This document shows, piece after piece, positions 1-64,000 of a stretch of 64,000 bases of DNA; positions within the stretch are counted from its first letter, which is position 1; every line of letters starts with the position of its first letter. The position numbers were made by a program, and so were the translations under genes. Source of the stretch: an uncultured Acidobacteriia bacterium (GTDB lineage: Bacteria > Acidobacteriota > Terriglobia > Bryobacterales > Bryobacteraceae). The stretch is from NCBI GenBank assembly GCA_903875575.1, contig CAIQWJ010000024.1, positions 62,001-126,000 of the forward strand, written 5' to 3'. Under the pieces are notes generated by a model. That model was not told where the DNA came from, did not search any database, and saw only the letters and a list, made by a program, of their open reading frames with translations.

Positions 1-1400
1 CCACCCCAGTAGCCGTACATCAGCGTATTCTTGTGATTCGCTTCAAAGCCTTCGGTGAAGCCGCCGGCGTGAACCGGGCTCAGGCTGCCATCCGCGCGGA
101 CAATCACGTCCGGGGCCTGCCCGAACAGGTAGCGTCCGCCGCCATCGCTCCAGAAGTTACTGCTGGTCAGACGGAAGTTGTCGGAAAGGCCGAGGATCGC
201 GTTGGCGGAAACACCCGCGCCCACTGCCCTGTAATAGATATTGGTATTCGGATTCCATACGCGGAAGGTCCGCTCCAGGCCCGCCACTTCAAAGTGAATG
301 CGGCTGGTCGGGTCAACCGCAAGCTTCGCGATGATGTCCGGCATATAGTTCGGTACCGCGTTGGTGTTGGTGTTGTTCGAAAGCTGGGTGCCGCTGAGGG
401 CTGTAAGCGCGGCCGGCAGGGTCACCGAAGGCGAACCGGCAGAGCCGCCCATATACTGTTCCGGATTCTCCAGAGAAACACCGAACGCCACCTGCTTGTT
501 TGGATGCAGGATCACGCGAACGCCCGGCTGGCGCGTCCAGGTGAGACCCGTGAGGTAGTTCAGATCGATCACCTGCGAGTAGAACAGATCACCAGGGATC
601 GCCGAGATGCCCTTACGGTTAGGCGTCAGCATGCTCCAGCTCTGTCCGGCCAGAAATTCCAGGTTGCCCTTGCGAACGTCCACCCAGAAGAGGCGCAGAC
701 GCGGCACGAACGAGCCGCTGGTCACCGTCAGGTTGTTGCCGCCACTGGTACCGTTGAAGTCAAATTCGTTGTACGCCATGAAGTGCGTACCCTTCCAGTT
801 GCCATCCGCGCGGAAGCCGAGGCGTGAATTCTGCGGGCTGAAGTGGAATTCGCTGAGGCGGCCTGCCGTCGCGTTGTTGTACGGGATACCCGCAAAGTTG
901 GTGCCGATGCTCGAACCGGCATCCTTGCCGCGCCAAACGCTGGTCAGATCCATAAAGCCAACCGGGATCACGCAGGTATCGCCAATGCGAATGTAGGCGG
1001 GAACTTTCGTATCCATGGGCGCTTCGCAGGGGTTGCCGGAAGCTGCCGGTGCCGCCGCTGCCTGCGGAGCGGGCATGGCCGGAAGTGCCGCGAGCGTTGC
1101 AGGTGCGGCTGCCGGGAAAATGGGGGCGATGCTGGCTACTTCGCCGCGGTTCGGCGGGGCCGTGCGGACGGTCGAGGCAGTCGCCGCAACAGCCTTATCG
1201 AGCGCCTGCTGCTGGCTCTCCAGAGCCTGCTTCATGGCATCCAGCTGCTTCTGCTGTGCGGCAATCATCGCCCTGAGGGAGGCGATGTCCTGCGTCTGAT
1301 TTGTGGCGTTCGTGGTGCTGATTTCCTGGGCCGGTACCAGCGTACCTGCGCTGATCACCGCCACCAGGGCGCGGCACAACCATCGTTTTCCTGAAGTCAT
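1..1400 (-). CDS. Outer-membrane porin-like protein, N-terminal part (cut by window edge)
   Basis: Reads leftward from an ATG at 1400 with a GGAGA ribosome binding site about 10 nt upstream. There is no stop before the edge, so only the first 466 residues are visible. Residues 1-24 form a Sec signal peptide ending PAQ. Residues about 38-72 are a Gln/Ala-rich coiled coil, followed by an Ala/Pro linker to about 125. From there on, short alternating strands rich in aromatic residues, Gly and Asn resemble a beta-barrel. Signal, coiled coil, linker, barrel is the layout of DcaP-like trimeric porins, so uptake of small solutes across the outer membrane is inferred. The exact family is not certain. 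Confidence 0.65.
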   Translation of the reverse strand, partial: MTSGKRWLCRALVAVISAGTLVPAQEISTTNATNQTQDIASLRAMIAAQQKQLDAMKQALESQQQALDKAVAATASTVRTAPPNRGEVASIAPIFPAAAPATLAALPAMPAPQAAAAPAASGNPCEAPMDTKVPAYIRIGDTCVIPVGFMDLTSVWRGKDAGSSIGTNFAGIPYNNATAGRLSEFHFSPQNSRLGFRADGNWKGTHFMAYNEFDFNGTSGGNNLTVTSGSFVPRLRLFWVDVRKGNLEFLAGQSWSMLTPNRKGISAIPGDLFYSQVIDLNYLTGLTWTRQPGVRVILHPNKQVAFGVSLENPEQYMGGSAGSPSVTLPAALTALSGTQLSNNTNTNAVPNYMPDIIAKLAVDPTSRIHFEVAGLERTFRVWNPNTNIYYRAVGAGVSANAILGLSDNFRLTSSNFWSDGGGRYLFGQAPDVIVRADGSLSPVHAGGFTEGFEANHKNTLMYGYWG

Positions 1401-1660
1401 TTGTTCGTATCTTTCTCCCGAGTATTCTGACCCTGTCGAGGGGCCGACAAAGCTGAAGCCACCGGCTGTCGCGCCATATGCGCCATTGCGGTTCGCGTCG
1501 CGACGGATTGCTGTTCTCTCCGGTGCCGGACGCCGATACCTCACACACGGGGCTTCAAGCCAAGTATAGGGAGCAATCGGGGTGGAATTGATGACGAAAC
1601 CGTGAATTGATCGTTACAAGATGTGCAGCAACCGGCGACGCCGCCGGGGTTAAAAAGCCT

Positions 1661-2380
1661 TCATTCCGCGTGGTGGTGGCGTACGTCGACGCCCTTTACC
1701 AGGAACAGCACGTCCTCGGCGATATTTGTAGCGTGGTCCGCAATCCGTTCCAGGTTGTGAGCCACGAAAATAAGGTCAAATGCGGCCTTGACCGGGTATT
1801 CGCCCCGATCCGCCTTCTCCAGCAACTCCCGATAGACGGAGTCCTTCAGTTCGTCTACCTCATCATCCGCCGCCAGTACGGCTTTCGCCATTTCCTCGTC
1901 CCGCCGCACAAAGGCGTCCAGACTCCGGCGCACCATCGACTGCACGAGTTGCGACATACGGGGAACATCGATTCCCGGCTTCGGCGGCGCGCTCTGTTGC
2001 AGCGACGACGCCCTCTCGGCCACGTTCACCACAAGATCGCCCATCCGTTCCAGATCGCTGTTGATTTTGATAGCGGCGGTGAGAAACCGCAAATCCTTCG
2101 CTACAGGCTGGTGCAGCGCTGTCAGCCGGATCGCCACTTCGTCAATCTCAATATTGAGCTGATTGATGCGGTTTTCAACAGTCCAGATTTCCGCCGACGG
2201 CGCTTCCCTGCCTTCCACCAGCCATAACAGGCTGGTGGCGATGGCCGATTCCACAAGTCCGCCCATTTCGAGCAGTCTGGTCTGAAGATCGGCAAGTTCC
2301 GTAACGAAGGGACGTGTGTTCAAGTTACTTTCAAAAATAGCATCGGAGCGGCCACGACGCACAGTTCCGCGCCGGTTCAT
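1661..2380 (-). CDS. phoU: Phosphate-specific transport system accessory protein PhoU
   Basis: PhoU damps the PhoR/PhoB phosphate response and links it to the Pst transporter; it acts at the inner face of the membrane. The protein holds two three-helix PhoU repeats. Each carries the metal-binding E/DxxxD signature: DLERMGDLVVNVAE in the first and NLERIADHATNIAED in the second. The start is uncertain: ATG at 2380 is used here, but TTG at 2323, just before the conserved NTRPFVTELADLQ segment and behind a GAAAG motif, would give a more usual length of 220 residues. It is divergent from miaB, and no pst or phoB gene is visible nearby. Confidence 0.88.
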   Translation of the reverse strand: MNRRGTVRRGRSDAIFESNLNTRPFVTELADLQTRLLEMGGLVESAIATSLLWLVEGREAPSAEIWTVENRINQLNIEIDEVAIRLTALHQPVAKDLRFLTAAIKINSDLERMGDLVVNVAERASSLQQSAPPKPGIDVPRMSQLVQSMVRRSLDAFVRRDEEMAKAVLAADDEVDELKDSVYRELLEKADRGEYPVKAAFDLIFVAHNLERIADHATNIAEDVLFLVKGVDVRHHHAE

Positions 2381-2412
2381 TGTTCCCGCAACGTTCTGAA
2401 ACCAGCCCCCGC

Positions 2413-2418
2413 TACAAT
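2413..2418 (+). promoter_or_regulatory. Putative -10 box of a leaderless miaB transcript
   Basis: TACAAT ends 7 nt before the GTG start of miaB, which would place transcription initiation at or next to the start codon. No Shine-Dalgarno sequence and no good -35 box is visible. The same arrangement recurs before several other genes in this window. Confidence 0.4.
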
Positions 2419-2425
2419 AGTTAAA

Positions 2426-3733
2426 GTGGAAAAAACGTTTTACCTTGAAACCTTCGGCTGCCAGATGAATGCGCACGACTCCGAGAAAGTCGTCGGCACG
2501 CTGCTTCATGAAGGCTACTCGCGCGTGGCCACCGCGGAGCAGGCAAACTACATTTTTTACAACACCTGTTCCATTCGCGACGCCGCCGAACAGAAAGTCT
2601 TCAACCGCCTGCAGCACTTCAAAAAGGCCGCCGGGAAAGGCAAGGTTTTCGCCGTCATCGGCTGCGTGGCACAGCAGGAGGGTGAAAAGATTTTCGAGCG
2701 CGCGCCGCACGTCAGCCTGGTTGCCGGCTCCGCCAGCTATTCACGTCTGCCGGAAATGCTGGCCGAACTGGAAGCAGGCAACCGCCGCGTCACGGGCCTG
2801 AACCTCGATACCGACCAGACCTTCGACACTCCTTTCACCAGCCGGGACAATCCACACCGCGGCTGGATCACCATCATTGAAGGTTGCGATAAGAAATGCT
2901 CTTACTGCGTGGTCCCGTTCACGCGGGGTCCGGAGCGCAGCCGTACCGGTGCCAGCGTGATCGAGGAAGCCGCCCGCCTCGCCGGTCTGGGATACACCGA
3001 AATCCAGCTGCTGGGTCAGAACGTGAACAGCTACCGTGACCCTTCTCCCGCCGGCTGGGATTTCGCGACGCTGCTCGACCAGGTTGGCCGCGTACCCGGC
3101 ATCAAACGCGTCCGCTTTACCACTTCGCACCCGCGCGACTTCGTCAAACCGATCATTGACGCCATTGACGCCAATCCCAATCTCTGCAACCACGTCCACC
3201 TGCCCGTGCAGTCCGGCTCGTCGCGTGTGCTCGCGGGCATGCAGCGCCTCTATACCCGGGAACAGTACATGGAGCGCATCGAGTGGATGCGCCAGGCCAA
3301 ACGGCCCATCGCGATCACATCAGACATCATCGTCGGTTTCCCTGGCGAAACCGAAACAGACTTCGAAGAGACTCTCGAACTTCTCGAAGAAGTGAAATAC
3401 GATTCCATCTTCAGCTTCAAATATTCCCGGCGCCCCAACACGCCCGCGCTCGAACTCGGCGATCAGATTTCCGAAGATGAGAAAACGCGGCGCATCGTGA
3501 TCCTTCAGGAACGGCAGCGCGCGATTCAAATGCGTCAGAACGTAGAGCTGCTGGGTGAGGTGGAAGAACTTCTGGTGGAGGGTCGCTACGAATCCTCCGG
3601 ACAGTGGGTGGGGCGCACCACGCGCAACCGAAACCTGACCTTCGTTTCGCCCAAAACGGATCTTCTGGGAACCTACGTGCCCGTGCGCGTCACGCGCGCA
3701 GGCCCGGCCTCGCTGACAGGCGAGTTGATATGA
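2426..3733 (+). CDS. miaB: tRNA-2-methylthio-N6-dimethylallyladenosine synthase MiaB
   Basis: A radical-SAM methylthiotransferase that converts i6A37 to ms2i6A37 in tRNAs reading UNN codons. The N-terminal UPF0004 domain (residues 1-115) carries the auxiliary cluster cysteines C12, C48 and C80. The radical-SAM core has the CxxxCxxC motif at C154, C158 and C161 (GCDKKCSYC), and a C-terminal TRAM domain follows from about 370. At 435 residues the length is normal. The start is GTG at 2426, chosen because the conserved YLETFGCQMN begins at residue 6. It is transcribed divergently from phoU. Confidence 0.96.
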   Translation: MEKTFYLETFGCQMNAHDSEKVVGTLLHEGYSRVATAEQANYIFYNTCSIRDAAEQKVFNRLQHFKKAAGKGKVFAVIGCVAQQEGEKIFERAPHVSLVAGSASYSRLPEMLAELEAGNRRVTGLNLDTDQTFDTPFTSRDNPHRGWITIIEGCDKKCSYCVVPFTRGPERSRTGASVIEEAARLAGLGYTEIQLLGQNVNSYRDPSPAGWDFATLLDQVGRVPGIKRVRFTTSHPRDFVKPIIDAIDANPNLCNHVHLPVQSGSSRVLAGMQRLYTREQYMERIEWMRQAKRPIAITSDIIVGFPGETETDFEETLELLEEVKYDSIFSFKYSRRPNTPALELGDQISEDEKTRRIVILQERQRAIQMRQNVELLGEVEELLVEGRYESSGQWVGRTTRNRNLTFVSPKTDLLGTYVPVRVTRAGPASLTGELI

Positions 3734-3789
3734 AGCTTACTGGTGAACTGAGATAACGCCGCCGCCCCGCGCGTCCCGCCTCCCTGTGT

Positions 3790-3795
3790 TGTAAT
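3790..3795 (+). promoter_or_regulatory. Putative -10 box, leaderless pattern
   Basis: TGTAAT ends 6 nt before the ATG at 3802, with no Shine-Dalgarno sequence between. This is the same spacing as before miaB. Confidence 0.3.
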
Positions 3796-3801
3796 GAAGA
3801 C

Positions 3802-4290
3802 ATGGAAGTCGAGATGAAGATCCGTGGGTTGATGATGGACCCGATCACGAATATGCCGATCGTCATCCTGAAAGATTCCGGCAGCAGCAGTGTGTTGCCT
3901 ATCTGGGTCGGCATTTACGAAGCGAACGCCATCGCGCTGGAGATCGAGAAGGTTTCGACTCCCCGCCCGATGACGCACGATCTGATCAAGACGCTGCTGA
4001 TGGGTCTCGACGCGGGCATTCGCAAAGTGGTTGTGAGTGAACTGCGGGAAGACACCTTCTATGCCGTCATCTGGGTGGAACGCAACGGCGAGCTGATCTC
4101 AGTGGACTCACGTCCTTCCGATGCCCTGGCACTGGCGCTGCGTCACGATTGCCCCATTTACGTGGACGATTCCGTGCTGAAATCTTCGAAGGCGACCAGC
4201 GCGGTTGCCGACAAGGTGAATGCCAATCAGGAACTGAAGCGCTGGCTGGAGAACCTCAACGAAGAGGATCTCGGCCGATATAAGATGTGA
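3802..4290 (+). CDS. Bifunctional nuclease family protein (DUF151/BFN domain)
   Basis: A 162-residue protein that is almost entirely a BFN/DUF151 domain. Recognisable blocks are MDPITNMPIVILKD near the N-terminus, LPIWVGIYEANAIALEIEK in the middle and the conserved RPSDALALALR at about residues 105-115. Family members were first described as nucleases acting on both RNA and DNA, and bacterial ones are usually stand-alone cytoplasmic proteins of this size. The acidic tail after 140 (ENLNEEDLGRYKM) is typical. It follows miaB by 68 bp but probably has its own start signal. The family is clear; the biological role in bacteria is not well defined. Confidence 0.9.
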   Translation: MEVEMKIRGLMMDPITNMPIVILKDSGSSSVLPIWVGIYEANAIALEIEKVSTPRPMTHDLIKTLLMGLDAGIRKVVVSELREDTFYAVIWVERNGELISVDSRPSDALALALRHDCPIYVDDSVLKSSKATSAVADKVNANQELKRWLENLNEEDLGRYKM

Positions 4291-4302
4291 GGTCGTTTTC
4301 CA

Positions 4303-4410
4303 TCACCGTTTTCCGTTAATCCCTTGCCCCGGTGCAGGATTCCATAAGTTGAGAGTCTGGCATCGGGTTTGCCTGAAAAGTGAGGCCAGGGGAGAAACGG
4401 TAAACGGTGA
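4303..4410. repeat. Long imperfect inverted repeat between convergent genes
   Basis: The arm at 4303-4317 (TCACCGTTTTCCGTT) matches the reverse complement of 4396-4410 (AACGGTAAACGGTGA) in 14 of 15 positions. Weaker complementarity extends inward to about 27 bp per arm, leaving a centre of roughly 50 bp. The right arm contains direct AAACGGT repeats. It lies between the convergent ends of the BFN gene and the STAND-like gene. It could form a terminator-like or REP-like structure, but has no T-run. Confidence 0.5.
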
Positions 4411-4421
4411 ACGGATAACTT

Positions 4422-5717
4422 TCAGATAATCTTTCTCGCCACCAGATACAGATAGACCCCGTACGCCGCCAGTATCGCCCCTACTGCAATAGAAATCGAT
4501 CGCACACGAAATGCCGCGCGTTGCCGGGCGACAATCGCGGCCTCTTTCCGGATCCACCAGTCGTATACCACCGGTACCATGGAGACCCGCGCGAACTCAT
4601 ACCTCGCGCCAGCCTCCGCCTGCCCCGGTGAAAGCTCAACCGTTCGCAGAATCCCCTCTTTCAGCAGGACGGGCAACAGGGTCATGGCAAACCTGTCCCA
4701 TTTGCCGGAATAATCCATCAGCGCCTTCTCTGTAACTGCGGTCCGCGTACCGTCGGCCCCGCGCAGCAGTTGAATCCAGCGAAAGAACAACTCCACATGA
4801 GTGATTCCCATTTCATCGATCACCGGATCGAGAGACTCCAGAATCAGCCTGTCAACACCACCATTGCCCTCAATCGTCGACACCCGCGCTATGTCTGACT
4901 TCAGGACCCGCTCCCTGTCGAACAAGTGTTCGGCTCCCAGCCGAAGGAACAAAGGATGCACGCCGGAACCCGAGGCTGCGGCGGGTGCCGCCACCAGCAG
5001 GTCCACCGCCGCGGGCTCAATTTGAAAACCCGCACCCGCGGCTGCCTTACGAACCAGTTCCCGCGCCGTATCCCGCGTCAGCGGCTGCAGCGAGATAACG
5101 TTCCCCATCAGATTCGGGATATACTGACTCAGTCGCCGGAAGGGTTCTACGGCGCTGTCCTGCATGCCGATCACAAACCGCGACGTTCTGGCACTAATGG
5201 CGTTGGAAAGCTCCGCGTCAAAACTATCGGAAATATCAGTGCCCACGTGGAAGCGGTGATAATCTTCAAACTGATCGAGCAGAACGGCAATCTTCCAGCC
5301 GGTCTGCCGCTCAGCAGTCTCCAGCAGATCGCGGAGCGGCTCCGCCCCCGCGACGAAGCCTCCGTCCGCCTGTTCGTGTATGGCATTGGTGATCGCATCG
5401 CGCAGTCGCGCGGATACCGTACGTCCCTGCCAATCAGAAAAGACAACCGCGATATATCCCGCCTGTCGCAACACTGGAACAGCACCCGACCGGAACAACC
5501 ACGACACGCCCAGACCAGGAGCGGCCGTGACCACGGTAAACCGATTGGCCTCGCAATTGTCCACAATCGTGCGGATCTCCGCGACGCGGCCGGAGAATTG
5601 CCCGTCGTCCACGGAGCCGGCCGTCGTTCGTGAGAGCGGTGCTGGAAGCGATAGAGCCAAGCTACCTGTATACCCGACTTGTAATATACCTTGTGCACCG
5701 TGACGAGCGTGTAACAA
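4422..5717 (-). CDS. Membrane-anchored STAND-like NTPase with degenerate Walker A
   Basis: The layout follows nSTAND1-type conflict-system NTPases. The P-loop position reads AAPGLGVSWLFRSG (residues 65-78), where the family has GxxGxGKSxLxRxG, so the catalytic Lys is Val71 and the first Gly is Ala. Walker B is preserved as LLDQFED (146-152). The following RFVIGMQDSAVEPF lacks the usual RED. After a helical region, the C-terminal stretch from about 405 is a single hydrophobic helix ending VARKII, so the protein probably sits at the inner membrane as a non-hydrolysing or weakly binding ATPase-like scaffold. No effector domain is visible. The start is uncertain: TTG at 5717, or TTG 5654 or GTG 5612. 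Function not known. Confidence 0.6.
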   Translation of the reverse strand: MLHARHGAQGILQVGYTGSLALSLPAPLSRTTAGSVDDGQFSGRVAEIRTIVDNCEANRFTVVTAAPGLGVSWLFRSGAVPVLRQAGYIAVVFSDWQGRTVSARLRDAITNAIHEQADGGFVAGAEPLRDLLETAERQTGWKIAVLLDQFEDYHRFHVGTDISDSFDAELSNAISARTSRFVIGMQDSAVEPFRRLSQYIPNLMGNVISLQPLTRDTARELVRKAAAGAGFQIEPAAVDLLVAAPAAASGSGVHPLFLRLGAEHLFDRERVLKSDIARVSTIEGNGGVDRLILESLDPVIDEMGITHVELFFRWIQLLRGADGTRTAVTEKALMDYSGKWDRFAMTLLPVLLKEGILRTVELSPGQAEAGARYEFARVSMVPVVYDWWIRKEAAIVARQRAAFRVRSISIAVGAILAAYGVYLYLVARKII

Positions 5718-5776
5718 AGCCTGTTAGGCTGTTGAGTATCGTGCAGAACCTGGTTCCCGTTCACCCGCTTCGGCTC

Positions 5777-7852
5777 ATGCCATACCTCGTTGTATCGCTG
5801 CTCTCAGCGTTCCCGTGCCTCTGCGCAACACCGGGCCAATTCACGCTAACTGACGTTCTGAGCGCCCCGTTCCCTTCCGATCTCGCGGCCTCCCCCCATG
5901 GCGACGCCTTCGCGTGGGTCATGGATGCCCAGGGTGTCCGCAATATCTGGATCGCCCGCGCTCCCGCTTTCATACCGGTGCGGATGACGCCCTTCACCAC
6001 CGAGGATGGCCAGACGCTGACAGACCTGACCTGGTCGCCCGACGCTTCCCTGCTTCTGTTTACGCGCGGCGGCAGCGCAAACGGCAGGGGCGAAAATCCG
6101 AATCCACTCCACGTAACCGAAGGAGTAAATCAGGAGATCTGGCTGGCTGAAAACAACGGCACTGCGCGCCGCCTCGCCGGCGGACACGCCCCGGCCATCT
6201 CTCCCGACGGCAAGATTGCAGCATGGCTTCTCGGGGGCCAGATCTGGTCCATTCCGCTCGGCGGTTCCCAGGTGCCCGCGCCCGTCGCGCACGCGCGCGG
6301 CTCGGCAAACTCCCTCGCCTGGTCGCCTGACAGCACCCGCCTCGCGTTTGTCAGCGACCGCACAGACCATTCCTTTATCGGCATTTACAACTTCAGCAAC
6401 AAATCGATTGACTATGTCGATGCCGGTGCCGATCTCGACCAGGCCCCCGTCTGGTCGCCCGACGGCCGCGAGATCGCCTTCATCCGCGTGCCAGGTTCCC
6501 GCTATGCCTTCGCCTGGGGACCGAAACGCACCGGCCTCCCCTGGTCCGTTCGCATTGCCGATGCGCAAACCGGCAAGGGCCGCGAAATCTGGCGCGCACG
6601 TCCCGGCATGGGCAGCGTGTTCTGGCCCGTTACCGCCGCCAACCCGTTGTTCTGGAGCCGCGAAGGGCGCATCGTCTTCCCCTGGGAAGGCGATGGCTGG
6701 CTGCATCTGTACTCCGTTACGCCGCAAGGTGGCACCGCAACCCTGCTGACGCCAGGGAGTTTCGAAGTCGAAAACGCCGCTCTGTCCGTCGATCACCGCA
6801 ACATCCTGTTTTCGTCGAACCAAAACGATATCGACCGCCGCCACCTTTGGAGCGTTGCCATCAGCGGTGGTCCCGAGGTGCAATTGACAAAGGGCACCGG
6901 CATTGAAGCCCGGCCCGTGCCTCTTGCCGACAGTGTGGTCGGCTTCGTACGCTCGGAAGCCAAAGCTTTCCCGCGCATCGCCCTCGTTGCCAACGGAGCC
7001 GTGAGAGACCTGACAGCCGACCAGATTCCCGCTGCCTTCCCTGCGGCAGCGTTGGTCTCGCCCGAACCCGTCGAACTCACCTCCACGGACGGCATCCGAA
7101 TTCACGCCCAGCTTTTCCGTCCTCCCGGCGCCAGCACGGGCCGTCACCCCGCCGTCATTTTCTTCCATGGCGGCGCACGTCGTCAGATGGTCCTCGGCTG
7201 GCAGTACATGAGTTACTATAGTCAGGCTTACGCGTTCGACCAATACCTGGTGAGCAGGGGCTACATCGTGCTGAGCGTGAACTATCGCGCAGGAACCGGC
7301 TACGGCGAACGCTTTCGGGAGGCTCTGAACTACGGGGCCACAGGCGGCAGTGAGTTCGCCGACGTGATGGCGGCGGGCACTTACCTGCGAGGCCGCGCGG
7401 ACGTCGAAACCGCGCATATCGGCCTCTGGGGCGGCTCCTACGGCGGCTATCTCACCGCCATGGGACTGGCCCGCGCCTCGAACATGTTTGCCGCGGGCGT
7501 GGATTTCCACGGCGTTCACGATTGGAATCTCGAAATCAGCAACTATGTCCCTGCCTATGAACCGGAAAAACGACAGGCGCTCTCCACTACAGCGTTCCGC
7601 TCCTCACCCATGGCTTATATGAGTACCTGGAAGTCTCCGGTACTGCTCATTCAGGGCGATGACGACCGCAACGTGGTCTTCTCCCAGTCCATCATGCTCG
7701 AAGAAAAGCTGCGCGAGCATGGCGTGCATTTTGAGGAGTTGATTTTTCCCGATGAGGTACACGAGTTCCTGCTGCATTCCCACTGGCTCAAGGCCTATGA
7801 AACAGCGGCGGATTTCCTGGACAGGTACCTGAAGCCAGCCACGAAGAACTAA
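5777..7852 (+). CDS. Secreted S9 family peptidase (dipeptidyl-/acylaminoacyl-peptidase type)
   Basis: A 691-residue alpha/beta-hydrolase peptidase with an N-terminal beta-propeller. Starting at ATG 5777 gives a signal peptide (MPYLVVSLLSAFPCLCATPG); upstream in-frame codons overlap the divergent neighbour and are unlikely. PD40-type propeller blades show as repeated SPD motifs (SPDASLLLF, SPDGKIAAW, SPDSTRLAF, SPDGREIAF). The catalytic domain shows the nucleophile motif GGSYGGYL, the acid region QGDDDRNVVFSQ and the His in PDEVHEFLL. It is predicted to remove dipeptides or acylated residues from peptides in the periplasm or outside the cell. Confidence 0.9.
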   Translation: MPYLVVSLLSAFPCLCATPGQFTLTDVLSAPFPSDLAASPHGDAFAWVMDAQGVRNIWIARAPAFIPVRMTPFTTEDGQTLTDLTWSPDASLLLFTRGGSANGRGENPNPLHVTEGVNQEIWLAENNGTARRLAGGHAPAISPDGKIAAWLLGGQIWSIPLGGSQVPAPVAHARGSANSLAWSPDSTRLAFVSDRTDHSFIGIYNFSNKSIDYVDAGADLDQAPVWSPDGREIAFIRVPGSRYAFAWGPKRTGLPWSVRIADAQTGKGREIWRARPGMGSVFWPVTAANPLFWSREGRIVFPWEGDGWLHLYSVTPQGGTATLLTPGSFEVENAALSVDHRNILFSSNQNDIDRRHLWSVAISGGPEVQLTKGTGIEARPVPLADSVVGFVRSEAKAFPRIALVANGAVRDLTADQIPAAFPAAALVSPEPVELTSTDGIRIHAQLFRPPGASTGRHPAVIFFHGGARRQMVLGWQYMSYYSQAYAFDQYLVSRGYIVLSVNYRAGTGYGERFREALNYGATGGSEFADVMAAGTYLRGRADVETAHIGLWGGSYGGYLTAMGLARASNMFAAGVDFHGVHDWNLEISNYVPAYEPEKRQALSTTAFRSSPMAYMSTWKSPVLLIQGDDDRNVVFSQSIMLEEKLREHGVHFEELIFPDEVHEFLLHSHWLKAYETAADFLDRYLKPATKN

Positions 7853-7862
7853 CGCTGCCCGC

Positions 7863-8903
7863 TCACAGATTGCTGGTGACTTTACGCAGACCGCGCGGCT
7901 GATCGGCGTCCAGGTTTTTGGCACCCGCCAGCGCGGCGGCAAACAACTGCGCGGGAATGATGTAGGGAATCGGCGTGTATAGCTCATCGAGCGACGCTTT
8001 CACGCGGATTACAGTGGATGCAAACCGGGCTGCCTCGCGATTGCTCCGGTCGGTGATAATCACCGTCTCCGCCTTCAGGGCCTTCAACTTTTCCAGCGTT
8101 TCGTGAACCGACGCCCATACCCTGCCGGACGGGCCGAACAGAAACACCGGAAGTTCGCGGTCCACAATAGCAATGGGACCGTGCAGAAAGTCAGCGGCGG
8201 AGAATCGCTCCGCCACTACATAAGAAGTCTCCATCATTTTCAACGCGAACTCAAAAGCATTGGCGTAGTTCAGACCACGTGCCACCACCGCGGCATGTTG
8301 TATGTGACGAAAACCCCACGCAAGCCCGCCAACCTCGGCCTCCAGTTCCAGTGCCGTCTGCGCCGTGGCCGGAATCGCCTCCAGATCGGCCAGCCGGATC
8401 TTCGCTCCCAGCGCGTAAGCCAGCAGATAGAGCGACATCAACTGACCCGTATACGTCTTAGTCGCCGCCACGCTTTTTTCGCGTCCGGCGCGAACCAGGA
8501 AAACGTGTTCCGCAAGATTCGCCAGCGTACTCTTCGGTTCGTTGGTAATTCCCACCGTAATGGCCCCGGATTTACGCGCCTGCTCCAGTACGGCGCTGAT
8601 GTCGTCCGATTCCCCGGATTGCGATATTCCCACCACCATCGCGTCTTTGTAATCCACCGAAGCACCGTAAATCGAATGTACCGACGGCGCTGCCAGCGAG
8701 ACCGGAATGCCCGCCATGATTTCTATGAGATAGCGACCAAACTGGGCGGCATTGTCCGACGTACCACGGGCGACGATCACCACCAGCCGCGGTTTACGCT
8801 TCTCCAGAAACAACCGAAATCCGGCAACGCCCTTCAGTTGCGAGGCGAGCGTTCTTTCGAGCGCTGCCGGTTGCTCGCGGATTTCTTTGAGCATTTGAGA
8901 CAT
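7863..8903 (-). CDS. Double-SIS-domain sugar-phosphate isomerase/deaminase (GlmS C-terminal-like)
   Basis: 346 residues with two tandem SIS domains and no glutaminase domain. SIS1 contains ARGTSDNAA and the phosphate-binding loop GISQSGESDD at about residues 94-103. SIS2 includes the DFLHGPIAIVD segment and ends with the characteristic LDADQPRGLRKVT. Proteins of this length and layout are NagB-II-type glucosamine-6-phosphate deaminases or related ketose/amino-sugar isomerases (AgaS, FrlB), not full GlmS. It acts on amino-sugar phosphates in the cytoplasm, so amino-sugar catabolism is the best guess. It is convergent with the S9 peptidase, separated by only 10 bp. Confidence 0.85.
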   Translation of the reverse strand: MSQMLKEIREQPAALERTLASQLKGVAGFRLFLEKRKPRLVVIVARGTSDNAAQFGRYLIEIMAGIPVSLAAPSVHSIYGASVDYKDAMVVGISQSGESDDISAVLEQARKSGAITVGITNEPKSTLANLAEHVFLVRAGREKSVAATKTYTGQLMSLYLLAYALGAKIRLADLEAIPATAQTALELEAEVGGLAWGFRHIQHAAVVARGLNYANAFEFALKMMETSYVVAERFSAADFLHGPIAIVDRELPVFLFGPSGRVWASVHETLEKLKALKAETVIITDRSNREAARFASTVIRVKASLDELYTPIPYIIPAQLFAAALAGAKNLDADQPRGLRKVTSNL

Positions 8904-8947
8904 GACAACGCCAGTTTACATGACTCCGCGAAAAACGACTCACAACC

Positions 8948-9636
8948 GTGATACAACCGGGACGATCCAATTGTCACGCAGTGACCGCAGCGCTCGCGCT
9001 GGCTCTGTGCGCGAAGACAATCTTCATGGCTTGTTTCGGATTTCATCTGCGCCGTCGGCGACCCGTCGGCCGGTCGCGAACCTTGGATGGCATTGGGGAC
9101 AGACACGCTTTCAGGTCCTCAGCTACCTGATCCCGCTCGGCTATTCCACCCTGTATACTCGGTCGCGTGGCTGACTGGCATTGCCGCCTTAAACCCGATT
9201 CAGACGGCCACCGCCTTTTCGAACTTCTTCGGTCTCGGCCCCCTGGCCAAATCCTTCGGCAATAGGGCTCTGCTTTCTGGTTGTCGCCATAGTCGGCGTC
9301 ATTCAGAACTGCGCCACCACGCTGGGGGAAGAGATCGGCTATAGCGTGGGCACCGGGTGGTTCAGGCTGGTCGTAGTCTCCATCAACATGATCGGACTTT
9401 ACATTGTCCTGACGTGGCTGCGCCTGAAATCCGGCAGCTTGTGGACGGCGGTGATTCCGCATGCGGCGAGCAACCACTTCATCCAGCAGTTCTTTGATCC
9501 CATGACTGCGTACACGGGGAAGACCAGATACATCCTAGGGGAGTTCGGCATCGGATTCACGCCCGTAGTGGCGTTGCTCGCCGCCTGCTTCTGGAGCCGT
9601 CGCGCGGAACTGGGCCCAACTCAACTCGTACAGTGA
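8948..9636 (+). pseudogene. Decayed CPBP (CAAX protease-like) intramembrane metalloprotease gene
   Basis: Fragments of one membrane protein lie in two alternating frames. From 9078 a frame reads NLGWHWGQTRFQVLSYLIPLGY up to a break near 9150. The text then continues in the next frame as SVAWLTGIAALNPIQTA to GLGPLAKSFG near 9265, and returns to the first frame as IGLCFLVVAIVGVIQNCA, TTLGEEIGYSV and a hydrophobic tail to the stop at 9636. This is the order of blocks in CPBP-family proteases, but the EExxxR region is damaged (EEIGYSVGTGW, no Arg) and a following segment appears missing. The N-terminal limit before 9078 is a guess. Compensating -1/+1 shifts could be real decay or assembly error. 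Confidence 0.6.
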
Positions 9637-9668
9637 AACGCTGTGTCCGGCGCCCGAAGGCCAGTTGT

Positions 9669-9674
9669 TAGGAT
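9669..9674 (+). promoter_or_regulatory. Putative -10 box, leaderless pattern
   Basis: TAGGAT ends 6 nt before the ATG of the VOC gene at 9681, with no Shine-Dalgarno sequence between. Confidence 0.28.
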
Positions 9675-9680
9675 GGCCCT

Positions 9681-10094
9681 ATGGTCGCCCATCGTTTGGT
9701 CCCGATTCTCAACGTAACGAACATCCAGGAGAGTTTCGCGTGGTTTGAGAAGCTCGGCTGGAGAAAGGGTTGGGACTGGGGCGAGCCGCCGACCTTTGGT
9801 GGAGTTTGCTCCGGAGCCTGCGAGATTTTTCTTTGTGTCAACGGCCAGGGAGGGCGCGGCCGGAGCGAAACCCCGATGACCTTCGGGCCGACGGGGGATG
9901 AGGGTGGAGACCGCGGGGTGTGGATGTCGATCTGGACGGAAGATGTGAATGCGCTCCACCAGCACTGCCTTGCAGAGGGCATTGAAGTAACATGGCCGCC
10001 GACCGATATGCCGTGGGGCATCCGCGAAATGCACGTGCGCCATCCCGACGGCCATGTTTTCCGACTGGGCCAGGGTATTGAAAAGGGCAACTAA
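9681..10094 (+). CDS. VOC family protein (glyoxalase/bleomycin-resistance fold)
   Basis: 137 residues forming a single vicinal-oxygen-chelate module of two beta-alpha-beta-beta-beta units: LVPILNVTNIQESFAWFEKL at 6-25 and, after a Gly-rich linker, GVWMSIWTEDVNALHQHC in the second half. The C-terminal REMHVRHPDGHVFRLGQ is the usual closing strand with a candidate metal-binding His/Glu. The closest functional group is bleomycin-resistance-like or glyoxalase-like proteins; the substrate cannot be told from sequence. It stands between the decayed protease and a DCC protein, all reading the same way. Confidence 0.85.
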   Translation: MVAHRLVPILNVTNIQESFAWFEKLGWRKGWDWGEPPTFGGVCSGACEIFLCVNGQGGRGRSETPMTFGPTGDEGGDRGVWMSIWTEDVNALHQHCLAEGIEVTWPPTDMPWGIREMHVRHPDGHVFRLGQGIEKGN

Positions 10095-10123
10095 GCCGGC
10101 ACGCGCGGAAATGCCAGGGTTGA

Positions 10124-10129
10124 GACAAT
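10124..10129 (+). promoter_or_regulatory. Putative -10 box, leaderless pattern
   Basis: GACAAT ends 6 nt before the ATG at 10136, with no Shine-Dalgarno sequence between. Confidence 0.28.
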
Positions 10130-10135
10130 ACGTGC

Positions 10136-10540
10136 ATGGGTTCCAGCGCGTACACGGTCGTGGTTTTCGATGGCGAATGCGCCTTCTGCAACCGCTGGGT
10201 TGATTTCCTGTTTGGCTTCGATCGGAATGAAGTATTTCGGTTTGCCGCGCGTCAGTCCGAATCCGGAGCTGCCTTCTTAGGCAAAGCAGGCTTGCCCGAA
10301 GCGGGAGTGGGCTCTATTATTCTGGTTGAGGGAGAGACGATTCGTCTCCGGTCGGAAGCCGTGCTTCGTATGCTGGCACTGCTGGGCTTCCCTTTTTCAC
10401 TGACAGGCATCTTCGGGGTGATACCTGTTGCCCTTCGCGATGCCGTTTACGACACGATTGCGCGTCACCGGATCAGGTGGTTCGGGAAGATGTCGACCTG
10501 TCGTATACCGACGCCCCTAGAGCGGCACCGGTTCATCTGA
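10136..10540 (+). CDS. DCC family thiol-disulfide oxidoreductase (DUF393)
   Basis: A small 134-residue protein with the family-defining motif FDGECAFCNRWV near the N-terminus (C15xxC18), which forms a thioredoxin-like redox pair. The middle carries the usual LRSEAVLRMLALLG helix and a hydrophobic stretch. The C-terminal RIRWFGKMSTCRIPTP contains the third family cysteine. DCC proteins are predicted thiol-disulfide oxidoreductases of unknown substrate. The start at 10136 puts the motif at the normal distance. It lies 41 bp after the VOC gene. Confidence 0.88.
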   Translation: MGSSAYTVVVFDGECAFCNRWVDFLFGFDRNEVFRFAARQSESGAAFLGKAGLPEAGVGSIILVEGETIRLRSEAVLRMLALLGFPFSLTGIFGVIPVALRDAVYDTIARHRIRWFGKMSTCRIPTPLERHRFI

Positions 10541-10638
10541 AGTTTTTCCGCGACTGGTCTCCGGGAGACAACAGGCGGAGTATCGGATGATACAGAGGTG
10601 GGCTTCAGAACCTCTCAATCTGTTCCGGCGGCCTCCGC

Positions 10639-11736
10639 TTGACCGCCGCCCTCGCGCGCCCGCCGCGTTCGGGACATCTGCCCGCTCTGACCGGTTTGCG
10701 CTTCTTCCTCGCGCTTTGGGTCATCTTCACGCATCTCATCGGCAAGGGGCATGTGTATGAGCCTATCGTCTTATTGTTACCCGGCCCGTTGCAGGAACTC
10801 GTTCGTAAAGGTTATCAGGCGGTGCCCACTTTCTTCGCGCTCTCGGGTTTCGTCCTGGCTCGAACGTACGGGTGGACAATGTGGACCGGAGCGCACTTCC
10901 GGAAGTATCTGGTGGGTCGGTTCGCGCGCATCTATCCCGTCTACCTGCTCAGTCTGTTGATTGTCGCGCCATTCATCGTGAAAGCCCAGGATTCGCCGAA
11001 GGGCTGGCTGGTGGCAATGCATCTGACCCTTATGCAGGGGTGGTTCAGCGGCCAATACACGGCGGGCTGGAACACGCCCGCGTGGACGCTCTCCTGCGAG
11101 ATGTTCTTTTACCTGATCTTCCCGCTGTTGATTGTGCCGGTGAGAAGTGCAGGCTGGAGGCGAGTTCTGAGTGCGGCCCTTCTCGCTATCGTCCTGACGC
11201 AGACGATGTGGGCTGCCGGGATTTCCGACCAGGTGAAACCGATGGTGCATCTGGCGGACTTCCTGATGGGAATCGCCGCAGCGCGGGCGTTCGAACTGAT
11301 TACACAACGGGACACCGTACCTTCGGGAACCTGGTTCTATGCACCGGGTTTCATAGGAGCGGCTGTCATCCTTGCGTACGCGCAGTATCTGCCGGGGTCG
11401 ATCTCCATGAATACGCTGTTGCGGCCCATGAACGGGCTGTTGCTGCTCGGCCTCGGACTCGGCGGCGGTTGGCTGGCAGGCTTGTTCTCCACCCGGCCCA
11501 TTGTTTATCTGGGGAAGGCCAGTTATGCGATGTACATCCTGCACATTCCGATTCTTTGGTGGGCGGTAAGCTGGCCCACTTTCGCGATCCGGTATCTTTA
11601 CGTGCCCTTCGTGGTGGGGTTATCGTGCGTGGTTTATTCGCTGTTTGAAGAACCGGCCAACCGCGCGATACGCTGGTGGACGGGACAACGGCGCGGGCTC
11701 GCAGCGAAACGGACAGAAAGCGGCGTCGCCGCCTGA
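10639..11736 (+). CDS. Acyltransferase 3 family membrane protein (OafA/YrhL-like)
   Basis: 365 residues with about ten predicted membrane helices and the family signature at the N-terminus, LPALTGLRFFLALWVIFTHL (residues 14-33). A conserved ARIYPVYLLSLL segment and the C-terminal LGKASYAMYILHIPILWW are also typical. Members transfer acetyl or other acyl groups to extracytoplasmic sugars such as O-antigen, peptidoglycan or exopolysaccharide. No sugar-modifying neighbour fixes the substrate. The annotated start is TTG at 10639; the basic tail (TGQRRGLAAKRTESG) is cytoplasmic. Confidence 0.88.
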   Translation: MTAALARPPRSGHLPALTGLRFFLALWVIFTHLIGKGHVYEPIVLLLPGPLQELVRKGYQAVPTFFALSGFVLARTYGWTMWTGAHFRKYLVGRFARIYPVYLLSLLIVAPFIVKAQDSPKGWLVAMHLTLMQGWFSGQYTAGWNTPAWTLSCEMFFYLIFPLLIVPVRSAGWRRVLSAALLAIVLTQTMWAAGISDQVKPMVHLADFLMGIAAARAFELITQRDTVPSGTWFYAPGFIGAAVILAYAQYLPGSISMNTLLRPMNGLLLLGLGLGGGWLAGLFSTRPIVYLGKASYAMYILHIPILWWAVSWPTFAIRYLYVPFVVGLSCVVYSLFEEPANRAIRWWTGQRRGLAAKRTESGVAA

Positions 11737-11742
11737 TTGACG

Positions 11743-12939
11743 TCAGTTCGCGGACGCGGTCTTCGGGAGTTCCGGCAGGTTGCGATCCACTGCAGCTGCA
11801 ATCATTGCCGCATGCTCGTGAAACTTTGGCTCGGGAGTGTTGAATTTCAGGGCTTTCGCGCTGGCGGTCTTCGCATCTTCTATTCGTCCGCTCTGAAACA
11901 GGACCCACGACAACGCGTCCCAGGTGTAGACGTCGGGTCTGGAAGCGATCTCGGTCTCAACGAGTTCGAGGGCGTGAGCCAGGTTGCGGCGATGATCCGC
12001 GAGGATCACGGCGAGATTGCGGTTGGTCACTTCGCCTTTTGCCGCACCAAGCCTGTCGATCACATCCATCATGCTCCTTTGCTGCCTTGCCTTCTCCGTC
12101 ATCCCGATGCTCGAATAGAAATCTTCGAGCGAGCCGGCGTATTCAATCATGGGCAGGATCGCCTGGGCTTTTTCGAAATTGCCGATGGCCGCCTCCTTAT
12201 TTCCCCGGGCCGCCTCTACCCTGCCCTTGCCCGCCCACGCACGGTGCAGCGCCGGAAAGAGACGGAGCGCTGACTCGTAGGCATTCATCGCCTGATCCAG
12301 CTGACCCGTCTTGAAATACATGTCGCCGAGTTCCGCCTTGCACCAGGCAGTGTTTTCCGGCGCACCCGCGCCAGCCTCGATAGCCTGCTGCATGAACGAG
12401 ATCGCGCTCGCCGGATCGCCCGTCACGAAACGAAACCAGGCGATGCGGTTGTAACTGGCGAGTGACGGCCGTATGGCGAACATCTTCGCGTAGGCCTGGC
12501 CAGCCCCTTCATAGTTGCCGAGTTCCATGGACGCATCGCCGAGATTACCCCATGCGCCGGCGTCGGAAGGTTCGAAGCGAAGCATATCGAGGGAACGCTC
12601 TTCCACGGCACGGAAATCGTGTTTCTGAAGATCAATCTCGTTCTGGAGGCGCATGGCCTCGTAGTTACCGGGGTCATGAATGAGCATCCGGTCCACCAGA
12701 GCGGATGCGCGGTCGAGATAGCTGCCGTCGCCGTTTTCGCGAAGCTTCTGCAGATAAGCGGCAGTGAGCGCTGCTGCGGCAGGGGCGTCCCCCGGACTGG
12801 CGCTCAGCACCTGCTCGTATCTGCGGATCTTCTGGTCCGTGCTCTCGGCATTGACCGCGGGCGGATTCGCGCGCTGCGCAAATGCGAGGGCCGAGGCAAA
12901 CACAACCGCCAGGACAGTTTTTACTGGATGGAGTCGCAT
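11743..12939 (-). CDS. Exported TPR-repeat protein (second gene of a paralogous pair)
   Basis: 398 residues: a signal peptide (cleavage after ALAFA, about residue 21) then tetratricopeptide repeats over the rest. Clear units are AWGNLGDASMELGNYEGAGQ, CKAELGDMYFKTGQLDQA and WAGKGRVEAARGNKEAAIGN. The end, DVYTWDALSWVLFQSGR with EHAAMIAAA, matches the end of the upstream TPR protein, so the two are paralogues. The ATG at 12939 overlaps the upstream gene's end by 19 bp, suggesting translational coupling. A periplasmic protein-interaction role next to the DUF4331 protein is inferred. Confidence 0.82.
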   Translation of the reverse strand: MRLHPVKTVLAVVFASALAFAQRANPPAVNAESTDQKIRRYEQVLSASPGDAPAAAALTAAYLQKLRENGDGSYLDRASALVDRMLIHDPGNYEAMRLQNEIDLQKHDFRAVEERSLDMLRFEPSDAGAWGNLGDASMELGNYEGAGQAYAKMFAIRPSLASYNRIAWFRFVTGDPASAISFMQQAIEAGAGAPENTAWCKAELGDMYFKTGQLDQAMNAYESALRLFPALHRAWAGKGRVEAARGNKEAAIGNFEKAQAILPMIEYAGSLEDFYSSIGMTEKARQQRSMMDVIDRLGAAKGEVTNRNLAVILADHRRNLAHALELVETEIASRPDVYTWDALSWVLFQSGRIEDAKTASAKALKFNTPEPKFHEHAAMIAAAVDRNLPELPKTASAN

Positions 12940-14069
12940 GTGGTTTCGGGCAGATGCGCCGCGGCGGAGTCAATACTCCGGGTTTCGGCCGCAATCCGGA
13001 CAGCGTGGCAGGCATACAGCGGATCGCGGGTTCCGAGGGCCAGGAGCCTGTCTATCTGCGTTCGGGCCTCCGTGAATTTGCCGGCGCGGAAGAGCGCCCA
13101 GGCATACGCGTCGAGAGTGGGGGCGTCTTCCCGAACCGAGATCTGCCGGGTCGCGAGAGTGAGAGCTCTTTCGGGACTCTTCTTCTGGTCGGCGTAAAGG
13201 AGGATCAGTTCGGGCCCATTCTCCTGCGGCGCTGCGTCGAGCTTCTCAAAGATCGTTTTCGCTTCATCCTGTCTGCCGGCGCGGACGAGTGCCTGCGCAT
13301 ACCAATAAAGATGTTCTGCGGTGGGTGATGCCTGCGACTCTTTGGCAAGAAGAGAAGCGGCCAGCGCGAAATCGCCGTTCAGCCGGGCTAACTCGGCCTT
13401 CTGCGCCAGAACCTGGAGAGAAGCGGGAAAGAGTTTTTCAGCCTGATCAAGCATGGAAGCGGCACCCATCAGATCCTTCGTTCGAAAAAGCATGCGGGCC
13501 ACCTGCACCATGAGCGAGGACCGCTCTTCGGCGTCCGACTGGGGCGAGCGACGCTGGGCCTCGGTATAGAACTCCGCCGCGCCGACGTAATCTCCATAGA
13601 CTTCGCGAAGCCTCGCCGCTGAGCTGAAGCCGAGCGGGTGATTGCGCCGCAGATCGAGCACCCACTGGGCGCAACGTTCGGCTTCCGCGTAGTTGCCGCG
13701 CGCGGCATGGATTTCAGAGAGAAGCGCCCAGATTCGGATGTCATCCGGAACTCTCTTGTTCAGCCTGGTGGCGAGGTCCATCGCGGCGGTCAAGTCCTCC
13801 TGACCCAGGAGGGAAATGGCCTGGTATATCTGCGCATCCAGATTCTGCGGATCGGTTGCCAGCGCCTTCGCGGCAGCCTCCCCGGCCGCCATAAAGTCCT
13901 TCGGATTCTGAGTGTCACGCGCCTGGAGAACCAGTTTGGCGGCCTGATCGATCTCGGCCTGGGGTGCGGCGGCCTGCGCAGAGAGACCACAGAGCAGGAG
14001 GAAAAAGGGAGCCGCCATGAAAGACGAAGGTCTGTAATGAGTCAGACGGGTTTTGCTGAGTGTGCGCAT
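12921..14069 (-). CDS. Exported TPR-repeat protein (first gene of a paralogous pair)
   Basis: 382 residues from the ATG at 14069, behind a good AGAGGA ribosome binding site. A hydrophobic signal (SSFMAAPFFLLLCGLSAQAA, residues 16-35) is followed by TPR units such as IWALLSEIHAARGNYAEAER and HLYWYAQALVRAGRQDEA. The C-terminal PTLDAYAWALFRAGKFTEAR is shared with the next TPR protein. It follows the DUF4331 gene by 71 bp on the same strand, so the three probably form one transcript. Likely a periplasmic scaffold or assembly factor for the secreted neighbours; no enzymatic domain is visible. Confidence 0.82.
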   Translation of the reverse strand: MRTLSKTRLTHYRPSSFMAAPFFLLLCGLSAQAAAPQAEIDQAAKLVLQARDTQNPKDFMAAGEAAAKALATDPQNLDAQIYQAISLLGQEDLTAAMDLATRLNKRVPDDIRIWALLSEIHAARGNYAEAERCAQWVLDLRRNHPLGFSSAARLREVYGDYVGAAEFYTEAQRRSPQSDAEERSSLMVQVARMLFRTKDLMGAASMLDQAEKLFPASLQVLAQKAELARLNGDFALAASLLAKESQASPTAEHLYWYAQALVRAGRQDEAKTIFEKLDAAPQENGPELILLYADQKKSPERALTLATRQISVREDAPTLDAYAWALFRAGKFTEARTQIDRLLALGTRDPLYACHAVRIAAETRSIDSAAAHLPETTCDSIQ

Positions 14070-14140
14070 GTAGTCCTCTTTTGAATGTCGGCGAAAGATG
14101 AAGCGAGGGCAGACCGGGATACGGTCTGCCCTCATGTGCT

Positions 14141-15730
14141 TTAGTTGGTCGGGCAAGCCGTAGTGGAATTCGGCGAGCAACCAGCCTCGCCTGGATCCAC
14201 GTGACGCCGATTGCGACCGCTCTGAGCAAACGCGACGTACGGAAACGTCTCCTGATAAGGAACGTCGTTGGTGTTCACACCATCGCCGATGCGCGGGACC
14301 GACGTCCCCAGGAACGCCGCTCCGGTGGAGTCTTTGCACGGTGCGGTAACGCCGCAGAGCACGCCCGCCACGGCGCGGGCCGCGATATCGGTCACGTCGT
14401 CAGAAACGCGCCGCCCGTTGGGGAAGCCGCCAAAGTCGCCGGCGAGAACGCCGAGACGCTTCCGGCTGGCCGCCGGGGTTGGAGGCACGGCAGTATTCAG
14501 ACGAAGCAGGTCGGCCACAGGGCCGGCCGGAGTACCGGCGGCGGCGATAGGGGCAGCATACGTCACCAGCGGCAGCAGGTCCGTGCGCGGCGGTGCCGGA
14601 ATGTTGATGCCATATACGGCGTTCAGCACGCGGGCCAGTAGCGGATCAAGGTCGAAGGAGGCGAACTGCGAATCATTGACAGGCTGTGTCATGCTCCAGT
14701 AATCCTTGGAGCCAGTGCCGATGATCAATTCGTTAATCAGCGGATTGCCCATGCGCTGCACCTGCGTATAGGAACCTGTGGGAGCTGCCGGCAACGGGGA
14801 GCGGCGCACGGTGATGCGCGGGCGAGAGGTGGTGCCCCAGAAGCCGAGCGTGGCAGCGGGATCACTCGCCTGCGGCTGATTACCTGTGCGGGTCAGCATG
14901 GAGATCGGCACTTCGAGCGCGATCGTATTGACGTTGAAGCCGGAGACGAAATCGGGAGCGGTGTTGACGTTATCCGCCGCGTCCGCCGCAGCCGATAGGA
15001 CACCGCCACCGGCGGCAGTCCGGAAGTTCAGCGAGTCAAAAGCCGCACCGAGGTCGATATAAAACGGATCGTCCACAGTGCCTGCGAAGGCGCGGACGCC
15101 GTTGCCCAGGTTGTAGATACCCTGTGCGGCAAGCGCCGGGTAATTCGGCATGGTACGAGGGCCCACGTTGGAGGGCACGGCGAAGAGCGTGGAGCCGGAG
15201 GGGCTGGTGAGCTGCGTCGTCACGCCGTTCTTTGTCATCGAGACCGAGTATTTCTGGCGCAGACTCAGGCCGCCGGAGCCAGCGCCGTCGAGTGCCGTGA
15301 TGGCGGCCGGAACAATCGGGGTGCCGGGCGCAACCGGAGCGGGTGAGTTAGCCGGAGCCGGGATGCCCGTGCCGGCTCCGACGAAGCCGGTGAACACCTG
15401 AGGGGCGCGAATTTCCGTGGTGAACTGGATGTTGAAGACCACGCCATCGGTCGCCGTGTTGTTGTTATCGACGTGAATCTGGTACAAGATCGTGTCGTCA
15501 AAAGGGAAGTAGTTCGGTCCGTTGCCCGGCTCTAAGAACGGATCCACATTCAGAATCATCGTGACTTTCGATGGATCGTCATAGCTGACGAACGCGTAAA
15601 AGTCCGTGATGTCTGCGGTCCGGTCGAGCGAAGTGATCGGGGCCTCGCGGTGGCTGGCGGCAAGTATGGGGGATGGCATCGCCAGCAGCGATGCCATCAG
15701 GGTGCACAGTAAAGGCTTCAAAGTTCGCAT
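14141..15730 (-). CDS. Secreted DUF4331 domain protein
   Basis: 529 residues, signal peptide ending LAA at about 25, immediately followed by SHREAPITSLDRTADITDFY, the hallmark N-terminus of DUF4331. The rest is beta-rich with low Lys content, including DPFYIDLGAAFDSLNF and a late GDGVNTNDVPYQETFPYVAF. Four cysteines occur near the C-terminus, allowing disulfides. The start at 15730 has a GAGGAAACC ribosome binding site. The family is exported and of unknown function, often next to TPR genes as here. It probably heads the transcript that includes the two TPR genes. Confidence 0.88.
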   Translation of the reverse strand: MRTLKPLLCTLMASLLAMPSPILAASHREAPITSLDRTADITDFYAFVSYDDPSKVTMILNVDPFLEPGNGPNYFPFDDTILYQIHVDNNNTATDGVVFNIQFTTEIRAPQVFTGFVGAGTGIPAPANSPAPVAPGTPIVPAAITALDGAGSGGLSLRQKYSVSMTKNGVTTQLTSPSGSTLFAVPSNVGPRTMPNYPALAAQGIYNLGNGVRAFAGTVDDPFYIDLGAAFDSLNFRTAAGGGVLSAAADAADNVNTAPDFVSGFNVNTIALEVPISMLTRTGNQPQASDPAATLGFWGTTSRPRITVRRSPLPAAPTGSYTQVQRMGNPLINELIIGTGSKDYWSMTQPVNDSQFASFDLDPLLARVLNAVYGINIPAPPRTDLLPLVTYAAPIAAAGTPAGPVADLLRLNTAVPPTPAASRKRLGVLAGDFGGFPNGRRVSDDVTDIAARAVAGVLCGVTAPCKDSTGAAFLGTSVPRIGDGVNTNDVPYQETFPYVAFAQSGRNRRHVDPGEAGCSPNSTTACPTN

Positions 15731-15804
15731 GGTTTCCTCGTTTGGTCTGATTGTTCTCTATTCACAAAAGTGGCTGGAGCCTTCGGCTCCGGTCGGAATA
15801 CTCT

Positions 15805-17139
15805 TTACTGGAAGCTCAGCGTTACAGGGTTGGCCGCAACGCCATCCACGGTCAACATCAGGGGCACCGAACTCTGGCCGGCGAGCGATTGCGGCAAGGG
15901 TCCGAGATTGATTTGGTCCAGGCCCGCCAGCGATCCCTGCGCGGCCGCGTACAGAACCGGAATCTGAATGCCGCCAATGGTTGCCGTCACAGGTCCGGCG
16001 TGGCGCTGGATTCCGGTTCCGTAAACCACCAGATACAGGCGGTCCGCGGAGGGGCTCAGTTTGATCGGAGCCGGTGTGGAGGCTCCGCCGTTCGCCCCTG
16101 GCACGAAGACCGCGGGATCCACGGACGCAACGCCGTTGGAGACGCGAATGACGTTGGCTGCGGGAGGCCCGGAGCCGGAGCTATCTGCGGTAAAGATCGC
16201 CGGTGCGACGTTGGCAATTTGAAGTGGTCCCGTGAAATTCGCGGAACCGCTGGAGATGCGAACCGTGGCGGCTCCGGGTGCCAGATTCGGCGGAACCAAA
16301 TAATTAATCTGGCCGGGGGACGCCATGAAGAGAGGTGCAACTGCGAGTGTGCCTGCGCTGTCTGTGATGGTCACAACCACTCCGCCGAGACCGCCAAGAG
16401 CGGTCGGCAGCGGCGTCGAAGGCGCCACCAGCGTGGTGGTTGTGAATCCCTCCCCGAAGCCTGCCGCAATGGAGTTCGGCGCAACGACAGGCAGCCAGGT
16501 GCCAGCCGAGACGCTGGTCACCGGGTTTTGCACGGCACCGGAGGTGCTGAACTGGTCCACAATCACAGCACCCGACGCCGTCCCTGTCATGCCGCTGTCA
16601 ATCACCAGGTTGTGGGTAATGCCGAGAGATGTCGCCGTCAGGCTGACGCTGGCGCTGCCGTTGCCAACGAGTACCAGGGGTGATCCGGGCCCTTCGCCCG
16701 CCGGGCAGGAAGCGGCAAAGGTCGGTGCCTGAAAGTTCCCGTTTCGACAAAAGTTCTGGATGTCAGACACGGCTCCGTTCGCGCTGGCCGCGGTGTTGGA
16801 GAGAGTGACGGTATCGCTCGTATAGATACTGCCGGCAAGCGTGTAGTTAAACAGGGTGGAGAAGACCTGACCGCTGCCCGCCGTCAGATTTACGGTGACG
16901 ACTACGCCGGGATTAGACCCGCCCCCGGCCGGGAAAATATTTACGCTGGTGGCCGGAATATTTGCCGTGCCGTTGAGCGGCTGGCCCTGGCTAAAATTCG
17001 CCAGGACGTTACCTCCGATGGTGCAACCTCCCGCCCCGAGCGCGGCATAGCTCGCAAGAGTTCCGGGCGCGCATGGCGCGGCCGACACCAGATGCGCGGC
17101 GCTCAGCCACGCGATGAATAAAAGACCGATCTGCTTCAT
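15805..17139 (-). CDS. Secreted protein with C-terminal TIGR03437 domain
   Basis: 444 residues from the ATG at 17139, preceded by a strong GAGGAGGAAC ribosome binding site; the longer frame from 17157 lacks one. Residues 1-20 form a signal peptide. The N-terminal half is a Cys-poor, beta-rich region of unknown fold with CAPGTLASY near the start. The C-terminal 220 residues carry the TIGR03437 pattern: APLFMASPGQINYLVPP, later LYLVVYGTGI and AGLDQINLGPLPQSLAG. This domain is nearly confined to Solibacter-type Acidobacteriota and sits at the end of large secreted proteins; its function is unknown. Confidence 0.88.
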   Translation of the reverse strand: MKQIGLLFIAWLSAAHLVSAAPCAPGTLASYAALGAGGCTIGGNVLANFSQGQPLNGTANIPATSVNIFPAGGGSNPGVVVTVNLTAGSGQVFSTLFNYTLAGSIYTSDTVTLSNTAASANGAVSDIQNFCRNGNFQAPTFAASCPAGEGPGSPLVLVGNGSASVSLTATSLGITHNLVIDSGMTGTASGAVIVDQFSTSGAVQNPVTSVSAGTWLPVVAPNSIAAGFGEGFTTTTLVAPSTPLPTALGGLGGVVVTITDSAGTLAVAPLFMASPGQINYLVPPNLAPGAATVRISSGSANFTGPLQIANVAPAIFTADSSGSGPPAANVIRVSNGVASVDPAVFVPGANGGASTPAPIKLSPSADRLYLVVYGTGIQRHAGPVTATIGGIQIPVLYAAAQGSLAGLDQINLGPLPQSLAGQSSVPLMLTVDGVAANPVTLSFQ

Positions 17140-17551
17140 GTTCCTCCTCAGGGGCAACAGTCTGACAGGCAGTGCAACGGGTACACTCCCACTTCCAATA
17201 AGCGATTTCTCAGCGGAGATATTGGGGAACGTCTCAGCCAGGGAACCGCCTTCAGAGATGTTTACGAGATGCCCGCTGGAACGGATGTTGGGAGCGGCAG
17301 TTTTTTTCGGCCGGGAGGCGGACGGTGTCAGAACCCGGCAGGGAAAAGGCTAACCATCTCAGGCGGAGCGGACAAACCAGGCCAGGTAGGTTGCCGCCGG
17401 AGGTTCACGGTTTCAATGTCGCGTTCGCAATTTATTTTGAAGAACCTGTGGCGGACTCTGACTTTGGTTTACGGTTCACTACTGAGGGTGGTGAGTGTCT
17501 GGAAAGTGGCCGCCCCGGTTTGATTCCATCAGGAAAACGGAGAACTTAAAC
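17140..17551. other. Intergenic region between divergent secreted-protein genes
   Basis: About 410 bp separating the TIGR03437 gene from the PEP-CTERM gene. It must hold both promoters, but no clear -35/-10 pair is evident. Several short frames cross it without any recognisable protein or codon signature. There is a run of seven T at 17302-17308. Nothing else is identified. Confidence 0.4.
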
Positions 17552-18268
17552 ATGAAGAGCTTTCTTTTGCCCGGCATCGCGGTGACTCTTGCGATACTCG
17601 GTGCTACACAGGCGTTTGGAGGAACGGTGGACTTCGTCACGAACTTCAACGCGCCCAACAACCCCAATGCCAACTCGGGCTTTGCTTACGGTTCGGGGAG
17701 CACACCGGGCGCGTTCACCGCTTTCAACGCACTTGCTGCGGATGCCAACTGCCTCGGTGCGCTTTCCTACTGTGAAGGGTTCCTCTCGGCGTCGTTCCCG
17801 AATAGCCCCGGTGTCGCGTGGAACGCAACGGGCAGCAATATTGTTTCCGGCACCGTCAACCTGCCGATAAATGTGGTGCACTTCGACCCGCAGGGTCAGA
17901 GCATTGACATCGAGTACACTGCCGCTGCGGCAGGTATCTTCACGGTCGCCGCCACCTTTACCGGCGAAGATTCCAGCCAGCACCAGATCTTCACCTCCGT
18001 ATATGCCAATGGGGTCCAGCAGGGTTCGACAAACAGCATCTCATCTTTTGGCGCTACGCAGACATATAGCTTCTCGACGACTCTGGCAATTGGTCAAAAG
18101 CTGGATTTCATCGTGACGGGCGCTGGACCATCCTGGGATTCAGGTGGCCTGAGCGGCACCATCACCACACCTGGCGTAACCGGCACGCCGGAACCGGCAA
18201 CGATGGCGATGCTGGGCGGCGGTCTGGGCGTGATTGCTTTGTATCGTCGCCGACGCACCGGAAACTGA
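17552..18268 (+). CDS. PEP-CTERM sorting domain protein
   Basis: 238 residues from the ATG at 17552. A signal peptide covers residues 1-23 (ending TQAFGG). The body is a beta-sandwich-like region rich in Ser, Thr, Asn and Gly. The C-terminus is a textbook PEP-CTERM anchor: TPEPATMAMLGG, a hydrophobic stretch, then the basic tail YRRRRTGN. Such proteins are recognised by an exosortase and moved to the cell surface or exopolysaccharide matrix. No exosortase gene is in this window. The mature part contains two cysteines (C64, C72 region) that could pair. A strong terminator follows. Confidence 0.9.
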   Translation: MKSFLLPGIAVTLAILGATQAFGGTVDFVTNFNAPNNPNANSGFAYGSGSTPGAFTAFNALAADANCLGALSYCEGFLSASFPNSPGVAWNATGSNIVSGTVNLPINVVHFDPQGQSIDIEYTAAAAGIFTVAATFTGEDSSQHQIFTSVYANGVQQGSTNSISSFGATQTYSFSTTLAIGQKLDFIVTGAGPSWDSGGLSGTITTPGVTGTPEPATMAMLGGGLGVIALYRRRRTGN

Positions 18269-18311
18269 GCGGCAAGTCACAAAGAAACACACAACTCGGA
18301 GGAAGTCAGAG

Positions 18312-18344
18312 AAGCCGCCGCGGTTCATCACCGCGACGGCTTTT
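18312..18344 (+). terminator. Rho-independent terminator after the PEP-CTERM gene
   Basis: Hairpin with 13-nt arms, AAGCCGCCGCGGT (18312-18324) and ACCGCGACGGCTT (18330-18342), one mismatch, a 5-nt loop and T residues directly after. It lies 44 bp after the stop codon. Confidence 0.85.
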
Positions 18345-18368
18345 CGCCTGTGCGGCTAAACTGTTCTG

Positions 18369-21002
18369 TCAACGCGCCGCCCGCAAGCGAGCCAACGCCT
18401 CGGTAGACTTCGCAAATGCCTGCCGACCGGAACGCGACAGCGCTTTCTGATCGAGTTTGGAGTAGCCGTCCACGGCCTGACGGAACCAACTCCCGGCCTG
18501 ACGCAGGGCCGCCTCGTCTCCGGTTTTCCTGCCCAGAGTTTCGTACGCGGCACCCAACAGGCTATAGGAAAGGTACAGATCGTCCCGTGCCGTGAAATTG
18601 TCGGGACTGACCTTGAGCAGTTCCTCTGTAATAGCTTTAATCTGTTGCGCGCTTTCCATGGCCTGCGCGGTATTACCCAGCCTGTTCTCCGCTTCCGAAC
18701 GATATTGAAGCGCCGTCCGCCAACCAACCTCAGGTGCGCTGCCCGGATGTTCCTTTTGAATATTGCGGAAACCCTCTATCGAAGCATCGAATAACTCAAT
18801 AGCTTTGGTGTCGTCGTCCATTAACGATCCGATCGCGTAGTAGTTGCTGGCCAGCGACCTTTTGGCACCCGCATTACCCGGATCCTCCCGAACTACCTGC
18901 TGGTAAATCTCCCCCGCGCGTTCGGCGAACGGGAGTGCCTCTTTACGCTGGCCCGCTCTTGACATCACAATGGCCAGATTGCGGTTAGCCGAACCCGTAT
19001 TGATCAGAGTGGATACATTATGCGGATCGGCTGCCAGTGCACTTTCGTCGATCTCCCGAACCCTGCGGAGCGGCACCAGTGCGCCAGTTAAATCGCCCTG
19101 AGAATTCAGAATCATCCCAAGCCGGTTCTCCGCCTGTGCCAGATTCATTTGCAGACCCTTGTCACTCTGCGCCGCATTGGCAAGTCTTTCCCGGATCGTC
19201 AGAGCTTTCCGATACAGGTCGGCCGCACCTTTTGCATCTCCCAGGTTCTGGTAGCTCGAGTTTCCCACCGCATCCCCCAGCATCAGCAGTGAGTCCGCCA
19301 GAATATTCTGAGCTTCTTTGTCGGGCGGGTTAACTACCGCCACAGCCCGTTCCCCAAACCCAACAGCCTTGCGAAGCAAGGCCACCCCGTTCTTCAGATC
19401 GCCCAGAGACTGGGCCTGTGTGCTGCCCATCGACGAGTAGCATTCCGCCAGTTCCCGGAGCACCGTAACGTCCTTCGGATAGGCAGCAACCAGCCGCTCA
19501 CGGATAACAGCAGCCTTGCGGTAACTGGCCAATGCACCCGCATGGTCTCCAAGATTTGACGGACTGAACATGCCACCCTGCACGCTGGCGATCTTCTCGT
19601 ACGCCGCTGCGATCTCACCCTGTAGTTCCCGGTCATCCCCCTGGTCCCGCGCCAGGCTGTCCAGATACTCGAGCGACTTGCCGACGATGATCTTCCGCAC
19701 CGGTAATGCGCCTGGCAACTCTTTGATCGCGTCATGTACATCCGCCACGAAATAGTTCGCCAGACTGCGAACGTCGTTAAAGCGACGGGTGGCGATCCGG
19801 CTCTGACGAACAGTCGCAAACACGCCGCCTGCCAGTGTCATCGCAACCAGCGCCGCCCCGGCGATGAGAAGCCTGTTGCGTCCCACGAATTTGCGCGCAC
19901 GGTAGGTGCGCGTATCAGGCCGCGCCACCACCGGATAGCCGTCGAGGAAACGCCGCAGGTCCTCGGAAAACTGCTCGGCTGACTCGTAGCGCCGCGCTGG
20001 CTCTTTACGCAGCGCCATCAGGATAATGTTGGCCAGATCCGCATCGACTCCGGCCCCCATTGACCGTGGAGCTTCCCTGCAGATCGCCTCGGCCAGATCC
20101 ATCTCACTGGTCGTGACACGGTAAGGGCGGTTGCCGCTGACGAGTTCATACAACATCACACCAAGCGAATAAATATCGGACGCCGTACTGATCGGCGCGC
20201 CCGAAACCTGTTCTGGACTGGCGTATTCGAGCGTCATCGCGCGAGTCCGCGTCTGATGTCCGGAATCGTCCAGCAGCCGGGCGATCCCGAAATCCAGCAG
20301 TTTTGGCTCTGGGTTGCCGTCCGGACCGTCCGTAACCAGAATATTGCCCGGCTTTAGATCACGATGGACAATCAGGTTGCGATGCGCGTAGCCGACCGCC
20401 GAGCAAATGCGCCGGAACATTTCGAGCAGCGCCTGCAACGGAGGCTTCCGGTCCACTACGTACCGGTCAATAGCGAGCCCCCGCACAAACTCCATGACAA
20501 GAAAAGGCGAGCCATCGTCCGCGATGCCGCCATCCAGCAGGCGGGCAATGTTGGGATGTTCCAGGCTCGCCAGCATCTGTCGTTCGGCACGGAAACGGCG
20601 CAGGATCTCTTCGTCGCCCGCGGCCCAGTGTACGATCTTGATCGCAACTTCCTTGGAAAACGTGTCGTCGGAACGGACCGCCCGGTACACCACGCCCATC
20701 CCACCCACACCGATACGCTCCAGTAGACGATAGCGATCCACTTCGGGGTCTGCCGCGTCGGCGGAAGCCCTTGCCACTTTCAGAATGGCGGGTTCGCTCC
20801 AGCCAGGATTGTTCTCCGCATCAGCGGAGGACGCCAGCAGTCGCTCTAATGTCCGCCGCAGAGCGACATCATCGCCGCATTCGCGGTCCAGGAATACAGA
20901 GCGAACCGCCGGTGCCAGTTCGGACGCCTGATGAAACAGCGCCTCCACTCGCTGAGGATTGGACTCTCCCCGTGGAGAGTTTTCAGTTGGGGGCAATGGC
21001 AT
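18369..21002 (-). CDS. Membrane Ser/Thr protein kinase with C-terminal TPR-like repeats
   Basis: About 877 residues. The N-terminal 80 residues resemble the usual leader of these kinases. The kinase domain (about 85-355) has IGVGGMGVVYRA, the Lys in VAIKIV, catalytic HRDLKPGNILV, DFGIAR and SPEQVSGAP. A membrane helix (LLIAGAALVAMTLAGGVFA) follows at about 375-395, then a long outer region of TPR-like helices to the end. The start is placed at ATG 21002, which overlaps the sigma-factor gene by 20 bp; ATG 21023 is an alternative. The ECF sigma factor plus coupled kinase is a recurrent acidobacterial signalling pair, in which the outside domain probably senses a ligand and the kinase controls the sigma factor or its targets. 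Confidence 0.93.
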   Translation of the reverse strand: MPLPPTENSPRGESNPQRVEALFHQASELAPAVRSVFLDRECGDDVALRRTLERLLASSADAENNPGWSEPAILKVARASADAADPEVDRYRLLERIGVGGMGVVYRAVRSDDTFSKEVAIKIVHWAAGDEEILRRFRAERQMLASLEHPNIARLLDGGIADDGSPFLVMEFVRGLAIDRYVVDRKPPLQALLEMFRRICSAVGYAHRNLIVHRDLKPGNILVTDGPDGNPEPKLLDFGIARLLDDSGHQTRTRAMTLEYASPEQVSGAPISTASDIYSLGVMLYELVSGNRPYRVTTSEMDLAEAICREAPRSMGAGVDADLANIILMALRKEPARRYESAEQFSEDLRRFLDGYPVVARPDTRTYRARKFVGRNRLLIAGAALVAMTLAGGVFATVRQSRIATRRFNDVRSLANYFVADVHDAIKELPGALPVRKIIVGKSLEYLDSLARDQGDDRELQGEIAAAYEKIASVQGGMFSPSNLGDHAGALASYRKAAVIRERLVAAYPKDVTVLRELAECYSSMGSTQAQSLGDLKNGVALLRKAVGFGERAVAVVNPPDKEAQNILADSLLMLGDAVGNSSYQNLGDAKGAADLYRKALTIRERLANAAQSDKGLQMNLAQAENRLGMILNSQGDLTGALVPLRRVREIDESALAADPHNVSTLINTGSANRNLAIVMSRAGQRKEALPFAERAGEIYQQVVREDPGNAGAKRSLASNYYAIGSLMDDDTKAIELFDASIEGFRNIQKEHPGSAPEVGWRTALQYRSEAENRLGNTAQAMESAQQIKAITEELLKVSPDNFTARDDLYLSYSLLGAAYETLGRKTGDEAALRQAGSWFRQAVDGYSKLDQKALSRSGRQAFAKSTEALARLRAAR

Positions 21003-21513
21003 TTTGCATCCACGCTTTCGCAAATGTCCAGTCGCGCTCGACGGTGCGAATGGAAGCCTCGTGCCCGGAAGCTTTCAAGACCTCCGAGATCTCTTCCGTG
21101 GTGAGGCCACCAAAGAAACGTAGTTCCAGAACCTGGGCATGGCGGGGGTAATCGACGCAAAAGCGGTCCATGGCATCGTGAACGGCAAGCACGTCCACTT
21201 CGAGCGCCGGATCGTTGAAGGTGGCGTGAAACGAGAGCGTCACAGGCGTTCCGCCGCGTTTGGCTGCATGCAGCTTACGCGCGCAATCGATCAGAATCCG
21301 GCGCATCACCTGCGCCGAGAGATTGAGAAAGTGAGCGCGACCCTGCCAGTCGATGGTCTGGAGACCGGGAAGCCGGAAATAACGTTCGTGGACCAGTTCG
21401 GTGGGCTGGAACGAATCGAAACCAGCGCGGGAGCTGAGAACGGCTCCGGCGAGCCGGCGGAGTTCGCCGTAGATCTCGTCCGTAAGACGGGAGAGCGGCT
21501 TCGTCGCCGCCAC
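20983..21513 (-). CDS. ECF-type RNA polymerase sigma factor, probably frameshifted near its N-terminus
   Basis: 176 residues of a TIGR02999-type ECF sigma factor: EIYGELRRLAG, HFLNLSAQVMRRILIDCARK (region 2) and RFFGGLTTEEISEVL (region 4 helix-turn-helix). The normal family N-terminus, ITRLLxxWRxGDExAL, is not in this frame. It is found immediately upstream in another frame as ITRHLLDWRGGDEAAL (TTG start possible at 21568), joining this frame near 21485 if one base is restored. The GTG start at 21513 is therefore probably not natural. It is coupled by a 20-bp overlap to the kinase gene. Confidence 0.85.
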   Translation of the reverse strand: MAATKPLSRLTDEIYGELRRLAGAVLSSRAGFDSFQPTELVHERYFRLPGLQTIDWQGRAHFLNLSAQVMRRILIDCARKLHAAKRGGTPVTLSFHATFNDPALEVDVLAVHDAMDRFCVDYPRHAQVLELRFFGGLTTEEISEVLKASGHEASIRTVERDWTFAKAWMQNAIAPN

Positions 21514-21625
21514 GCCAATCGAGGAGATGGCGGGTAATTATGCCAATGGTTGAGGCTTCGGAACTCAAGGCGGTGCACCCGGTTTAATGAGAATAACACT
21601 CCTGCGGCACGGCGACATCAAACAT

Positions 21626-22516
21626 TCAGTTTTCAGTCGGCACCCGCTCCAGACGATCGATCACCAGCGTCTCAACCGGAACTGTTCTTGCTACGGCCCG
21701 GATCCCGAGTTGTTTCTCCATCGCTTCGAATAAGGCCGATGGAGTCGGCCGGACACTCGGACTCGACTGGCCCTCCGGCAACGGCTCCAGCTCAACGGTC
21801 AGATCGACATCATAGAAATCGGTCAGGCCGGTCGAGTCCACCAGGATGCGGTCGTCAACGGTGCCCATCGCACTGATCATGCCCGCGATGCTCAGTCCGG
21901 ATGGCGCGTCCTGGGCACCGGGGTTTTTGCTGAAGAGTTTCCAGTAGCGCCCGGGTGCCGTTTGATTGCCGGATACGGACCCGGACAAAGGATCAGACGG
22001 AGGATTCGCGGCTTTGGTAAGCTTGAGCCCGCGCGGGGAGACTTCGAGCGCGTAAGCTTTGGTGGGCCTGGTCTCCCAGTGCGTGGCCAGTTGGAATCGA
22101 TCCGCCAGGAGATTCCGCAGCATGAGTTGAAGCTGATCCTTGCTCGCGGCGGCTGGCATGGTTGCGGCTATGTCGTAAACAGCGGCAACGGGATTGTCGG
22201 TCCAGGCCGGCCAGACATATTGATAAGGCTGAAGGCCAAATGCGCGGCTCACGAGGGCCCGGATTCTGATGAGGTGATAATCGATACGGCCTGCCTCGAA
22301 GCGAATCACCGGCCGATCACCGGGCTTCGACAGTTCCACCAAACGCACGGATGCCACGTCGAAGCGAACGGTGGAATCTGGCGTTTGAGCGAACAGCGGA
22401 GGCGCTGCAACGCATAGCAGCAGCGCCGCCGCAGCGGCACAGGATGGCAGATATCTATCTATTGTCCACATATCGGGGGTAGGGCGTACTGGCAAATTTA
22501 GTCTGGACCATTTCAT
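21626..22516 (-). CDS. TIGR03435 family exported protein
   Basis: Up to 296 residues. A signal peptide is clearest if translation begins at the internal ATG 22471 ([11 protein letters not shown], then a long Ala/Leu core ending LFAQ); neither start has a good ribosome binding site. The mature part begins [12 protein letters not shown], the usual TIGR03435 opening. It continues with [20 protein letters not shown] and [20 protein letters not shown], and ends [16 protein letters not shown], all standard family blocks. TIGR03435 proteins are highly expanded in Solibacter-like genomes and of unknown function. It stands alone between the sigma-factor and DUF1592 genes. Confidence 0.9.
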
Positions 22517-22609
22517 GAACAGGCGGACTCATCCCACCAGTGGTTACGTGTCACAAAATATGATAATGTTCGAATTGCCGCAGGGTCCAGCCTTCGGACA
22601 ACAGTAGGA

Positions 22610-25201
22610 GTGAAAGCATTGCGCGCAGCCGTCAGCCTCTCGGTCGTCCATATCCTCGCAGCCTGGGCCATTTCGGCGCAGACGCCCGCGCCGGTGCATG
22701 TCGCCCCCGCACAAGCTCCTCTCCCCGTCCGCACCTTCATCACCGCCAACTGCGCACCCTGCCATAACACCAATCTCAAAAGCGGCAACCTCGACCTCAC
22801 CACGCTTCCCTTCGATGTCGCGAACCCAGCCAACTTCGCCATTTGGGCGCGCATCCATGATCGAGTCCGCGATGGCGAAATGCCACCCACAAAACCGTCG
22901 GCAATCACACCCGCCGCGCGCGAAGCCTTCGTGAAAGCTCTCGATACGCCGCTCGTCGCCATCGACCGCACCCGTTATGCGACGCAGGGCCGGGCCACAT
23001 GGCGTCGCATGAATCGTTACGAATACGAAAACACCGTGCGCGATCTCCTCGCCGCGCCCTGGCTCCAGATTCGCGAATTGCTTCCGGAAGACGGCGAAGC
23101 CGCGCACTACAACAAGTCCGGCGAAGCGCTCGACGTCTCTCACGTCCACATGAATCAGTACCTGGCCGCCGCCGAATACGGCATTCGCGAAGTACTTCCC
23201 CACGCCGCCAAACCGCTGCCATCCGCCACCAAACGCTACTACGCGCGCGATCAGAATTCGATGTACAGCAAGGTCGCGTTCCCCGATTCCCCCGAGCGCA
23301 ACATGTTCCCTGTGGTGGGTGATGCCGCTGACCTCGGCGTTCTGAGAAAAACAGGCCCGCGCACGGTCGGGGCCGCGCAACCGGAGATTCGCGAACAGGA
23401 AGGCCTCGGCGTCATCGCCAGTACTTACGAACCGCTCGAAATGCGCTTCAACCAGTTCACCGCGCCGGTAGCGGGCCGCTACAAGCTGCGGCTCAACGCT
23501 CACACCATGTGGGTTGGCCCCATGAAGGGTCCGAAGTGGTGGAAGCCTAACCCCGAAACGATTCTGCCCGGCCGCACGCAGGAACCCGTCACGCTCTACT
23601 CTGAGATTCCGCCCCGCGAAATGCGCCGCCTGGGCACCTTCGACGTAAAGCCCGAGCCCACCGTCAACGAAATCGAGGTCTATCTGACCAAAGGCGAATC
23701 CGTCCGGCCCGACGCCGTTCGCTTCTTCCGCTCGCGCCCTCCTGGTTCATGGCGAAATCCGCTTGCCACGGAAGATGGCGCTCCCGGCGTCGCCTTCAAC
23801 TGGCTCGAAGTGGAAGGTCCGCTCCCCGAACCGGCACCGGTCTCCGGCCACCAGTTACTCTTCGGCGATCTCCCCTATACTGTCAACGCGAAAGGCGTCG
23901 CCGATTTCCAGTCGAATGACCCCGCCGCCGATGCCAAACGCCTCTTACAGGGCTTCCTGCAACGCGCCTATCGCCACCCCGTTCCCGCGGGCGACCTCGA
24001 GCGCTTCACCGCCCTCTTCCGCAAAGCCATGGCTTCCGGCTTCTCGTTCACCGACTCCATGATTTCCACCTACACGGCCGTGCTCTGTTCGCCCGCCTTC
24101 GTGACATTGGAAGAGAAGCCTGGCCGTCTGGATAACTACGCACTGGCCTCGCGCCTCTCCTACTTCCTTTGGAATTCCGAGCCTGACGCCACTCTTCGCG
24201 ATCTCGCCGCACAGAACAAATTGCAGGATGCCGCCGTCCTCCGTGAACAGACCAAACGCCTCCTCGCCGACCCGAAATCGCAGCGCTTCGTCCACGCCTT
24301 TCTCGACTACTGGCTCGATCTCCGCAAACTCACTAACACCGCGCCCGACGCCTCCCTCTATCCCGACTACTATCTGGACGATTACCTCATCGAAATCTCC
24401 GGCGACGAAACCCGCGCCTTCTTCACCGAACTCGTCAAAAGCAACTTTCCCGCGAGCAACATCGTCTCGTCGCCCTTCGCCATGCTGAACGAGCGACTGG
24501 CGAACCTGTACGGAATCCCCGGCGTGATGGGCTCTGCAATCCGGCGCGTGGAACTCCCCGCCGATTCCGTGCGCGGCGGTCTTCTCACCCAGGCCAGCGT
24601 CCTCAAAGTCACGGCCAACGGCACCAGCACGTCGCCAGTACTTCGCGGCGTCTGGATCAACGAACGCATTCTCGGCAAGCCCGTGCCGCAGCGACCCACG
24701 GGCGTTCCCCCAGTGGAAACCGATACCCGCGGTGCCACCACCATCCGCGAACAACTCGCCAAACATCGCAGCCAGCCGGCGTGTAACGCCTGCCACGCGC
24801 TGATCGATCCCGCCGGTTTCGCGCTCGAAAGTTTCGATGTTTCCGGCGGTTTTCGCGACCGCTACCGTGCTCTGGGCGAGGGTACGAAGGCCCCCGGTAT
24901 CGGCAAAGGCGGCCAGCCTTTTGACTTCCATTACGCACTGCCCGTCGATGCCTCAGGCACACTGCCCGATGGCCGCGCATTTGCCGACGTCCGCGAACTC
25001 AAGCGCCTGCTCCTGGCCGACGAGCGCCAACTCGCCCGCAACGTGGCCTCGCAACTGATTACGTACTCGACCGGCGCACCGGTGCGCTTCGGCGACAGGC
25101 CGCAGCTCGAAACCATTCTCGATCAGTCAAAGAACACCGGCTACGGCGTGAATTCGCTCATCGAGGCGGTCATCCAGAGCGATTTGTTCCGCTCCAAATA
25201 G
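22610..25201 (+). CDS. Secreted DUF1592 multidomain protein with two c-type haem motifs
   Basis: 863 residues. A signal peptide is followed by a cytochrome-like PSCyt1 segment with CAPCH at about residues 45-49. Then come the DUF1587 block ([16 protein letters not shown]), DUF1595/DUF1592 ([29 protein letters not shown]), DUF1588 ([15 protein letters not shown]) with a second motif CNACH and [12 protein letters not shown], and C-terminal DUF1585 ([15 protein letters not shown]). These proteins are common in Planctomycetes and Acidobacteriota, are exported, and are of unknown activity, with a redox role likely from the haem motifs. GTG 22610 has its AGGA too close; TTG 22619 is a reasonable alternative start. 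It pairs with the DUF1552 gene 46 bp downstream. Confidence 0.93.
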
Positions 25202-25247
25202 CAACCCCAAAAGATATATAATCAAGCAGTCGAGAGGGTCCGGAAAC

Positions 25248-26558
25248 ATGGCAAACATCAGCACTCAGAATTCGTTGTCACGCCGACATCTGCTGCGCGG
25301 AGCTGGCGTCGCGCTTGCGCTTCCTATGCTGGAAGCCATGACGCCCGCCTTCGCGCGCGCCGCCACTACACCAGTGCCGCGCCGGTTCCTGGGTATCTGC
25401 AACAACCTCGGCGTGCTGCCCGATAAGTTTTTCCCGGGCGCGACGTCCACCGGCAAAGACTATCAGCTCTCGCCGTATCTGGAACATCTCTCCGCGCACC
25501 GCAACGATTTCACCGTCATGTCAGGCGTCTGGCATCCCGATGTCGATGCCGGCCACCCCGCCGACAACTGCTTTCTCACCGCCGCGCCCCAACCCGGCAA
25601 GGGCGGCTTCCGCAATACCATCTCGCTCGATCAGTTTGCCGCCGAACGCCTCGGCAACCAGACCCGCTTCCCCTCTCTCACCCTCGGCGTCAACGTCGCA
25701 CAGGGCCAGCGCAGCCTGTCCTGGACGCGCGGCGGCGTACTGATTCCGTCAACAGAGAAAGCCTCCCTGGTCTTCCAGCGCATGTTCATCTCCGGCACCA
25801 AAGAGGAAATGGCGGAGCAAACCCGCAAACTCGCCCTCGGCCAGAGCATCATGGACACCGTGGCAGATCAGACGAAGAGTCTCGAACAGAACGTCGGCCC
25901 GGCCGACCGCGCCAGGCTCGATCAGTACATGACCGGCGTCCGCGATCTGGAGCAGCGCCTGGTGAGCGCTTCCGAATGGGAGCAGCGGCCCAAACCCGTG
26001 GTCAGTGACGCAGTCCCGGTTGACCCCACAGACCCGAAAGCGTACATGGACAAAGTGCGCCTGATGTACGATATGGCCCGGCTCGCTTTCGAAACCGATT
26101 CTACGCGTTTCATCGCCCTGCTGCTCGACAGCGTGAACTCCCCCGCCATCACGGCCGATGGACAGCCGACGGACGACGGCTATCACAATCTCTCCCATCA
26201 CGGGAAGAACGCCGGCAAACTCGCCCAGCTCGAACGCATCGACCGCGAACACATGAAGCTGTTAGCGAAACTGTTCGGCGATCTCAAAGCACGCAACGAA
26301 GGTGGCGAAACACTGCTGGATCGCTCCATGATTCTCTACGGCAGTAATCTGGGGAACGCGGATACGCACGTGACAACGAACCTGCCGGTTCTGTTCGCGG
26401 GCGGCGGTTTCCGCCACGGCCAGCACCTCGCGTTCGACCGCGACCGCAACTACCCACTGCCGAACCTGTTCGTTTCCGTGCTCCAGCGTCTGGGAATTGA
26501 GGAAGAGAAATTCGCCACCTCCAGCGGCACCATGCGCGGTCTGGAAGTGGCTGCGTAA
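25248..26558 (+). CDS. Tat-exported DUF1552 domain protein
   Basis: 436 residues with a twin-arginine signal, [20 protein letters not shown] (residues 10-29). The DUF1552 core follows: [51 protein letters not shown] and, late, [23 protein letters not shown]1552 belongs to the alkaline-phosphatase/sulfatase-like superfamily relatives, and its gene is nearly always next to a DUF1592 gene, as here. Tat export suggests a folded or metal-loaded enzyme acting outside the cytoplasm. The substrate is unknown. The start at 25248 sits 7 nt after a GGTCCGGAAAC stretch. Confidence 0.93.
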
Positions 26559-26579
26559 CGGCGGTATAGCCGCCCCCAT

Positions 26580-26609
26580 AAAAAAGGCGGCGGCCTTTCG
26601 GCCGCCGCC
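26580..26609 (-). terminator. Rho-independent terminator of the haem-protein gene
   Basis: Perfect 10-bp stem GGCGGCGGCC/GGCCGCCGCC (26586-26595 and 26600-26609) with a 4-nt loop. On the minus strand it is followed by six T (the A-run ending at 26585). It terminates the leftward cytochrome gene and may also serve the convergent DUF1552 gene as a bare hairpin. Confidence 0.85.
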
Positions 26610-26628
26610 ACACTCCACAATCTAACAA

Positions 26629-27846
26629 CTACGGCTTTGCGAACCGAGCGTCTGCCACGGTCACGTTCGCCTTCGCGTCCGCAACCTTATACGTATCGAG
26701 CGTGCTCCAGTTGGTCACCTTGATTTCAAAAGGTACCTTCACGTCGCCGGCAGCCCGGTAATCCGCAAAGTCAAACTGCTCCCGCAGAGAGCCCAGCGGT
26801 GTCCGCGTGGTCACAATGCGACGGACCAGCAGCCCCGAACCGATCTCGAAATAAAGCTGCTCATTCGCCGTCCCGGCACGACCCGAAACCTGCGTCGTGT
26901 CCTTGCCGTTGATTTGTGTCGGACGTCCCGAAGTCTGCACATTCGTGTACTTCTCCGTCAGATGCAGCACGTTGCCAACATCGTTCAGCCGCGTCGCCAG
27001 ATCCAGCCCGAAACCAACGAGAGCCCCCGTCCTTGCTCCAGTCTGCTGCCAGCCCGCCGTACCGTCAAAACCGATAACCGTGGCATCGGGCTTCGACTGA
27101 CGAGTCTCGCGATACTTGTTCGCCTTCTCTTCAATCGTGAACGCCGCCGCCTGCCCTGCGCGGTTGGTCACTGTTCCGGTGAGCGTAAGCGACTGGAGCT
27201 TCTCCACCGCGGAACGACCGCCCACGGCTGCCAGATACTTGTTCACCACATCATCGATCGGAGGTCCGGGAACGCGCTGAAAACCACCGCGACCGCCACC
27301 CGAAGCTCCAGCCGCACCCTGAGGCCCACCGGGACCGCCCGGTCCACCCGCCTGCATTCCGGCCGGAGGACCAGGAGGAGGCGGCGGAGGCGTCATCATC
27401 GCTGTCACCTGTTCGGGCGTCAGCATCTCAGCCATCGGCAGGCCCACCGGGCGATTCTTCCCCGCATGGCAAGTGGCGCATTCCACCTGAACGCCCAGAT
27501 TCGCGGCATTCACGCCATAAACCATCTTCATCATCGAGCGCGCCGTCTGCTTCGTGCGTTTATCGTCCTTCTCCCAGGAGAAGTCGCCTGACGCTTCCTG
27601 CACGTGGCAATCCACGCAGTGAAAGCTGGTCGCCGCCGCCACATAGCGCATCGTAGCGTCTATTTGCGCGGCCGGAACGTTGGTCAGAATCTGGATGTTC
27701 TTGTACTTCTCGGGGGCCATTGGGCCCGTGGGTGCCGGTGGCTGCTGCGGCCCACCCTGCGGAGGCTGCGCGCGCATCCCCTGCGGAGCGGCAATCAGCA
27801 ACACCGCGACAGCGGCAACGCCAAAACTACGTTCTAAAAAACTCAT
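26629..27846 (-). CDS. Reaction-centre-type cytochrome c domain protein
   Basis: 405 residues from the ATG at 27846 (GGAGTTC upstream); an upstream in-frame ATG lacks support. The signal peptide ends MRAQ. Residues about 45-135 resemble the photosynthetic reaction-centre cytochrome c subunit domain but hold only two haem motifs, CVDCH and CATCH. Proline- and glycine-rich linkers (PPPPPPGPPAGMQ, then a GGP-rich run) lead to a C-terminal beta-rich domain of about 200 residues like outer-membrane lipoprotein carriers (VEKLQSLTLTGTVT, FDFADYRAAGDVKVPFEI). Acidobacterial versions are not photosynthetic and presumably carry electrons outside the membrane. It is convergent with the DUF1592/DUF1552 pair. 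Confidence 0.87.
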   Translation of the reverse strand: MSFLERSFGVAAVAVLLIAAPQGMRAQPPQGGPQQPPAPTGPMAPEKYKNIQILTNVPAAQIDATMRYVAAATSFHCVDCHVQEASGDFSWEKDDKRTKQTARSMMKMVYGVNAANLGVQVECATCHAGKNRPVGLPMAEMLTPEQVTAMMTPPPPPPGPPAGMQAGGPGGPGGPQGAAGASGGGRGGFQRVPGPPIDDVVNKYLAAVGGRSAVEKLQSLTLTGTVTNRAGQAAAFTIEEKANKYRETRQSKPDATVIGFDGTAGWQQTGARTGALVGFGLDLATRLNDVGNVLHLTEKYTNVQTSGRPTQINGKDTTQVSGRAGTANEQLYFEIGSGLLVRRIVTTRTPLGSLREQFDFADYRAAGDVKVPFEIKVTNWSTLDTYKVADAKANVTVADARFAKP

Positions 27847-27907
27847 AAAGGAACTCCCGGTTGCGCAAAAAGGCAACTGGGTCCAAGTTTACCGCGCGGC
27901 AAGCGGT

Positions 27908-28939
27908 CTAACGAACAGGCGCAGGCAATGGGTTGCGTTCCGCAGCAAACTTCCGCCGGTGCCAGTGCGGATAAGGCAGGGGCTGCGCGCTCACTTCGTC
28001 CAGACGAATCACTTCCTCGTCACTCAATTGCCAGGTCGCCGCGGCCAGATTATCCCGTAGCTGCTGCTCATTGCGGGCTCCAACGATCACGGTATCCACG
28101 CCAGGCTTCCGCATTACCCAGTTCAACGCTACCTGCGACACTGAAACACCGCGCGTGGTCGCAATCTCCACCAACACGTCCACAATCCGATACAACTGTT
28201 CAATATCGATATTGCCCGGCATGTCCAGCGTGTTCAGGCGCGATTCCTCAGGCTTCCCTTGCCCACGCCGGAACTTGCCCGAAAGCAGCCCCGCCTGAAG
28301 AGGACTCCACACCATAATCCCCGTGCCCTGATCCAGCGCGACCGGCACCAGTTCATGCTCCGCCTCGCGCGCCAGCAGCGAATAGTTGATCTGCTGCGAA
28401 ATGTACCGCGGAACACCCAGCCGGTCAGCCGTCATGTGCGCCTTCATTAGTTGCCAGCCCGCGTGGTTCGAACACCCGGCATAGCGGATCTTCCCCCCGC
28501 GGATCAGATCGTCATATGCGCGCAGCGTTTCATCCATCGGCGTCATGGCGTCGAAGCTGTGCGACTGATAGAGATCAATGTAATCGGTGTTGAGCCGGCG
28601 CAGACTGTCCTCACAGGACTCAATCAGATGCCTCCGCGAAAGCCCCGCCTGATTCGTACCCGGCCCGAGCCGGTTGAAGCCCTTGGTGGCCAGCACGATA
28701 TTCTTACGTCGCGAACCCAGCGCCGCGCCCAAAACTTCTTCGGACTTGCCGAAGGAATAAATATCCGCGGTGTCGAAAAGGTTGACGCCCGCTTCAAGGC
28801 AAATGTCCACATGGTGCCGGGCTTCGTCCACCTGTACATTCCCCATGGCAGCAAAGCGGCCCTCGCCGCCCAGCGTCATCGTGCCGTAGCTCAGCACCGA
28901 AACTTCCAGCCCCGTCGCGCCTAACAATCTGTATTCCAT
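27908..28939 (-). CDS. Aldo/keto reductase
   Basis: 343 residues starting at ATG 28939 (MEYRLLGATGLEVSVLSYGT); the longer frame runs through the upstream tandem repeat and is not used. The NADP-dependent (beta/alpha)8 barrel shows the catalytic set: Asp/Tyr in DTADIYSFGKSE, Lys in VLATKGF and His in LYQSHSF. The C-terminal TVIVGARNEQQLRDNL is the coenzyme-phosphate segment. It reduces carbonyl compounds or oxidises sugars; the substrate is not defined. Its length is that of the YghZ/Mgs-type family. It is divergent from the tRNA-Thr gene. Confidence 0.92.
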   Translation of the reverse strand: MEYRLLGATGLEVSVLSYGTMTLGGEGRFAAMGNVQVDEARHHVDICLEAGVNLFDTADIYSFGKSEEVLGAALGSRRKNIVLATKGFNRLGPGTNQAGLSRRHLIESCEDSLRRLNTDYIDLYQSHSFDAMTPMDETLRAYDDLIRGGKIRYAGCSNHAGWQLMKAHMTADRLGVPRYISQQINYSLLAREAEHELVPVALDQGTGIMVWSPLQAGLLSGKFRRGQGKPEESRLNTLDMPGNIDIEQLYRIVDVLVEIATTRGVSVSQVALNWVMRKPGVDTVIVGARNEQQLRDNLAAATWQLSDEEVIRLDEVSAQPLPYPHWHRRKFAAERNPLPAPVR

Positions 28940-28974
28940 GAGCTTCAGGATATAACGATGCCAGGGTGCCCCGA

Positions 28975-29064
28975 CGAAACGGATGGTGGCCAGGCAAAAC
29001 GGATAGCGTCGCGACAAAACGGATAGTGCCGCAACAAAACGAATGGTCCCGCGGCAAAACGAGA
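28975..29064. repeat. 20-bp tandem repeat, 4.5 copies
   Basis: Four contiguous 20-bp units begin at 28975, 28995, 29015 and 29035, with a half unit from 29055. The leading CAAAACGRAT core is almost invariant (first copy CGAAACGGAT) and the second half is variable (for example AGCGTCGCGA and AGTGCCGCAA). It occupies the gap between the divergent aldo/keto reductase and tRNA-Thr genes. No spacers are present, so it is not a CRISPR array. Confidence 0.85.
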
Positions 29065-29106
29065 CCCTTTGCTAAAATACAAATAGTCTTTGCTGTTCCC
29101 CCAAAC

Positions 29107-29182
29107 GCCCGGTTAGCTCAGTTGGTAGAGCGCCAGTTTTGTAAACTGGATGTCGCTGGTTCAATCCCGGCACCGGGCTCCA
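29107..29182 (+). tRNA. tRNA-Thr (anticodon TGT)
   Basis: A 76-nt cloverleaf. The acceptor stem GCCCGGT pairs with ACCGGGC, the anticodon arm is CCAGT-TTTGTAA-ACTGG with TGT at 29140-29142, the T arm contains GGTTCAATCC, and CCA is encoded at 29180-29182. It reads ACA and by wobble other Thr codons. A TAAAAT at 29073-29078 could be its -10 box. Confidence 0.97.
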
Positions 29183-29236
29183 CCCTCACCCTCTGAACCT
29201 GCCAGAATCTTTGCCATCCTCCCCCGCTGCACGGGA

Positions 29237-29242
29237 TATACT
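29237..29242 (+). promoter_or_regulatory. Putative -10 box, leaderless pattern
   Basis: TATACT ends 6 nt before the ATG at 29249. A TTGCCA at 29211-29216 is at 20-bp spacing, longer than ideal. Confidence 0.4.
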
Positions 29243-29248
29243 CAGACA

Positions 29249-31132
29249 ATGCGTGGCCTCTTCATCTATCCGCTACTTGCCGTTGTTTTGTTTCACGGTG
29301 TGTCCTCCGCCCAGAACATCCTGAACAATGGTGGCTTTGAAAAAGGTCTCATGTGCTATTCCGATTATGTCTGGGCCGGCAACTACCAGTTCCAGCTTTC
29401 CGCCGACTCACACTCCGGCCACTACTCCGCCAAAATCGCCTGTGTCGGCACCGGATGCCAGAAGGCGGGCATCGCTTCCAATCTCATTCCGGCCCCCGCC
29501 AACCAGACGTACAAACTCAGCATGTACTCCAAATGCCCCGCAGGCCGCGTTGCCATCGTATACGTGCCCGGAATGGCGTTTGGCGATGTCGACGCCTACC
29601 TCGCCTGCAACGGCGACTGGAGCCTCAATCAACTTTCTTTTTCCACGGGAACAGCGCCCACGTATCTGTTCTTCTACATATTCAACATGGACACCTCCTG
29701 GCTCGAAGTGGACGACATCTCCCTGACCTATGGCGACGGCACCGCCCCCCAACACGTCACCCTCCACCCCGGCCAGCGCAACGTCGCCATCTCCGGCAAC
29801 AACGTTATGGTTGACGGCAAGCCATTTCTCTCACTTGGCTTTTACGATGTCGGTTACAACGACCTTGCCCAGGCAGCCGCCACCGGTGCCAATACCGTCA
29901 ACTCCTACGAAACCTACAACGATACCGATTGCTTCAACACCGGCCAAAAAAGCTATCTCGATACCGCATACGAACTCGGCCTGAATTTCATACCCGACTC
30001 CTCCTTTTCCGCCAGGCTCCAGACCCCGGACGTTTTCCCGGGTATCGCTCAGACCTTCGCCCCCCATCTCGCCAATATTGCCTGGCAACTGGCCGACGAA
30101 CCTGATCTCATCGAACTTCCCCCGGACTACGTCCCACCTTCGACTTTTCTCGCCGAAAGCGCGGCACTGAGGACGCAGACCTCCCTCCCCGTGACCGCCG
30201 ACTTCGAACACGCCCACTGGGATGTCGCGGGCAGGATCATTCCCTATAACGGCTCCACCGATATCTGGATGGCGGAACCCTACGGGCCGGATTTCAGCGT
30301 CATCAATCACGCAGTCAATCTCTTCAACTCCATTCAGAGCAAACCAATCTGGTTCGCTCAGGATGCTATCGATGCCACTCTGATCGTACCGAAGGCCTAC
30401 TGGGCCATCCTTGCCGGATCCACCGGAATCGTCTACTACAACTGGGATACTTTCAAGACGGATGCCGCCAAACTGGCCGCCGCGACGCAGGCGTTCAGCG
30501 AACTAAAGAGCCTCCAGCCGGCGATTTTCGGCACAAAGATCGATAGTCTGGTCAACACGCCGTTGGGACTCGCTTCCATGTCACGCTTCGATCCAGCCTC
30601 CGGTGTCAGCTACGTCCTGGCGGCCAAAAGTACCGCAGGCACCCTGAGAGGAAGCTTTCAGGTCGCAGGTCTGGCAGCCGGCCAGCAGATTAACGTCGTC
30701 AACGAGAATCGCGCCATCACAGCCAATTCCGGCTCCTTCATGGACACCTTCGCCGGCATCTCCAGGCACGTCTATGCCATCCGCGGTAACACCGCCACGC
30801 TGGCTGCTGCATTCGGCGCACCTACCGGTCCCGTTGCCAACCGCAACTGGAAGATTCAGGTCTACAACTCCGGCATCGTACCCGCCAACAATGCCGTCAT
30901 CACCGGCCTCACCCTGAATCAGACCTCCGGCACCGTCTGCCATCCAACCCTCGCATCCGGCACCATCCCGACACCCCTTGGAAGTCTCGCCCCCACTGCA
31001 TCGGCCACCGCCAACCTGCTGCTCAACTTCACAGGCTGCGACAATACGTCCCGCTTTACTGCCACTCTGGCCTTCGGTGCCAGCGCTGGGGTGAGCGTTT
31101 CCACCATCGTCCGCGCAAATCTGCCGATGTAA
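29249..31132 (+). CDS. Secreted glycoside-hydrolase-like protein with N-terminal carbohydrate-binding region
   Basis: 627 residues from the ATG at 29249 (upstream frame overlaps the tRNA). Signal peptide residues 1-21 end VSSAQ. Residues 22-150 start NILNNGGFEKGL and resemble a CBM4/9-type beta-sandwich. From about 175 (MVDGKPFLSLGFYDVGYNDL) a TIM-barrel-like region begins; it contains WQLADEPDLIELP, with Glu in the place typical of a clan-A acid/base, and IWFAQDAIDATLI further on. The final 110 residues are a beta-rich tail with two cysteines (TVCHPT, TGCDNT). Polysaccharide cleavage outside the cell is inferred; the family is not recognised with certainty. Confidence 0.6.
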   Translation: MRGLFIYPLLAVVLFHGVSSAQNILNNGGFEKGLMCYSDYVWAGNYQFQLSADSHSGHYSAKIACVGTGCQKAGIASNLIPAPANQTYKLSMYSKCPAGRVAIVYVPGMAFGDVDAYLACNGDWSLNQLSFSTGTAPTYLFFYIFNMDTSWLEVDDISLTYGDGTAPQHVTLHPGQRNVAISGNNVMVDGKPFLSLGFYDVGYNDLAQAAATGANTVNSYETYNDTDCFNTGQKSYLDTAYELGLNFIPDSSFSARLQTPDVFPGIAQTFAPHLANIAWQLADEPDLIELPPDYVPPSTFLAESAALRTQTSLPVTADFEHAHWDVAGRIIPYNGSTDIWMAEPYGPDFSVINHAVNLFNSIQSKPIWFAQDAIDATLIVPKAYWAILAGSTGIVYYNWDTFKTDAAKLAAATQAFSELKSLQPAIFGTKIDSLVNTPLGLASMSRFDPASGVSYVLAAKSTAGTLRGSFQVAGLAAGQQINVVNENRAITANSGSFMDTFAGISRHVYAIRGNTATLAAAFGAPTGPVANRNWKIQVYNSGIVPANNAVITGLTLNQTSGTVCHPTLASGTIPTPLGSLAPTASATANLLLNFTGCDNTSRFTATLAFGASAGVSVSTIVRANLPM

Positions 31133-31144
31133 GCGCGACCTGCT

Positions 31145-34100
31145 TCAGAACTTCAACCGCAATGAAATCGACATCCGCCTCGCATTATTCTGCGCGCCCG
31201 TAATCGTCCCGAACGAAGCGTTCGTCTGCGCGCCCGTCGCGAAATTATAAGTCAGCGTCGAATTCGGATTCGCCGGATTGAAGTGATTGAAGAAATCGAA
31301 CGTCTCCGCCCGGAACTGCAACACCCGTGTCTCACTGCGCCCCAGACGGAACTCCTTATACATGCTGAGATCGAAGTTCCAGAAGCCCGGCCCGTACGCC
31401 AGCGTCAGCGGCGTATTGCCAATGCCAAATGAATTCGCCGCCGGCAGCGCAAAGCTCGCCGCATTCAGCGGTGTCCACAGCCGAGTATCGCTCGTCGTCG
31501 CCACAGACCCCGGGCTCGTCTGAGTCGACCCGGCCGGCAACCACATCGGCCCATTCATCTGGCACCGCAGCGGCGGCGCTCCCGTCGGCGTCCCGTACCA
31601 GTAACCAATCGGCGCGTTGATCACCGAGCAGTTCACCGTCATCGGCAAGCCCGAAAAAATGGCACCGACGCCGTTCAGATTCCAGCCCCGCAGCAATACC
31701 CGCGCCACCTTCGGCGTCTTTGCATTGCCCGCCGAAAACTTCCACCCAAAGTTCAGATTCAGCGCCTGTTTCCTGTTGGCCACGTTCTTCGTCAGCACAT
31801 CCGGCAGCCATTGGTTGTGGTTGTACGTAATTGTCTTCTGCCACGTGTAATTGGAACCGAACTGCAGCCGCTTCCCTACCCTGCGATTCAATTGCACCTG
31901 CAGCGCGTCGTAGTAGCCTTCGCCAATACTGGTGAATTCGCTGATCGCGCCATAACCCGGAAAACTCCCCGCCAGCGCGCGAATCAGATTCGCCGAATAG
32001 AAGGCGCCTGTCCCGCCATTCGTGCTCGTCGGATCCAGAAACCGAAGCACCTGCCCGCTCGTCGTCGTCCCCGCACCCACCGTCGGCTTCCAGTCCGTAT
32101 ACGGTGCCACCGCGTTGCCGTCCGTCGCAGTCCCGAATCCGTGGTGGTGCACGTTCCCCACATAGCCCACATCCAGAATCATCTGACGCCCCAGATCCTG
32201 CTGCACACCGAAACTCCAGTTGTAAACCGAAGGCGGCTGGTAATCAGGCGACCCGCCATTCACGTTCTGCGGCACCAGCAGTCCCTGCGTCGCCAGAAGA
32301 TTATTGAAAGTCGTGTTGTAGTAAATCGGTGCCCGGAAGTAAGGAGGCGCGGCCATCGGGCCCGTGCCAGACCCTGTCGCGCCAATCGTATCCACGCCAA
32401 AAGCCCTGTCATAGAAAATGCCGAAGCCCGTGCGCAGCGCCAGTTTGCCGTGGCCCAGGACGTCCCACGCCAGACCAATCCGCGGTGCCAGTTGAATCGG
32501 CGGCGTGTGAAAGAAACTCGTCTGGTACTGCGCCATCCCCGAGAACGGATTGCCATTCGCCGGAAACGATGCCGGGTCAAAGGCCGTGGAAAGCGACTGC
32601 GCATACGTCGCCCCCGTCACCGGATTCTTCGCCACCGCGCTCCCCGCCGGGCACACGCTGCCCGCCGCCACAGCCACCGCACACGCTGGATAAAGCACCT
32701 GCCCCGCCCGCGCCGTGTTGTAAGCCGCTGCATTGAAAATACCCAGCGTCGCCCCCGGCGAATACACCGGCCCCGCGCTCACAAACCGCAGCCCGATATC
32801 CGCCGTCAGCCTCCGGCTCAGCTTCCACGTATCCTGGGCAAACCATTCGATCTGCTTGTATCGCGCATGGTTCACCTGCTTCACGTTGTCTTCCCCATAC
32901 GCCTGCACCGCGCCCGTCAGCATGTTGGAAAACGCGTAACCCGTATCATTCGGGTTCGACGTGTCCGACCCAAACCAATACGTCCCCGCCGTGTTGTATG
33001 TCGAATAAACGCTCACATTCCGCGAATCGTGCTCAAAGTAGAACCCGAACTTCACGCTGTGCTTCTTCCGCACCCACGTCAGCGTATTCGTCAGACTGTC
33101 AATCTCATCCGTGCCGTTAAAAGGCCACCGGCTATCCCACCCAAACGACGGCGCAGCCCCCGTCACCACCTGCCCCGCCGCTTGCGCCCCCGTCGTCCCG
33201 AAATTGATATTCGGAATCAGGTTGAGATTGTTCGCACCAAAGAAATTCGGCAGCGTCACCGCCTGCCCCGCCGGCGTCTTAAGAGCCGGCAGCAGCGCCG
33301 CGTTGTACTGCGCCTGATCCGTAATCCCTACAATCTGGTGCGCGCGGTTGATCCCCCAGGTGAACTCATTGATCAGATTCGGCCGGAACGTGTGAATCAC
33401 CGTCGAGGCCACCCCTGCCGACGAAATGTCATACCCAAAACCCGTCGTCTGCCCCCAACCCGCGCCCGCAGGCCCCAATATCGCACCCGGACCGTCCGAC
33501 CCCTGATAATCCTGGATCAGCCGCAGAGAACTCGTCGTCTTCTTCGCCACGTTGTAATCGAGGCGCAGAATCCTGTCCTCCCGCGGCTCCAGCCTGGTCC
33601 ACTGGAACTGCGTGTTGTAGCCCCGCGCCCCCGTGATGTCAAAGGCCAGATTGTTCACTCCCGGAACGGGAAACAGATTCATCATCGCCGCCCCCACAGG
33701 GCTCACCCGACTCGCGGGAATTAGATTCCCCGAAAACGGCGCGCCCCCTGCCAGCGGATTCTTGATCGGAATTTGTACCCCTGTCGACGTCACAGTCTGC
33801 GAATAATCCCCGCCCCGTTCCGCCGCAGTCGGCATCGTGTAGCGATTCGGCCCGTTGGTCTGCAGGTTATGCAGATAATCCTCGGAAAAGAAGAAAAATA
33901 ACTTCGAATGACTGCGATTGAAGCGCGTGCCCGGAATCAGCAGCGGCCCGCCGATCGTTCCGCCGGGATTCTGATACCGATACCGCGCCTTCGGCGTCGC
34001 CACCGGAATTCCATTCACGGTCACAAGATTCCGGCTGTTGAACCACTCGTTCGCGTTCATCCACTCATTCCGGTAGTAGTGATACAGAGTCCCGTGATAG

Positions 34101-34837
34101 CGGTTCGTGCCGTTCTTAATCGTCACGTTCATCTGCCCGCCGCCGCGCGCCCCGTATTCCGCCGTATAGTTGCTCACCAGCACTTTTACTTCGGCAATGG
34201 CATCCACGCTCGGCGCAATGTAGCCGCCGGTCCCGGGTGCGCCGCTGTCCTGACTGGCGATGCCGTCCAGCGTGACCAGCAACTGGCCCGGACTCCCGTT
34301 CACCCCCGGCCCGCCCTGCCCCCAACCGCGAGTGTCGGTCGTGTTCACCGCCTGCGTGCCGGGCAGCGATCTCAGGATCGACAGGTAATTCCGCCCCGCC
34401 ATCGGCGTGTCTTCAATCTGCCGCTCGTTCACCGCGATCGCGCGGTCCGAACTATCCGTGGCCACATGTGCCACTTCCGCCGTGACGGAGACCGACGTAT
34501 TCACATCTCCGACGGCCAGACGAATCTCATGCAGGTCGACGCGCTCCTGCGCCGAAACATTGATGCCGACGTGATCGCTGGCGCGGAAACCCGGTTTCGC
34601 GATATGGAGACTGTAGTTGCCGGGGACCAGGCCGGTGAAGACGAAACTGCCATCGGTCGCAGTCGTGTATTCGCGAGGCTGCCCGTTGAGATCGCTCGTG
34701 AGCCGGACAGGCAAACCGGAGATAACGGCACCAGCCGGGTCTGCCACCACGCCGCTGATCTGCCCGCTGGTGGTCTGGGCGCTGGAGAGACCAGCCGCCA
34801 GAAACACCAAAAACGCTCCCGCTGGAATCCTGATCAT
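31145..34837 (-). CDS. TonB-dependent receptor, Oar-like, with N-terminal carboxypeptidase-regulatory-like domain
   Basis: 1230 residues from the ATG at 34837 (AGGTTGAAG ribosome binding site). The signal peptide ends LSSAQ. Residues about 20-105 form the carboxypeptidase-regulatory-like fold (ISGVVADPAGAVISGLPVRL, NYSLHIAKPGFRA). The plug follows at about 120-235 (EDTPMAGRNYLSILRSLPGT, MNVTIKNGTNRYHGTLYHYY). A large 22-strand-type barrel ends with RRMSISLRLKF, whose final Phe is the outer-membrane assembly signal. Such receptors import polymers or oligomers using TonB energy. No TonB box is obvious. A good sigma-70-type promoter lies just upstream. It is convergent with the glycosidase-like gene, ending 12 bp apart, a plausible functional pairing. 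Confidence 0.94.
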   Translation of the reverse strand: MIRIPAGAFLVFLAAGLSSAQTTSGQISGVVADPAGAVISGLPVRLTSDLNGQPREYTTATDGSFVFTGLVPGNYSLHIAKPGFRASDHVGINVSAQERVDLHEIRLAVGDVNTSVSVTAEVAHVATDSSDRAIAVNERQIEDTPMAGRNYLSILRSLPGTQAVNTTDTRGWGQGGPGVNGSPGQLLVTLDGIASQDSGAPGTGGYIAPSVDAIAEVKVLVSNYTAEYGARGGGQMNVTIKNGTNRYHGTLYHYYRNEWMNANEWFNSRNLVTVNGIPVATPKARYRYQNPGGTIGGPLLIPGTRFNRSHSKLFFFFSEDYLHNLQTNGPNRYTMPTAAERGGDYSQTVTSTGVQIPIKNPLAGGAPFSGNLIPASRVSPVGAAMMNLFPVPGVNNLAFDITGARGYNTQFQWTRLEPREDRILRLDYNVAKKTTSSLRLIQDYQGSDGPGAILGPAGAGWGQTTGFGYDISSAGVASTVIHTFRPNLINEFTWGINRAHQIVGITDQAQYNAALLPALKTPAGQAVTLPNFFGANNLNLIPNINFGTTGAQAAGQVVTGAAPSFGWDSRWPFNGTDEIDSLTNTLTWVRKKHSVKFGFYFEHDSRNVSVYSTYNTAGTYWFGSDTSNPNDTGYAFSNMLTGAVQAYGEDNVKQVNHARYKQIEWFAQDTWKLSRRLTADIGLRFVSAGPVYSPGATLGIFNAAAYNTARAGQVLYPACAVAVAAGSVCPAGSAVAKNPVTGATYAQSLSTAFDPASFPANGNPFSGMAQYQTSFFHTPPIQLAPRIGLAWDVLGHGKLALRTGFGIFYDRAFGVDTIGATGSGTGPMAAPPYFRAPIYYNTTFNNLLATQGLLVPQNVNGGSPDYQPPSVYNWSFGVQQDLGRQMILDVGYVGNVHHHGFGTATDGNAVAPYTDWKPTVGAGTTTSGQVLRFLDPTSTNGGTGAFYSANLIRALAGSFPGYGAISEFTSIGEGYYDALQVQLNRRVGKRLQFGSNYTWQKTITYNHNQWLPDVLTKNVANRKQALNLNFGWKFSAGNAKTPKVARVLLRGWNLNGVGAIFSGLPMTVNCSVINAPIGYWYGTPTGAPPLRCQMNGPMWLPAGSTQTSPGSVATTSDTRLWTPLNAASFALPAANSFGIGNTPLTLAYGPGFWNFDLSMYKEFRLGRSETRVLQFRAETFDFFNHFNPANPNSTLTYNFATGAQTNASFGTITGAQNNARRMSISLRLKF

Positions 34838-34852
34838 CTTCAACCTGGCGTC

Positions 34853-34882
34853 ACTATATACGTGCGACGAATTCAGTGTCAA
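34853..34882 (-). promoter_or_regulatory. Sigma-70-type promoter of the TonB-dependent receptor gene
   Basis: On the minus strand TTGACA (34882-34877) and TATAGT (34858-34853) are separated by 18 nt. The expected transcription start is only about 9 nt before the ATG at 34837, giving a short leader that contains the ribosome binding site. Confidence 0.7.
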
Positions 34883-35011
34883 GTAAAGGGAGGAACTCTA
34901 TCCAGACCGGTGGAACAGATAACAACTGTTTGCTGACGCGAGCAGTGCCGCAGAACCAGAACTCACCGAACCGCGAAATGTCAGGGGCGGCAGAGAAAAT
35001 TAATCCCCACC

Positions 35012-35152
35012 TCACCAGTCCGGCGGCAGCGGCTTCTGTACGAAGCCCTGGTTCACACAGAACTTCACCGACTTGCTGTCCTTCAACTGCCGTTCACAAG
35101 GATAAGGGAAGCCCCTCAGGACGAATAACGCTCCGGCCGTGAGCCCGAACAA
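35012..35152 (-). CDS. Possible 46-residue protein directly after the glutaminyl cyclase stop codon
   Basis: The frame of the upstream cyclase continues past its TAG (35155-35153) for 47 codons to a TGA at 35014-35012. Read from the adjacent TTG it begins with a hydrophobic LFGLTAGALFVLRGFPYP and ends with KFCVNQGFVQKPLPPDW, two cysteines in total. The composition looks protein-like. No ribosome binding site of note is present. It could be a separate small protein, a stop-readthrough extension, or chance. Confidence 0.3.
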   Translation of the reverse strand: MFGLTAGALFVLRGFPYPCERQLKDSKSVKFCVNQGFVQKPLPPDW

Positions 35153-35944
35153 CTACCGCTTCGCAGGCTTCGGAACAATTCGTATCTCGAACAGATTCGG
35201 CCACAGTTTCCCTGTCACGAACAGCCTCTTGTGCCCGGCGTCGTAAGCAATTCCGTTCAGAACATCTTCTCCACCTGTGCGATACATAGGACCCAGCAAT
35301 CCGCCCAGATCGATCCAGCCCGTCACCGCTCCCGTAACCGGTGAAATGCGGGCCACCCGATCCGTCTGCCAGATGTTCGCGAAGAGTTCGCCCTCTACCC
35401 ACTCCAGTTCGTTGAGATTCGCAACCGGTTTACCGCCATCCAGCACCTTGATGCGCCGCCGCTCCGCCAGAGTCTTCGGATCCCACACCCGAATCTCCGC
35501 CGTCCCGTCATCCATATAGACGCTGGTCGCGTTATGCGTCAGTGACCAGCCTTCGCCCTTGTAAGTAAACTGGCGCTGCATCTTGAAATCGTTCAGAGAA
35601 AACACAAAACCCACCTGCGTCTGATACGTCAGCTGCACGATTCTATCGCCCAGAATCGTGATCCCTTCGCCGAAATACTGGTCCGAAATCGGAATGCGCT
35701 GCACCACCTCGCCGGTTTCCAGCCTCACCTTGCGCAGCGAAGAACGTCCGTTCAGCCCCGTACTCTCATAGAGGAACCCGTCATGGAACTCCAGACCTTC
35801 GGTAAACGCGTTCCGGTCATGCGGGTAAACGTGCACCACCTGGTAACCGTAAACCGGCGTAGTTGCCATCTTACCCGCAGTCTGCGCCAGCAGTGCCGCA
35901 TACAACGCCAGTCCCAAACCCAGAGAAATCCAGACGATCTTCAT
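35153..35944 (-). CDS. Glutaminyl-peptide cyclotransferase (glutamine cyclotransferase, five-bladed propeller)
   Basis: 263 residues from the ATG at 35944. Residues 1-22 are a signal peptide or anchor (IVWISLGLGLALYAALLAQ). The beta-propeller of the plant/bacterial QC family (PF05096) follows, with the conserved AFTEGLEFHDGFLYESTGLN, EGITILGDRIVQLTYQ, ELEWVEGELFANIWQTDRVA and NGIAYDAGHKRLFVTGKLWP. It cyclises N-terminal Gln of secreted proteins to pyroglutamate, protecting them. It follows ferrochelatase by 16 bp on the same strand, so co-transcription is likely although no metabolic link is evident. Confidence 0.93.
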   Translation of the reverse strand: MKIVWISLGLGLALYAALLAQTAGKMATTPVYGYQVVHVYPHDRNAFTEGLEFHDGFLYESTGLNGRSSLRKVRLETGEVVQRIPISDQYFGEGITILGDRIVQLTYQTQVGFVFSLNDFKMQRQFTYKGEGWSLTHNATSVYMDDGTAEIRVWDPKTLAERRRIKVLDGGKPVANLNELEWVEGELFANIWQTDRVARISPVTGAVTGWIDLGGLLGPMYRTGGEDVLNGIAYDAGHKRLFVTGKLWPNLFEIRIVPKPAKR

Positions 35945-35960
35945 AAGGGAACTCTTTACC

Positions 35961-36944
35961 TCATTGCGGACGCGCGGCCGGCCTCTGCGGCGCTTTGCAG
36001 CAATCCGGCGGACAAGTCCCCACGCCGCCGTCGCGGACCGCCGCCTGTACCATTTCACGAATCGCGCGCACAAATGCCGGGTGCGTCCCCACCGTACCGG
36101 CGCGCACAAATTCAATGCCGCGCTCGCGGCAGGCATCCGCCGCTTCCGTGTCCAGATCGTACAGCACTTCCATGTGATCCGACAGGAAACCAATCGGCAC
36201 CACCACCAGACGTTTGGCCGCAGTCCCGTGAATGTAGTCCACAATATCCGGTTCCAGCCACGGCTGCCCGGGAGGGCCACTGCGGCTTTGAAACACCAGC
36301 GTCGGCGCAGCGTCCCCGCAACTGGCCAGTTTCAATACCTTACCGCAGGCCGCCTGCAGTTCCGCAAGGTAAGGGCTCGATTCCGACATGGAAACCGGCA
36401 CGCTGTGGGCCGTGAAAATCACCTCTGCCCCGGGCAGTTGTTCCAGCGCCTCGCGCACTCGTGCCGCGGCAGCTTCCAGAAAACCCGGATGCGCGGAAAA
36501 AGGACGTATCTTGTCGATGTGGATGCCTTCCACCGACGCACATGCGCGGTCCAGATCTTCCCTGTATTGCCTGCAACCGGAGTACGATCCGTACGCCGAC
36601 GTCGCCAGCGCCAGCACTCGCTGCACGCCATCCGCCCGCATCTGCTCCACGGTTTCGCCCAGCATCGGATGCCAGTTCCGGTTACCCCAATAAACAGGCA
36701 GCGTCACTCCGTGCGAGGCAAACTCCGTTCGCAGCGCCGCGAGAAGATCCTCGCACTGCCGGTTGATCGGACTCTTGCCGTCGAAGTGGTAGTAATGCTC
36801 GGCTACCTCCAGCATGCGTTCGCGCGGCACGTTCCTGCCCCGCAAAACGTTTTCGAGGAAAGGAATAACGTCTTCGTGCTTTTCGGGGCCGCCGAAAGAG
36901 ACCAGGAGAAAAGCGTCATACGGAACGGAGGGCGCGGTGGACAT
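35961..36944 (-). CDS. hemH: Ferrochelatase HemH
   Basis: 327 residues from the ATG at 36944; the longer upstream frame overlaps zapA. It inserts Fe(II) into (copro)porphyrin in haem synthesis. Family marks are the N-terminal AFLLVSFGGPEKHEDVIPFL, the catalytic His region VIFTAHSVPVS, FQSRSGPPGQPWLEPD and VVVPIGFLSDHMEVLYDLD with the conserved Glu. The C-terminus PPDCC could hold a metal or cluster ligand. It sits between zapA and the glutaminyl cyclase gene. Haem supply fits the several c-type cytochromes elsewhere in the window. Confidence 0.94.
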   Translation of the reverse strand: MSTAPSVPYDAFLLVSFGGPEKHEDVIPFLENVLRGRNVPRERMLEVAEHYYHFDGKSPINRQCEDLLAALRTEFASHGVTLPVYWGNRNWHPMLGETVEQMRADGVQRVLALATSAYGSYSGCRQYREDLDRACASVEGIHIDKIRPFSAHPGFLEAAAARVREALEQLPGAEVIFTAHSVPVSMSESSPYLAELQAACGKVLKLASCGDAAPTLVFQSRSGPPGQPWLEPDIVDYIHGTAAKRLVVVPIGFLSDHMEVLYDLDTEAADACRERGIEFVRAGTVGTHPAFVRAIREMVQAAVRDGGVGTCPPDCCKAPQRPAARPQ

Positions 36945-36949
36945 GGGAT

Positions 36950-37243
36950 TCAGATTCCTTCGATTTGAGCCTGGTCGAGAGCGTTTTCCAGGATGTCCGC
37001 GATGCGCGCGGACTTGCCCTGCAAAGCCTTCAGCTTCGTTTCCGTGGCATGGAGTTTGTCTGCGAGGTGCAGACACGCCAGCACGGCAACGCGGGTCGAA
37101 TCACCCGTGCCGGCATGTTTGGCGACGTTGACCATTAGTTCGTCGATCTGCTGCGCCACGGCTTCCACTTCGCCGGGATCGCCGTCAATCAGCAACGAGT
37201 AAGTCTGGTTGAAAATGTGTACGCGGACAGGGTGCTTCGGCAT
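36950..37243 (-). CDS. zapA: Cell division protein ZapA
   Basis: 97 residues. The N-terminal VRVHIFNQTYSLLIDGDPGE is the ZapA globular head, followed by VEAVAQQIDELM and a long helix RVAVLACLHLADKLHATETK that makes the antiparallel coiled coil. ZapA bundles FtsZ protofilaments at midcell. The gene ends 5 bp before hemH begins. The gene for a ZapB-like coiled-coil protein is just upstream, which supports the division role. Confidence 0.92.
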   Translation of the reverse strand: MPKHPVRVHIFNQTYSLLIDGDPGEVEAVAQQIDELMVNVAKHAGTGDSTRVAVLACLHLADKLHATETKLKALQGKSARIADILENALDQAQIEGI

Positions 37244-37290
37244 CCGGGTGCTCTAACTAAATTCTACGCGGTTCACTGCAAATCGGACAC

Positions 37291-37310
37291 AAAAAAGCCC
37301 GTTGGGCACA
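37291..37310 (-). terminator. Weak hairpin with T-run upstream of zapA
   Basis: On the minus strand GCCC-AAC-GGGC is followed by six T, between the ZapB-like gene and zapA. The stem is only 4 bp, so this may attenuate rather than stop transcription. Confidence 0.35.
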
Positions 37311-37366
37311 AAAAAAGACGCAGAGGCGAAAACAACCCGCCCCCGCGCCTATTTTCTCAGTCGTCG

Positions 37367-37684
37367 TTAAACGGCGTCGAGCGTGTCGATGTGCCCGAGC
37401 AGCTTTTCCAGCCGCGTCCGAACCTGCTGCTTCTCTTCGCGCAAAATATCCAGCTCCATCGCGAGTTCAGCGTTGGCATTCCGGACCTCTTCAAGCGATA
37501 CCCGAAGAGCGTCCACGCTCTTGTCGAGCGAAGCCTTTTCCTCGGCGGCAGCCGTTTCGAGAGCATCCTTCTCCTGCCGGAGCCGGATCACCAAAGCAAC
37601 TGCCTTCTGAATGCGCGCCTCCAGATGATCCAGTGGATCGATCTGAGATGCGCCGGGTTGAGTTTCGTTTATTGTAGAAGCCAT
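37367..37684 (-). CDS. ZapB-like coiled-coil protein
   Basis: 105 residues from the ATG at 37684 (AGGTCAA upstream). From residue 19 (DHLEARIQKAVALVIRLRQE) to about 95 it is one continuous heptad-repeat helix rich in Glu, Lys, Ala and Leu, ending LEKLLGHIDTLDAV. Small coiled coils next to zapA, with this LExRI..AV..I..L opening, are ZapB-like division factors that link ZapA to the nucleoid. Sequence alone cannot separate this from other coiled coils; the position between rplT and zapA supports it. Confidence 0.65.
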   Translation of the reverse strand: MASTINETQPGASQIDPLDHLEARIQKAVALVIRLRQEKDALETAAAEEKASLDKSVDALRVSLEEVRNANAELAMELDILREEKQQVRTRLEKLLGHIDTLDAV

Positions 37685-37705
37685 TTGACCTGTCAAAAGC
37701 CCAAA

Positions 37706-38107
37706 CTACTTCTTCGCGGCGTCAGCAGCTGCCTTCGCACTGGCTTCGGCGGCTGCAAGAGCCGTCTTTGCCTGCTCGATCAGCAGCGTGAACTGCGAGG
37801 CATCCGCCGTCGCCGTCTCCGCCAGAACCTTGCGGTCCAGATCGATACCGGCCAGCTTCAGGCCATGAATGAGAGAGCTGTAGGTGAGGCCGGCTTCACG
37901 CGCTGCCGCGCCGATACGGACGATCCACAGCGAGCGATACTGCCGCTTCTTCTGCTTACGACCGGTGTAGGCGAACTTGAGCGCGCGCTCTACCGCTTCC
38001 TGTGCGGAACGGTGCAGTTTGCTCTTTGTGAGGAAGTAGCCCTTTGCAAGGGCAAGCGTTCTTGTGCGGCGGTCAGACCGCTTAGTACCACGTTTTACTC
38101 TGGGCAC
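37706..38107 (-). CDS. rplT: 50S ribosomal protein L20
   Basis: 133 residues, GTG start at 38107 with an AGGAG ribosome binding site. The family text is clear: [40 protein letters not shown] and [18 protein letters not shown]. It binds 23S rRNA early in 50S assembly and in many bacteria represses its own operon. The Ala-rich tail ([16 protein letters not shown]) extends about 15 residues past the usual end. A rather long 127-bp gap to rpmI holds a TATAGAT that could be part of a separate promoter. Confidence 0.97.
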
Positions 38108-38234
38108 GTTTGTCTCCTGATTGGTTTATCTATAATTTGCGGCTGATGGGCACGTGCGGTGGCACCATGGGCTCGCCGATCTCAAACTATCTGCCTGCCG
38201 GTTGCCCGGCTTCCGAAACTTCCGGAATTGCAGT

Positions 38235-38429
38235 CTAGTAGGGGATCATACGCTGCAGCTTCGCCTGATCCGAAGGATCAGCAACTACCGAAGTGTGCAG
38301 CTTGTTCTTACGCTTGCGCGACTTGGACGTGAGAATGTGACGGGCAAATGCATGCTGCCTGACCACTTTCCCCGACCCGGTTTTCTTGAACCGTTTGGAC
38401 GCACCTTTATGTGTCTTTAGTTTGGGCAT
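38235..38429 (-). CDS. rpmI: 50S ribosomal protein L35
   Basis: 64 residues, all L35: [20 protein letters not shown] at the N-terminus and [20 protein letters not shown] in the middle. It is placed before rplT as in nearly all bacteria. The usual upstream partner infC is absent; the next upstream gene is a YkgJ-type protein 207 bp away. Confidence 0.97.
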
Positions 38430-38636
38430 GACTTGAGTTATCCGGGAAGCTTTAGTCTATCACAGACGTTCAGCGGAAGCTGATCTCAGGCCTGGTCAGT
38501 CAGGCAACCGACTGTACCGCGCAAAGCCACACGCTGCTGACAACGCCGGCCCACTCCCGGCCAACGCTCGCCGGACAGGCCCAAAATCACTGTGGCGACG
38601 GACTTTGCTGACCCAAACGTTGCAGGACCGTGGAAC

Positions 38637-39167
38637 CTACCGATTCACCGGGTTCCGCTGAAAACCCATAATATCCTTGTACGCTTCCAGCGAGTTATAC
38701 ACGATCGGACAATACGTCGCCCGGTCGATCATCTGCCACATCCGGCTCTCAATCGACCCGTTCCCCCGCACCAGATGGGGGAAATTCCTGCACGTATCCG
38801 GCCTGTCCTCATAGATCGTGCAATCGTTCCCGTTCAGGAAAATGCAGCCCTTCTCCGTTCGCCGCAGAATCATCTCATCGTCAAACGCGGAAGCCGTCGT
38901 GTACGTGCTCACAAACTCATGCTCCGACATTCCCATCGCTTTCGAAATCCGCGTGGCGTCCCGCTTCGTGATATCCGTCTCCGCCACCTTGCAGCAATTC
39001 CCGCAGGCGCGGCAGTCGATCTGCCCCTCGATTTCCTCCGCCACCCGCCGAAACTTCAGGTCGGAAAAATTGTGCCGCTTCATGTGTTTCCTGAAACGTT
39101 CGTTCTCCGCCAGCTTCTTAGTGCCAAGGCGGTCGATCTGGACCAAATCTGTAATAGGGGGCGGCAT
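38637..39167 (-). CDS. YkgJ family cysteine-cluster protein
   Basis: 176 residues. The metal-binding cluster is CRACGNCCKVAETDITKRDA at about residues 53-72 (CxxCxxCC), joined by later cysteines in KGCIFLNGNDCTIYEDRPDT and CRNFP. This is the zinc/iron-chelating pattern of the YkgJ/UPF0153 family (PF03692), whose function is not settled. The protein has no signal peptide and should be cytoplasmic. It is divergent from the peptide transporter gene. Confidence 0.9.
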   Translation of the reverse strand: MPPPITDLVQIDRLGTKKLAENERFRKHMKRHNFSDLKFRRVAEEIEGQIDCRACGNCCKVAETDITKRDATRISKAMGMSEHEFVSTYTTASAFDDEMILRRTEKGCIFLNGNDCTIYEDRPDTCRNFPHLVRGNGSIESRMWQMIDRATYCPIVYNSLEAYKDIMGFQRNPVNR

Positions 39168-39211
39168 CTTCTACTCCAAGCGTAGCGGATTGCGCTGTGA
39201 GAACATACAAC

Positions 39212-40720
39212 ATGCCTGAAATCGCGTCAGCCGGTGGCGGTAACGCCACGTCAGTCGATAAGAGCAACGCCCAATGGGACCGCTCCTTCTTTGGCCATCC
39301 CCGCGGACTTTCCACTCTCTTTTTCACCGAAATGTGGGAACGCTTCAGCTATTACGGGATGCGCGCCCTGCTGATCCTCTTCATGACTGCCACCGTCGCC
39401 AAAGGCGGCCTTGGCTTCCCCACCTCAAAAGCCGGTGCAATCTACGGCCTGTATACCGCGCTCGTTTATCTCCTCTCACTCCCCGGCGGCTGGATTGCGG
39501 ACCGCATCGCCGGCCAGCGCCGCGCCGTCCTGATTGGCGGCATCATCATTGCCTGTGGACATTTTTCGATGGCGATCTCCGGCCTCACCACCTTTTACCT
39601 CGGCCTGGGGCTGATCGTCCTCGGCACCGGTCTGCTCAAGCCAAACATCAGCACGATGGTGGGGGCTCTTTACACCCCGGAAGACGCCCGGCGCGATGGC
39701 GGCTTCTCCATCTTCTATATGGGAATCAACATCGGTGCCATGATCTCGCCCCTGGTTTGCGGCTACCTGAGCCATCGCTTTGACTGGCACTGGGGTTTCG
39801 GTGCGGCTGGGGTCGGCATGACACTCGGCCTGATCCAGTACGTCGCCGGGGGAAAATTCCTTGGCCAGGCAGGCCTGAAACCCAGCGGCAGCGTCGCCGA
39901 TTTTAAGCTTTTCAAACGCGGACTCGCCATCGGGGTCAGCATCATCGCCATCGGCACCATCGGCACGATCACCGGAGCCATCACGCTCGCCGCAGAAAGC
40001 GTTTCTACGGTCTTCGGCGTTCTGCTGCTCGGCATCGTCATCGCGTTTTTCGTCTGGCTGTTCTCGGCACCGGGTTACTCGGGCGCGGAACGCAACCGGT
40101 TCTGGGTCATCCTGGCGTTGTTCATCGCTTCAGCGCTTTTTTGGTCGGCCTTCGAACAGGCGGGCTCCACCTTGAACCTTTTCGCGGACCGCAACACCAA
40201 TCTGCACGCCTGGGATTTCCCATTGTGGGGTCCATTTGTGGCCGAATACTTCCAGTCGCTCAATTCCGTGTTCATCATCGCCCTGGCCCCGGTCTTCGCC
40301 TGGATCTGGATCGCACTGAAGCACCGGGAACCCTCCAGTACCGGGAAATTCTCCATTGGGCTGATTTTCGTCGGTCTCGGCTTCGCGATCCTGATCCCGG
40401 TCGCCACAGGCACGGCGGTCAGCCCGTGGTGGCTGACGCTGACCTATCTGCTGCACACCATCGGCGAACTATGCCTGAGCCCGGTCGGCCTCAGCGCCAT
40501 GACGAAGTTGGCACCTGCGCGGATCGGCGGCCTTCTGATGGGCGTCTGGTTCCTCTCCATGTCCGTGGGCGATTACATCGGCGGCCGCCTTGCCTCCGTC
40601 TACGAAACCTTCCCCCTGCCTGCGCTGTTCGGCATCGTGGCCGGCTTCTGTATCGTGGTGGGGCTGATCCTGATTCTCTTACTCAAACCCATGAAGCGCC
40701 TCGCCGGAGGCGTGAATTGA
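39212..40720 (+). CDS. Proton-dependent oligopeptide transporter (POT/PTR2 family)
   Basis: 502 residues with about 14 membrane helices. The POT signature is FFTEMWERFSYYGMRALLIL in helix 1 with the ExxERFxYY motif. GTGLLKPNISTMVGALY is in helix 4, and the late GELCLSPVGLSAMTKLAPAR is equally typical. It brings di- and tripeptides in with protons. ATG 39212 is preferred to GTG 39197. Its TGA overlaps the ATG of the aminotransferase gene by one base, so the two are translationally coupled. Peptide uptake fits the secreted peptidases in this window. Confidence 0.94.
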   Translation: MPEIASAGGGNATSVDKSNAQWDRSFFGHPRGLSTLFFTEMWERFSYYGMRALLILFMTATVAKGGLGFPTSKAGAIYGLYTALVYLLSLPGGWIADRIAGQRRAVLIGGIIIACGHFSMAISGLTTFYLGLGLIVLGTGLLKPNISTMVGALYTPEDARRDGGFSIFYMGINIGAMISPLVCGYLSHRFDWHWGFGAAGVGMTLGLIQYVAGGKFLGQAGLKPSGSVADFKLFKRGLAIGVSIIAIGTIGTITGAITLAAESVSTVFGVLLLGIVIAFFVWLFSAPGYSGAERNRFWVILALFIASALFWSAFEQAGSTLNLFADRNTNLHAWDFPLWGPFVAEYFQSLNSVFIIALAPVFAWIWIALKHREPSSTGKFSIGLIFVGLGFAILIPVATGTAVSPWWLTLTYLLHTIGELCLSPVGLSAMTKLAPARIGGLLMGVWFLSMSVGDYIGGRLASVYETFPLPALFGIVAGFCIVVGLILILLLKPMKRLAGGVN

Positions 40721-41859
40721 TGACCGAAAAGATCCCACTCTGGCAGCAATACCGTGACCAGTTCCCGGTCACGAAGAAGCTGGTTTACCTGAACCACGCC
40801 GCCGTCTCCCCGCTCTCCCGCCGCTCCGCAGAGGCCATGCAGGCGCTCGCCCAGGACGCGCTCGAAAACGGCAGCAACCACTACATGCAATGGATGGCCG
40901 CCTACCAGGGGCTGCGCGACGCCACCGCCCGGATGATCAACGCCACCCCGGCCGAGATCGCCATCGTAAAGAACACCTCCGAGGGCATTGCCACCGTCGC
41001 GCTCGGAATCGACTGGAAACCTGGCGACATCGTCGTCGCCTTCCGGGAGGAGTTCCCGGCGAACTTCTACCCCTGGAAGCGCCTCGAAGCCAAAGGCGTC
41101 ACCCTGCGCTGGCTCTCCGTTTTCGACGACCTCGATCTCATTGACGAAGCCGCCAAAGGTGCCCGCCTCCTGGCAATTAGCTACGTCCAGTACCTCAGCG
41201 GTTACCGGGTGGACCTCAACCGCATCGGCGAAATCTGCCACCGCCGCGGCTGTTTCTTCTTCGTCGATGCCATCCAGGGGATGGGTGCCTTCCCCATCGA
41301 CGTGCGAGCGTCTCACATCGACGCACTGGCTGCAGATGGACACAAGTGGCTCCTCGGGCCGGAGGGTTGCGGGGTGTTGTACGTCCGGCAGGAGCGTCAG
41401 GATGAGATCGATCCGGTCGAGTTCGGCTGGACCAACGTGGCCAAATACGCCGATTATTCCTCCCGCGACATGGCCCTGCGCCACGACGCCGGAAGATACG
41501 AATGCGGAACGCTTAACACAATTGGATGCTTTGGCTTACAGGCTGCCTGTGAACTCTTGCTTGAGGCGACAATCGAGCGCGTTGGCGAGGCCATTCAGGC
41601 TCTGGGTGACCGGATCTGGCAGGGCGCTCAGGAACTGGGCTTCGAGACACTCGGGAGTCGGTCGCCCGAGACCGGCGCGGGTATTGTCTGTATCCGCAAA
41701 CCCGGCGTGGAGAGCCCGTATATCGTCAGCCGCCTCAAAGACGCCGGCTTCATCGCAGCCCCCCGCCAGGGCTGGGTGCGGATCGCGCCACACTTCTACA
41801 TTTCGCCCGCCGAAGTGGATTCGATGCTGGACCAGTTGAAAGTCCTGACAAATCCTTAA
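40720..41859 (+). CDS. Class V aminotransferase / cysteine-desulfurase-fold PLP enzyme
   Basis: 379 residues from ATG 40720, overlapping the transporter stop. The fold-type I PLP domain shows YLNHAAVSPLSRRSAEAM near the N-terminus, FVDAIQGMGAFPIDVRA with the PLP-stacking Asp/Gln, and the Schiff-base Lys in ALAADGHKWLLGPEGCGVLY. The C-terminal PRQGWVRIAPHFYISPAEVD closes the small domain. Candidate activities are kynureninase-like, isopenicillin-epimerase-like or small-molecule aminotransferase; no cysteine-desulfurase loop is obvious. Coupling to the peptide transporter suggests amino-acid breakdown. Confidence 0.9.
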   Translation: MTEKIPLWQQYRDQFPVTKKLVYLNHAAVSPLSRRSAEAMQALAQDALENGSNHYMQWMAAYQGLRDATARMINATPAEIAIVKNTSEGIATVALGIDWKPGDIVVAFREEFPANFYPWKRLEAKGVTLRWLSVFDDLDLIDEAAKGARLLAISYVQYLSGYRVDLNRIGEICHRRGCFFFVDAIQGMGAFPIDVRASHIDALAADGHKWLLGPEGCGVLYVRQERQDEIDPVEFGWTNVAKYADYSSRDMALRHDAGRYECGTLNTIGCFGLQAACELLLEATIERVGEAIQALGDRIWQGAQELGFETLGSRSPETGAGIVCIRKPGVESPYIVSRLKDAGFIAAPRQGWVRIAPHFYISPAEVDSMLDQLKVLTNP

Positions 41860-41905
41860 TTTTCTCTGTCACATTCCGCCTTCGCAGTGAAGTCTAATGT
41901 AAGAC

Positions 41906-42817
41906 ATGGCAGATTTACAGTTTGACTCCGGAATGGGCCGCCGCGATATTTTTCGTTTCGCCGCGCTCACCGGCCTCTCCCTCTGGGCGGAGACATACGC
42001 TTTCGCCGCTTCGGACTTCTGGAACAAGAAGAAACCGGCGGAGTGGACCGAACAGGAAATTCAAGAGCTGAGGACGAAGTCCCCTTGGGCAAAGAAGGTC
42101 GACGCCGATGTTTCCGGCGGTCGCGGCGGCGGAGCTGGCGGCGGTGGCGGTGAAGGCGGCGGAGGTGGGGGTGGCGGACGCGGCGGCGGAGGTGGCGGTG
42201 GTGGCCGCGGCGGCGGTGGTGGTGTAGCCCCAGCCGGCGGAGGAGGTGGTGCCCCGGCGACTACCCTCGAAATCCTCTGGCAGAGCGCCAAGCCGGTGCT
42301 CGACGCACATCCAATCAAGTTCCCGGAAAAGCTGGATAATCACTATCTCCTTGCTGTGACGGGAGTTTCGCCCATGGTCATCGCGGCAACGGTGATGGGT
42401 GGTGGGCGTGGTGGCGGACGTGGCGGCAGTGGCGGAGGCCGTGGTGATCGCGGCGGTGGACGCGATGGTGGCGGTGGCCGCCCAGAAGCGGCGAATTCTG
42501 GTACCCCAGCAGGTCAGGGGCAGGCGTTTGGCGGCAACCCCACCGCTGGAGGTGCCGATCCCGCTCAGCCAGTAGATCAGATGGCACCGCTGAAACGCGG
42601 CACGACTTTGTTGGTCAAGGGCAAAGCCCCACAGAACGCGGATATTGTCATGGCAATGAACAATAACGCGGTTCTTGTCTTCGGCTTCTCAAAAGATGTT
42701 CTGAATCTTACAGTTGCCGATAAAGAGGTAGAGTTTGACCTGAAGCTGAGCGGCCTCACAGCCAAGGCCAAATTCAACCTGAAAGACATGATGTACCACG
42801 AGGAACTAGCGCTGTGA
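41906..42817 (+). CDS. Gly/Arg-rich twin-arginine-signal protein of unknown function
   Basis: 303 residues. The N-terminus GRRDIFRFAALTGLSLWAET is a Tat-like signal, then FWNKKKPAEWTEQEIQELRT and SPWAKKV, a motif common in acidobacterial exported proteins. Residues about 70-112 and 163-193 are almost pure Gly with scattered Arg. Between them lies a folded-looking region (TTLEILWQSAKPVLDAHPIK to GVSPMVIAATVMGG) and after them a C-terminal domain of about 80 residues (LLVKGKAPQNADIVMAMNNN). Alternating folded and Gly-rich parts suggest an exported surface or matrix protein. Codon use in the repeats is GGC/GGT-heavy, prone to slippage. No function assigned. Confidence 0.7.
   Translation: MADLQFDSGMGRRDIFRFAALTGLSLWAETYAFAASDFWNKKKPAEWTEQEIQELRTKSPWAKKVDADVSGGRGGGAGGGGGEGGGGGGGGRGGGGGGGGRGGGGGVAPAGGGGGAPATTLEILWQSAKPVLDAHPIKFPEKLDNHYLLAVTGVSPMVIAATVMGGGRGGGRGGSGGGRGDRGGGRDGGGGRPEAANSGTPAGQGQAFGGNPTAGGADPAQPVDQMAPLKRGTTLLVKGKAPQNADIVMAMNNNAVLVFGFSKDVLNLTVADKEVEFDLKLSGLTAKAKFNLKDMMYHEELAL
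42111..42252 (+). repeat. Gly-coding low-complexity stretch
   Basis: Runs of GGC, GGT and GGA triplets with occasional CGC, inside the Gly/Arg-rich protein gene. A second shorter stretch lies at about 42394-42482. Confidence 0.7.
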
Positions 42818-42844
42818 TTAGGGCCAAAGCTGACTGCTGAAAGC

Positions 42845-43318
42845 TCAAAAAAGCGTCGGCTGGTCATCAGCCGGCGCTTTTTTGCGTTTTACCCGCAGAG
42901 GACTCCCCACAACTCCCAGTACCTGAACGGTTTTCAGCGCCTCGCGCGGGACAAACACTTTCTGATTGTTCGAATCCGGCTCGGGCGGTGTCACTGTAAT
43001 TCCGGCGGCTTCCCAGATCAGCAGATTGTTCGGCAGCACCCCGTCCATGACCTCGCCATCGAGGAAAACCATCCTCACCCAGAGCCCTTCCAGCTTCGGC
43101 CGGTTCAAAAAAACCCGCGACGGCTCCGGGTCCGCATCAAAATCTTTCACAAATGAAACAGACCGAACTTCCCGGTACGGAAGCAGCGTCAAAGCCCCGT
43201 CCTGCCGCAGCAATTCTATAGCTTGCGGCTGTAAATAGCTGAAAGGATTGACAAATCCCGTCAGGCTCTCCCGCTCGAAGCGCCGTACGACTACCTTTTT
43301 GGCTGTGGAACCGGCCAT
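42845..43318 (-). CDS. Conserved hypothetical protein (DUF6982-like)
   Basis: 157 residues from ATG 43318, behind a strong GGAGG ribosome binding site; the longer frame up to 43408 is not needed. It starts STAKKVVVRRFERESLTGFV and includes SYLQPQAIELLRQDGALTLL, a central REVRSVSFVKDFD, WVRMVFLDGEVMDGVLPNN, and ends RKKAPADDQPTLF. The pattern of short beta strands fits small PilZ- or Sm-like barrels. It is known mainly as an acidobacterial conserved gene with no function. Its stop codon lies inside the hairpin that also ends the facing gene. Confidence 0.72.
   Translation of the reverse strand: MAGSTAKKVVVRRFERESLTGFVNPFSYLQPQAIELLRQDGALTLLPYREVRSVSFVKDFDADPEPSRVFLNRPKLEGLWVRMVFLDGEVMDGVLPNNLLIWEAAGITVTPPEPDSNNQKVFVPREALKTVQVLGVVGSPLRVKRKKAPADDQPTLF
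42847..42883 (+). terminator. Bidirectional terminator shared by convergent genes
   Basis: AAAAAAGCGTCGGCTG (42847-42862) pairs with CAGCCGGCGCTTTTTT (42868-42883), with one G-T pair and a 5-nt loop. T-runs follow on both strands. The right-hand gene's stop codon and last codons (PTLF) are inside it. Confidence 0.85.
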
Positions 43319-43379
43319 GAGCGCCTCCTGAAAACCCAAAATTCCCTCCAGACGGACGCTACGTTCCTGCTGGAAATGA

Positions 43380-43408
43380 TTTAAACATTTTCGGGAATAT
43401 TGTATCAT
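43380..43408 (+). promoter_or_regulatory. Putative promoter of xerD
   Basis: TTTAAA (43380-43385) and TATCAT (43403-43408) with 17-nt spacing, ending about 20 nt before the ATG at 43429, with GGAAGGG between. Confidence 0.4.
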
Positions 43409-43428
43409 TGCTCGGAAGGGTTCATTTC

Positions 43429-44346
43429 ATGATGATGCGTACCGGAAGTACGGCTGTGTCGCCGATCTCCAGCGGAATCAGGGGCTTCATCACCTTTTGC
43501 CGGATGGAGAAGGGCTTATCCAGGAACTCGCTGGAGGCGTACGGCAGGGATCTGGAAGATCTGCGATCCTATGCCGAGCCTCTGACCGGCGGAATTCTGC
43601 CCGATGCAGAACTTTTGAACACATACGTTAATCAACTGTATACAAAGAACTTAAGCAGTCGATCAATTGCCCGCCACCTCAGTAGCATTCGCAGCTTCTT
43701 CAGTTTCATGGTGACTGAGGACAAGCTGGCCGAGGACCCAACCGGTCACCTCTCCAGCCCGAAAACCTGGACCACCATCCCGAAGTTCCTCAACCGGACC
43801 CAGATAGAGAGCCTGATCGCCGCCCCGGACGTCACCAGACCGGTCGGCCTGCGCGACCGCGCCATGCTGGAACTGCTGTACGCTACCGGTATCCGAGTCA
43901 CCGAATTGATCAATTTGCAGCTTTCGAGCGTAGATGTGGGTATGGGGTTGCTTCGCGTCACGGGCAAGGGCAATAAGCAACGCATCGTGCCGGTGAACGC
44001 CGTGGCACTGGCCATGGTCTGGCGGTATCTGGAAGAAGCGCGGCCTGTGCTGCTCAAGAAGAAGCAATCTTCCTGTCTTTTCATCACCGGACGCGGTGCC
44101 GGCATGACCCGGCAGGCTTTCTGGGCAGCTATCAAGCTGAATGGCAGGAAGGCGGGGATCTTCCACAACCTCTCGCCCCACGTTTTGCGGCATACTTTCG
44201 CCACACATCTGCTGGAGGGCGGCGCGGACCTGCGCAGCCTTCAGGAAATGCTGGGACATGCAGACCTGGCAACGACCGAAATCTACACGCACGTGGTGCG
44301 TACAAGGCTGCGCGATACGCTGGACAAGCATCACCCGCGGGCTTAA
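43429..44346 (+). CDS. xerD: Tyrosine recombinase XerD-like
   Basis: 305 residues from ATG 43429 with a GGAAGGG ribosome binding site. The N-terminal SAM-like domain (residues 10-95) reads IRGFITFCRMEKGLSRNSLE and YTKNLSSRSIARHLSSIRSF. The catalytic domain has the full set: Arg in ATGIRVTELINL, Lys in VTGKGNKQRIVP, HxxR in SPHVLRHTFATHLLEGGADL, the His in LGHADLATTE and Tyr in EIYTHV. Together with XerC it resolves chromosome dimers at dif. It is chromosomal, with a housekeeping neighbour (cca), so not a phage integrase. Confidence 0.92.
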   Translation: MMMRTGSTAVSPISSGIRGFITFCRMEKGLSRNSLEAYGRDLEDLRSYAEPLTGGILPDAELLNTYVNQLYTKNLSSRSIARHLSSIRSFFSFMVTEDKLAEDPTGHLSSPKTWTTIPKFLNRTQIESLIAAPDVTRPVGLRDRAMLELLYATGIRVTELINLQLSSVDVGMGLLRVTGKGNKQRIVPVNAVALAMVWRYLEEARPVLLKKKQSSCLFITGRGAGMTRQAFWAAIKLNGRKAGIFHNLSPHVLRHTFATHLLEGGADLRSLQEMLGHADLATTEIYTHVVRTRLRDTLDKHHPRA

Positions 44347-44385
44347 TGAAATGGAGCGCAGCATGAAGGAGCGCAGGGAACAGTT

Positions 44386-45693
44386 ATGAGCGATTACATG
44401 TTTGCGCTCGAAAGCCATCTCGACGCCGCCCAAAACCGGACGGTGGCGGAGATCCAGCGCATCGCGACAGAAGCCGGGATCACGGTATGGCTTGCAGGCG
44501 GTGCTATGCGCGATATGCTGCGCGGCGCGCCCATTCGGGATCTGGATTTCACTGTGGAACGTGACGCGCTGAAGGTCGGCAGGGCGCTGGCCCAGGGCAC
44601 TCAGGGGGAGATTGTCGGCGAAGACAGCCTGAAGCGCGGGGTAGAACTCGAACTTCCAGGCGGCATCCGCGCCTCGGTATCCAACGCCCGCACCGAAAAG
44701 TACGCCAAACCGGGCGGCAAACCCCAAATCGGGGCGGCCACCATCCACGAAGACCTTTCGCGGCGTGACTTTACGATCAACGCGATCGCCCTATGCCTCA
44801 ACCGGGGAGCCAAGGGTCTGTTGGTGGACCCCACCAACGGCCAGGCGGACCTGCTCAACCGGGAACTCCGTACCACGAATTCCATGGCGTTTTACGACGA
44901 CCCCTCGCGCGTCTTCCGTCTCTTCCGCTTCAAGCATGTGCTCGGTTTCGAGATCGCGCCGCGCACGCAATCGCAGCTCGATAATGCGGTGCTCGGTGAG
45001 TACCTCAACCCGAATCCGGCCGCGCTGGCGGCTGATCTGCGGGCACTGTCGTCCTGCGAAGGGGCCATCGGAGCCATTGAGGATCTGGACCGTCTGGGCC
45101 TGCTGAAACTGCTGAGTCCGGCGTTGACGGGTGCGAAGCTGAATACGGCGGGTCTGGCGCGTTTTGAGAAGCAGACCCATGCAGTGTTCCCCGGCGGCAC
45201 GGAACTGGGCTGGCTGGCGTTTTTGATCGTGCTGCTGGAAAAACTGACGCCGAAGGAGCGAGCGGCGGCGCTGACCGCGCTGGCTCTGCCGGCTGCCGAA
45301 CTCAAGACGGTGCAGAAGCTGGAAGCGGCGGCAAAGAAGCGCGAGGCGTTACTGAAATCGCCGAAGATACATAAGCCGTCCCAGGTTTGGGAAGCGCTGA
45401 AGGATGCGGATACGGCGGAGGTGCTGCTGGTGGCGTATGAGTCGGCTGCGCGTGTGGTGCAGGACCGGATCAAGGCTTACTACCAGAAGTACCTGCCGAC
45501 CGCGCAGGAAGTGACCGAAGAGCAGGTGGTGGCGGCAGGCCACAAGCCGGGAACGCCGAAGTTTGAGAAAGCGTATCAGGCGCTGGTGGTGACGAGGCTG
45601 AACGCTCGTCCGAAGAAGGTGGAGCCGGAACCGGAGCCGCCGCCACCGCCGCCGATGAGCATGGGCAGGGGACGACCCGCACGGGCTTCCTGA
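44386..45693 (+). CDS. CCA tRNA nucleotidyltransferase / poly(A) polymerase family protein
   Basis: 435 residues, class II nucleotidyltransferase. The catalytic head shows VWLAGGAMRDMLRG with RDLDFTVE (the DxD metal site) and RRDFTINAIALCLNRG. DPSRVFRLFRFKHVLGFEIA and the neck/body helices follow. It adds or repairs the CCA end of tRNA, or adds A tails in some lineages. The C-terminal 30 residues are an unusual Pro/Glu-rich tail (EPEPEPPPPPPMSMGRGRPA). The gene ends inside a perfect palindrome shared with the facing gene. It follows xerD by 39 bp. Confidence 0.93.
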   Translation: MSDYMFALESHLDAAQNRTVAEIQRIATEAGITVWLAGGAMRDMLRGAPIRDLDFTVERDALKVGRALAQGTQGEIVGEDSLKRGVELELPGGIRASVSNARTEKYAKPGGKPQIGAATIHEDLSRRDFTINAIALCLNRGAKGLLVDPTNGQADLLNRELRTTNSMAFYDDPSRVFRLFRFKHVLGFEIAPRTQSQLDNAVLGEYLNPNPAALAADLRALSSCEGAIGAIEDLDRLGLLKLLSPALTGAKLNTAGLARFEKQTHAVFPGGTELGWLAFLIVLLEKLTPKERAAALTALALPAAELKTVQKLEAAAKKREALLKSPKIHKPSQVWEALKDADTAEVLLVAYESAARVVQDRIKAYYQKYLPTAQEVTEEQVVAAGHKPGTPKFEKAYQALVVTRLNARPKKVEPEPEPPPPPPMSMGRGRPARAS

Positions 45694-45724
45694 ACACCAG
45701 CACTCATCGCTGCTGGTGTTCAGG
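45689..45724. repeat. Perfect 14-bp palindrome holding both convergent stop codons
   Basis: CCTGAACACCAGCA (45689-45702) and TGCTGGTGTTCAGG (45711-45724) are exact reverse complements around an 8-nt loop. The TGA of the CCA gene and the TGA of the facing HEAT gene occupy the same position in each arm. Probably a two-way terminator or mRNA-end hairpin; no T-run follows. Confidence 0.8.
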
Positions 45725-47333
45725 GCCGAAGGACGCTTTGGACCAGAAAGCCCAGTTCGCGGGCGAGACCGAAAGGTAACCGCCCCTGAACGCGCTCAAA
45801 TATCTTCGGCATAACGACAAGATCATGACTCGACGGAGGCGTGTAGCTGCGATTGTACCGGTCCAGCCACCGATAGAGCTCCTCGACGGCAACGTTGGAT
45901 ATCCGGGCGTCGGATACTTCAACGGCCTCCAGATAAACCTGAAGCCGAACCCATTTTCCAGCATCTCTTAGAATTCGCAGAATGGCTAACCAAACGCGCC
46001 ATTCCGGGTTCTTCAACGCCAGTATCCATATCTCGTGGGCAGGCAGAAGACGTGCAACCAGCAAACTAAGACCGGCCTCGCGTGCAACGGACGGGACATC
46101 TGAGGCGACCATTGCCTGGAGATCAATCTCCGCATCGCTCCTGAGCGCGCGGAGAGCCAGGACAACGGCACGGCGCGTGCGCGCGGACGGAATCGAAACC
46201 AGGCGCGCGATCACGGCCGCATCGCTGCCATCGCCAACTTCCGCCAAACCCCGAACACGGATATCGGTTGCGGGATTCATGGCATCGGAGATGACATTCC
46301 GGTAAAAGTTGACAGCAGTTCGAGGTGCGAGCCTATCGACAAACTTCTGGCAGGAAGCACGGATCGCAGCCGACCGATCGAGCAGGAACGGAAGGATCTG
46401 CTCCAATTCCGGGTTAGGTTCCGCTACGAATGAATCAAAAGCAAGGCGTCGATTTGGAGAGTACGGATCTGCGGCACACTTCTCGCGCAGACGGGGCCAT
46501 CCTGCAGGAAGAGTCTCTATCGTTGTCACGTAACCCCATTTCCGTATAAGGACGTCCTGGTCCGCCACCGCCATCTCAACGGTCTTGATAGTGGAAAATG
46601 CAGGATTCTGGAAGGCAATCCGAAAGAATTCCCGCCTCGCAATCCGCGACTCCGCCTGCAGCCCGCTTAGAACAGTTTCCTTGCATTCAGGGCTGTACAG
46701 CAACTGCGTCACGGCCTCAAGGATCTCGGATCGAACACGGGTCGATACCGTCAATCGCGTCAGGAGTGGAAGGCACTTCCCAAACGCTCCTGCACATTCC
46801 GGACGAAGGCGCTTACGAACCAAAGACTCGGCGAGCGCCCTTACCGGATCAACCCAATCTGCCAGACGAAGCAGAAGGAAAGGCAAAGAGTCGGCGGAGG
46901 GATCTGAGTCAAGGATACTGAGCGCAGACGCACGAACGTAGCCGCTTGGATGGGACGCCAGAAGGCGAACAAAGGCCCAATCGTCGGCAGACACAGCATG
47001 CAGAGCCGAAACATCTTTATCACGCAGCACCGGCCACACGCTCGAATATGGCGATCGGCTCCGAAGTGACTCGTCGAGAACCGAAAGGCTCTCGACTGGG
47101 ATCAATGCCACCAATTCGCGAATTACAGCTCGCGCGGCACCCTGGATTTGACCGGCAGCCCCCAGGCCAATGAGGTCGAGGATTGCTGCGGATTCACGAG
47201 CATCCCGAATCGCCAGCAGCAATTCGAGAGATCTCGATTTTCCCGTCCACCGCGTCAGAAGTGTCGTACTCTGTCGCAACTCCATGACCAGATCGCGAGT
47301 GGACGGGGAGAGTCCGAATTGGCTCTTTCGCAT
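45720..47333 (-). CDS. HEAT-repeat protein of unknown function
   Basis: 537 residues of repeated helical pairs with HEAT spacing: LASHPSGYVRASALSILDSD, PVRALAESLVRKRL, LLDRSAAIRASCQKFVDRLA, ATDIRVRGLAEVGDGSDAAV and SARTRRAVVLALRALRSDAE. No catalytic motif, signal peptide or membrane helix is visible, so it is a cytoplasmic interaction scaffold. It lies 29 bp downstream of the Uma2 gene on the same strand and may be co-transcribed. No family more specific than HEAT can be named. It is convergent with the CCA gene. Confidence 0.65.
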   Translation of the reverse strand: MRKSQFGLSPSTRDLVMELRQSTTLLTRWTGKSRSLELLLAIRDARESAAILDLIGLGAAGQIQGAARAVIRELVALIPVESLSVLDESLRSRSPYSSVWPVLRDKDVSALHAVSADDWAFVRLLASHPSGYVRASALSILDSDPSADSLPFLLLRLADWVDPVRALAESLVRKRLRPECAGAFGKCLPLLTRLTVSTRVRSEILEAVTQLLYSPECKETVLSGLQAESRIARREFFRIAFQNPAFSTIKTVEMAVADQDVLIRKWGYVTTIETLPAGWPRLREKCAADPYSPNRRLAFDSFVAEPNPELEQILPFLLDRSAAIRASCQKFVDRLAPRTAVNFYRNVISDAMNPATDIRVRGLAEVGDGSDAAVIARLVSIPSARTRRAVVLALRALRSDAEIDLQAMVASDVPSVAREAGLSLLVARLLPAHEIWILALKNPEWRVWLAILRILRDAGKWVRLQVYLEAVEVSDARISNVAVEELYRWLDRYNRSYTPPSSHDLVVMPKIFERVQGRLPFGLARELGFLVQSVLRP

Positions 47334-47362
47334 CGGATTTTAGGTTGGCACCGGTCTGGTAA

Positions 47363-47986
47363 TCAGCCCGCCAGCGGGTCCCAGACAGTTCGCAGGTCGA
47401 GAACAAATCCAGCCACTGGGCCCTCACCGGAAACCGATGCCACTCCCGAGAGCAATTCGGGTTCGCGATCCGGCCGGTAGATTTCGACTGTCCGCTGCTC
47501 AGGATCGATCATCCATCCCAAACGCGCACCGTTTGCAATATACTCCCGCATCTTGGCACGCAATACGGGCAAACGGTCCGAGTGGGAGCGGAGTTCAATC
47601 ACAAATGCCGGGCACAAATGCCAGTAGCCATCCCGGCTACCTTCAGGGAGCTTCCGGACATCGTCCTTCAACGTCCAGGAGGCGTCGGGAGACCGTCGCG
47701 CACCATCGGGAAGCAGGTAGCCTGTCGAGGAGTCATTCGCAACGCCCCTGCCATCCGCCCGCGTCCATGTACCCAACTGCACCGCAATTTCAAGATTTCT
47801 GGCACCAGTCGTGGAATAGTTTGGCGGCATGACGATGATCTCGCCTTCAGCGGTCGTTTCGAAGAACAGATCGGGATGTTCGGCGCAGAAAGCCGCGAAC
47901 TGCGAGTCCGTCATCGGCTGCGCGGTCAGCGTCGCGGGCAGAAAAGCTTCGTCGATCGTGAACGACATGTCTGTATCGTAACGCAT
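47363..47986 (-). CDS. Uma2 family (DUF820) PD-(D/E)xK nuclease-fold protein
   Basis: 207 residues from ATG 47986 (ATG 47968 is possible). The family motifs are in order: TDSQFAAFCAEHPDLFFETT, the Asp in RRSPDASWTLK, the ExR in PAFVIELRSHSD, and LRAKMREYIANGARLGWMID with the catalytic-site Lys. The C-terminal RTVEIYRPDREPELL is typical. Uma2 proteins are predicted restriction-like endonucleases, abundant in cyanobacteria and some Acidobacteriota, with little direct functional data. It may be linked to the HEAT gene immediately downstream. Confidence 0.88.
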   Translation of the reverse strand: MRYDTDMSFTIDEAFLPATLTAQPMTDSQFAAFCAEHPDLFFETTAEGEIIVMPPNYSTTGARNLEIAVQLGTWTRADGRGVANDSSTGYLLPDGARRSPDASWTLKDDVRKLPEGSRDGYWHLCPAFVIELRSHSDRLPVLRAKMREYIANGARLGWMIDPEQRTVEIYRPDREPELLSGVASVSGEGPVAGFVLDLRTVWDPLAG

Positions 47987-48006
47987 TGGCGGAACTTCGT
48001 TTCCGC

Positions 48007-48738
48007 TTAACTCATATACCAGCCACCGTTCACATTGATCGTCTGTCCCGTGATGTACCCGTTCCCGGCCAGCATCAGCGCTACCGACGCCACTTCTTCT
48101 GTTTCCCCGAATCGCCCCACGGGAATCAGGTCCGGCTTCGCATTCGGATTGGACGTCACCATCTCCGTCACCACCAGGGCCGGGGCAATGGTATTCACAG
48201 TGATGCCCTCCTTCGCCAGGTGTCTGGCGTAGTAGTGCGTCAGACCGTGCAACCCCGCCTTCGACGCCGCGTAGTGCGGCCCCACCACGCCGCCCAGTTG
48301 CGCAGCCACCGACGACAAATTGATGATCCGCCCCCACGTCCGGGCACGCATCCCCGGCAGGACCGCCTGCGTCATCAGGAAGCACGACTTCAGATTCACA
48401 GTCATCAGGTCATCCCAGTCGCTCTCGGTGACCTGTTCAATGGGTTGAGTCCGGATGATCCCAGCGTTATTCACCAGGATGTCCGCAGGCCCCAGTGCGG
48501 CTTCCGTCTCGCGCAACAGTCTCGCGACCTCCTCCGAACGCGACACATTCGCCTGCACGCAAATGCACTTCCGCCCGGCGGCCAGGACGGTAGCTTCCGT
48601 CTCCCGAGCTTCGGCCTCACGACGGACGTAGTTCACGGCCACATCCGCCCCGGCTTGCGCAAACGCAACCGCAATCGCCCGGCCTATCCCCCGCCCCGAG
48701 CCTGTCACAATCGCAACCTTGCCCGCCAGATTCGTCAT
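48007..48738 (-). CDS. fabG: SDR family oxidoreductase, FabG-like (3-oxoacyl-ACP reductase)
   Basis: 243 residues. The Rossmann dinucleotide motif is TGSGRGIGRAIAVAF (residues 12-26). ILVNNAGI is at about 87-94, and the catalytic set is Ser in LSSVAAQ, Tyr-Lys in YAASKAGLHG. The C-terminal YITGQTINVNGGWYMS is a FabG hallmark. It reduces 3-oxoacyl-ACP in fatty-acid synthesis or a related substrate such as acetoacetyl-CoA; it could serve a specialised pathway. The start overlaps the stop of the upstream POTRA-like gene by 4 bp (ATGA). Confidence 0.88.
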   Translation of the reverse strand: MTNLAGKVAIVTGSGRGIGRAIAVAFAQAGADVAVNYVRREAEARETEATVLAAGRKCICVQANVSRSEEVARLLRETEAALGPADILVNNAGIIRTQPIEQVTESDWDDLMTVNLKSCFLMTQAVLPGMRARTWGRIINLSSVAAQLGGVVGPHYAASKAGLHGLTHYYARHLAKEGITVNTIAPALVVTEMVTSNPNAKPDLIPVGRFGETEEVASVALMLAGNGYITGQTINVNGGWYMS

Positions 48739-49076
48739 GATGACTTCCTCACCACGTATTCCACCTTCACCGCATCGGGCCCTACCGCAACCTTCGACGG
48801 CACCACGATCACCGCGACGCCCGCCTCTTTGTAGAGTTGTTTCAGCAGCAGCATGGTTCCATCCACCTTGTTCTGGTCAAAAGGCTCATTCACGCCAAAC
48901 AGTACCCCGCGCTGCGCCATCTTCTCCCGCAGCGTGGCCGTCGGAATCTTCTTAAAAGAACCTGTCTCCCGAATCGTCCAGGAACGTACCAGCGGAGCCT
49001 TCGCCGCCGGCTGCCCGAACACCGCCATCGCGCCGGAAAGTGTCAGCCAGATCAGTCTGAATCGAAGGTTTCGCAT
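48735..49076 (-). CDS. Small exported POTRA-like protein
   Basis: 113 residues from ATG 49076; the longer frame to 49133 is not supported. A signal peptide (LRFRLIWLTLSGAMAVFGQ) is followed by WTIRETGSFKKIPTATLREK and GVLFGVNEPFDQNKVDGTML, which reads like one POTRA module of a BamA-type protein (a strand, then the helix with the start of a short repeat). It has no barrel. A single POTRA unit made as a stand-alone secreted protein is unusual. It is translationally coupled to fabG. Confidence 0.6.
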   Translation of the reverse strand: MRNLRFRLIWLTLSGAMAVFGQPAAKAPLVRSWTIRETGSFKKIPTATLREKMAQRGVLFGVNEPFDQNKVDGTMLLLKQLYKEAGVAVIVVPSKVAVGPDAVKVEYVVRKSS

Positions 49077-49128
49077 GAAGTTACCAGGTCGAATCTTATC
49101 GCACGGAGCCTCGCCCACCCCCACCCGA

Positions 49129-49134
49129 TACAAT
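49129..49134 (+). promoter_or_regulatory. Putative -10 box, leaderless pattern
   Basis: TACAAT ends 7 nt before the ATG at 49142, with no Shine-Dalgarno sequence. It is identical in hexamer and spacing to the site before miaB. Confidence 0.4.
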
Positions 49135-49141
49135 CAAAAGA

Positions 49142-50062
49142 ATGTCAATGGTCGTCGTTGGTTCCGTCGCATACGACGGAGTCGAAACTCCTCACGGAAA
49201 AATTGATCGCATGCTGGGCGGCTCCTGTACTTACGTCGCGCTTTCCGCCAGCTTTTTCACCGCCCCCAAGATCGTAGCCGTCGTCGGCGATGATTTCGCT
49301 CCGGAGGATTCCGAACTGCTCGCCAGTCGCGGCATCGATCTTTCCGGTCTGGAGCGCGTCCCCGGCAAGACCTTTTTCTGGGCGGGCAAATACTCCCCGG
49401 ATATGAACGATCGCGAGACGCTGGTCACTGACCTGAACGTCTTTGCCGACTTCAACCCCAAGCTTCCCGATTCCTACAAGAACGCGCCCTACGTGCTGCT
49501 CGGCAACATCCAACCCGCGCTCCAGAAATCCGTGCGCGCCCAAATGGATGGCTCGCAGCGCATTGTCGGCGGCGACACCATGAACTACTGGATCGCCGAC
49601 TTCCGCGAGCAGTTGCTCGCCACCATCGCCGAATGGGATTTCCTGCTCATTAACGATGGCGAAGCCCGCATGCTCTCCGGCGAATACAATCTCAAAAAAG
49701 CCGCCGCCAAGATCCTCGAAATGGGTCCGAGCACGCTCGTGATCAAGCGCGGCGAATACGGTGCCATCCTGTGGCGTCGTGATGGCCACTTCATGGCCCC
49801 CGGCTACCTGTTGCGCGACGTATTCGATCCCACTGGCGCGGGCGATTGTTTCGCTGGCGGCTTCATGGGCTACCTGGCAGGTCAGGGCATCGACTTCCGC
49901 GCCGACCGCGTGGACCACAACGAAATCCGACGCGCCGTGATCTATGGCTCCGTCATGGGTAGCTACTGCTGCGAGCGCTTCGGCGTCGAAAGGTTCCGCA
50001 CGCTCACGCGCGCTGAGATTGATGGCCGTTTCGAAGAATTCCAGGAATTCACGGCGTTCTGA
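49142..50062 (+). CDS. PfkB family carbohydrate kinase
   Basis: 306 residues of the ribokinase fold. The N-terminal VVVGSVAYDGVETPHGKIDR and MLGGSCTYVALSASFF contain the substrate-binding Gly region. The ATP-site/catalytic motif is DVFDPTGAGDCFAGGFMGYL with the base Asp at about residue 238. It phosphorylates a sugar or nucleoside; the exact substrate (fructose, ribose, adenosine) is not clear, and closest in style are the adenosine-kinase-like acidobacterial members. The downstream membrane glycosyltransferase probably overlaps its end. Confidence 0.9.
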   Translation: MSMVVVGSVAYDGVETPHGKIDRMLGGSCTYVALSASFFTAPKIVAVVGDDFAPEDSELLASRGIDLSGLERVPGKTFFWAGKYSPDMNDRETLVTDLNVFADFNPKLPDSYKNAPYVLLGNIQPALQKSVRAQMDGSQRIVGGDTMNYWIADFREQLLATIAEWDFLLINDGEARMLSGEYNLKKAAAKILEMGPSTLVIKRGEYGAILWRRDGHFMAPGYLLRDVFDPTGAGDCFAGGFMGYLAGQGIDFRADRVDHNEIRRAVIYGSVMGSYCCERFGVERFRTLTRAEIDGRFEEFQEFTAF

Positions 50063-51620
50063 TCGCCCGGCGAGATCCCGCAACCTTGCGCAGATCCTCG
50101 CCGTGCCGATTTGCGCTCTCGTTTGTGCCATCGTCATGGCCGGCGCGGCGCGTTACTTCTATACTTCCGGCGTCACGCTTTGGTACGGCGATGCCGAAGC
50201 GCACCTGAACATCGCTCGCCGCATCATTGATTCGCGCACGCCCGGCTGGTCACAGATTGGCAGCACCTGGCTTCCCCTGCCTCATCTGCTCATGCTGCCG
50301 TTCGTTCGTTATGACAGCCTGTGGCAGAACGGGCTGGCTGGAGCGATACCGGCGGCCATCGCGATGGCGCTGGCCGGCACATTTCTGTTCGCCGCCATGC
50401 GACGCATTTTCGATAGCGCACTCGCCGCGTCGGCAGCTACGGCAGCATTCCTGCTCAATCCGAACACTCTCTACCTCGGGTCCATCCCGATGACCGAACC
50501 TTTCTTCTTCGCGTCACTGTTCGCCCTGCTCTACTTCACGGTTCGCTTTGGGCAGACCAAAGGCTGGGGTTCTGTGATCGGGGCCGGAATCGCGGCCTGC
50601 TGCGCGGCCCTCACCCGCTATGAGGGCTGGTTTCTCATCCCGTTCGCAGCGGCGTTCATCCTGGTTGCCGGTCGCCGGGTCGTCCCGCGCATCTCGGCCA
50701 CCGTTCTCTTCTCCCTGCTCGCCGCCATAGGCCCGGCGATCTGGCTGGCGCACAACCGCTTCTGGTTCACTGACCCGCTCTATTTCTATCGCGGCCCGTG
50801 GTCCGCTGCCGCCATTCAGGGCAAAGCCTGGTACCCCGGGCAGAACGACTGGCGCATGTCAGTCCACTATTTCATCGAAGCCGGTAAGCTCCTGGCTGGG
50901 CTGCCCGCCCTTTGTATCGCCGCCGCCGGAGCGATCGTCGCGCTGGCCGAACGGAAGCGGATCGGCCGCACCGCCTGGCCCGTCATCCTGCTGGCCCTCG
51001 CACCCGCGTTCTACATCTGGAGCATTCACTCTTCCTCCACACCGATCTTCCTGCCTACGCTCTGGCCGCACAGTTTCTACAACACGCGGTACGCCATGGC
51101 ATGGCTCCCGCTTGTCGCGCTTGGCGCAGCCGCTATTGCACGTTTCGGACGCATCCCTGCCATTGCAGCCCTGTTGGTCGTCTTTTCCACGTTCCTGTTG
51201 CACCCGACCGACCACGCCATCACGTGGCAGGAATCCGACGTCAACTCCCGCGCCCGCCGCGAGTGGATCCAGCAGGCCGCCACGTGGCTCAAACCGCGCA
51301 TGGGCCGCGACGAAACCATCCTCACCAGCTTCAACGATATGACCGCGCTCTACCGCACGCTCGGCATCCCGCTGCGCCGCACGCTCACCGGCGATAATGA
51401 TGTGGAATTCGCTATGGCCATGCGCAACCCCAGGGTGTTCCTGCATACCGACTGGGCCATTGCCATCGGTGGAGACGAGATCCAGACCGTCATCGACCGC
51501 GCCCGTCGCGAAGGCCCCCGTTACGAATTGAAATTCCGCGCCACCGTCAAAGGCGAACCCGCACTCGAGATCTACAAACGTGTCGACGAACTGCCGATAC
51601 TCCCCCCAATAGCCCAATGA
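50022..51620 (+). CDS. Membrane glycosyltransferase-like protein (GT39/ArnT-type)
   Basis: About 532 residues from ATG 50022; GTG 50103 and ATG 50136 are alternatives that avoid the overlap with the kinase gene. There are about ten membrane helices. The first loop contains WYGDAEAHLNIARRIIDS, where the Asp-Glu pair matches the catalytic-loop acid of GT-C glycosyltransferases, then WLPLPHLLMLPFV. A soluble-looking C-terminal part from about 425 follows. GT-C enzymes use lipid-linked sugars to glycosylate proteins or lipids at the outer face of the membrane. The stop overlaps the next gene's start by 4 bp. Confidence 0.75.
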   Translation: MAVSKNSRNSRRSDRPARSRNLAQILAVPICALVCAIVMAGAARYFYTSGVTLWYGDAEAHLNIARRIIDSRTPGWSQIGSTWLPLPHLLMLPFVRYDSLWQNGLAGAIPAAIAMALAGTFLFAAMRRIFDSALAASAATAAFLLNPNTLYLGSIPMTEPFFFASLFALLYFTVRFGQTKGWGSVIGAGIAACCAALTRYEGWFLIPFAAAFILVAGRRVVPRISATVLFSLLAAIGPAIWLAHNRFWFTDPLYFYRGPWSAAAIQGKAWYPGQNDWRMSVHYFIEAGKLLAGLPALCIAAAGAIVALAERKRIGRTAWPVILLALAPAFYIWSIHSSSTPIFLPTLWPHSFYNTRYAMAWLPLVALGAAAIARFGRIPAIAALLVVFSTFLLHPTDHAITWQESDVNSRARREWIQQAATWLKPRMGRDETILTSFNDMTALYRTLGIPLRRTLTGDNDVEFAMAMRNPRVFLHTDWAIAIGGDEIQTVIDRARREGPRYELKFRATVKGEPALEIYKRVDELPILPPIAQ

Positions 51621-52414
51621 AGATCCCTTTCTACAAACTGCACGGCGATAAGAACGACTTCCTGCTCACGTATCAGGAAGACGCGCCCACGAAACTGCTC
51701 GAAGAAGCCGCCGTTGCCATCTGCGACCGCTACACCGGCGTGGGTGCCGATGGCTGGATGCTGGTTGACCGCACCCCGGGCGACGGCTTCGATGCCTCCA
51801 TACGGCTCTTTAACTCCGATGGCAGCGAACCCGAACTCTCCGGCAACGGCACCCGGTGCGCCGGCGCGCTCCTTGCAAGCGTGTCCCCTGATCAGAAGGA
51901 GTTCCGCATCCGCACCGGTGCCGGGATCAAACACCTCCGCTTGCTCTCGGTGACCGGAACCCATTACGAATTTGAGATGAACATGGGCAGCCCTCGCGTG
52001 GTGGAACTCCATGCCACTGTACAGGGCCGCGACGCCGTCATTGTCGACGCAGGCAACCCCCAGTGCGCCATGCCGGTTACCGATTTTGATTTCGACTGGC
52101 TCGCCGTGGGCGCGGCTACCGAGCGCGATCCGCGCTTCTCCAATCGCACCAATGTCTCTTTCATCCGTCCCTTGGACGCCAACACCATTGAAGTACGTTT
52201 CTGGGAGCGCGGCGCGGGCCAGACCAACAGTTCCGGCACGGGCTCAACCGGTGCCGTGGCCGCGGCCCTTGCCAGAGATATGGTGGTGGATCCGGTGACG
52301 GTCCGAACCCCCGCTGGTATATTGAAATTGCGTCGCGAAAGCACCAGTTTGTTGCTGACGGGGCCAGCGGAATTGACCGCGGAGGGATTTTATTACTCGT
52401 CTATCCATGCTTGA
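51617..52414 (+). CDS. dapF: Diaminopimelate epimerase homologue with both catalytic cysteines replaced by serine
   Basis: 265 residues with the two-domain DapF fold. Substrate-binding residues match the family: Asn in HGDKNDF, FNSDGSEPE, GNPQ (Asn147), RTNVSF and the Glu-Arg pair in WERGAGQT. However, the first catalytic position (Cys in NxDGSxxxxCGNG) is Ser75 (ELSGNG) and the second (TxACGxG) is Ser206 (TNSSGTG); both codons are TCC. The His of GNPH is Gln. The usual reaction is LL- to meso-diaminopimelate for lysine and peptidoglycan. It may be a serine variant, a different isomerase, or poorly active. It is coupled to its neighbours by short overlaps. Confidence 0.85.
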   Translation: MKIPFYKLHGDKNDFLLTYQEDAPTKLLEEAAVAICDRYTGVGADGWMLVDRTPGDGFDASIRLFNSDGSEPELSGNGTRCAGALLASVSPDQKEFRIRTGAGIKHLRLLSVTGTHYEFEMNMGSPRVVELHATVQGRDAVIVDAGNPQCAMPVTDFDFDWLAVGAATERDPRFSNRTNVSFIRPLDANTIEVRFWERGAGQTNSSGTGSTGAVAAALARDMVVDPVTVRTPAGILKLRRESTSLLLTGPAELTAEGFYYSSIHA

Positions 52415-53759
52415 TAAGAAAGGACCAGCGGCGGTGTCATCCGCAGCCGGGCCTGAAACGGAGACCTGGAAGCAGTTAGCTGACAAGATCCGGTCCAAAA
52501 CGGCAAAAGTCGGGGTAGTCGGCCTCGGTTACGTTGGCCTGCCGCTGGCTGTCGAATATGCCGCGGAGGGCTACCACGTCACGGGAATCGACCTCAACAG
52601 CGGCAAGACCGACAAAGTGAATGCCGGTGATTCTTACATTGGCGACATTCCCACCGCCACCCTGGCTCCGCTGGTGAAGGCCGGCCTGCTGACGGCCACC
52701 ACCGATTTCTCGGTGGTCCGCGAACTCGATACCATCAATATCTGCGTCCCGACGCCGCTCCGGAAGACCAAAGACCCGGATATGAGCTACATCGTCGATT
52801 CCTGCGAGGAAATTGCGAAGTACTTTCACCCGGGCATGCTGATCATCCTGGAATCCACCACCTATCCCGGCACCACCGACGAACTGGTTCGCCCCATTCT
52901 CGAAAAGAGCGGCCTCAAAGCCGGCGTGGATTTCTTCCTCTGCTTCTCGCCGGAACGCGTCGACCCCGGCAACGCCAAGTTCCAGACCAAGAACATTCCG
53001 AAAGTGGTCGGCGGCTACACTCCGGCCTGCACCGAGATGGGCCGTCTGTTCTACCAGCAGGCCCTCGAAAATGTGGTGCCGGTCGGTTCCACCCAGGTGG
53101 CCGAAATGGTCAAGCTGCTGGAGAACACTTTCCGCATGATCAACATCGGCCTGGTCAACGAAATCGCTGTCATGTGCGACAGCATGGGGATCAACGTCTG
53201 GGAGGTGATCGACGCGGCCGCCACCAAACCCTTCGGTTTTATGCCTTTTTATCCGGGCCCCGGCCTCGGCGGCCACTGCATTCCGATCGACCCCTTCTAC
53301 CTCTCCTGGAAGACCAAGCAGTCCGGCATTGAAGCCCGTTTCATCGAACTGGCCGGCTATATCAACGGCAACATGCCCCACTTCGTGGTCGACAAGGTAC
53401 AAAACGCCTTGAACGACGTTTCGAAGCCCATAAAGGGCTCCCGCATTCACATCCTGGGCGTGGCCTACAAGCGGGATATCGACGATGTCCGCGAATCTCC
53501 GGCGCTCGACATCATCCATCTGCTGCTCCAGCGGGGTGCGACCATTTCGTACTCCGACCCCTATGTGCCCTCCATCAAGATTGAAGGCGGCACGTTGAAG
53601 GCTGGCGGCGAAACGGAACTCACCGAAGCCGATTGCGTCCTCATCGTGACGGATCATAAAGCCTTTGACTATTCCACGTTGCCCTCCCGGGCCAAACTGG
53701 TCGTAGACACCCGGAACGCGCTGAAGGGCATCACCGCCCCGAACGTAGTCCGTTTGTAA
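52407..53759 (+). CDS. Nucleotide-sugar dehydrogenase (UDP-GlcNAc/ManNAc 6-dehydrogenase type)
   Basis: 450 residues. The N-terminal Rossmann domain begins VGVVGLGYVGLPLAVEYAAE at about 35-54. The catalytic region has the Cys in GPGLGGHCIPIDPFYLSWK (C291) with Lys in VAEMVKLLENTFRM, and a C-terminal UDP-binding domain (ILGVAYKRDIDDVRESPALD). The VP(T)PLRKTKDPDMSYI loop is that of WbpA/WecC-like enzymes, which make uronic forms of N-acetylhexosamines for polysaccharide. The start overlaps dapF by 8 bp. The gene lies with a glycosyltransferase gene, fitting envelope-sugar synthesis. Confidence 0.93.
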   Translation: MLDKKGPAAVSSAAGPETETWKQLADKIRSKTAKVGVVGLGYVGLPLAVEYAAEGYHVTGIDLNSGKTDKVNAGDSYIGDIPTATLAPLVKAGLLTATTDFSVVRELDTINICVPTPLRKTKDPDMSYIVDSCEEIAKYFHPGMLIILESTTYPGTTDELVRPILEKSGLKAGVDFFLCFSPERVDPGNAKFQTKNIPKVVGGYTPACTEMGRLFYQQALENVVPVGSTQVAEMVKLLENTFRMINIGLVNEIAVMCDSMGINVWEVIDAAATKPFGFMPFYPGPGLGGHCIPIDPFYLSWKTKQSGIEARFIELAGYINGNMPHFVVDKVQNALNDVSKPIKGSRIHILGVAYKRDIDDVRESPALDIIHLLLQRGATISYSDPYVPSIKIEGGTLKAGGETELTEADCVLIVTDHKAFDYSTLPSRAKLVVDTRNALKGITAPNVVRL

Positions 53760-53785
53760 CGGAAAACGCCAAAAACGGTAAAATT

Positions 53786-53817
53786 CCGGGTGGGGCATTG
53801 ACTTTGACCCCACCCGG
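53786..53817. repeat. Inverted repeat over the -35 box of the FecR-domain gene
   Basis: CCGGGTGGGG (53786-53795) and CCCCACCCGG (53808-53817) are exact reverse complements with a 12-nt spacer. The right arm overlaps the -35 hexamer TTGACC (53804-53809). It may be an operator or the terminator hairpin of the preceding gene. Confidence 0.55.
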
Positions 53818-53833
53818 TACCATGATCTATACA
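53804..53833 (+). promoter_or_regulatory. Putative promoter of the FecR-domain gene
   Basis: TTGACC (53804-53809) and TATACA (53828-53833) with an 18-nt spacer, followed by GAGGAG before the ATG at 53847. Confidence 0.5.
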
Positions 53834-53846
53834 GAGGAGTAAATCC

Positions 53847-55055
53847 ATGCTGACAGGTCGCCAGTTTCTCACGTCCGCCGCATTGCTAGCCGTTTCAGCC
53901 GCCGTCTGTTCCGCGCAAAGCATCGCGCCGGCACATTCCGGTACGGTCCATTATTTTGAAGGCGATGTCTCGGTCGATGGCACGAAGCTTGTGTCTCAGG
54001 TCGCACGGTTTACCTCTCTCAAGGAGCAGAGCGTGCTCCAGACCGGCCTCGGTCGGGCGGAGATTCTGCTGACCCCCGGCGTCCTCCTCCGCGTCGGCGA
54101 AAATTCCTCCGTCAAGATGCTGGATAATCGCCTGCTCAGCACGCGGATCGAGTTCCTCTCTGGCAGCGCCATGCTGGAATCGGACGACAACAGCAGCATG
54201 GTGAAAGATCCGGCCGTGACCATCGTCTATAAGGATTTCTCGGCACAACCGATGCGCACTGGTCTCTTCGAGATCCGCTCGGAACCCGAGCAGCTCCGCG
54301 TGTTTAAGGGCGAAGCGAAAGTTTTCGCCGCAGGCAGTTCCATGAACGTGAAGGATGGCAACCAGGTGGAACTCTCCACCACGCTTGCAACCTCAAAGTT
54401 CGATACGAAGGAAGGCGACGAGTTGTACCTGTGGTCGCGCGACCGCTCCGCTTATCTCTCGGCTGGTAACATGGCTTCCGCGCGCACTCTGGCGTCGAAC
54501 GGCTTCGCAAACTCGAACGGCCAGGGCTATGGAGCTGGCTGGAATCCGGGTATGTGGCGTGGCTTTAGCGGCGGCTGGTACTACAATTCGTACCTTGGCA
54601 TGTATTCTTACCTGCCGTTCGCCGGTACGATCTATAGTCCGTTTGGTTTTGGCTTCTATAATCCGTTGACCATCGCCGATGTCTACTATCCGGGCTACGG
54701 CTATAACTGGTCTGGCGCCGGCGGTGCCCGTACCGCGACCACGACGAGCGTACCGCTCACCTCGCTCTCTGCTTCCGGCACGTCGGTCCGTCCGTCCCTT
54801 CCACGTCTGGGCACGACGGCTACTTTGAACTCCGGCTTCACGGCGACGCCCGGTAATGCAACAGGCCCGCTGACGGCGCGGAGCGCGTTTAACAATAATA
54901 ATTCCTTCAACAACATCCTGACGCCGTCTTCGAATACGAATGTGGGCATGCCAGTCGCGAACAATGCGGTCTCTCCCATGGCTGCTGCTCCTGCTGCCGC
55001 CGCACCTGCCGCAGCGGCCGCCAGTGCACCGCGCGCAACTGCCGGGCGCCGTTAA
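53847..55055 (+). CDS. Exported FecR-domain protein
   Basis: 402 residues with a signal peptide ending VCSAQ. Residues about 28-190 form a FecR-like beta domain: GTVHYFEGDVSVDGTKLVSQ, LQTGLGRAEILLTPGVLLRV and LRVFKGEAKVFAAGSSMNVK. A middle Trp/Tyr/Gly-rich region (residues 228-290, WRGFSGGWYYNSYLGMYSYL) and a Ser/Thr/Ala-rich tail follow. FecR modules bind regulators or carry ligand-sensing roles; this protein has no transmembrane helix, so it is periplasmic or secreted. It is typical of acidobacterial genomes and is followed at 93 bp by tRNA-Ser. Confidence 0.85.
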   Translation: MLTGRQFLTSAALLAVSAAVCSAQSIAPAHSGTVHYFEGDVSVDGTKLVSQVARFTSLKEQSVLQTGLGRAEILLTPGVLLRVGENSSVKMLDNRLLSTRIEFLSGSAMLESDDNSSMVKDPAVTIVYKDFSAQPMRTGLFEIRSEPEQLRVFKGEAKVFAAGSSMNVKDGNQVELSTTLATSKFDTKEGDELYLWSRDRSAYLSAGNMASARTLASNGFANSNGQGYGAGWNPGMWRGFSGGWYYNSYLGMYSYLPFAGTIYSPFGFGFYNPLTIADVYYPGYGYNWSGAGGARTATTTSVPLTSLSASGTSVRPSLPRLGTTATLNSGFTATPGNATGPLTARSAFNNNNSFNNILTPSSNTNVGMPVANNAVSPMAAAPAAAAPAAAAASAPRATAGRR

Positions 55056-55148
55056 CGACCGGACGCCGCTAAGAACGGTCCAAACGGAAGACCGTGATAT
55101 CCTGAGTTTTCGCCGTCGTTCACGCCGACGCGCGAAGCTTCCCAAACT

Positions 55149-55238
55149 GGAGAGATGGCCGAGTGGTTGAAGGCGCACGCTTGGAAAGCGTGTTTAGGGG
55201 AAACTCTAACGTGGGTTCGAATCCCACTCTCTCCGCCA
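55149..55238 (+). tRNA. tRNA-Ser (anticodon GGA)
   Basis: A 90-nt class II tRNA. The acceptor stem GGAGAGA pairs with TCTCTCC, the anticodon arm is CACGCTTGGAAAGCGTG with GGA, a long variable arm is present, the T arm contains GGTTCGAATCC, and CCA is encoded at 55236-55238. It reads UCC and UCU. A run of toxin-antitoxin genes begins 44 bp later. Confidence 0.97.
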
Positions 55239-55281
55239 TTCCCCTTTCGTTCCCCCATTTGCCCGGCAACTGAAGCATAAT

Positions 55282-55521
55282 ATGAGCATGGATTCCGTTC
55301 ACGCGGCCGAAGACTCACGAATTACGGTCATTCCTGGGCAACGTTCGGGCCAACCCTGCGTTCGGGGATTTCGCATCACGGTGTGGGACATTCTCGATAG
55401 ACTCGCGGGTGGCATGACCGAAGAGGCAATTCTAAACGAGTATCCCTACCTCGAAAAAGCAGACTTTGCCGCCGTATACGCCTATGCGGCACAAGTCGGG
55501 CGCGAGCACGTCGCACATTGA
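55282..55521 (+). CDS. DUF433 family antitoxin
   Basis: 79 residues. The DUF433 pattern is clear: ITVIPGQRSGQPCVRGFRIT, VWDILDRLAGGMTEEAILNE and the ending YPYLEKADFAAVYAYAAQ. The winged helix-turn-helix fold binds DNA and neutralises the toxin encoded just downstream. The stop overlaps the toxin start by 4 bp, the usual coupling of this pair. Its position next to tRNA-Ser is a common landing place for acquired modules. Confidence 0.92.
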   Translation: MSMDSVHAAEDSRITVIPGQRSGQPCVRGFRITVWDILDRLAGGMTEEAILNEYPYLEKADFAAVYAYAAQVGREHVAH

Positions 55522-55859
55522 AACTGCTCTTCGACGCGAACTTGTCGCCAAAGCTTGCGGAGCGCCTTACCGAATTGTTCCCAGGCTCAGTCCACGTTTT
55601 CGAGACCGGGCTGGCGCGATTCACCGCAGATATTGTTATCTGGGAATACGCAGCCGCACATGACTTCACGATCGTGACTGCCGACTCCGATTTCACCGAT
55701 ATCGCCAAATCCCGCGGTACACCACCCAAGGTGGTTCACCTTGCAAATTGCAACTATTCGACGACGAGGGCGGAGGAACTTCTCCGCAGGAACGCCATAC
55801 TGATCGCAGAACTGCCGACAACGGCGCGTGCCGTCCTGGTGATCCGAAACCAAAGCTGA
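55518..55859 (+). CDS. DUF5615 PIN-like toxin
   Basis: 113 residues, TTG start at 55518. The Mut7-C/PIN-like fold opens with MKLLFDANLSPKLAERLTEL, with the metal-binding Asp, and continues with IWEYAAAHDFTIVTADSDFT with further acids. PIN-like toxins of this family cut RNA and pair with DUF433 antitoxins. The overlap with the upstream gene supports a functional module. Full length for the family. Confidence 0.93.
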   Translation: MKLLFDANLSPKLAERLTELFPGSVHVFETGLARFTADIVIWEYAAAHDFTIVTADSDFTDIAKSRGTPPKVVHLANCNYSTTRAEELLRRNAILIAELPTTARAVLVIRNQS

Positions 55860-55868
55860 ACGCCCCCC

Positions 55869-57140
55869 CTACTTCACCTTCCGATCCAGAAAACCCAGAT
55901 ACCGCGCCCAGTCAAACGGCTTCACGTCGTGGCCTCCCGTTCGCACGTGATACGCAACATCGTCCCCCACAGGCTCATCCACCGCCGGCCACTTCTCCGG
56001 CAACGACACCTTCGCCCCCAGCAACCGATACACCGGTTCCGCGCCCTTCGCGCCCTCGAACTCGCCCTCAGGATCGGCGTTCTTGTCGTCGATCGCGCTT
56101 GCCACATACAGCGGGCGCGGTGCGATCAGCGACATCACTTCGTGCTGATCGAACGGCAGCGCGGTGTCGCGATCGTTATACGCCCGGAAGTTCGTGTCAA
56201 ACCAATGCGGAAACGACGTATTCAGGCGCGTAACATTCTCCGCGACACCACGGTGGAACAGCTTCGCGCCACCTGCTCCGGAATCGTTACTGATCACAGC
56301 GGCAAATCGCTCATCCGTCGCCGCGGCCCAGATCGCCGCCTTCCCCAGCCGCGACCACCCGAACACCGCCACCTTCTTCGGATCCACCGCCTTATCCGTC
56401 ACCAGATAATCCATCGCCCGGCTGAGCGCCCACGCCCATTCGCCAATGGTGCTGAAGTTATCCCCACGGCCCTGTAGCGCCGGATAGAAACGCTTCAGGC
56501 TCATGTCGAATCCATCCTTCGTATCCGGATCCACCTCGCCGCGATACAGCGTCGCCAGCGCATAGCCCCGGTCCATCATTTCTTCCAGCGGCCACTGCGG
56601 CGAATTGACCCCGCGGCAGGCCTCCGTCGCCTTCCCGTTCTGCGCGCAACTCAGATCCGCGTACTGATTCTTGCTGGATTCCACGCGGCTCGCCGTGAGC
56701 CGAATGCCAGGGTCTGCCGACACCGTGTGATTGCCCCAGAAGTTGATCCCCAGGATCGCGGGCACAGGTCCCTTCGCCGCTTTTGGAAGATAAACCAGCA
56801 GATCGAACTTCGGCCCGTTTGGATCGCCCTCAAGCAGCACCGTCACCTGCTTCCGGATCGCCTTGCCCCCCAGCGCCTCGGTGCCTTTGTCGAAAACCTC
56901 GAACTTCAGTTTCGACGAACGCGGCGGGGCCACGCCGTACATCTCGCGGGTGAACAACTCCAGCAACTCCGGACGCCGCTTGTCGCGCCACTGGGCGGCC
57001 GTGGTCACCTTCGTCCCGTCCCGCATCACGAGAGGATCTGGCATTGGACCCGGCGCGGGCATTGCGGCAGGCACCGCCTGCCACGCCAGTGCACCCGCCA
57101 CGCAAACCGAAGCGGTAAGAAAAATGAGTCGAGTCGTCAT
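55869..57140 (-). CDS. Glucuronoyl esterase-like secreted hydrolase (CE15 family)
   Basis: 423 residues, signal peptide ending AVPA (about residues 1-25). The alpha/beta-hydrolase core has the CE15 nucleophile motif GWSRLGKAAIWAAATDERFA, with an Arg just after Ser. The FWGNHTVSADPGIRLT segment follows the oxyanion region, and TGGHDVKPFDW near the end supplies the catalytic His. CE15 esterases split lignin-carbohydrate esters of glucuronoxylan, and Solibacter-type bacteria often have several. Secretion fits plant-polymer use. It lies between the toxin-antitoxin pair and a divergent SDR gene. Confidence 0.88.
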   Translation of the reverse strand: MTTRLIFLTASVCVAGALAWQAVPAAMPAPGPMPDPLVMRDGTKVTTAAQWRDKRRPELLELFTREMYGVAPPRSSKLKFEVFDKGTEALGGKAIRKQVTVLLEGDPNGPKFDLLVYLPKAAKGPVPAILGINFWGNHTVSADPGIRLTASRVESSKNQYADLSCAQNGKATEACRGVNSPQWPLEEMMDRGYALATLYRGEVDPDTKDGFDMSLKRFYPALQGRGDNFSTIGEWAWALSRAMDYLVTDKAVDPKKVAVFGWSRLGKAAIWAAATDERFAAVISNDSGAGGAKLFHRGVAENVTRLNTSFPHWFDTNFRAYNDRDTALPFDQHEVMSLIAPRPLYVASAIDDKNADPEGEFEGAKGAEPVYRLLGAKVSLPEKWPAVDEPVGDDVAYHVRTGGHDVKPFDWARYLGFLDRKVK

Positions 57141-57216
57141 AGGATGGAGTCAGAGGAATCGTATCACGCTTTCGACCTGATATTCTGACTCGAAACGCAC
57201 CCAGAGGGAAAACAAA

Positions 57217-57972
57217 ATGAGCTCAAACAAGATCGCCTTAGTCACCGGTGCCGGCAGCGGCATCGGACGCGCCGCCGCACTCGCGCTGCAGGCCGCCGGT
57301 TACGCCGTCGTCCTCGCCGGTCGCCGCGCGGCGGAACTCGACGCCACCGCCGCGCTCGCCACCCCCACCGGCGGCCCCACGCTCGCCGTCCCCACAGATG
57401 TCGGCCAGCCCGATTCCGTCAAAGCCCTCTTCGCACGGACCAAAGAAACCTTCGGTCGCCTGGACGTTCTCTTCAACAACGCCGGCATCGGTGCCCCCGG
57501 CGTCCCCATGGACGAACTGACCTTTGAACAGTGGAGCAACGTCGTCGCTGTCAACCTCACCGGCTCCTTCCTCTGCGCGCAGGAAGCCATGCGCATGATG
57601 AAGCACCAGACCCCGCAGGGCGGCCGCATCATCAACAACGGCTCTATCTCCGCCACCACGCCCCGCCCAAACTCGGCCCCGTATACGGCCACCAAACACG
57701 CCATCACCGGCCTCACCAAGAGCATCTGTCTCGATGGCCGCGCCTTCGATATCACCTGCAGCCAGATCGATATCGGCAACGCCGCCACAGACCTCACAAA
57801 GCGCATGGCCGCAGGCATCATCCAGGCCGACGGCAGCCTGAAACCCGAACCGCGCATGGACCTGAAACACGTCGCCGACGCCGTCCTCTACATGGCCAAT
57901 CTGCCGCTCGAAGCCAACGTCATGTTCATGACCGTGATGGCGACCAAGATGCCCTTCGCGGGCCGAGGCTAA
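57217..57972 (+). CDS. SDR family NAD(P)-dependent oxidoreductase
   Basis: 251 residues. The dinucleotide motif [16 protein letters not shown] starts at residue 10. [11 protein letters not shown] follows, and catalytic residues lie in [10 protein letters not shown] with Tyr-Lys in [15 protein letters not shown]. The C-terminal [18 protein letters not shown] is less typical than the FabG ending. It reduces or oxidises a carbonyl or alcohol; the substrate is unknown. It ends 2 bp before the peptidase gene starts, indicating one operon. An AGAGGGAAAACAAA stretch precedes its ATG. Confidence 0.9.
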
Positions 57973-57974
57973 AC

Positions 57975-60071
57975 ATGAAGACACTCCGCCACCTCACACT
58001 CCTCACCCTCATGGCCACCTCCCTGCCCGCCCAGAACACTGACAAATACCAGTGGCTCGAAGACGTCTCCGGCGCACGCTCCATGGCCTGGGTCAATGCC
58101 CATAACGAGACTTCCGCGAAAATCATTGAAAGCGACCCGCGCTTTACAACCCTCTCCGCCGCCGAACTCAAGATCCTCGAATCGCCTGACCGCCTGCCTA
58201 CGCCTTCGATCAACGGCAATGACGTCTACAACACCTGGCAGGATGCCGACCACCAGCGCGGCATCCTCCGCCGGACCACGCTTGCCGACTACCTCACCGC
58301 CCAGCCCCACTGGCAAACCGTGCTCGACTACGACGCGCTCGGCAAACAGGACAACGAGAAATGGGTGCAGAAGGGCCGCAATTGCCTCTTCCCGGGTAAC
58401 GAGCTGTGTCTGATCTCGCTCTCGGCCGGTGGCGAAGACGCCGTTACTCTGCGCGAATTCAACCTGAAGACCGGCAAGTTTGTGGAAGGCGGCTTCGTGC
58501 TGCCGAAGTCCAAGCAGTCGGTTACGTGGGTGGATAAGGATACGCTGCTGATCGCCCGCGACTGGGGCCCCGGCACCATGACGAAATCCGGCTACGCGTT
58601 TGTCGTGAAAGAACTGAAGCGTGGCCAGAAGCTCGAACAGGCCAAAGAGATCTATCGCGGTAAGGAAAGTGACACGCAGGTCGTCGTGGCCACTCTCCAC
58701 GATGGCGAAGGCCGCAGCGTCACGGCAATCATCCGTCTTCTGACGTTCTTCACCCGGGAAACCCTGCTGGTGACGCCCACAGGCGTGAAGAAACTCGCGC
58801 TGCCGGAAAAAGCGGACATCGAAGATCTGGTCAGCGGTCAACTGGTCTTCGAACTCAACGAAGACTGGAAGCCGACAGGTTCAGCCGCCAAGCTCGCACA
58901 GGGTTCCGTCTTCTCGCTGAATCTGGATGAGGTCATCAAAGACCCGGCGAACCTTCACCCGCAGACCGTCTTCTCCCCCACCGCCACCGAATTTTCGCAA
59001 AGCGTCAGTTCCACGAAGAACCACCTGCTGATCACGACTCTTGAAAACGTGCAGGGCCGCGCCTACAGCTACGCCTTTACCGCCGCAACGCAGAAATGGA
59101 CGAGAAAGAAGCTGCCGATCCCGGATAACACCGACGTCTCCATCGTCACCGGCAACTGGTCTGACAACCAATGCTTCCTCCAGGTCACGGGCTTCCTCAC
59201 CCCGTCGTCCCTGCTGCTCTGCGACGCCGCCGCAGGCACACTCAAGCCAGCCAAATCCCTGCCCGCGCAGTTCGATGCTTCCAATCAGGTCGTCGAACAA
59301 CTCTGGGCCGTTTCGAAAGACGGGACGAAGGTGCCGTACTTCGTCGTGCACCGCAAGGACATCAAATACGACGGCGCGAACCCGACGCTGCTCAACGCCT
59401 ACGGCGGCTTCCAGGTTTCCGAGACTCCGGCCTATTCCGCCACCATCGGCAAACTGTGGCTGGAACGGGGCGGCGTCTACGTGCTCGCCAACATCCGTGG
59501 CGGCGGCGAATTCGGCCCCGCGTGGCATGACGCGGGCCTGAAAACGAAGCGTCAACGCATCTACGACGATTTCGCGGCAGTCGGCCAGGATCTCGTTACC
59601 CGCAAGATCACATCGCCGCGCCGTCTCGGCATTCTGGGCGGTTCAAACGGCGGCCTGTTAGTCGGCGTCGCGATGACGCAGCATCCGGAGATGTGGAACG
59701 CGGTGGTGATCCAGGTACCGCTGCTGGACATGCTGGGCTTCGAACACATCGCGGCGGGTGCCTCGTGGGTCGGCGAATACGGCTCAGTCTCCAATCCGGC
59801 GGAGCGGGATTTCCTCGCGACCATCTCGCCCTACGAGCGTCTGAATCCCGATACAAAATATCCCGAGCCGCTGATCTTCACGACCACGAAGGATGACCGC
59901 GTCGGACCCGTCCACGCCCGCAAGTTCGCGGCGAAGATGGAAGAGTACGGCAAGCCGTTTTTCTACCAGGAAATCGTCGAAGGCGGCCACGACGCCGGTG
60001 CGGATCTGAAACAACGAGCCAATACCTTTGCGACGTTGTACACGTACCTGACCCGAAAACTGATGGATTGA
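57975..60071 (+). CDS. Secreted prolyl oligopeptidase (S9A)
   Basis: 698 residues from ATG 57975 with a signal peptide (MKTLRHLTLLTLMATSLPAQ). It opens with the family's YQWLEDVSGARSMAWVNAHN and a seven-bladed propeller to about residue 420. The hydrolase domain has RGGGEFGPAWHDAG, the Ser motif GGSNGGLLVGVAM, Asp in TTTKDDRVGPVHARKF and His in VEGGHDAGA. It cleaves short peptides after Pro. It is co-transcribed with the SDR gene. With the S9 peptidase at 5.8 kb this is the second secreted serine peptidase of the window. Confidence 0.94.
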   Translation: MKTLRHLTLLTLMATSLPAQNTDKYQWLEDVSGARSMAWVNAHNETSAKIIESDPRFTTLSAAELKILESPDRLPTPSINGNDVYNTWQDADHQRGILRRTTLADYLTAQPHWQTVLDYDALGKQDNEKWVQKGRNCLFPGNELCLISLSAGGEDAVTLREFNLKTGKFVEGGFVLPKSKQSVTWVDKDTLLIARDWGPGTMTKSGYAFVVKELKRGQKLEQAKEIYRGKESDTQVVVATLHDGEGRSVTAIIRLLTFFTRETLLVTPTGVKKLALPEKADIEDLVSGQLVFELNEDWKPTGSAAKLAQGSVFSLNLDEVIKDPANLHPQTVFSPTATEFSQSVSSTKNHLLITTLENVQGRAYSYAFTAATQKWTRKKLPIPDNTDVSIVTGNWSDNQCFLQVTGFLTPSSLLLCDAAAGTLKPAKSLPAQFDASNQVVEQLWAVSKDGTKVPYFVVHRKDIKYDGANPTLLNAYGGFQVSETPAYSATIGKLWLERGGVYVLANIRGGGEFGPAWHDAGLKTKRQRIYDDFAAVGQDLVTRKITSPRRLGILGGSNGGLLVGVAMTQHPEMWNAVVIQVPLLDMLGFEHIAAGASWVGEYGSVSNPAERDFLATISPYERLNPDTKYPEPLIFTTTKDDRVGPVHARKFAAKMEEYGKPFFYQEIVEGGHDAGADLKQRANTFATLYTYLTRKLMD

Positions 60072-60236
60072 CAGGGTAGCCTGAAACTGCATCTCGCCCT
60101 GCGATGCGCCACACTGTTTTTACTTTGAACCAGTTACCGAGCCGCGACTGTAAAGGAGCGGTTGCAGAATCAACTTTTTCAGCCGCCCTTCCGACGAAGT
60201 AAAACTCAAGGTTGTTGAGCAGGATGAGATCATGAA

Positions 60237-60452
60237 ATGAACAATACCTACGCGGTCATCTACGAACCTACGCGTACCGGCTATAGCGCCTACGCGCCCG
60301 ACTTGCCTGGCTGCATCGCAACAGGCAAGACCCTGCAAGAGACCCGCAAACGTATGTTGGGAGCCATGGAATTCCATCTCCGCAGCATGCGCGAAGACGG
60401 CGATCCAATCCCCGAGCCTACGAGGATTGCCGATATGACCCAGGTCGCATAG
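60237..60452 (+). CDS. Orphan HicB family antitoxin
   Basis: 71 residues: MNNTYAVIYEPTRTGYSAYA then PDLPGCIATGKTLQETRKRM and LGAMEFHLRSMREDGDPIPE, the full HicB partial-RNase-H fold with no DNA-binding tail. HicB normally neutralises HicA, a small RNA-cutting toxin encoded beside it. No HicA is readable upstream (60072-60236) or downstream, so the partner is lost or remote. Proteins of this size without a HicA neighbour are common. Confidence 0.88.
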   Translation: MNNTYAVIYEPTRTGYSAYAPDLPGCIATGKTLQETRKRMLGAMEFHLRSMREDGDPIPEPTRIADMTQVA

Positions 60453-60562
60453 CGCATCCGCCTGCATATTCGCGGCAGTGGCCCGACGCCATCCAGCGTG
60501 GCACACCTTCTTCGCAAATTTGCGACTAGACTGGAATTAGGATGCAGAGCAGGGTATGGGGC

Positions 60563-60883
60563 ATGACGAAGAAACCGAGAATCACGTCCGACGCGGTTGA
60601 GATCATCCACCGCCGATACTTCGAGGGCAAACCGGAGCGGTTGAAGATTCTGGAGGAGGCGCGGGCGGACGATGAAATCGCGCGAAAGATTCTCGACCTG
60701 CGGACCAGGGCGGGTCTCACTCAAAGTCAACTCGGCAAGTTGATTGGCACGACCGCGTCGGTGATCTGTCGCCTCGAAGACGCCGACTATGAGGGCCACT
60801 CGCTGGCGATGCTGCGAAGAATCGCGGCGGCGCTGCATCAGCGGATCGAGATTCGTTTCATCCCGATCCCGCGATCAGCGTAG
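60563..60883 (+). CDS. XRE family transcriptional regulator / antitoxin
   Basis: 106 residues from ATG 60563 (the longer start at 60542 is less likely). After a short helical lead, DEIARKILDLRTRAGLTQSQ and LGKLIGTTASVICRLEDADY form the helix-turn-helix of HigA-like antitoxins, followed by EGHSLAMLRRIAAALHQRIE. Usually a RelE/HigB-type toxin gene precedes it. None is readable here, so it may be an orphan regulator or a remnant of a module. Confidence 0.88.
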   Translation: MTKKPRITSDAVEIIHRRYFEGKPERLKILEEARADDEIARKILDLRTRAGLTQSQLGKLIGTTASVICRLEDADYEGHSLAMLRRIAAALHQRIEIRFIPIPRSA

Positions 60884-60987
60884 CCGCGAGAGAATACCAG
60901 GGGCACGGGCTGTGCCACGCTCCCCACCGCAACGCCAGGCGAGTCCGCGCCCGATTCGTCATCTATCGACAACTTCGACGTTCAGCG

Positions 60988-61200
60988 TCATGCCACCGAC
61001 ACCAGGTTGGTGGTCTGTTTGTCAAGGCCCGAAAGAACCCGGCGGATACTTCGAACCTCCCGCTCTTCAAAATGCGGCTCTCCGCATTGGGAGCAAATCC
61101 ACGCGGGAACGGCATCGAGCGACAGGTGATAGCCGTGGCGGTCGGCGTGGAAGGGCGCATGGCCCCGTTTCATATGACCCAAACAGTGTGTGCACTTCAT
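60988..61200 (-). CDS. YgiT-type zinc-finger antitoxin-like protein
   Basis: 70 residues. Two CxxC pairs bind zinc: CTHC at the N-terminus and CSQC in VPAWICSQCGEPHFEEREVR. These frame a short beta region, as in the MqsA/YgiT zinc-finger domain. The tail from 47 (SIRRVLSGLDKQTTNLVSVA) lacks the helix-turn-helix of full MqsA. Such proteins are usually encoded with a DUF4258-type partner just upstream; only a piece of one is seen. Confidence 0.85.
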   Translation of the reverse strand: MKCTHCLGHMKRGHAPFHADRHGYHLSLDAVPAWICSQCGEPHFEEREVRSIRRVLSGLDKQTTNLVSVA

Positions 61201-61280
61201 CGCGACCCTTTCCGTAGCTTAAATCCCTTATCCCATTTGTGGCATGCCACCAGATAGACACTCCACCTGAAATTGAGCCT
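61197..61280 (-). pseudogene. Possible C-terminal remnant of a DUF4258-type toxin
   Basis: The frame ending in the TGA that overlaps the YgiT start reads VYLVACHKWDKGFKLRKGSR. This resembles the tYxPdpxkWxxgF ending of DUF4258 proteins that pair with YgiT-type antitoxins. Upstream, the frame is stopped within 30 nt, so only 27 codons remain. The similarity is short and the call is tentative. Confidence 0.3.
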
Positions 61281-61360
61281 TCAGCACTATTCCAACACGT
61301 ACACCGATAGCGTGGACTGGACTATGACGAATCACAAAAGGGCGACATGCGATCCGTCAA

Positions 61361-61747
61361 TTGTCCCGGCCAGACACTCTCGCCCCGGCGTTCGGCGGCG
61401 CGGCTTACGTCACGCTAATCTGGGCCGCTGACGCCACGTTCAATGTGGATGATCGGATGAAGGTCGTCACCGAGCTGATTGGTTCGGGTTGCCGATATCT
61501 TGTGTGTGGCGGCGTCGATTGCGAACTGTGGCACGATGACGCGGACATGGTCTGGGTCATCCGGGACCTTGATTCCGATCAGCAAGGTTCTGGTACGCCG
61601 TGCATGATGACAAACGTGGCATCCAAACAAATCGATGGAAGAAGTGATGTTCTTTGCCGGTAATACACGGACTTCGATGACCTCTGCTTTACGAACTTTC
61701 TCGTCGTTGTGGTCGGTGAAAACCCGGCCCGAATAAAACTGCGCTGA
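61361..61747 (+). pseudogene. Frameshifted gene of a small conserved (DUF7684-like) protein
   Basis: One frame reads VTLIWAADATFNVDDRMKVV, GCRYLVCGGVDCELWHDDAD and MVWVIRDLDS. The protein text then moves to a second frame near 61615 (TWHPNKSMEEVMFFAGNT) and a third near 61668 (DFDDLCFTNFLVVVVGENPA) ending at TGA 61745-61747. Each piece continues the other sensibly, which chance frames rarely do. Best guess is a DUF7684-like protein of about 130 residues, function unknown. At least two shifts make it a pseudogene unless the sequence has errors. Confidence 0.5.
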
Positions 61748-61843
61748 CCGACTAGCTCGATTGATTGGTATCTCACTTGGCACCCAGACGCCTGTCTAAT
61801 GACGTTGCGGGATTTTGGCTCGCATCGGCGCACGCCGAATGCC

Positions 61844-62248
61844 TCAACGAATGAACCGAATACTGTACCCGGAGTTACCACCCAACGCTTCCATCTCATG
61901 GCGATCAGCCGTTACAAACTCCGCGCCCAACGTTGAGGCCAGCACTAGCCCAAAGCAATCGGACAGCGAGATCCGTCTGAGGTCCGCCTTGAGTCGCCCC
62001 GCTTGTCGCCAGAACACCGGGTCCATATCGGACCGGAACCGCACCCCGGAGGCTGCCAGATCTGATATCAGCTGATCCGCCGCCGTCGCTCCTGAACGTC
62101 TGCAGGCATCATAGTAGACCTCGCACAAATTAGCAGCGTGGGCGTAACAAAGATTAGCCGTGTCCGCCAGTATCGCTTCAACCATTTCACCGCCCGGCTC
62201 ACCACTCGCGAATGCAATCATCGCGCTCGCGTCCAGCGTGAAGATCAA
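61844..62248 (-). CDS. PIN domain toxin (VapC-like)
   Basis: 134 residues, PIN nuclease fold: FTLDASAMIAFASGEPGGEM with the first metal-binding Asp, AANLCEVYYDACRRSG with Glu, and SLSDCFGLVLASTLGAEFVT ADRHE with the final acids. VapC-type toxins cut tRNA or rRNA. It overlaps the upstream antitoxin gene by 4 bp. Normal family length. Confidence 0.9.
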   Translation of the reverse strand: MIFTLDASAMIAFASGEPGGEMVEAILADTANLCYAHAANLCEVYYDACRRSGATAADQLISDLAASGVRFRSDMDPVFWRQAGRLKADLRRISLSDCFGLVLASTLGAEFVTADRHEMEALGGNSGYSIRFIR

Positions 62249-62466
62249 CGGCCGATTCCCCGGTCCTCACGATTCGTTTCCTCATGCTTCATGCGCAGGA
62301 ACTCGTCGACAGGCGTCAACATTCCGGCGTACTTGCCGTAGGAACTGTACCGTGGCTGGTTCAATGGAAGATTGCCTCCCATGAGTGCGTCAACCAGCGC
62401 CCGCCGTTCTTCCGGAGTAAGACGGCTTGCTTCATCAAGAATTCTCTCGAGGGCAGATGGAGGCAT
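62245..62466 (-). CDS. Antitoxin partner of the PIN toxin (VapB-like)
   Basis: 73 residues: ALERILDEASRLTPEERRAL then a short helix, a basic/polar middle and KHEETNREDRGIGR at the end. The N-terminal helical segment is as in small addiction-module antitoxins, and the ATGA overlap with the PIN gene supports the pairing. No ribbon-helix-helix or AbrB motif is obvious, so the subfamily is unnamed. Confidence 0.7.
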   Translation of the reverse strand: MPPSALERILDEASRLTPEERRALVDALMGGNLPLNQPRYSSYGKYAGMLTPVDEFLRMKHEETNREDRGIGR

Positions 62467-62653
62467 GAAAATGTTCCTGAATCGATTCTACCGCAAATCG
62501 GTCCATGCAACCGCCGCTCAGAAGGCGCTCCATCCCCCGTCATGAAACCGTAAGACACCGTTACATCCACCCAAATCCGCCGTCCACCGCCACCCCACTG
62601 TTAATATAAAAGTTTGCCGGGAGCCGCCGAAGGCTCTCGTTCCATGAGGTTGA

Positions 62654-64000
62654 ATGCAGCCATCTGAAACCGGTAATCCGGACTACTTTCACAAGGTAGT
62701 GGATTGCCAGTGGGCCTGTCCCGCCCACACCAATGTTCCGGAATACATACGTCTGATCGCCCAGGGCAAGTACGCCGAATCGTACATGCTCAACCGGGCC
62801 TCCAACGTGTTCCCCTCCGTTTTAGGACGCACCTGCGACCGTCCCTGTGAACCGGCTTGCCGGCGTGGACGTCTCGAATCCGATAAGCCCGTCGCCATCT
62901 GTCGCCTCAAACGCGTCGCCTCCGACCTTCGCGGCGACGTCAGCGACATGCTGCCGAAAATTCCCACAAAGAAGAACGGCAAACGCATCGCTCTCGTCGG
63001 TGCCGGCCCAGCCTCCCTGACGGTCGCTAACGACCTCATGCCGCTCGGCTACCAGGTCACCATCTACGAGCGCTACGGCAAGCCCGGCGGCCTGATGCGG
63101 ACCAACATCCCGTCCTTCCGCCTCCCGGAAAAAGTCCTCATGGACGAGATCAACATGATTCTCGACATGGGCGTCGAAATCCGCTACGATTCGCCCGTCG
63201 AAAGCATGTCCGGTCTGCTGGGCGAAGGCTATGACGCCATCTTCGTCGGCAGCGGCGCGCCTCGCGGCAAGAATCTCGATCTCCCCGGACGCAACGACAC
63301 CGACCGCATCCACATCGGTATCGACTGGCTCGGCTCCGTCGCCTTCGAACACATCGATAAGATCGGCGAAAAGGTTCTCATCATCGGCGTCGGCAACACC
63401 GCCATGGATTGCTGCCGCACCTCGCTGCGTCTCGGCGGCAAAGACATCAAAGTCATGGCCCGCCGCCCGCGCGCATTCTTCAAGGCCTCTCCCTGGGAAC
63501 TGGAAGACGCGGAAGAAGAAGGCGTGGAAATCGTCATCAACCACGCCCCCAAGCGCTTCGTGATCGAAGACGGCAAACTCGTCGGCATGGAGTTCGACCG
63601 GCTCGAATGGGACGAAAAGGCTGAAAAGTCCAAAGTCCTCGAAACCATCATCATCCCCTGCGACGACGTCATTCTCGCCATCGGCCAGGACAACGCCTTC
63701 CCGTGGATTGAGAAGGATCTCGGCATCGAATTCGACAAATGGGGCCTGGCGAAGGTCGACCAGCGTACCTTCATGTGCACCCGCCCCGGCGTCTTCTTCG
63801 GCGGCGACTCCGCATGGGGGCCGAAGAACATCATCTGGGCAGTGGAACACGGCCACCAGGCAGCAATTTCCATCCACAACCATTGCCAGTCGGTCCCGGT
63901 CACGGACCGCCCGGCCCACGGCATGAACCTCCTCAGTATGAAGATGGGGATCAGCGAGTGGAGCTATCACAACGATTTCAACCCTGCCCATCGGCAGAAG
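62654..64000 (+). CDS. GltD-like FAD/NAD(P)-dependent oxidoreductase, N-terminal part (cut by window edge)
   Basis: Open from ATG 62654 to the end of the window: 449 codons, no stop. The N-terminal Fer4-like helical domain has cysteines in VVDCQWACPAHTNVPEYIRL and RTCDRPCEPACRRG for two iron-sulfur clusters. The FAD site is IALVGAGPASLTVANDLMPL at about residue 114, then YERYGKPGGLMRTNIPSFRL. The NADPH site is VLIIGVGNTAMDCCRTSLRL. The layout matches the glutamate synthase small subunit and dihydropyrimidine-dehydrogenase-like electron-input domains. Its partner should lie beyond the edge. Confidence 0.88.
   Translation, partial: MQPSETGNPDYFHKVVDCQWACPAHTNVPEYIRLIAQGKYAESYMLNRASNVFPSVLGRTCDRPCEPACRRGRLESDKPVAICRLKRVASDLRGDVSDMLPKIPTKKNGKRIALVGAGPASLTVANDLMPLGYQVTIYERYGKPGGLMRTNIPSFRLPEKVLMDEINMILDMGVEIRYDSPVESMSGLLGEGYDAIFVGSGAPRGKNLDLPGRNDTDRIHIGIDWLGSVAFEHIDKIGEKVLIIGVGNTAMDCCRTSLRLGGKDIKVMARRPRAFFKASPWELEDAEEEGVEIVINHAPKRFVIEDGKLVGMEFDRLEWDEKAEKSKVLETIIIPCDDVILAIGQDNAFPWIEKDLGIEFDKWGLAKVDQRTFMCTRPGVFFGGDSAWGPKNIIWAVEHGHQAAISIHNHCQSVPVTDRPAHGMNLLSMKMGISEWSYHNDFNPAHRQK

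Follow-up and report, generated by a model that had tools for sequence, protein, structure and literature searches.

Can a homologue of diaminopimelate (DAP) epimerase that carries serine at both catalytic cysteine positions still be the enzyme that makes meso-DAP for its cell? A thiol-thiolate pair of two cysteines is the accepted route by which cofactor-free racemases remove a proton with a pKa of about 29 (PMC12039745). The question is raised by a gene at 51617..52414 on the forward strand of the window, the whole 64,000-nucleotide stretch of DNA from an uncultured Acidobacteriia bacterium that was analyzed here. Its 265-aa product scores 175 bits against TIGR00652 (DapF; cut-off 114.65) and 129.5 bits against PF01678 (cut-off 34.7), which bears out the assignment to DapF made in a preliminary description of this DNA. 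That description also held that both catalytic cysteines are changed to serine, each encoded by TCC, and the codons and the alignment agree: Ser75 (51839..51841, in ELSGNG) and Ser206 (52232..52234, in TNSSGTG) pair with the cysteines of EMCGNG and TLACGTG, respectively, in Anabaena DapF (9mro). Alignment with the sequences of solved DapF structures puts the catalytic positions at these two serines, and the window protein lacks the two catalytic cysteines expected of a DapF. Ser206 is preceded by Ser205 (AGT, 52229..52231), and the canonical GNPH reads GNPQ at residues 146-149 (52052..52063), as previously described, with Asn147 kept and His149 replaced by Gln. The Asn, Glu and Arg residues said to bind the substrate are all there (N13, N66, N147, N179, E197 and R198), and among them we take Asn13 and Glu197 to be DAP contacts. 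DAP is contacted in Anabaena DapF by the equivalents of the other four, Asn66, Asn164, Asn197 and Arg216 (PMC12039745).

An AlphaFold model of the protein, built with a 96-row alignment (pLDDT 97.3, pTM 0.93), has the two domains of the DapF fold. Ser75 and Ser206 directly precede helices 76-89 and 207-219, and the catalytic cysteines of DapF likewise sit just before helices (PMC12039745). The best PDB match in a Foldseek search was Anabaena DapF 9mro (TM 0.88, 33% identity). Structures of the PhzF type appeared at rank 27 and below with 11-16% identity, and those of the proline racemase type first at rank 31 with 10% identity (10-16% among such hits). Since neither family gave a Pfam or NCBIfam match to the window protein, we rejected a PhzF or proline racemase identity; of the three families against which the preliminary description had proposed an alignment, DapF is the best. 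The model for bifunctional DapF/glutamate racemases (NF038284) was likewise rejected, at 55.5 bits against a cut-off of 350, and a search of viral contigs with the window protein found no relative. Compared with Cys-Cys DapF (TIGR00652; 9mro, 3ejx, 1gqz), the Ser-Ser form is alike in fold, length, DAP-contact residues and the placement of the pair before two helices, but differs in that both cysteines are replaced, Ala205 is usually Ser and His149 is Gln in about half of cases.

One could suppose a sequencing error, a pseudogene or a decayed copy peculiar to the window genome. We give this practically no chance and discarded it, because the reading frame is intact, the DAP contacts are kept, the model is of high confidence, and the same Ser pair occurs in many unrelated assemblies from at least two phyla. 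We aligned 292 rows, chosen rather than random, which include the window protein and E. coli DapF, comprise 278 distinct sequences over residues 60-214 and in some cases represent one genome seen twice (10 further rows were dropped as unreadable). Only Cys or Ser was found at the two sites: 224 rows were Ser-Ser, 57 Cys-Cys, 10 Ser-Cys and one Cys-Ser. Serine was encoded from both of its codon families. At site 75, once rows chosen by a TCN pattern are set aside, 108 of 115 Ser-Ser rows have TCN and seven have AGC; at site 206, 207 of 223 Ser-Ser rows have TCN and 16 have AGY. We count this maintenance of serine across codon families in favor of a working epimerase of a serine type. The residues at positions 13, 66, 147, 179, 197 and 198 (Asn, Asn, Asn, Asn, Glu and Arg) were each kept in 210-211 of the 211 distinct Ser-Ser rows.

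The order of the window genome, Bryobacterales, has a DapF match in 191 of 200 genomes (185 over the cut-off; nine genomes have none), with two matches in five of the 191. Fifty loci from 49 of these genomes, a non-random sample consisting of the 30 best-scoring and 20 chosen loci, comprised 49 Ser-Ser proteins and one Cys-Cys protein. The lone Cys-Cys copy (L003) lies in a genome (G164) that also has a Ser-Ser copy (L133), and all 49 genomes examined carry a Ser-Ser DapF. Across the phylum, DapF was matched in 280 of 297 genomes, and 70 loci (again non-random, the 30 best-scoring and 40 chosen) gave 46 Ser-Ser, 23 Cys-Cys and one Cys-Ser. We also searched 84,980 species genomes with the degenerate pattern DGS-x-E-x-E-[hydrophobic]-Ser(TCN)-GNG, which fixes TCN at site 75 and is no gauge of frequency or of absence in other phyla. 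It matched at least 120 stretches, and all 120 listed are DapF: 108 are Ser-Ser, four are Ser-Cys and eight end before the second site. Among the matches listed, the 108 Ser-Ser proteins are labeled Acidobacteriota (48), Actinomycetota (40) and Aminicenantota (1), or have no phylum rank (19, of which 14 are Aminicenantes and five plain "bacterium"). The Aminicenantes belong within Acidobacteriota in GTDB. The 40 actinobacterial Ser-Ser proteins among these matches, which include those of Patulibacter americanus DSM 16676 and a Conexibacter MAG, divide into 30 from Thermoleophilia, nine without a class and one labeled Actinomycetes. The four Ser-Cys proteins listed carry the labels Chloroflexi, Christensenellaceae, actinobacterium and Bifidobacterium; the last comes from a MAG, and its label may be wrong. 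The class of Patulibacter has a DapF match in 91 of 99 genomes, and 50 of its loci, a non-random set of best-scoring and chosen ones, included 31 Cys-Cys, 12 Ser-Ser, five Ser-Cys and two unreadable. The Ser-Ser form is common among Acidobacteriota and occurs in Thermoleophilia (Actinomycetota) as well, and the Ser pair is an old and widespread lineage trait, not an oddity of a single genome.

Phylogenies suggest that the Ser-Ser form likely arose repeatedly, and separately in Thermoleophilia, although this falls short of formal proof. An 89-row DapF tree built without the two catalytic columns placed 50 acidobacterial Ser-Ser rows in one group (SH-aLRT 98), which adjoins a 14-row group of 13 Cys-Cys proteins and one Cys-Ser, and set six Thermoleophilia Ser-Ser rows within a 15-row group (SH-aLRT 100) together with Cys-Cys and Ser-Cys proteins. 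Two further acidobacterial Ser-Ser rows (L071, L089) and an actinobacterial one (L193) fell outside both groups, at the unresolved base of the tree. A more careful tree of 35 rows required three changes on its starred branches, and the Ser-Ser proteins formed one clade in none of 200 bootstrap trees; when they were constrained to one clade, the AU test gave p = 0.058 for these 35 rows, a value that does not formally exclude one origin. The trees give no direction of change between Cys and Ser.

Is the Ser-Ser protein placed where a DAP epimerase would be expected? In the window, dapF lies in a tight operon, as had been noted from the sequence: an upstream membrane glycosyltransferase-like gene with a PMT_2 domain (50103..51620, with an uncertain 5′ end in a frame open from 49944) overlaps its start by 4 bases, and the start of a downstream nucleotide-sugar dehydrogenase gene (52407..53759, by profile match) overlaps its end. 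A PfkB-family kinase gene, also assigned by profile match, lies further upstream (49142..50062), and all are on the forward strand. PfkB stood two genes upstream of dapF in 11 of the 21 Bryobacterales loci with a gene called there. These neighbors (kinase, membrane protein and dehydrogenase), which are those of dapF in Bryobacterales generally, are uninformative with regard to DAP, and no lysine or DAP gene adjoined dapF in the annotated loci of the order.

Links to DAP metabolism are absent from the window's operon and were seen in relatives. The set labeled Thermoleophilia or Actinomycetota has the order miaA-dapF-dapL with Cys-Cys, Ser-Cys or Ser-Ser DapF alike. DapL makes LL-DAP, the substrate of DapF. 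Where enough sequence was available in this set, DapL came immediately after DapF in all 25 Cys-Cys loci, all five Ser-Cys loci and 26 of the 35 Ser-Ser ones, and MiaA lay upstream in 23 of 23, five of five and 26 of 35, respectively; the nine Ser-Ser loci without an adjoining DapL match include that of Patulibacter (L150). A representative DapL (L181) passed NF006756 (549.9 against 507) and failed TIGR03540 (531.8 against 593.25). Because this gene order is common to all three pairs, the Ser-Ser protein usually occupies the slot of the Cys-Cys enzyme, beside the enzyme that supplies LL-DAP. Among Acidobacteriales-labeled loci, an S66 LD-carboxypeptidase gene came next in 13 of 17, and Mpl was second downstream in 11 of the 15 with a called gene, its representative scoring over the cut-off. 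Both families act on meso-DAP peptides. When every acidobacterial Ser-Ser locus was counted together with the other remaining ones, S66 was next in only 27 of 135, Mpl was present in 17 of 62 and DapL was found in three of 135, and these low figures speak against a DAP epimerase. The suggestion in the preliminary description that the protein has another substrate is disfavored, as the DAP contacts are kept and the neighbors in two groups of relatives act on DAP or DAP peptides.

The remainder of the pathway was assessed in the window genome (5,978,723 bases, 98.4% complete). We detected lysA (499.5 against a cut-off of 297.9) and a DAP-type MurE (NF001126, 542.3 against 373) with the DNPR motif, which was present in all eight further MurE loci of the genus and which we take to mark a MurE for meso-DAP. 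The aminotransferase candidates fell below the DapL cut-offs, the best of them (C15) below those of all DapL models matched. The search proposed earlier for a second, two-cysteine dapF came back empty in the window genome, its Pfam matches being two half-domains of one open reading frame. Each of 20 titled Ser-Ser genomes likewise had one DapF match, and none had a DAP dehydrogenase over the cut-off (some had weak matches); most of these are MAGs with no completeness figure, which makes absences there weak evidence. DAP dehydrogenase also stayed below the cut-off in all 31 relatives, the window genome included, with weak matches in eight (best 25.5 bits against 180.6). We therefore rejected the known bypass through meso-DAP dehydrogenase for these 31 relatives and 20 Ser-Ser genomes. 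A DAP dehydrogenase and a second DapF, of the Cys-Cys type, are both present in one Ser-Cys genome (G520). As for the product, meso-DAP in the peptidoglycan is reported as a diagnostic trait of the whole of Solirubrobacterales (PMC3035278) and was reported for a new Solirubrobacter (PMC10722151). One targeted literature search found no paper on the peptidoglycan chemistry of Acidobacteriota.

Conservation of the Ser pair in a single-copy gene means that either serine works in the right pocket, or the pathway has an unrecognized enzyme. According to the latter explanation, another enzyme makes meso-DAP and the Ser-Ser protein either binds DAP without being an enzyme or has some other substrate; it might, for instance, be a regulator or dehydratase. 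In favor of this, Cys-to-Ser mutants in this family are nearly inactive (PMC11602996, PMC8225329), the proline racemase fold includes a Ser-Thr protein that acts as a dehydratase (PMC4113996), and E. coli DapF also binds RppH (RppH-DapF PDB entries). We nonetheless consider it unlikely, given that the Ser-Ser protein sits in the Cys-Cys slot beside dapL in Thermoleophilia, that its DAP-contact residues are kept and that the 20 titled genomes offer one DapF each and no DAP dehydrogenase over the cut-off. Of the preliminary proposal that a different enzyme makes meso-DAP, the part naming no enzyme keeps a small probability, in that some non-homologous enzyme would fit the genomes equally well, while the known candidate, DAP dehydrogenase, was not found. 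From the firm homology, conservation and context we infer activity on DAP and catalysis by the serines, and the window gene probably encodes the cell's DAP epimerase, of a serine type. The earlier proposal that serine can replace cysteine is accordingly favored, as a prediction of activity, by the conserved subfamily, its probable repeated origin, the natural Ser-Cys forms, the slot beside dapL, the retained DAP contacts and the lack of a second DapF.

The chemistry is the main difficulty for a serine-type epimerase. Serine has a higher pKa, is harder to desolvate and is a poor base for the alpha proton of an amino acid (PMC8142540). Cys-to-Ser changes left less than 0.1% activity in PddB, with a like result cited for M. 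tuberculosis DapF (PMC8225329), greatly reduced that of HisR (C67S, C209S; PMC11602996), and in DapF hinder catalysis and aid crystallization (PMC12039745). Since such laboratory mutants are nearly inactive, a natural Ser-Ser enzyme must compensate. The protein might instead be a DAP epimerase in which another residue, water or a bound cofactor transfers the proton. The poor basicity of serine speaks for this, as does chlamydial DapF, which reportedly needs PLP for its glutamate racemase activity (PMC5885031). Charged residues proper to one Ser-Ser group or the other are also present: 96% of the acidobacterial Ser-Ser rows have Lys/Arg105, versus 8% of Cys-Cys rows, and Glu81, Glu6 and Asp232 each occur in 82-84% of the Ser-Ser rows in the Thermoleophilia set, versus 0-19%. 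However, no new charged residue is common to the acidobacterial and Thermoleophilia groups, and the restriction of both sites to Ser or Cys would be needless at a non-catalytic position; we regard this explanation as improbable. Cys36, which is invariant in a 27-row Ser-Ser alignment, was considered as a substitute catalytic cysteine and rejected, being equally frequent in Cys-Cys rows.

Other positions also differ between the two forms. At position 205, 185 of the 211 distinct Ser-Ser rows have Ser, and 51 of the 57 distinct Cys-Cys rows have Ala. Position 149 is divided among the 211 Ser-Ser rows, 115 with Gln and 92 with His, and is His throughout the 57 Cys-Cys rows. Co-change of residues 205, 84, 149, 74, 181, 195 and 119 with the Ser pair was non-significant in a test that had only two independent pairs on the starred branches, too few for significance, and residue 181 had no clear direction of change.

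If the serines are catalytic, the window DapF, with the usual fold and DAP pocket and with Ser75 and Ser206 at the acid/base positions, would convert LL-DAP to meso-DAP and feed MurE and LysA. The domains would close around DAP and expel water, one Ser oxygen, poised by a helix N-terminus and backbone amides, would take the alpha proton, and the opposite Ser hydroxyl would donate a proton (1,1-proton transfer). The changes from Ala205 to Ser and, in about half of the proteins, from His149 to Gln may help, which is a guess on our part. More tentatively, we lean towards a broader view in which this epimerase performs 1,1-proton transfer at an unactivated alpha carbon without Cys, PLP or metal, is required for peptidoglycan and lysine across much of Acidobacteriota and Thermoleophilia, and evolved at least twice from Cys-Cys DapF, possibly by way of Ser-Cys forms.

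Partial precedents exist for serine at these sites. Racemase-fold types such as Ser-Cys and Ser-Thr have been listed (PMC4364671). The natural Ser-Cys 4-hydroxyproline 2-epimerase of the proline racemase fold, a related two-domain fold, is active with Ser at the first acid/base site, but it has Ser at that site only and belongs to another family with another substrate (PMC4113996). The Ser-Thr trans-3-hydroxyproline dehydratase (4k7g) has Cys at neither site and Ser as its proposed base; it differs in that it dehydrates without epimerization and its Thr is in a non-catalytic orientation (PMC4113996). The H. influenzae DapF mutants C73S (2q9h) and C217S (2q9j) each carry Ser at a single site, engineered in a Cys-Cys background, whereas the double change in the window protein is natural and conserved. 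Within the open-licence literature searched, we found neither a report of Ser-Ser DapF nor an assayed enzyme with Ser at both sites. Should the serines work, the two-cysteine explanation of cofactor-free racemases would not be the sole solution in the right pocket, and Ser-Ser DapF might resist thiol-directed DapF inhibitors such as aziridino-DAP. Profile annotation calls the Ser-Ser protein DapF despite its changed catalytic pair.

Mixed combinations of Cys and Ser at the two catalytic sites of DapF occur naturally. Ser at site 1 with Cys at site 2 was found in five DapFs of the class Thermoleophilia (L297, L300, L301, L303, and L306), all of which occupy the miaA-dapF-dapL slot, as do Cys-Cys and most Ser-Ser DapFs of this group; these five are natural single-site forms. 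The reverse arrangement, with Cys retained at site 1 and Ser at site 2, was seen in a single row among the DapF rows read (L109), which comes from an acidobacterial family other than that of the window. A genome labeled as Christensenellaceae (G520) has two DapFs, one Ser-Cys and the other Cys-Cys (L229, L272), together with a DAP dehydrogenase scoring above the cut-off.

In the Cys-Cys DapFs of Acidobacteriota (L066, L091, L096, and L107, among others), GVPH replaces the canonical GNPH motif, with Val in 22 of the 24 aligned rows, and the conserved DAP-contact Asn is therefore gone. Chlamydial DapF seems to have lost the same Asn (V145; PMC5885031). Three of the acidobacterial Cys-Cys rows scored 123-154 bits against a bifunctional DapF/glutamate racemase model, far below its cut-off of 350 bits, and the other rows tried scored lower.

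Two types of DapF were detected in one genome of the window's family (G164), which contains a Cys-Cys, GVPH-type copy (L003, GC 0.647) and a Ser-Ser copy (L133, GC 0.678). This may reflect either contamination, which is listed at 4% for this genome, or gene transfer. A genome search gave no DapF match in two other members of the family, G078 and G132 (listed as 96 and 98% complete, respectively), which may reflect an assembly gap or true loss.

Downstream of the window's dapF operon, a 402-aa ORF (53847-55055, + strand) had no match in a Pfam search; on visual inspection, its N-terminal end resembles an export signal.
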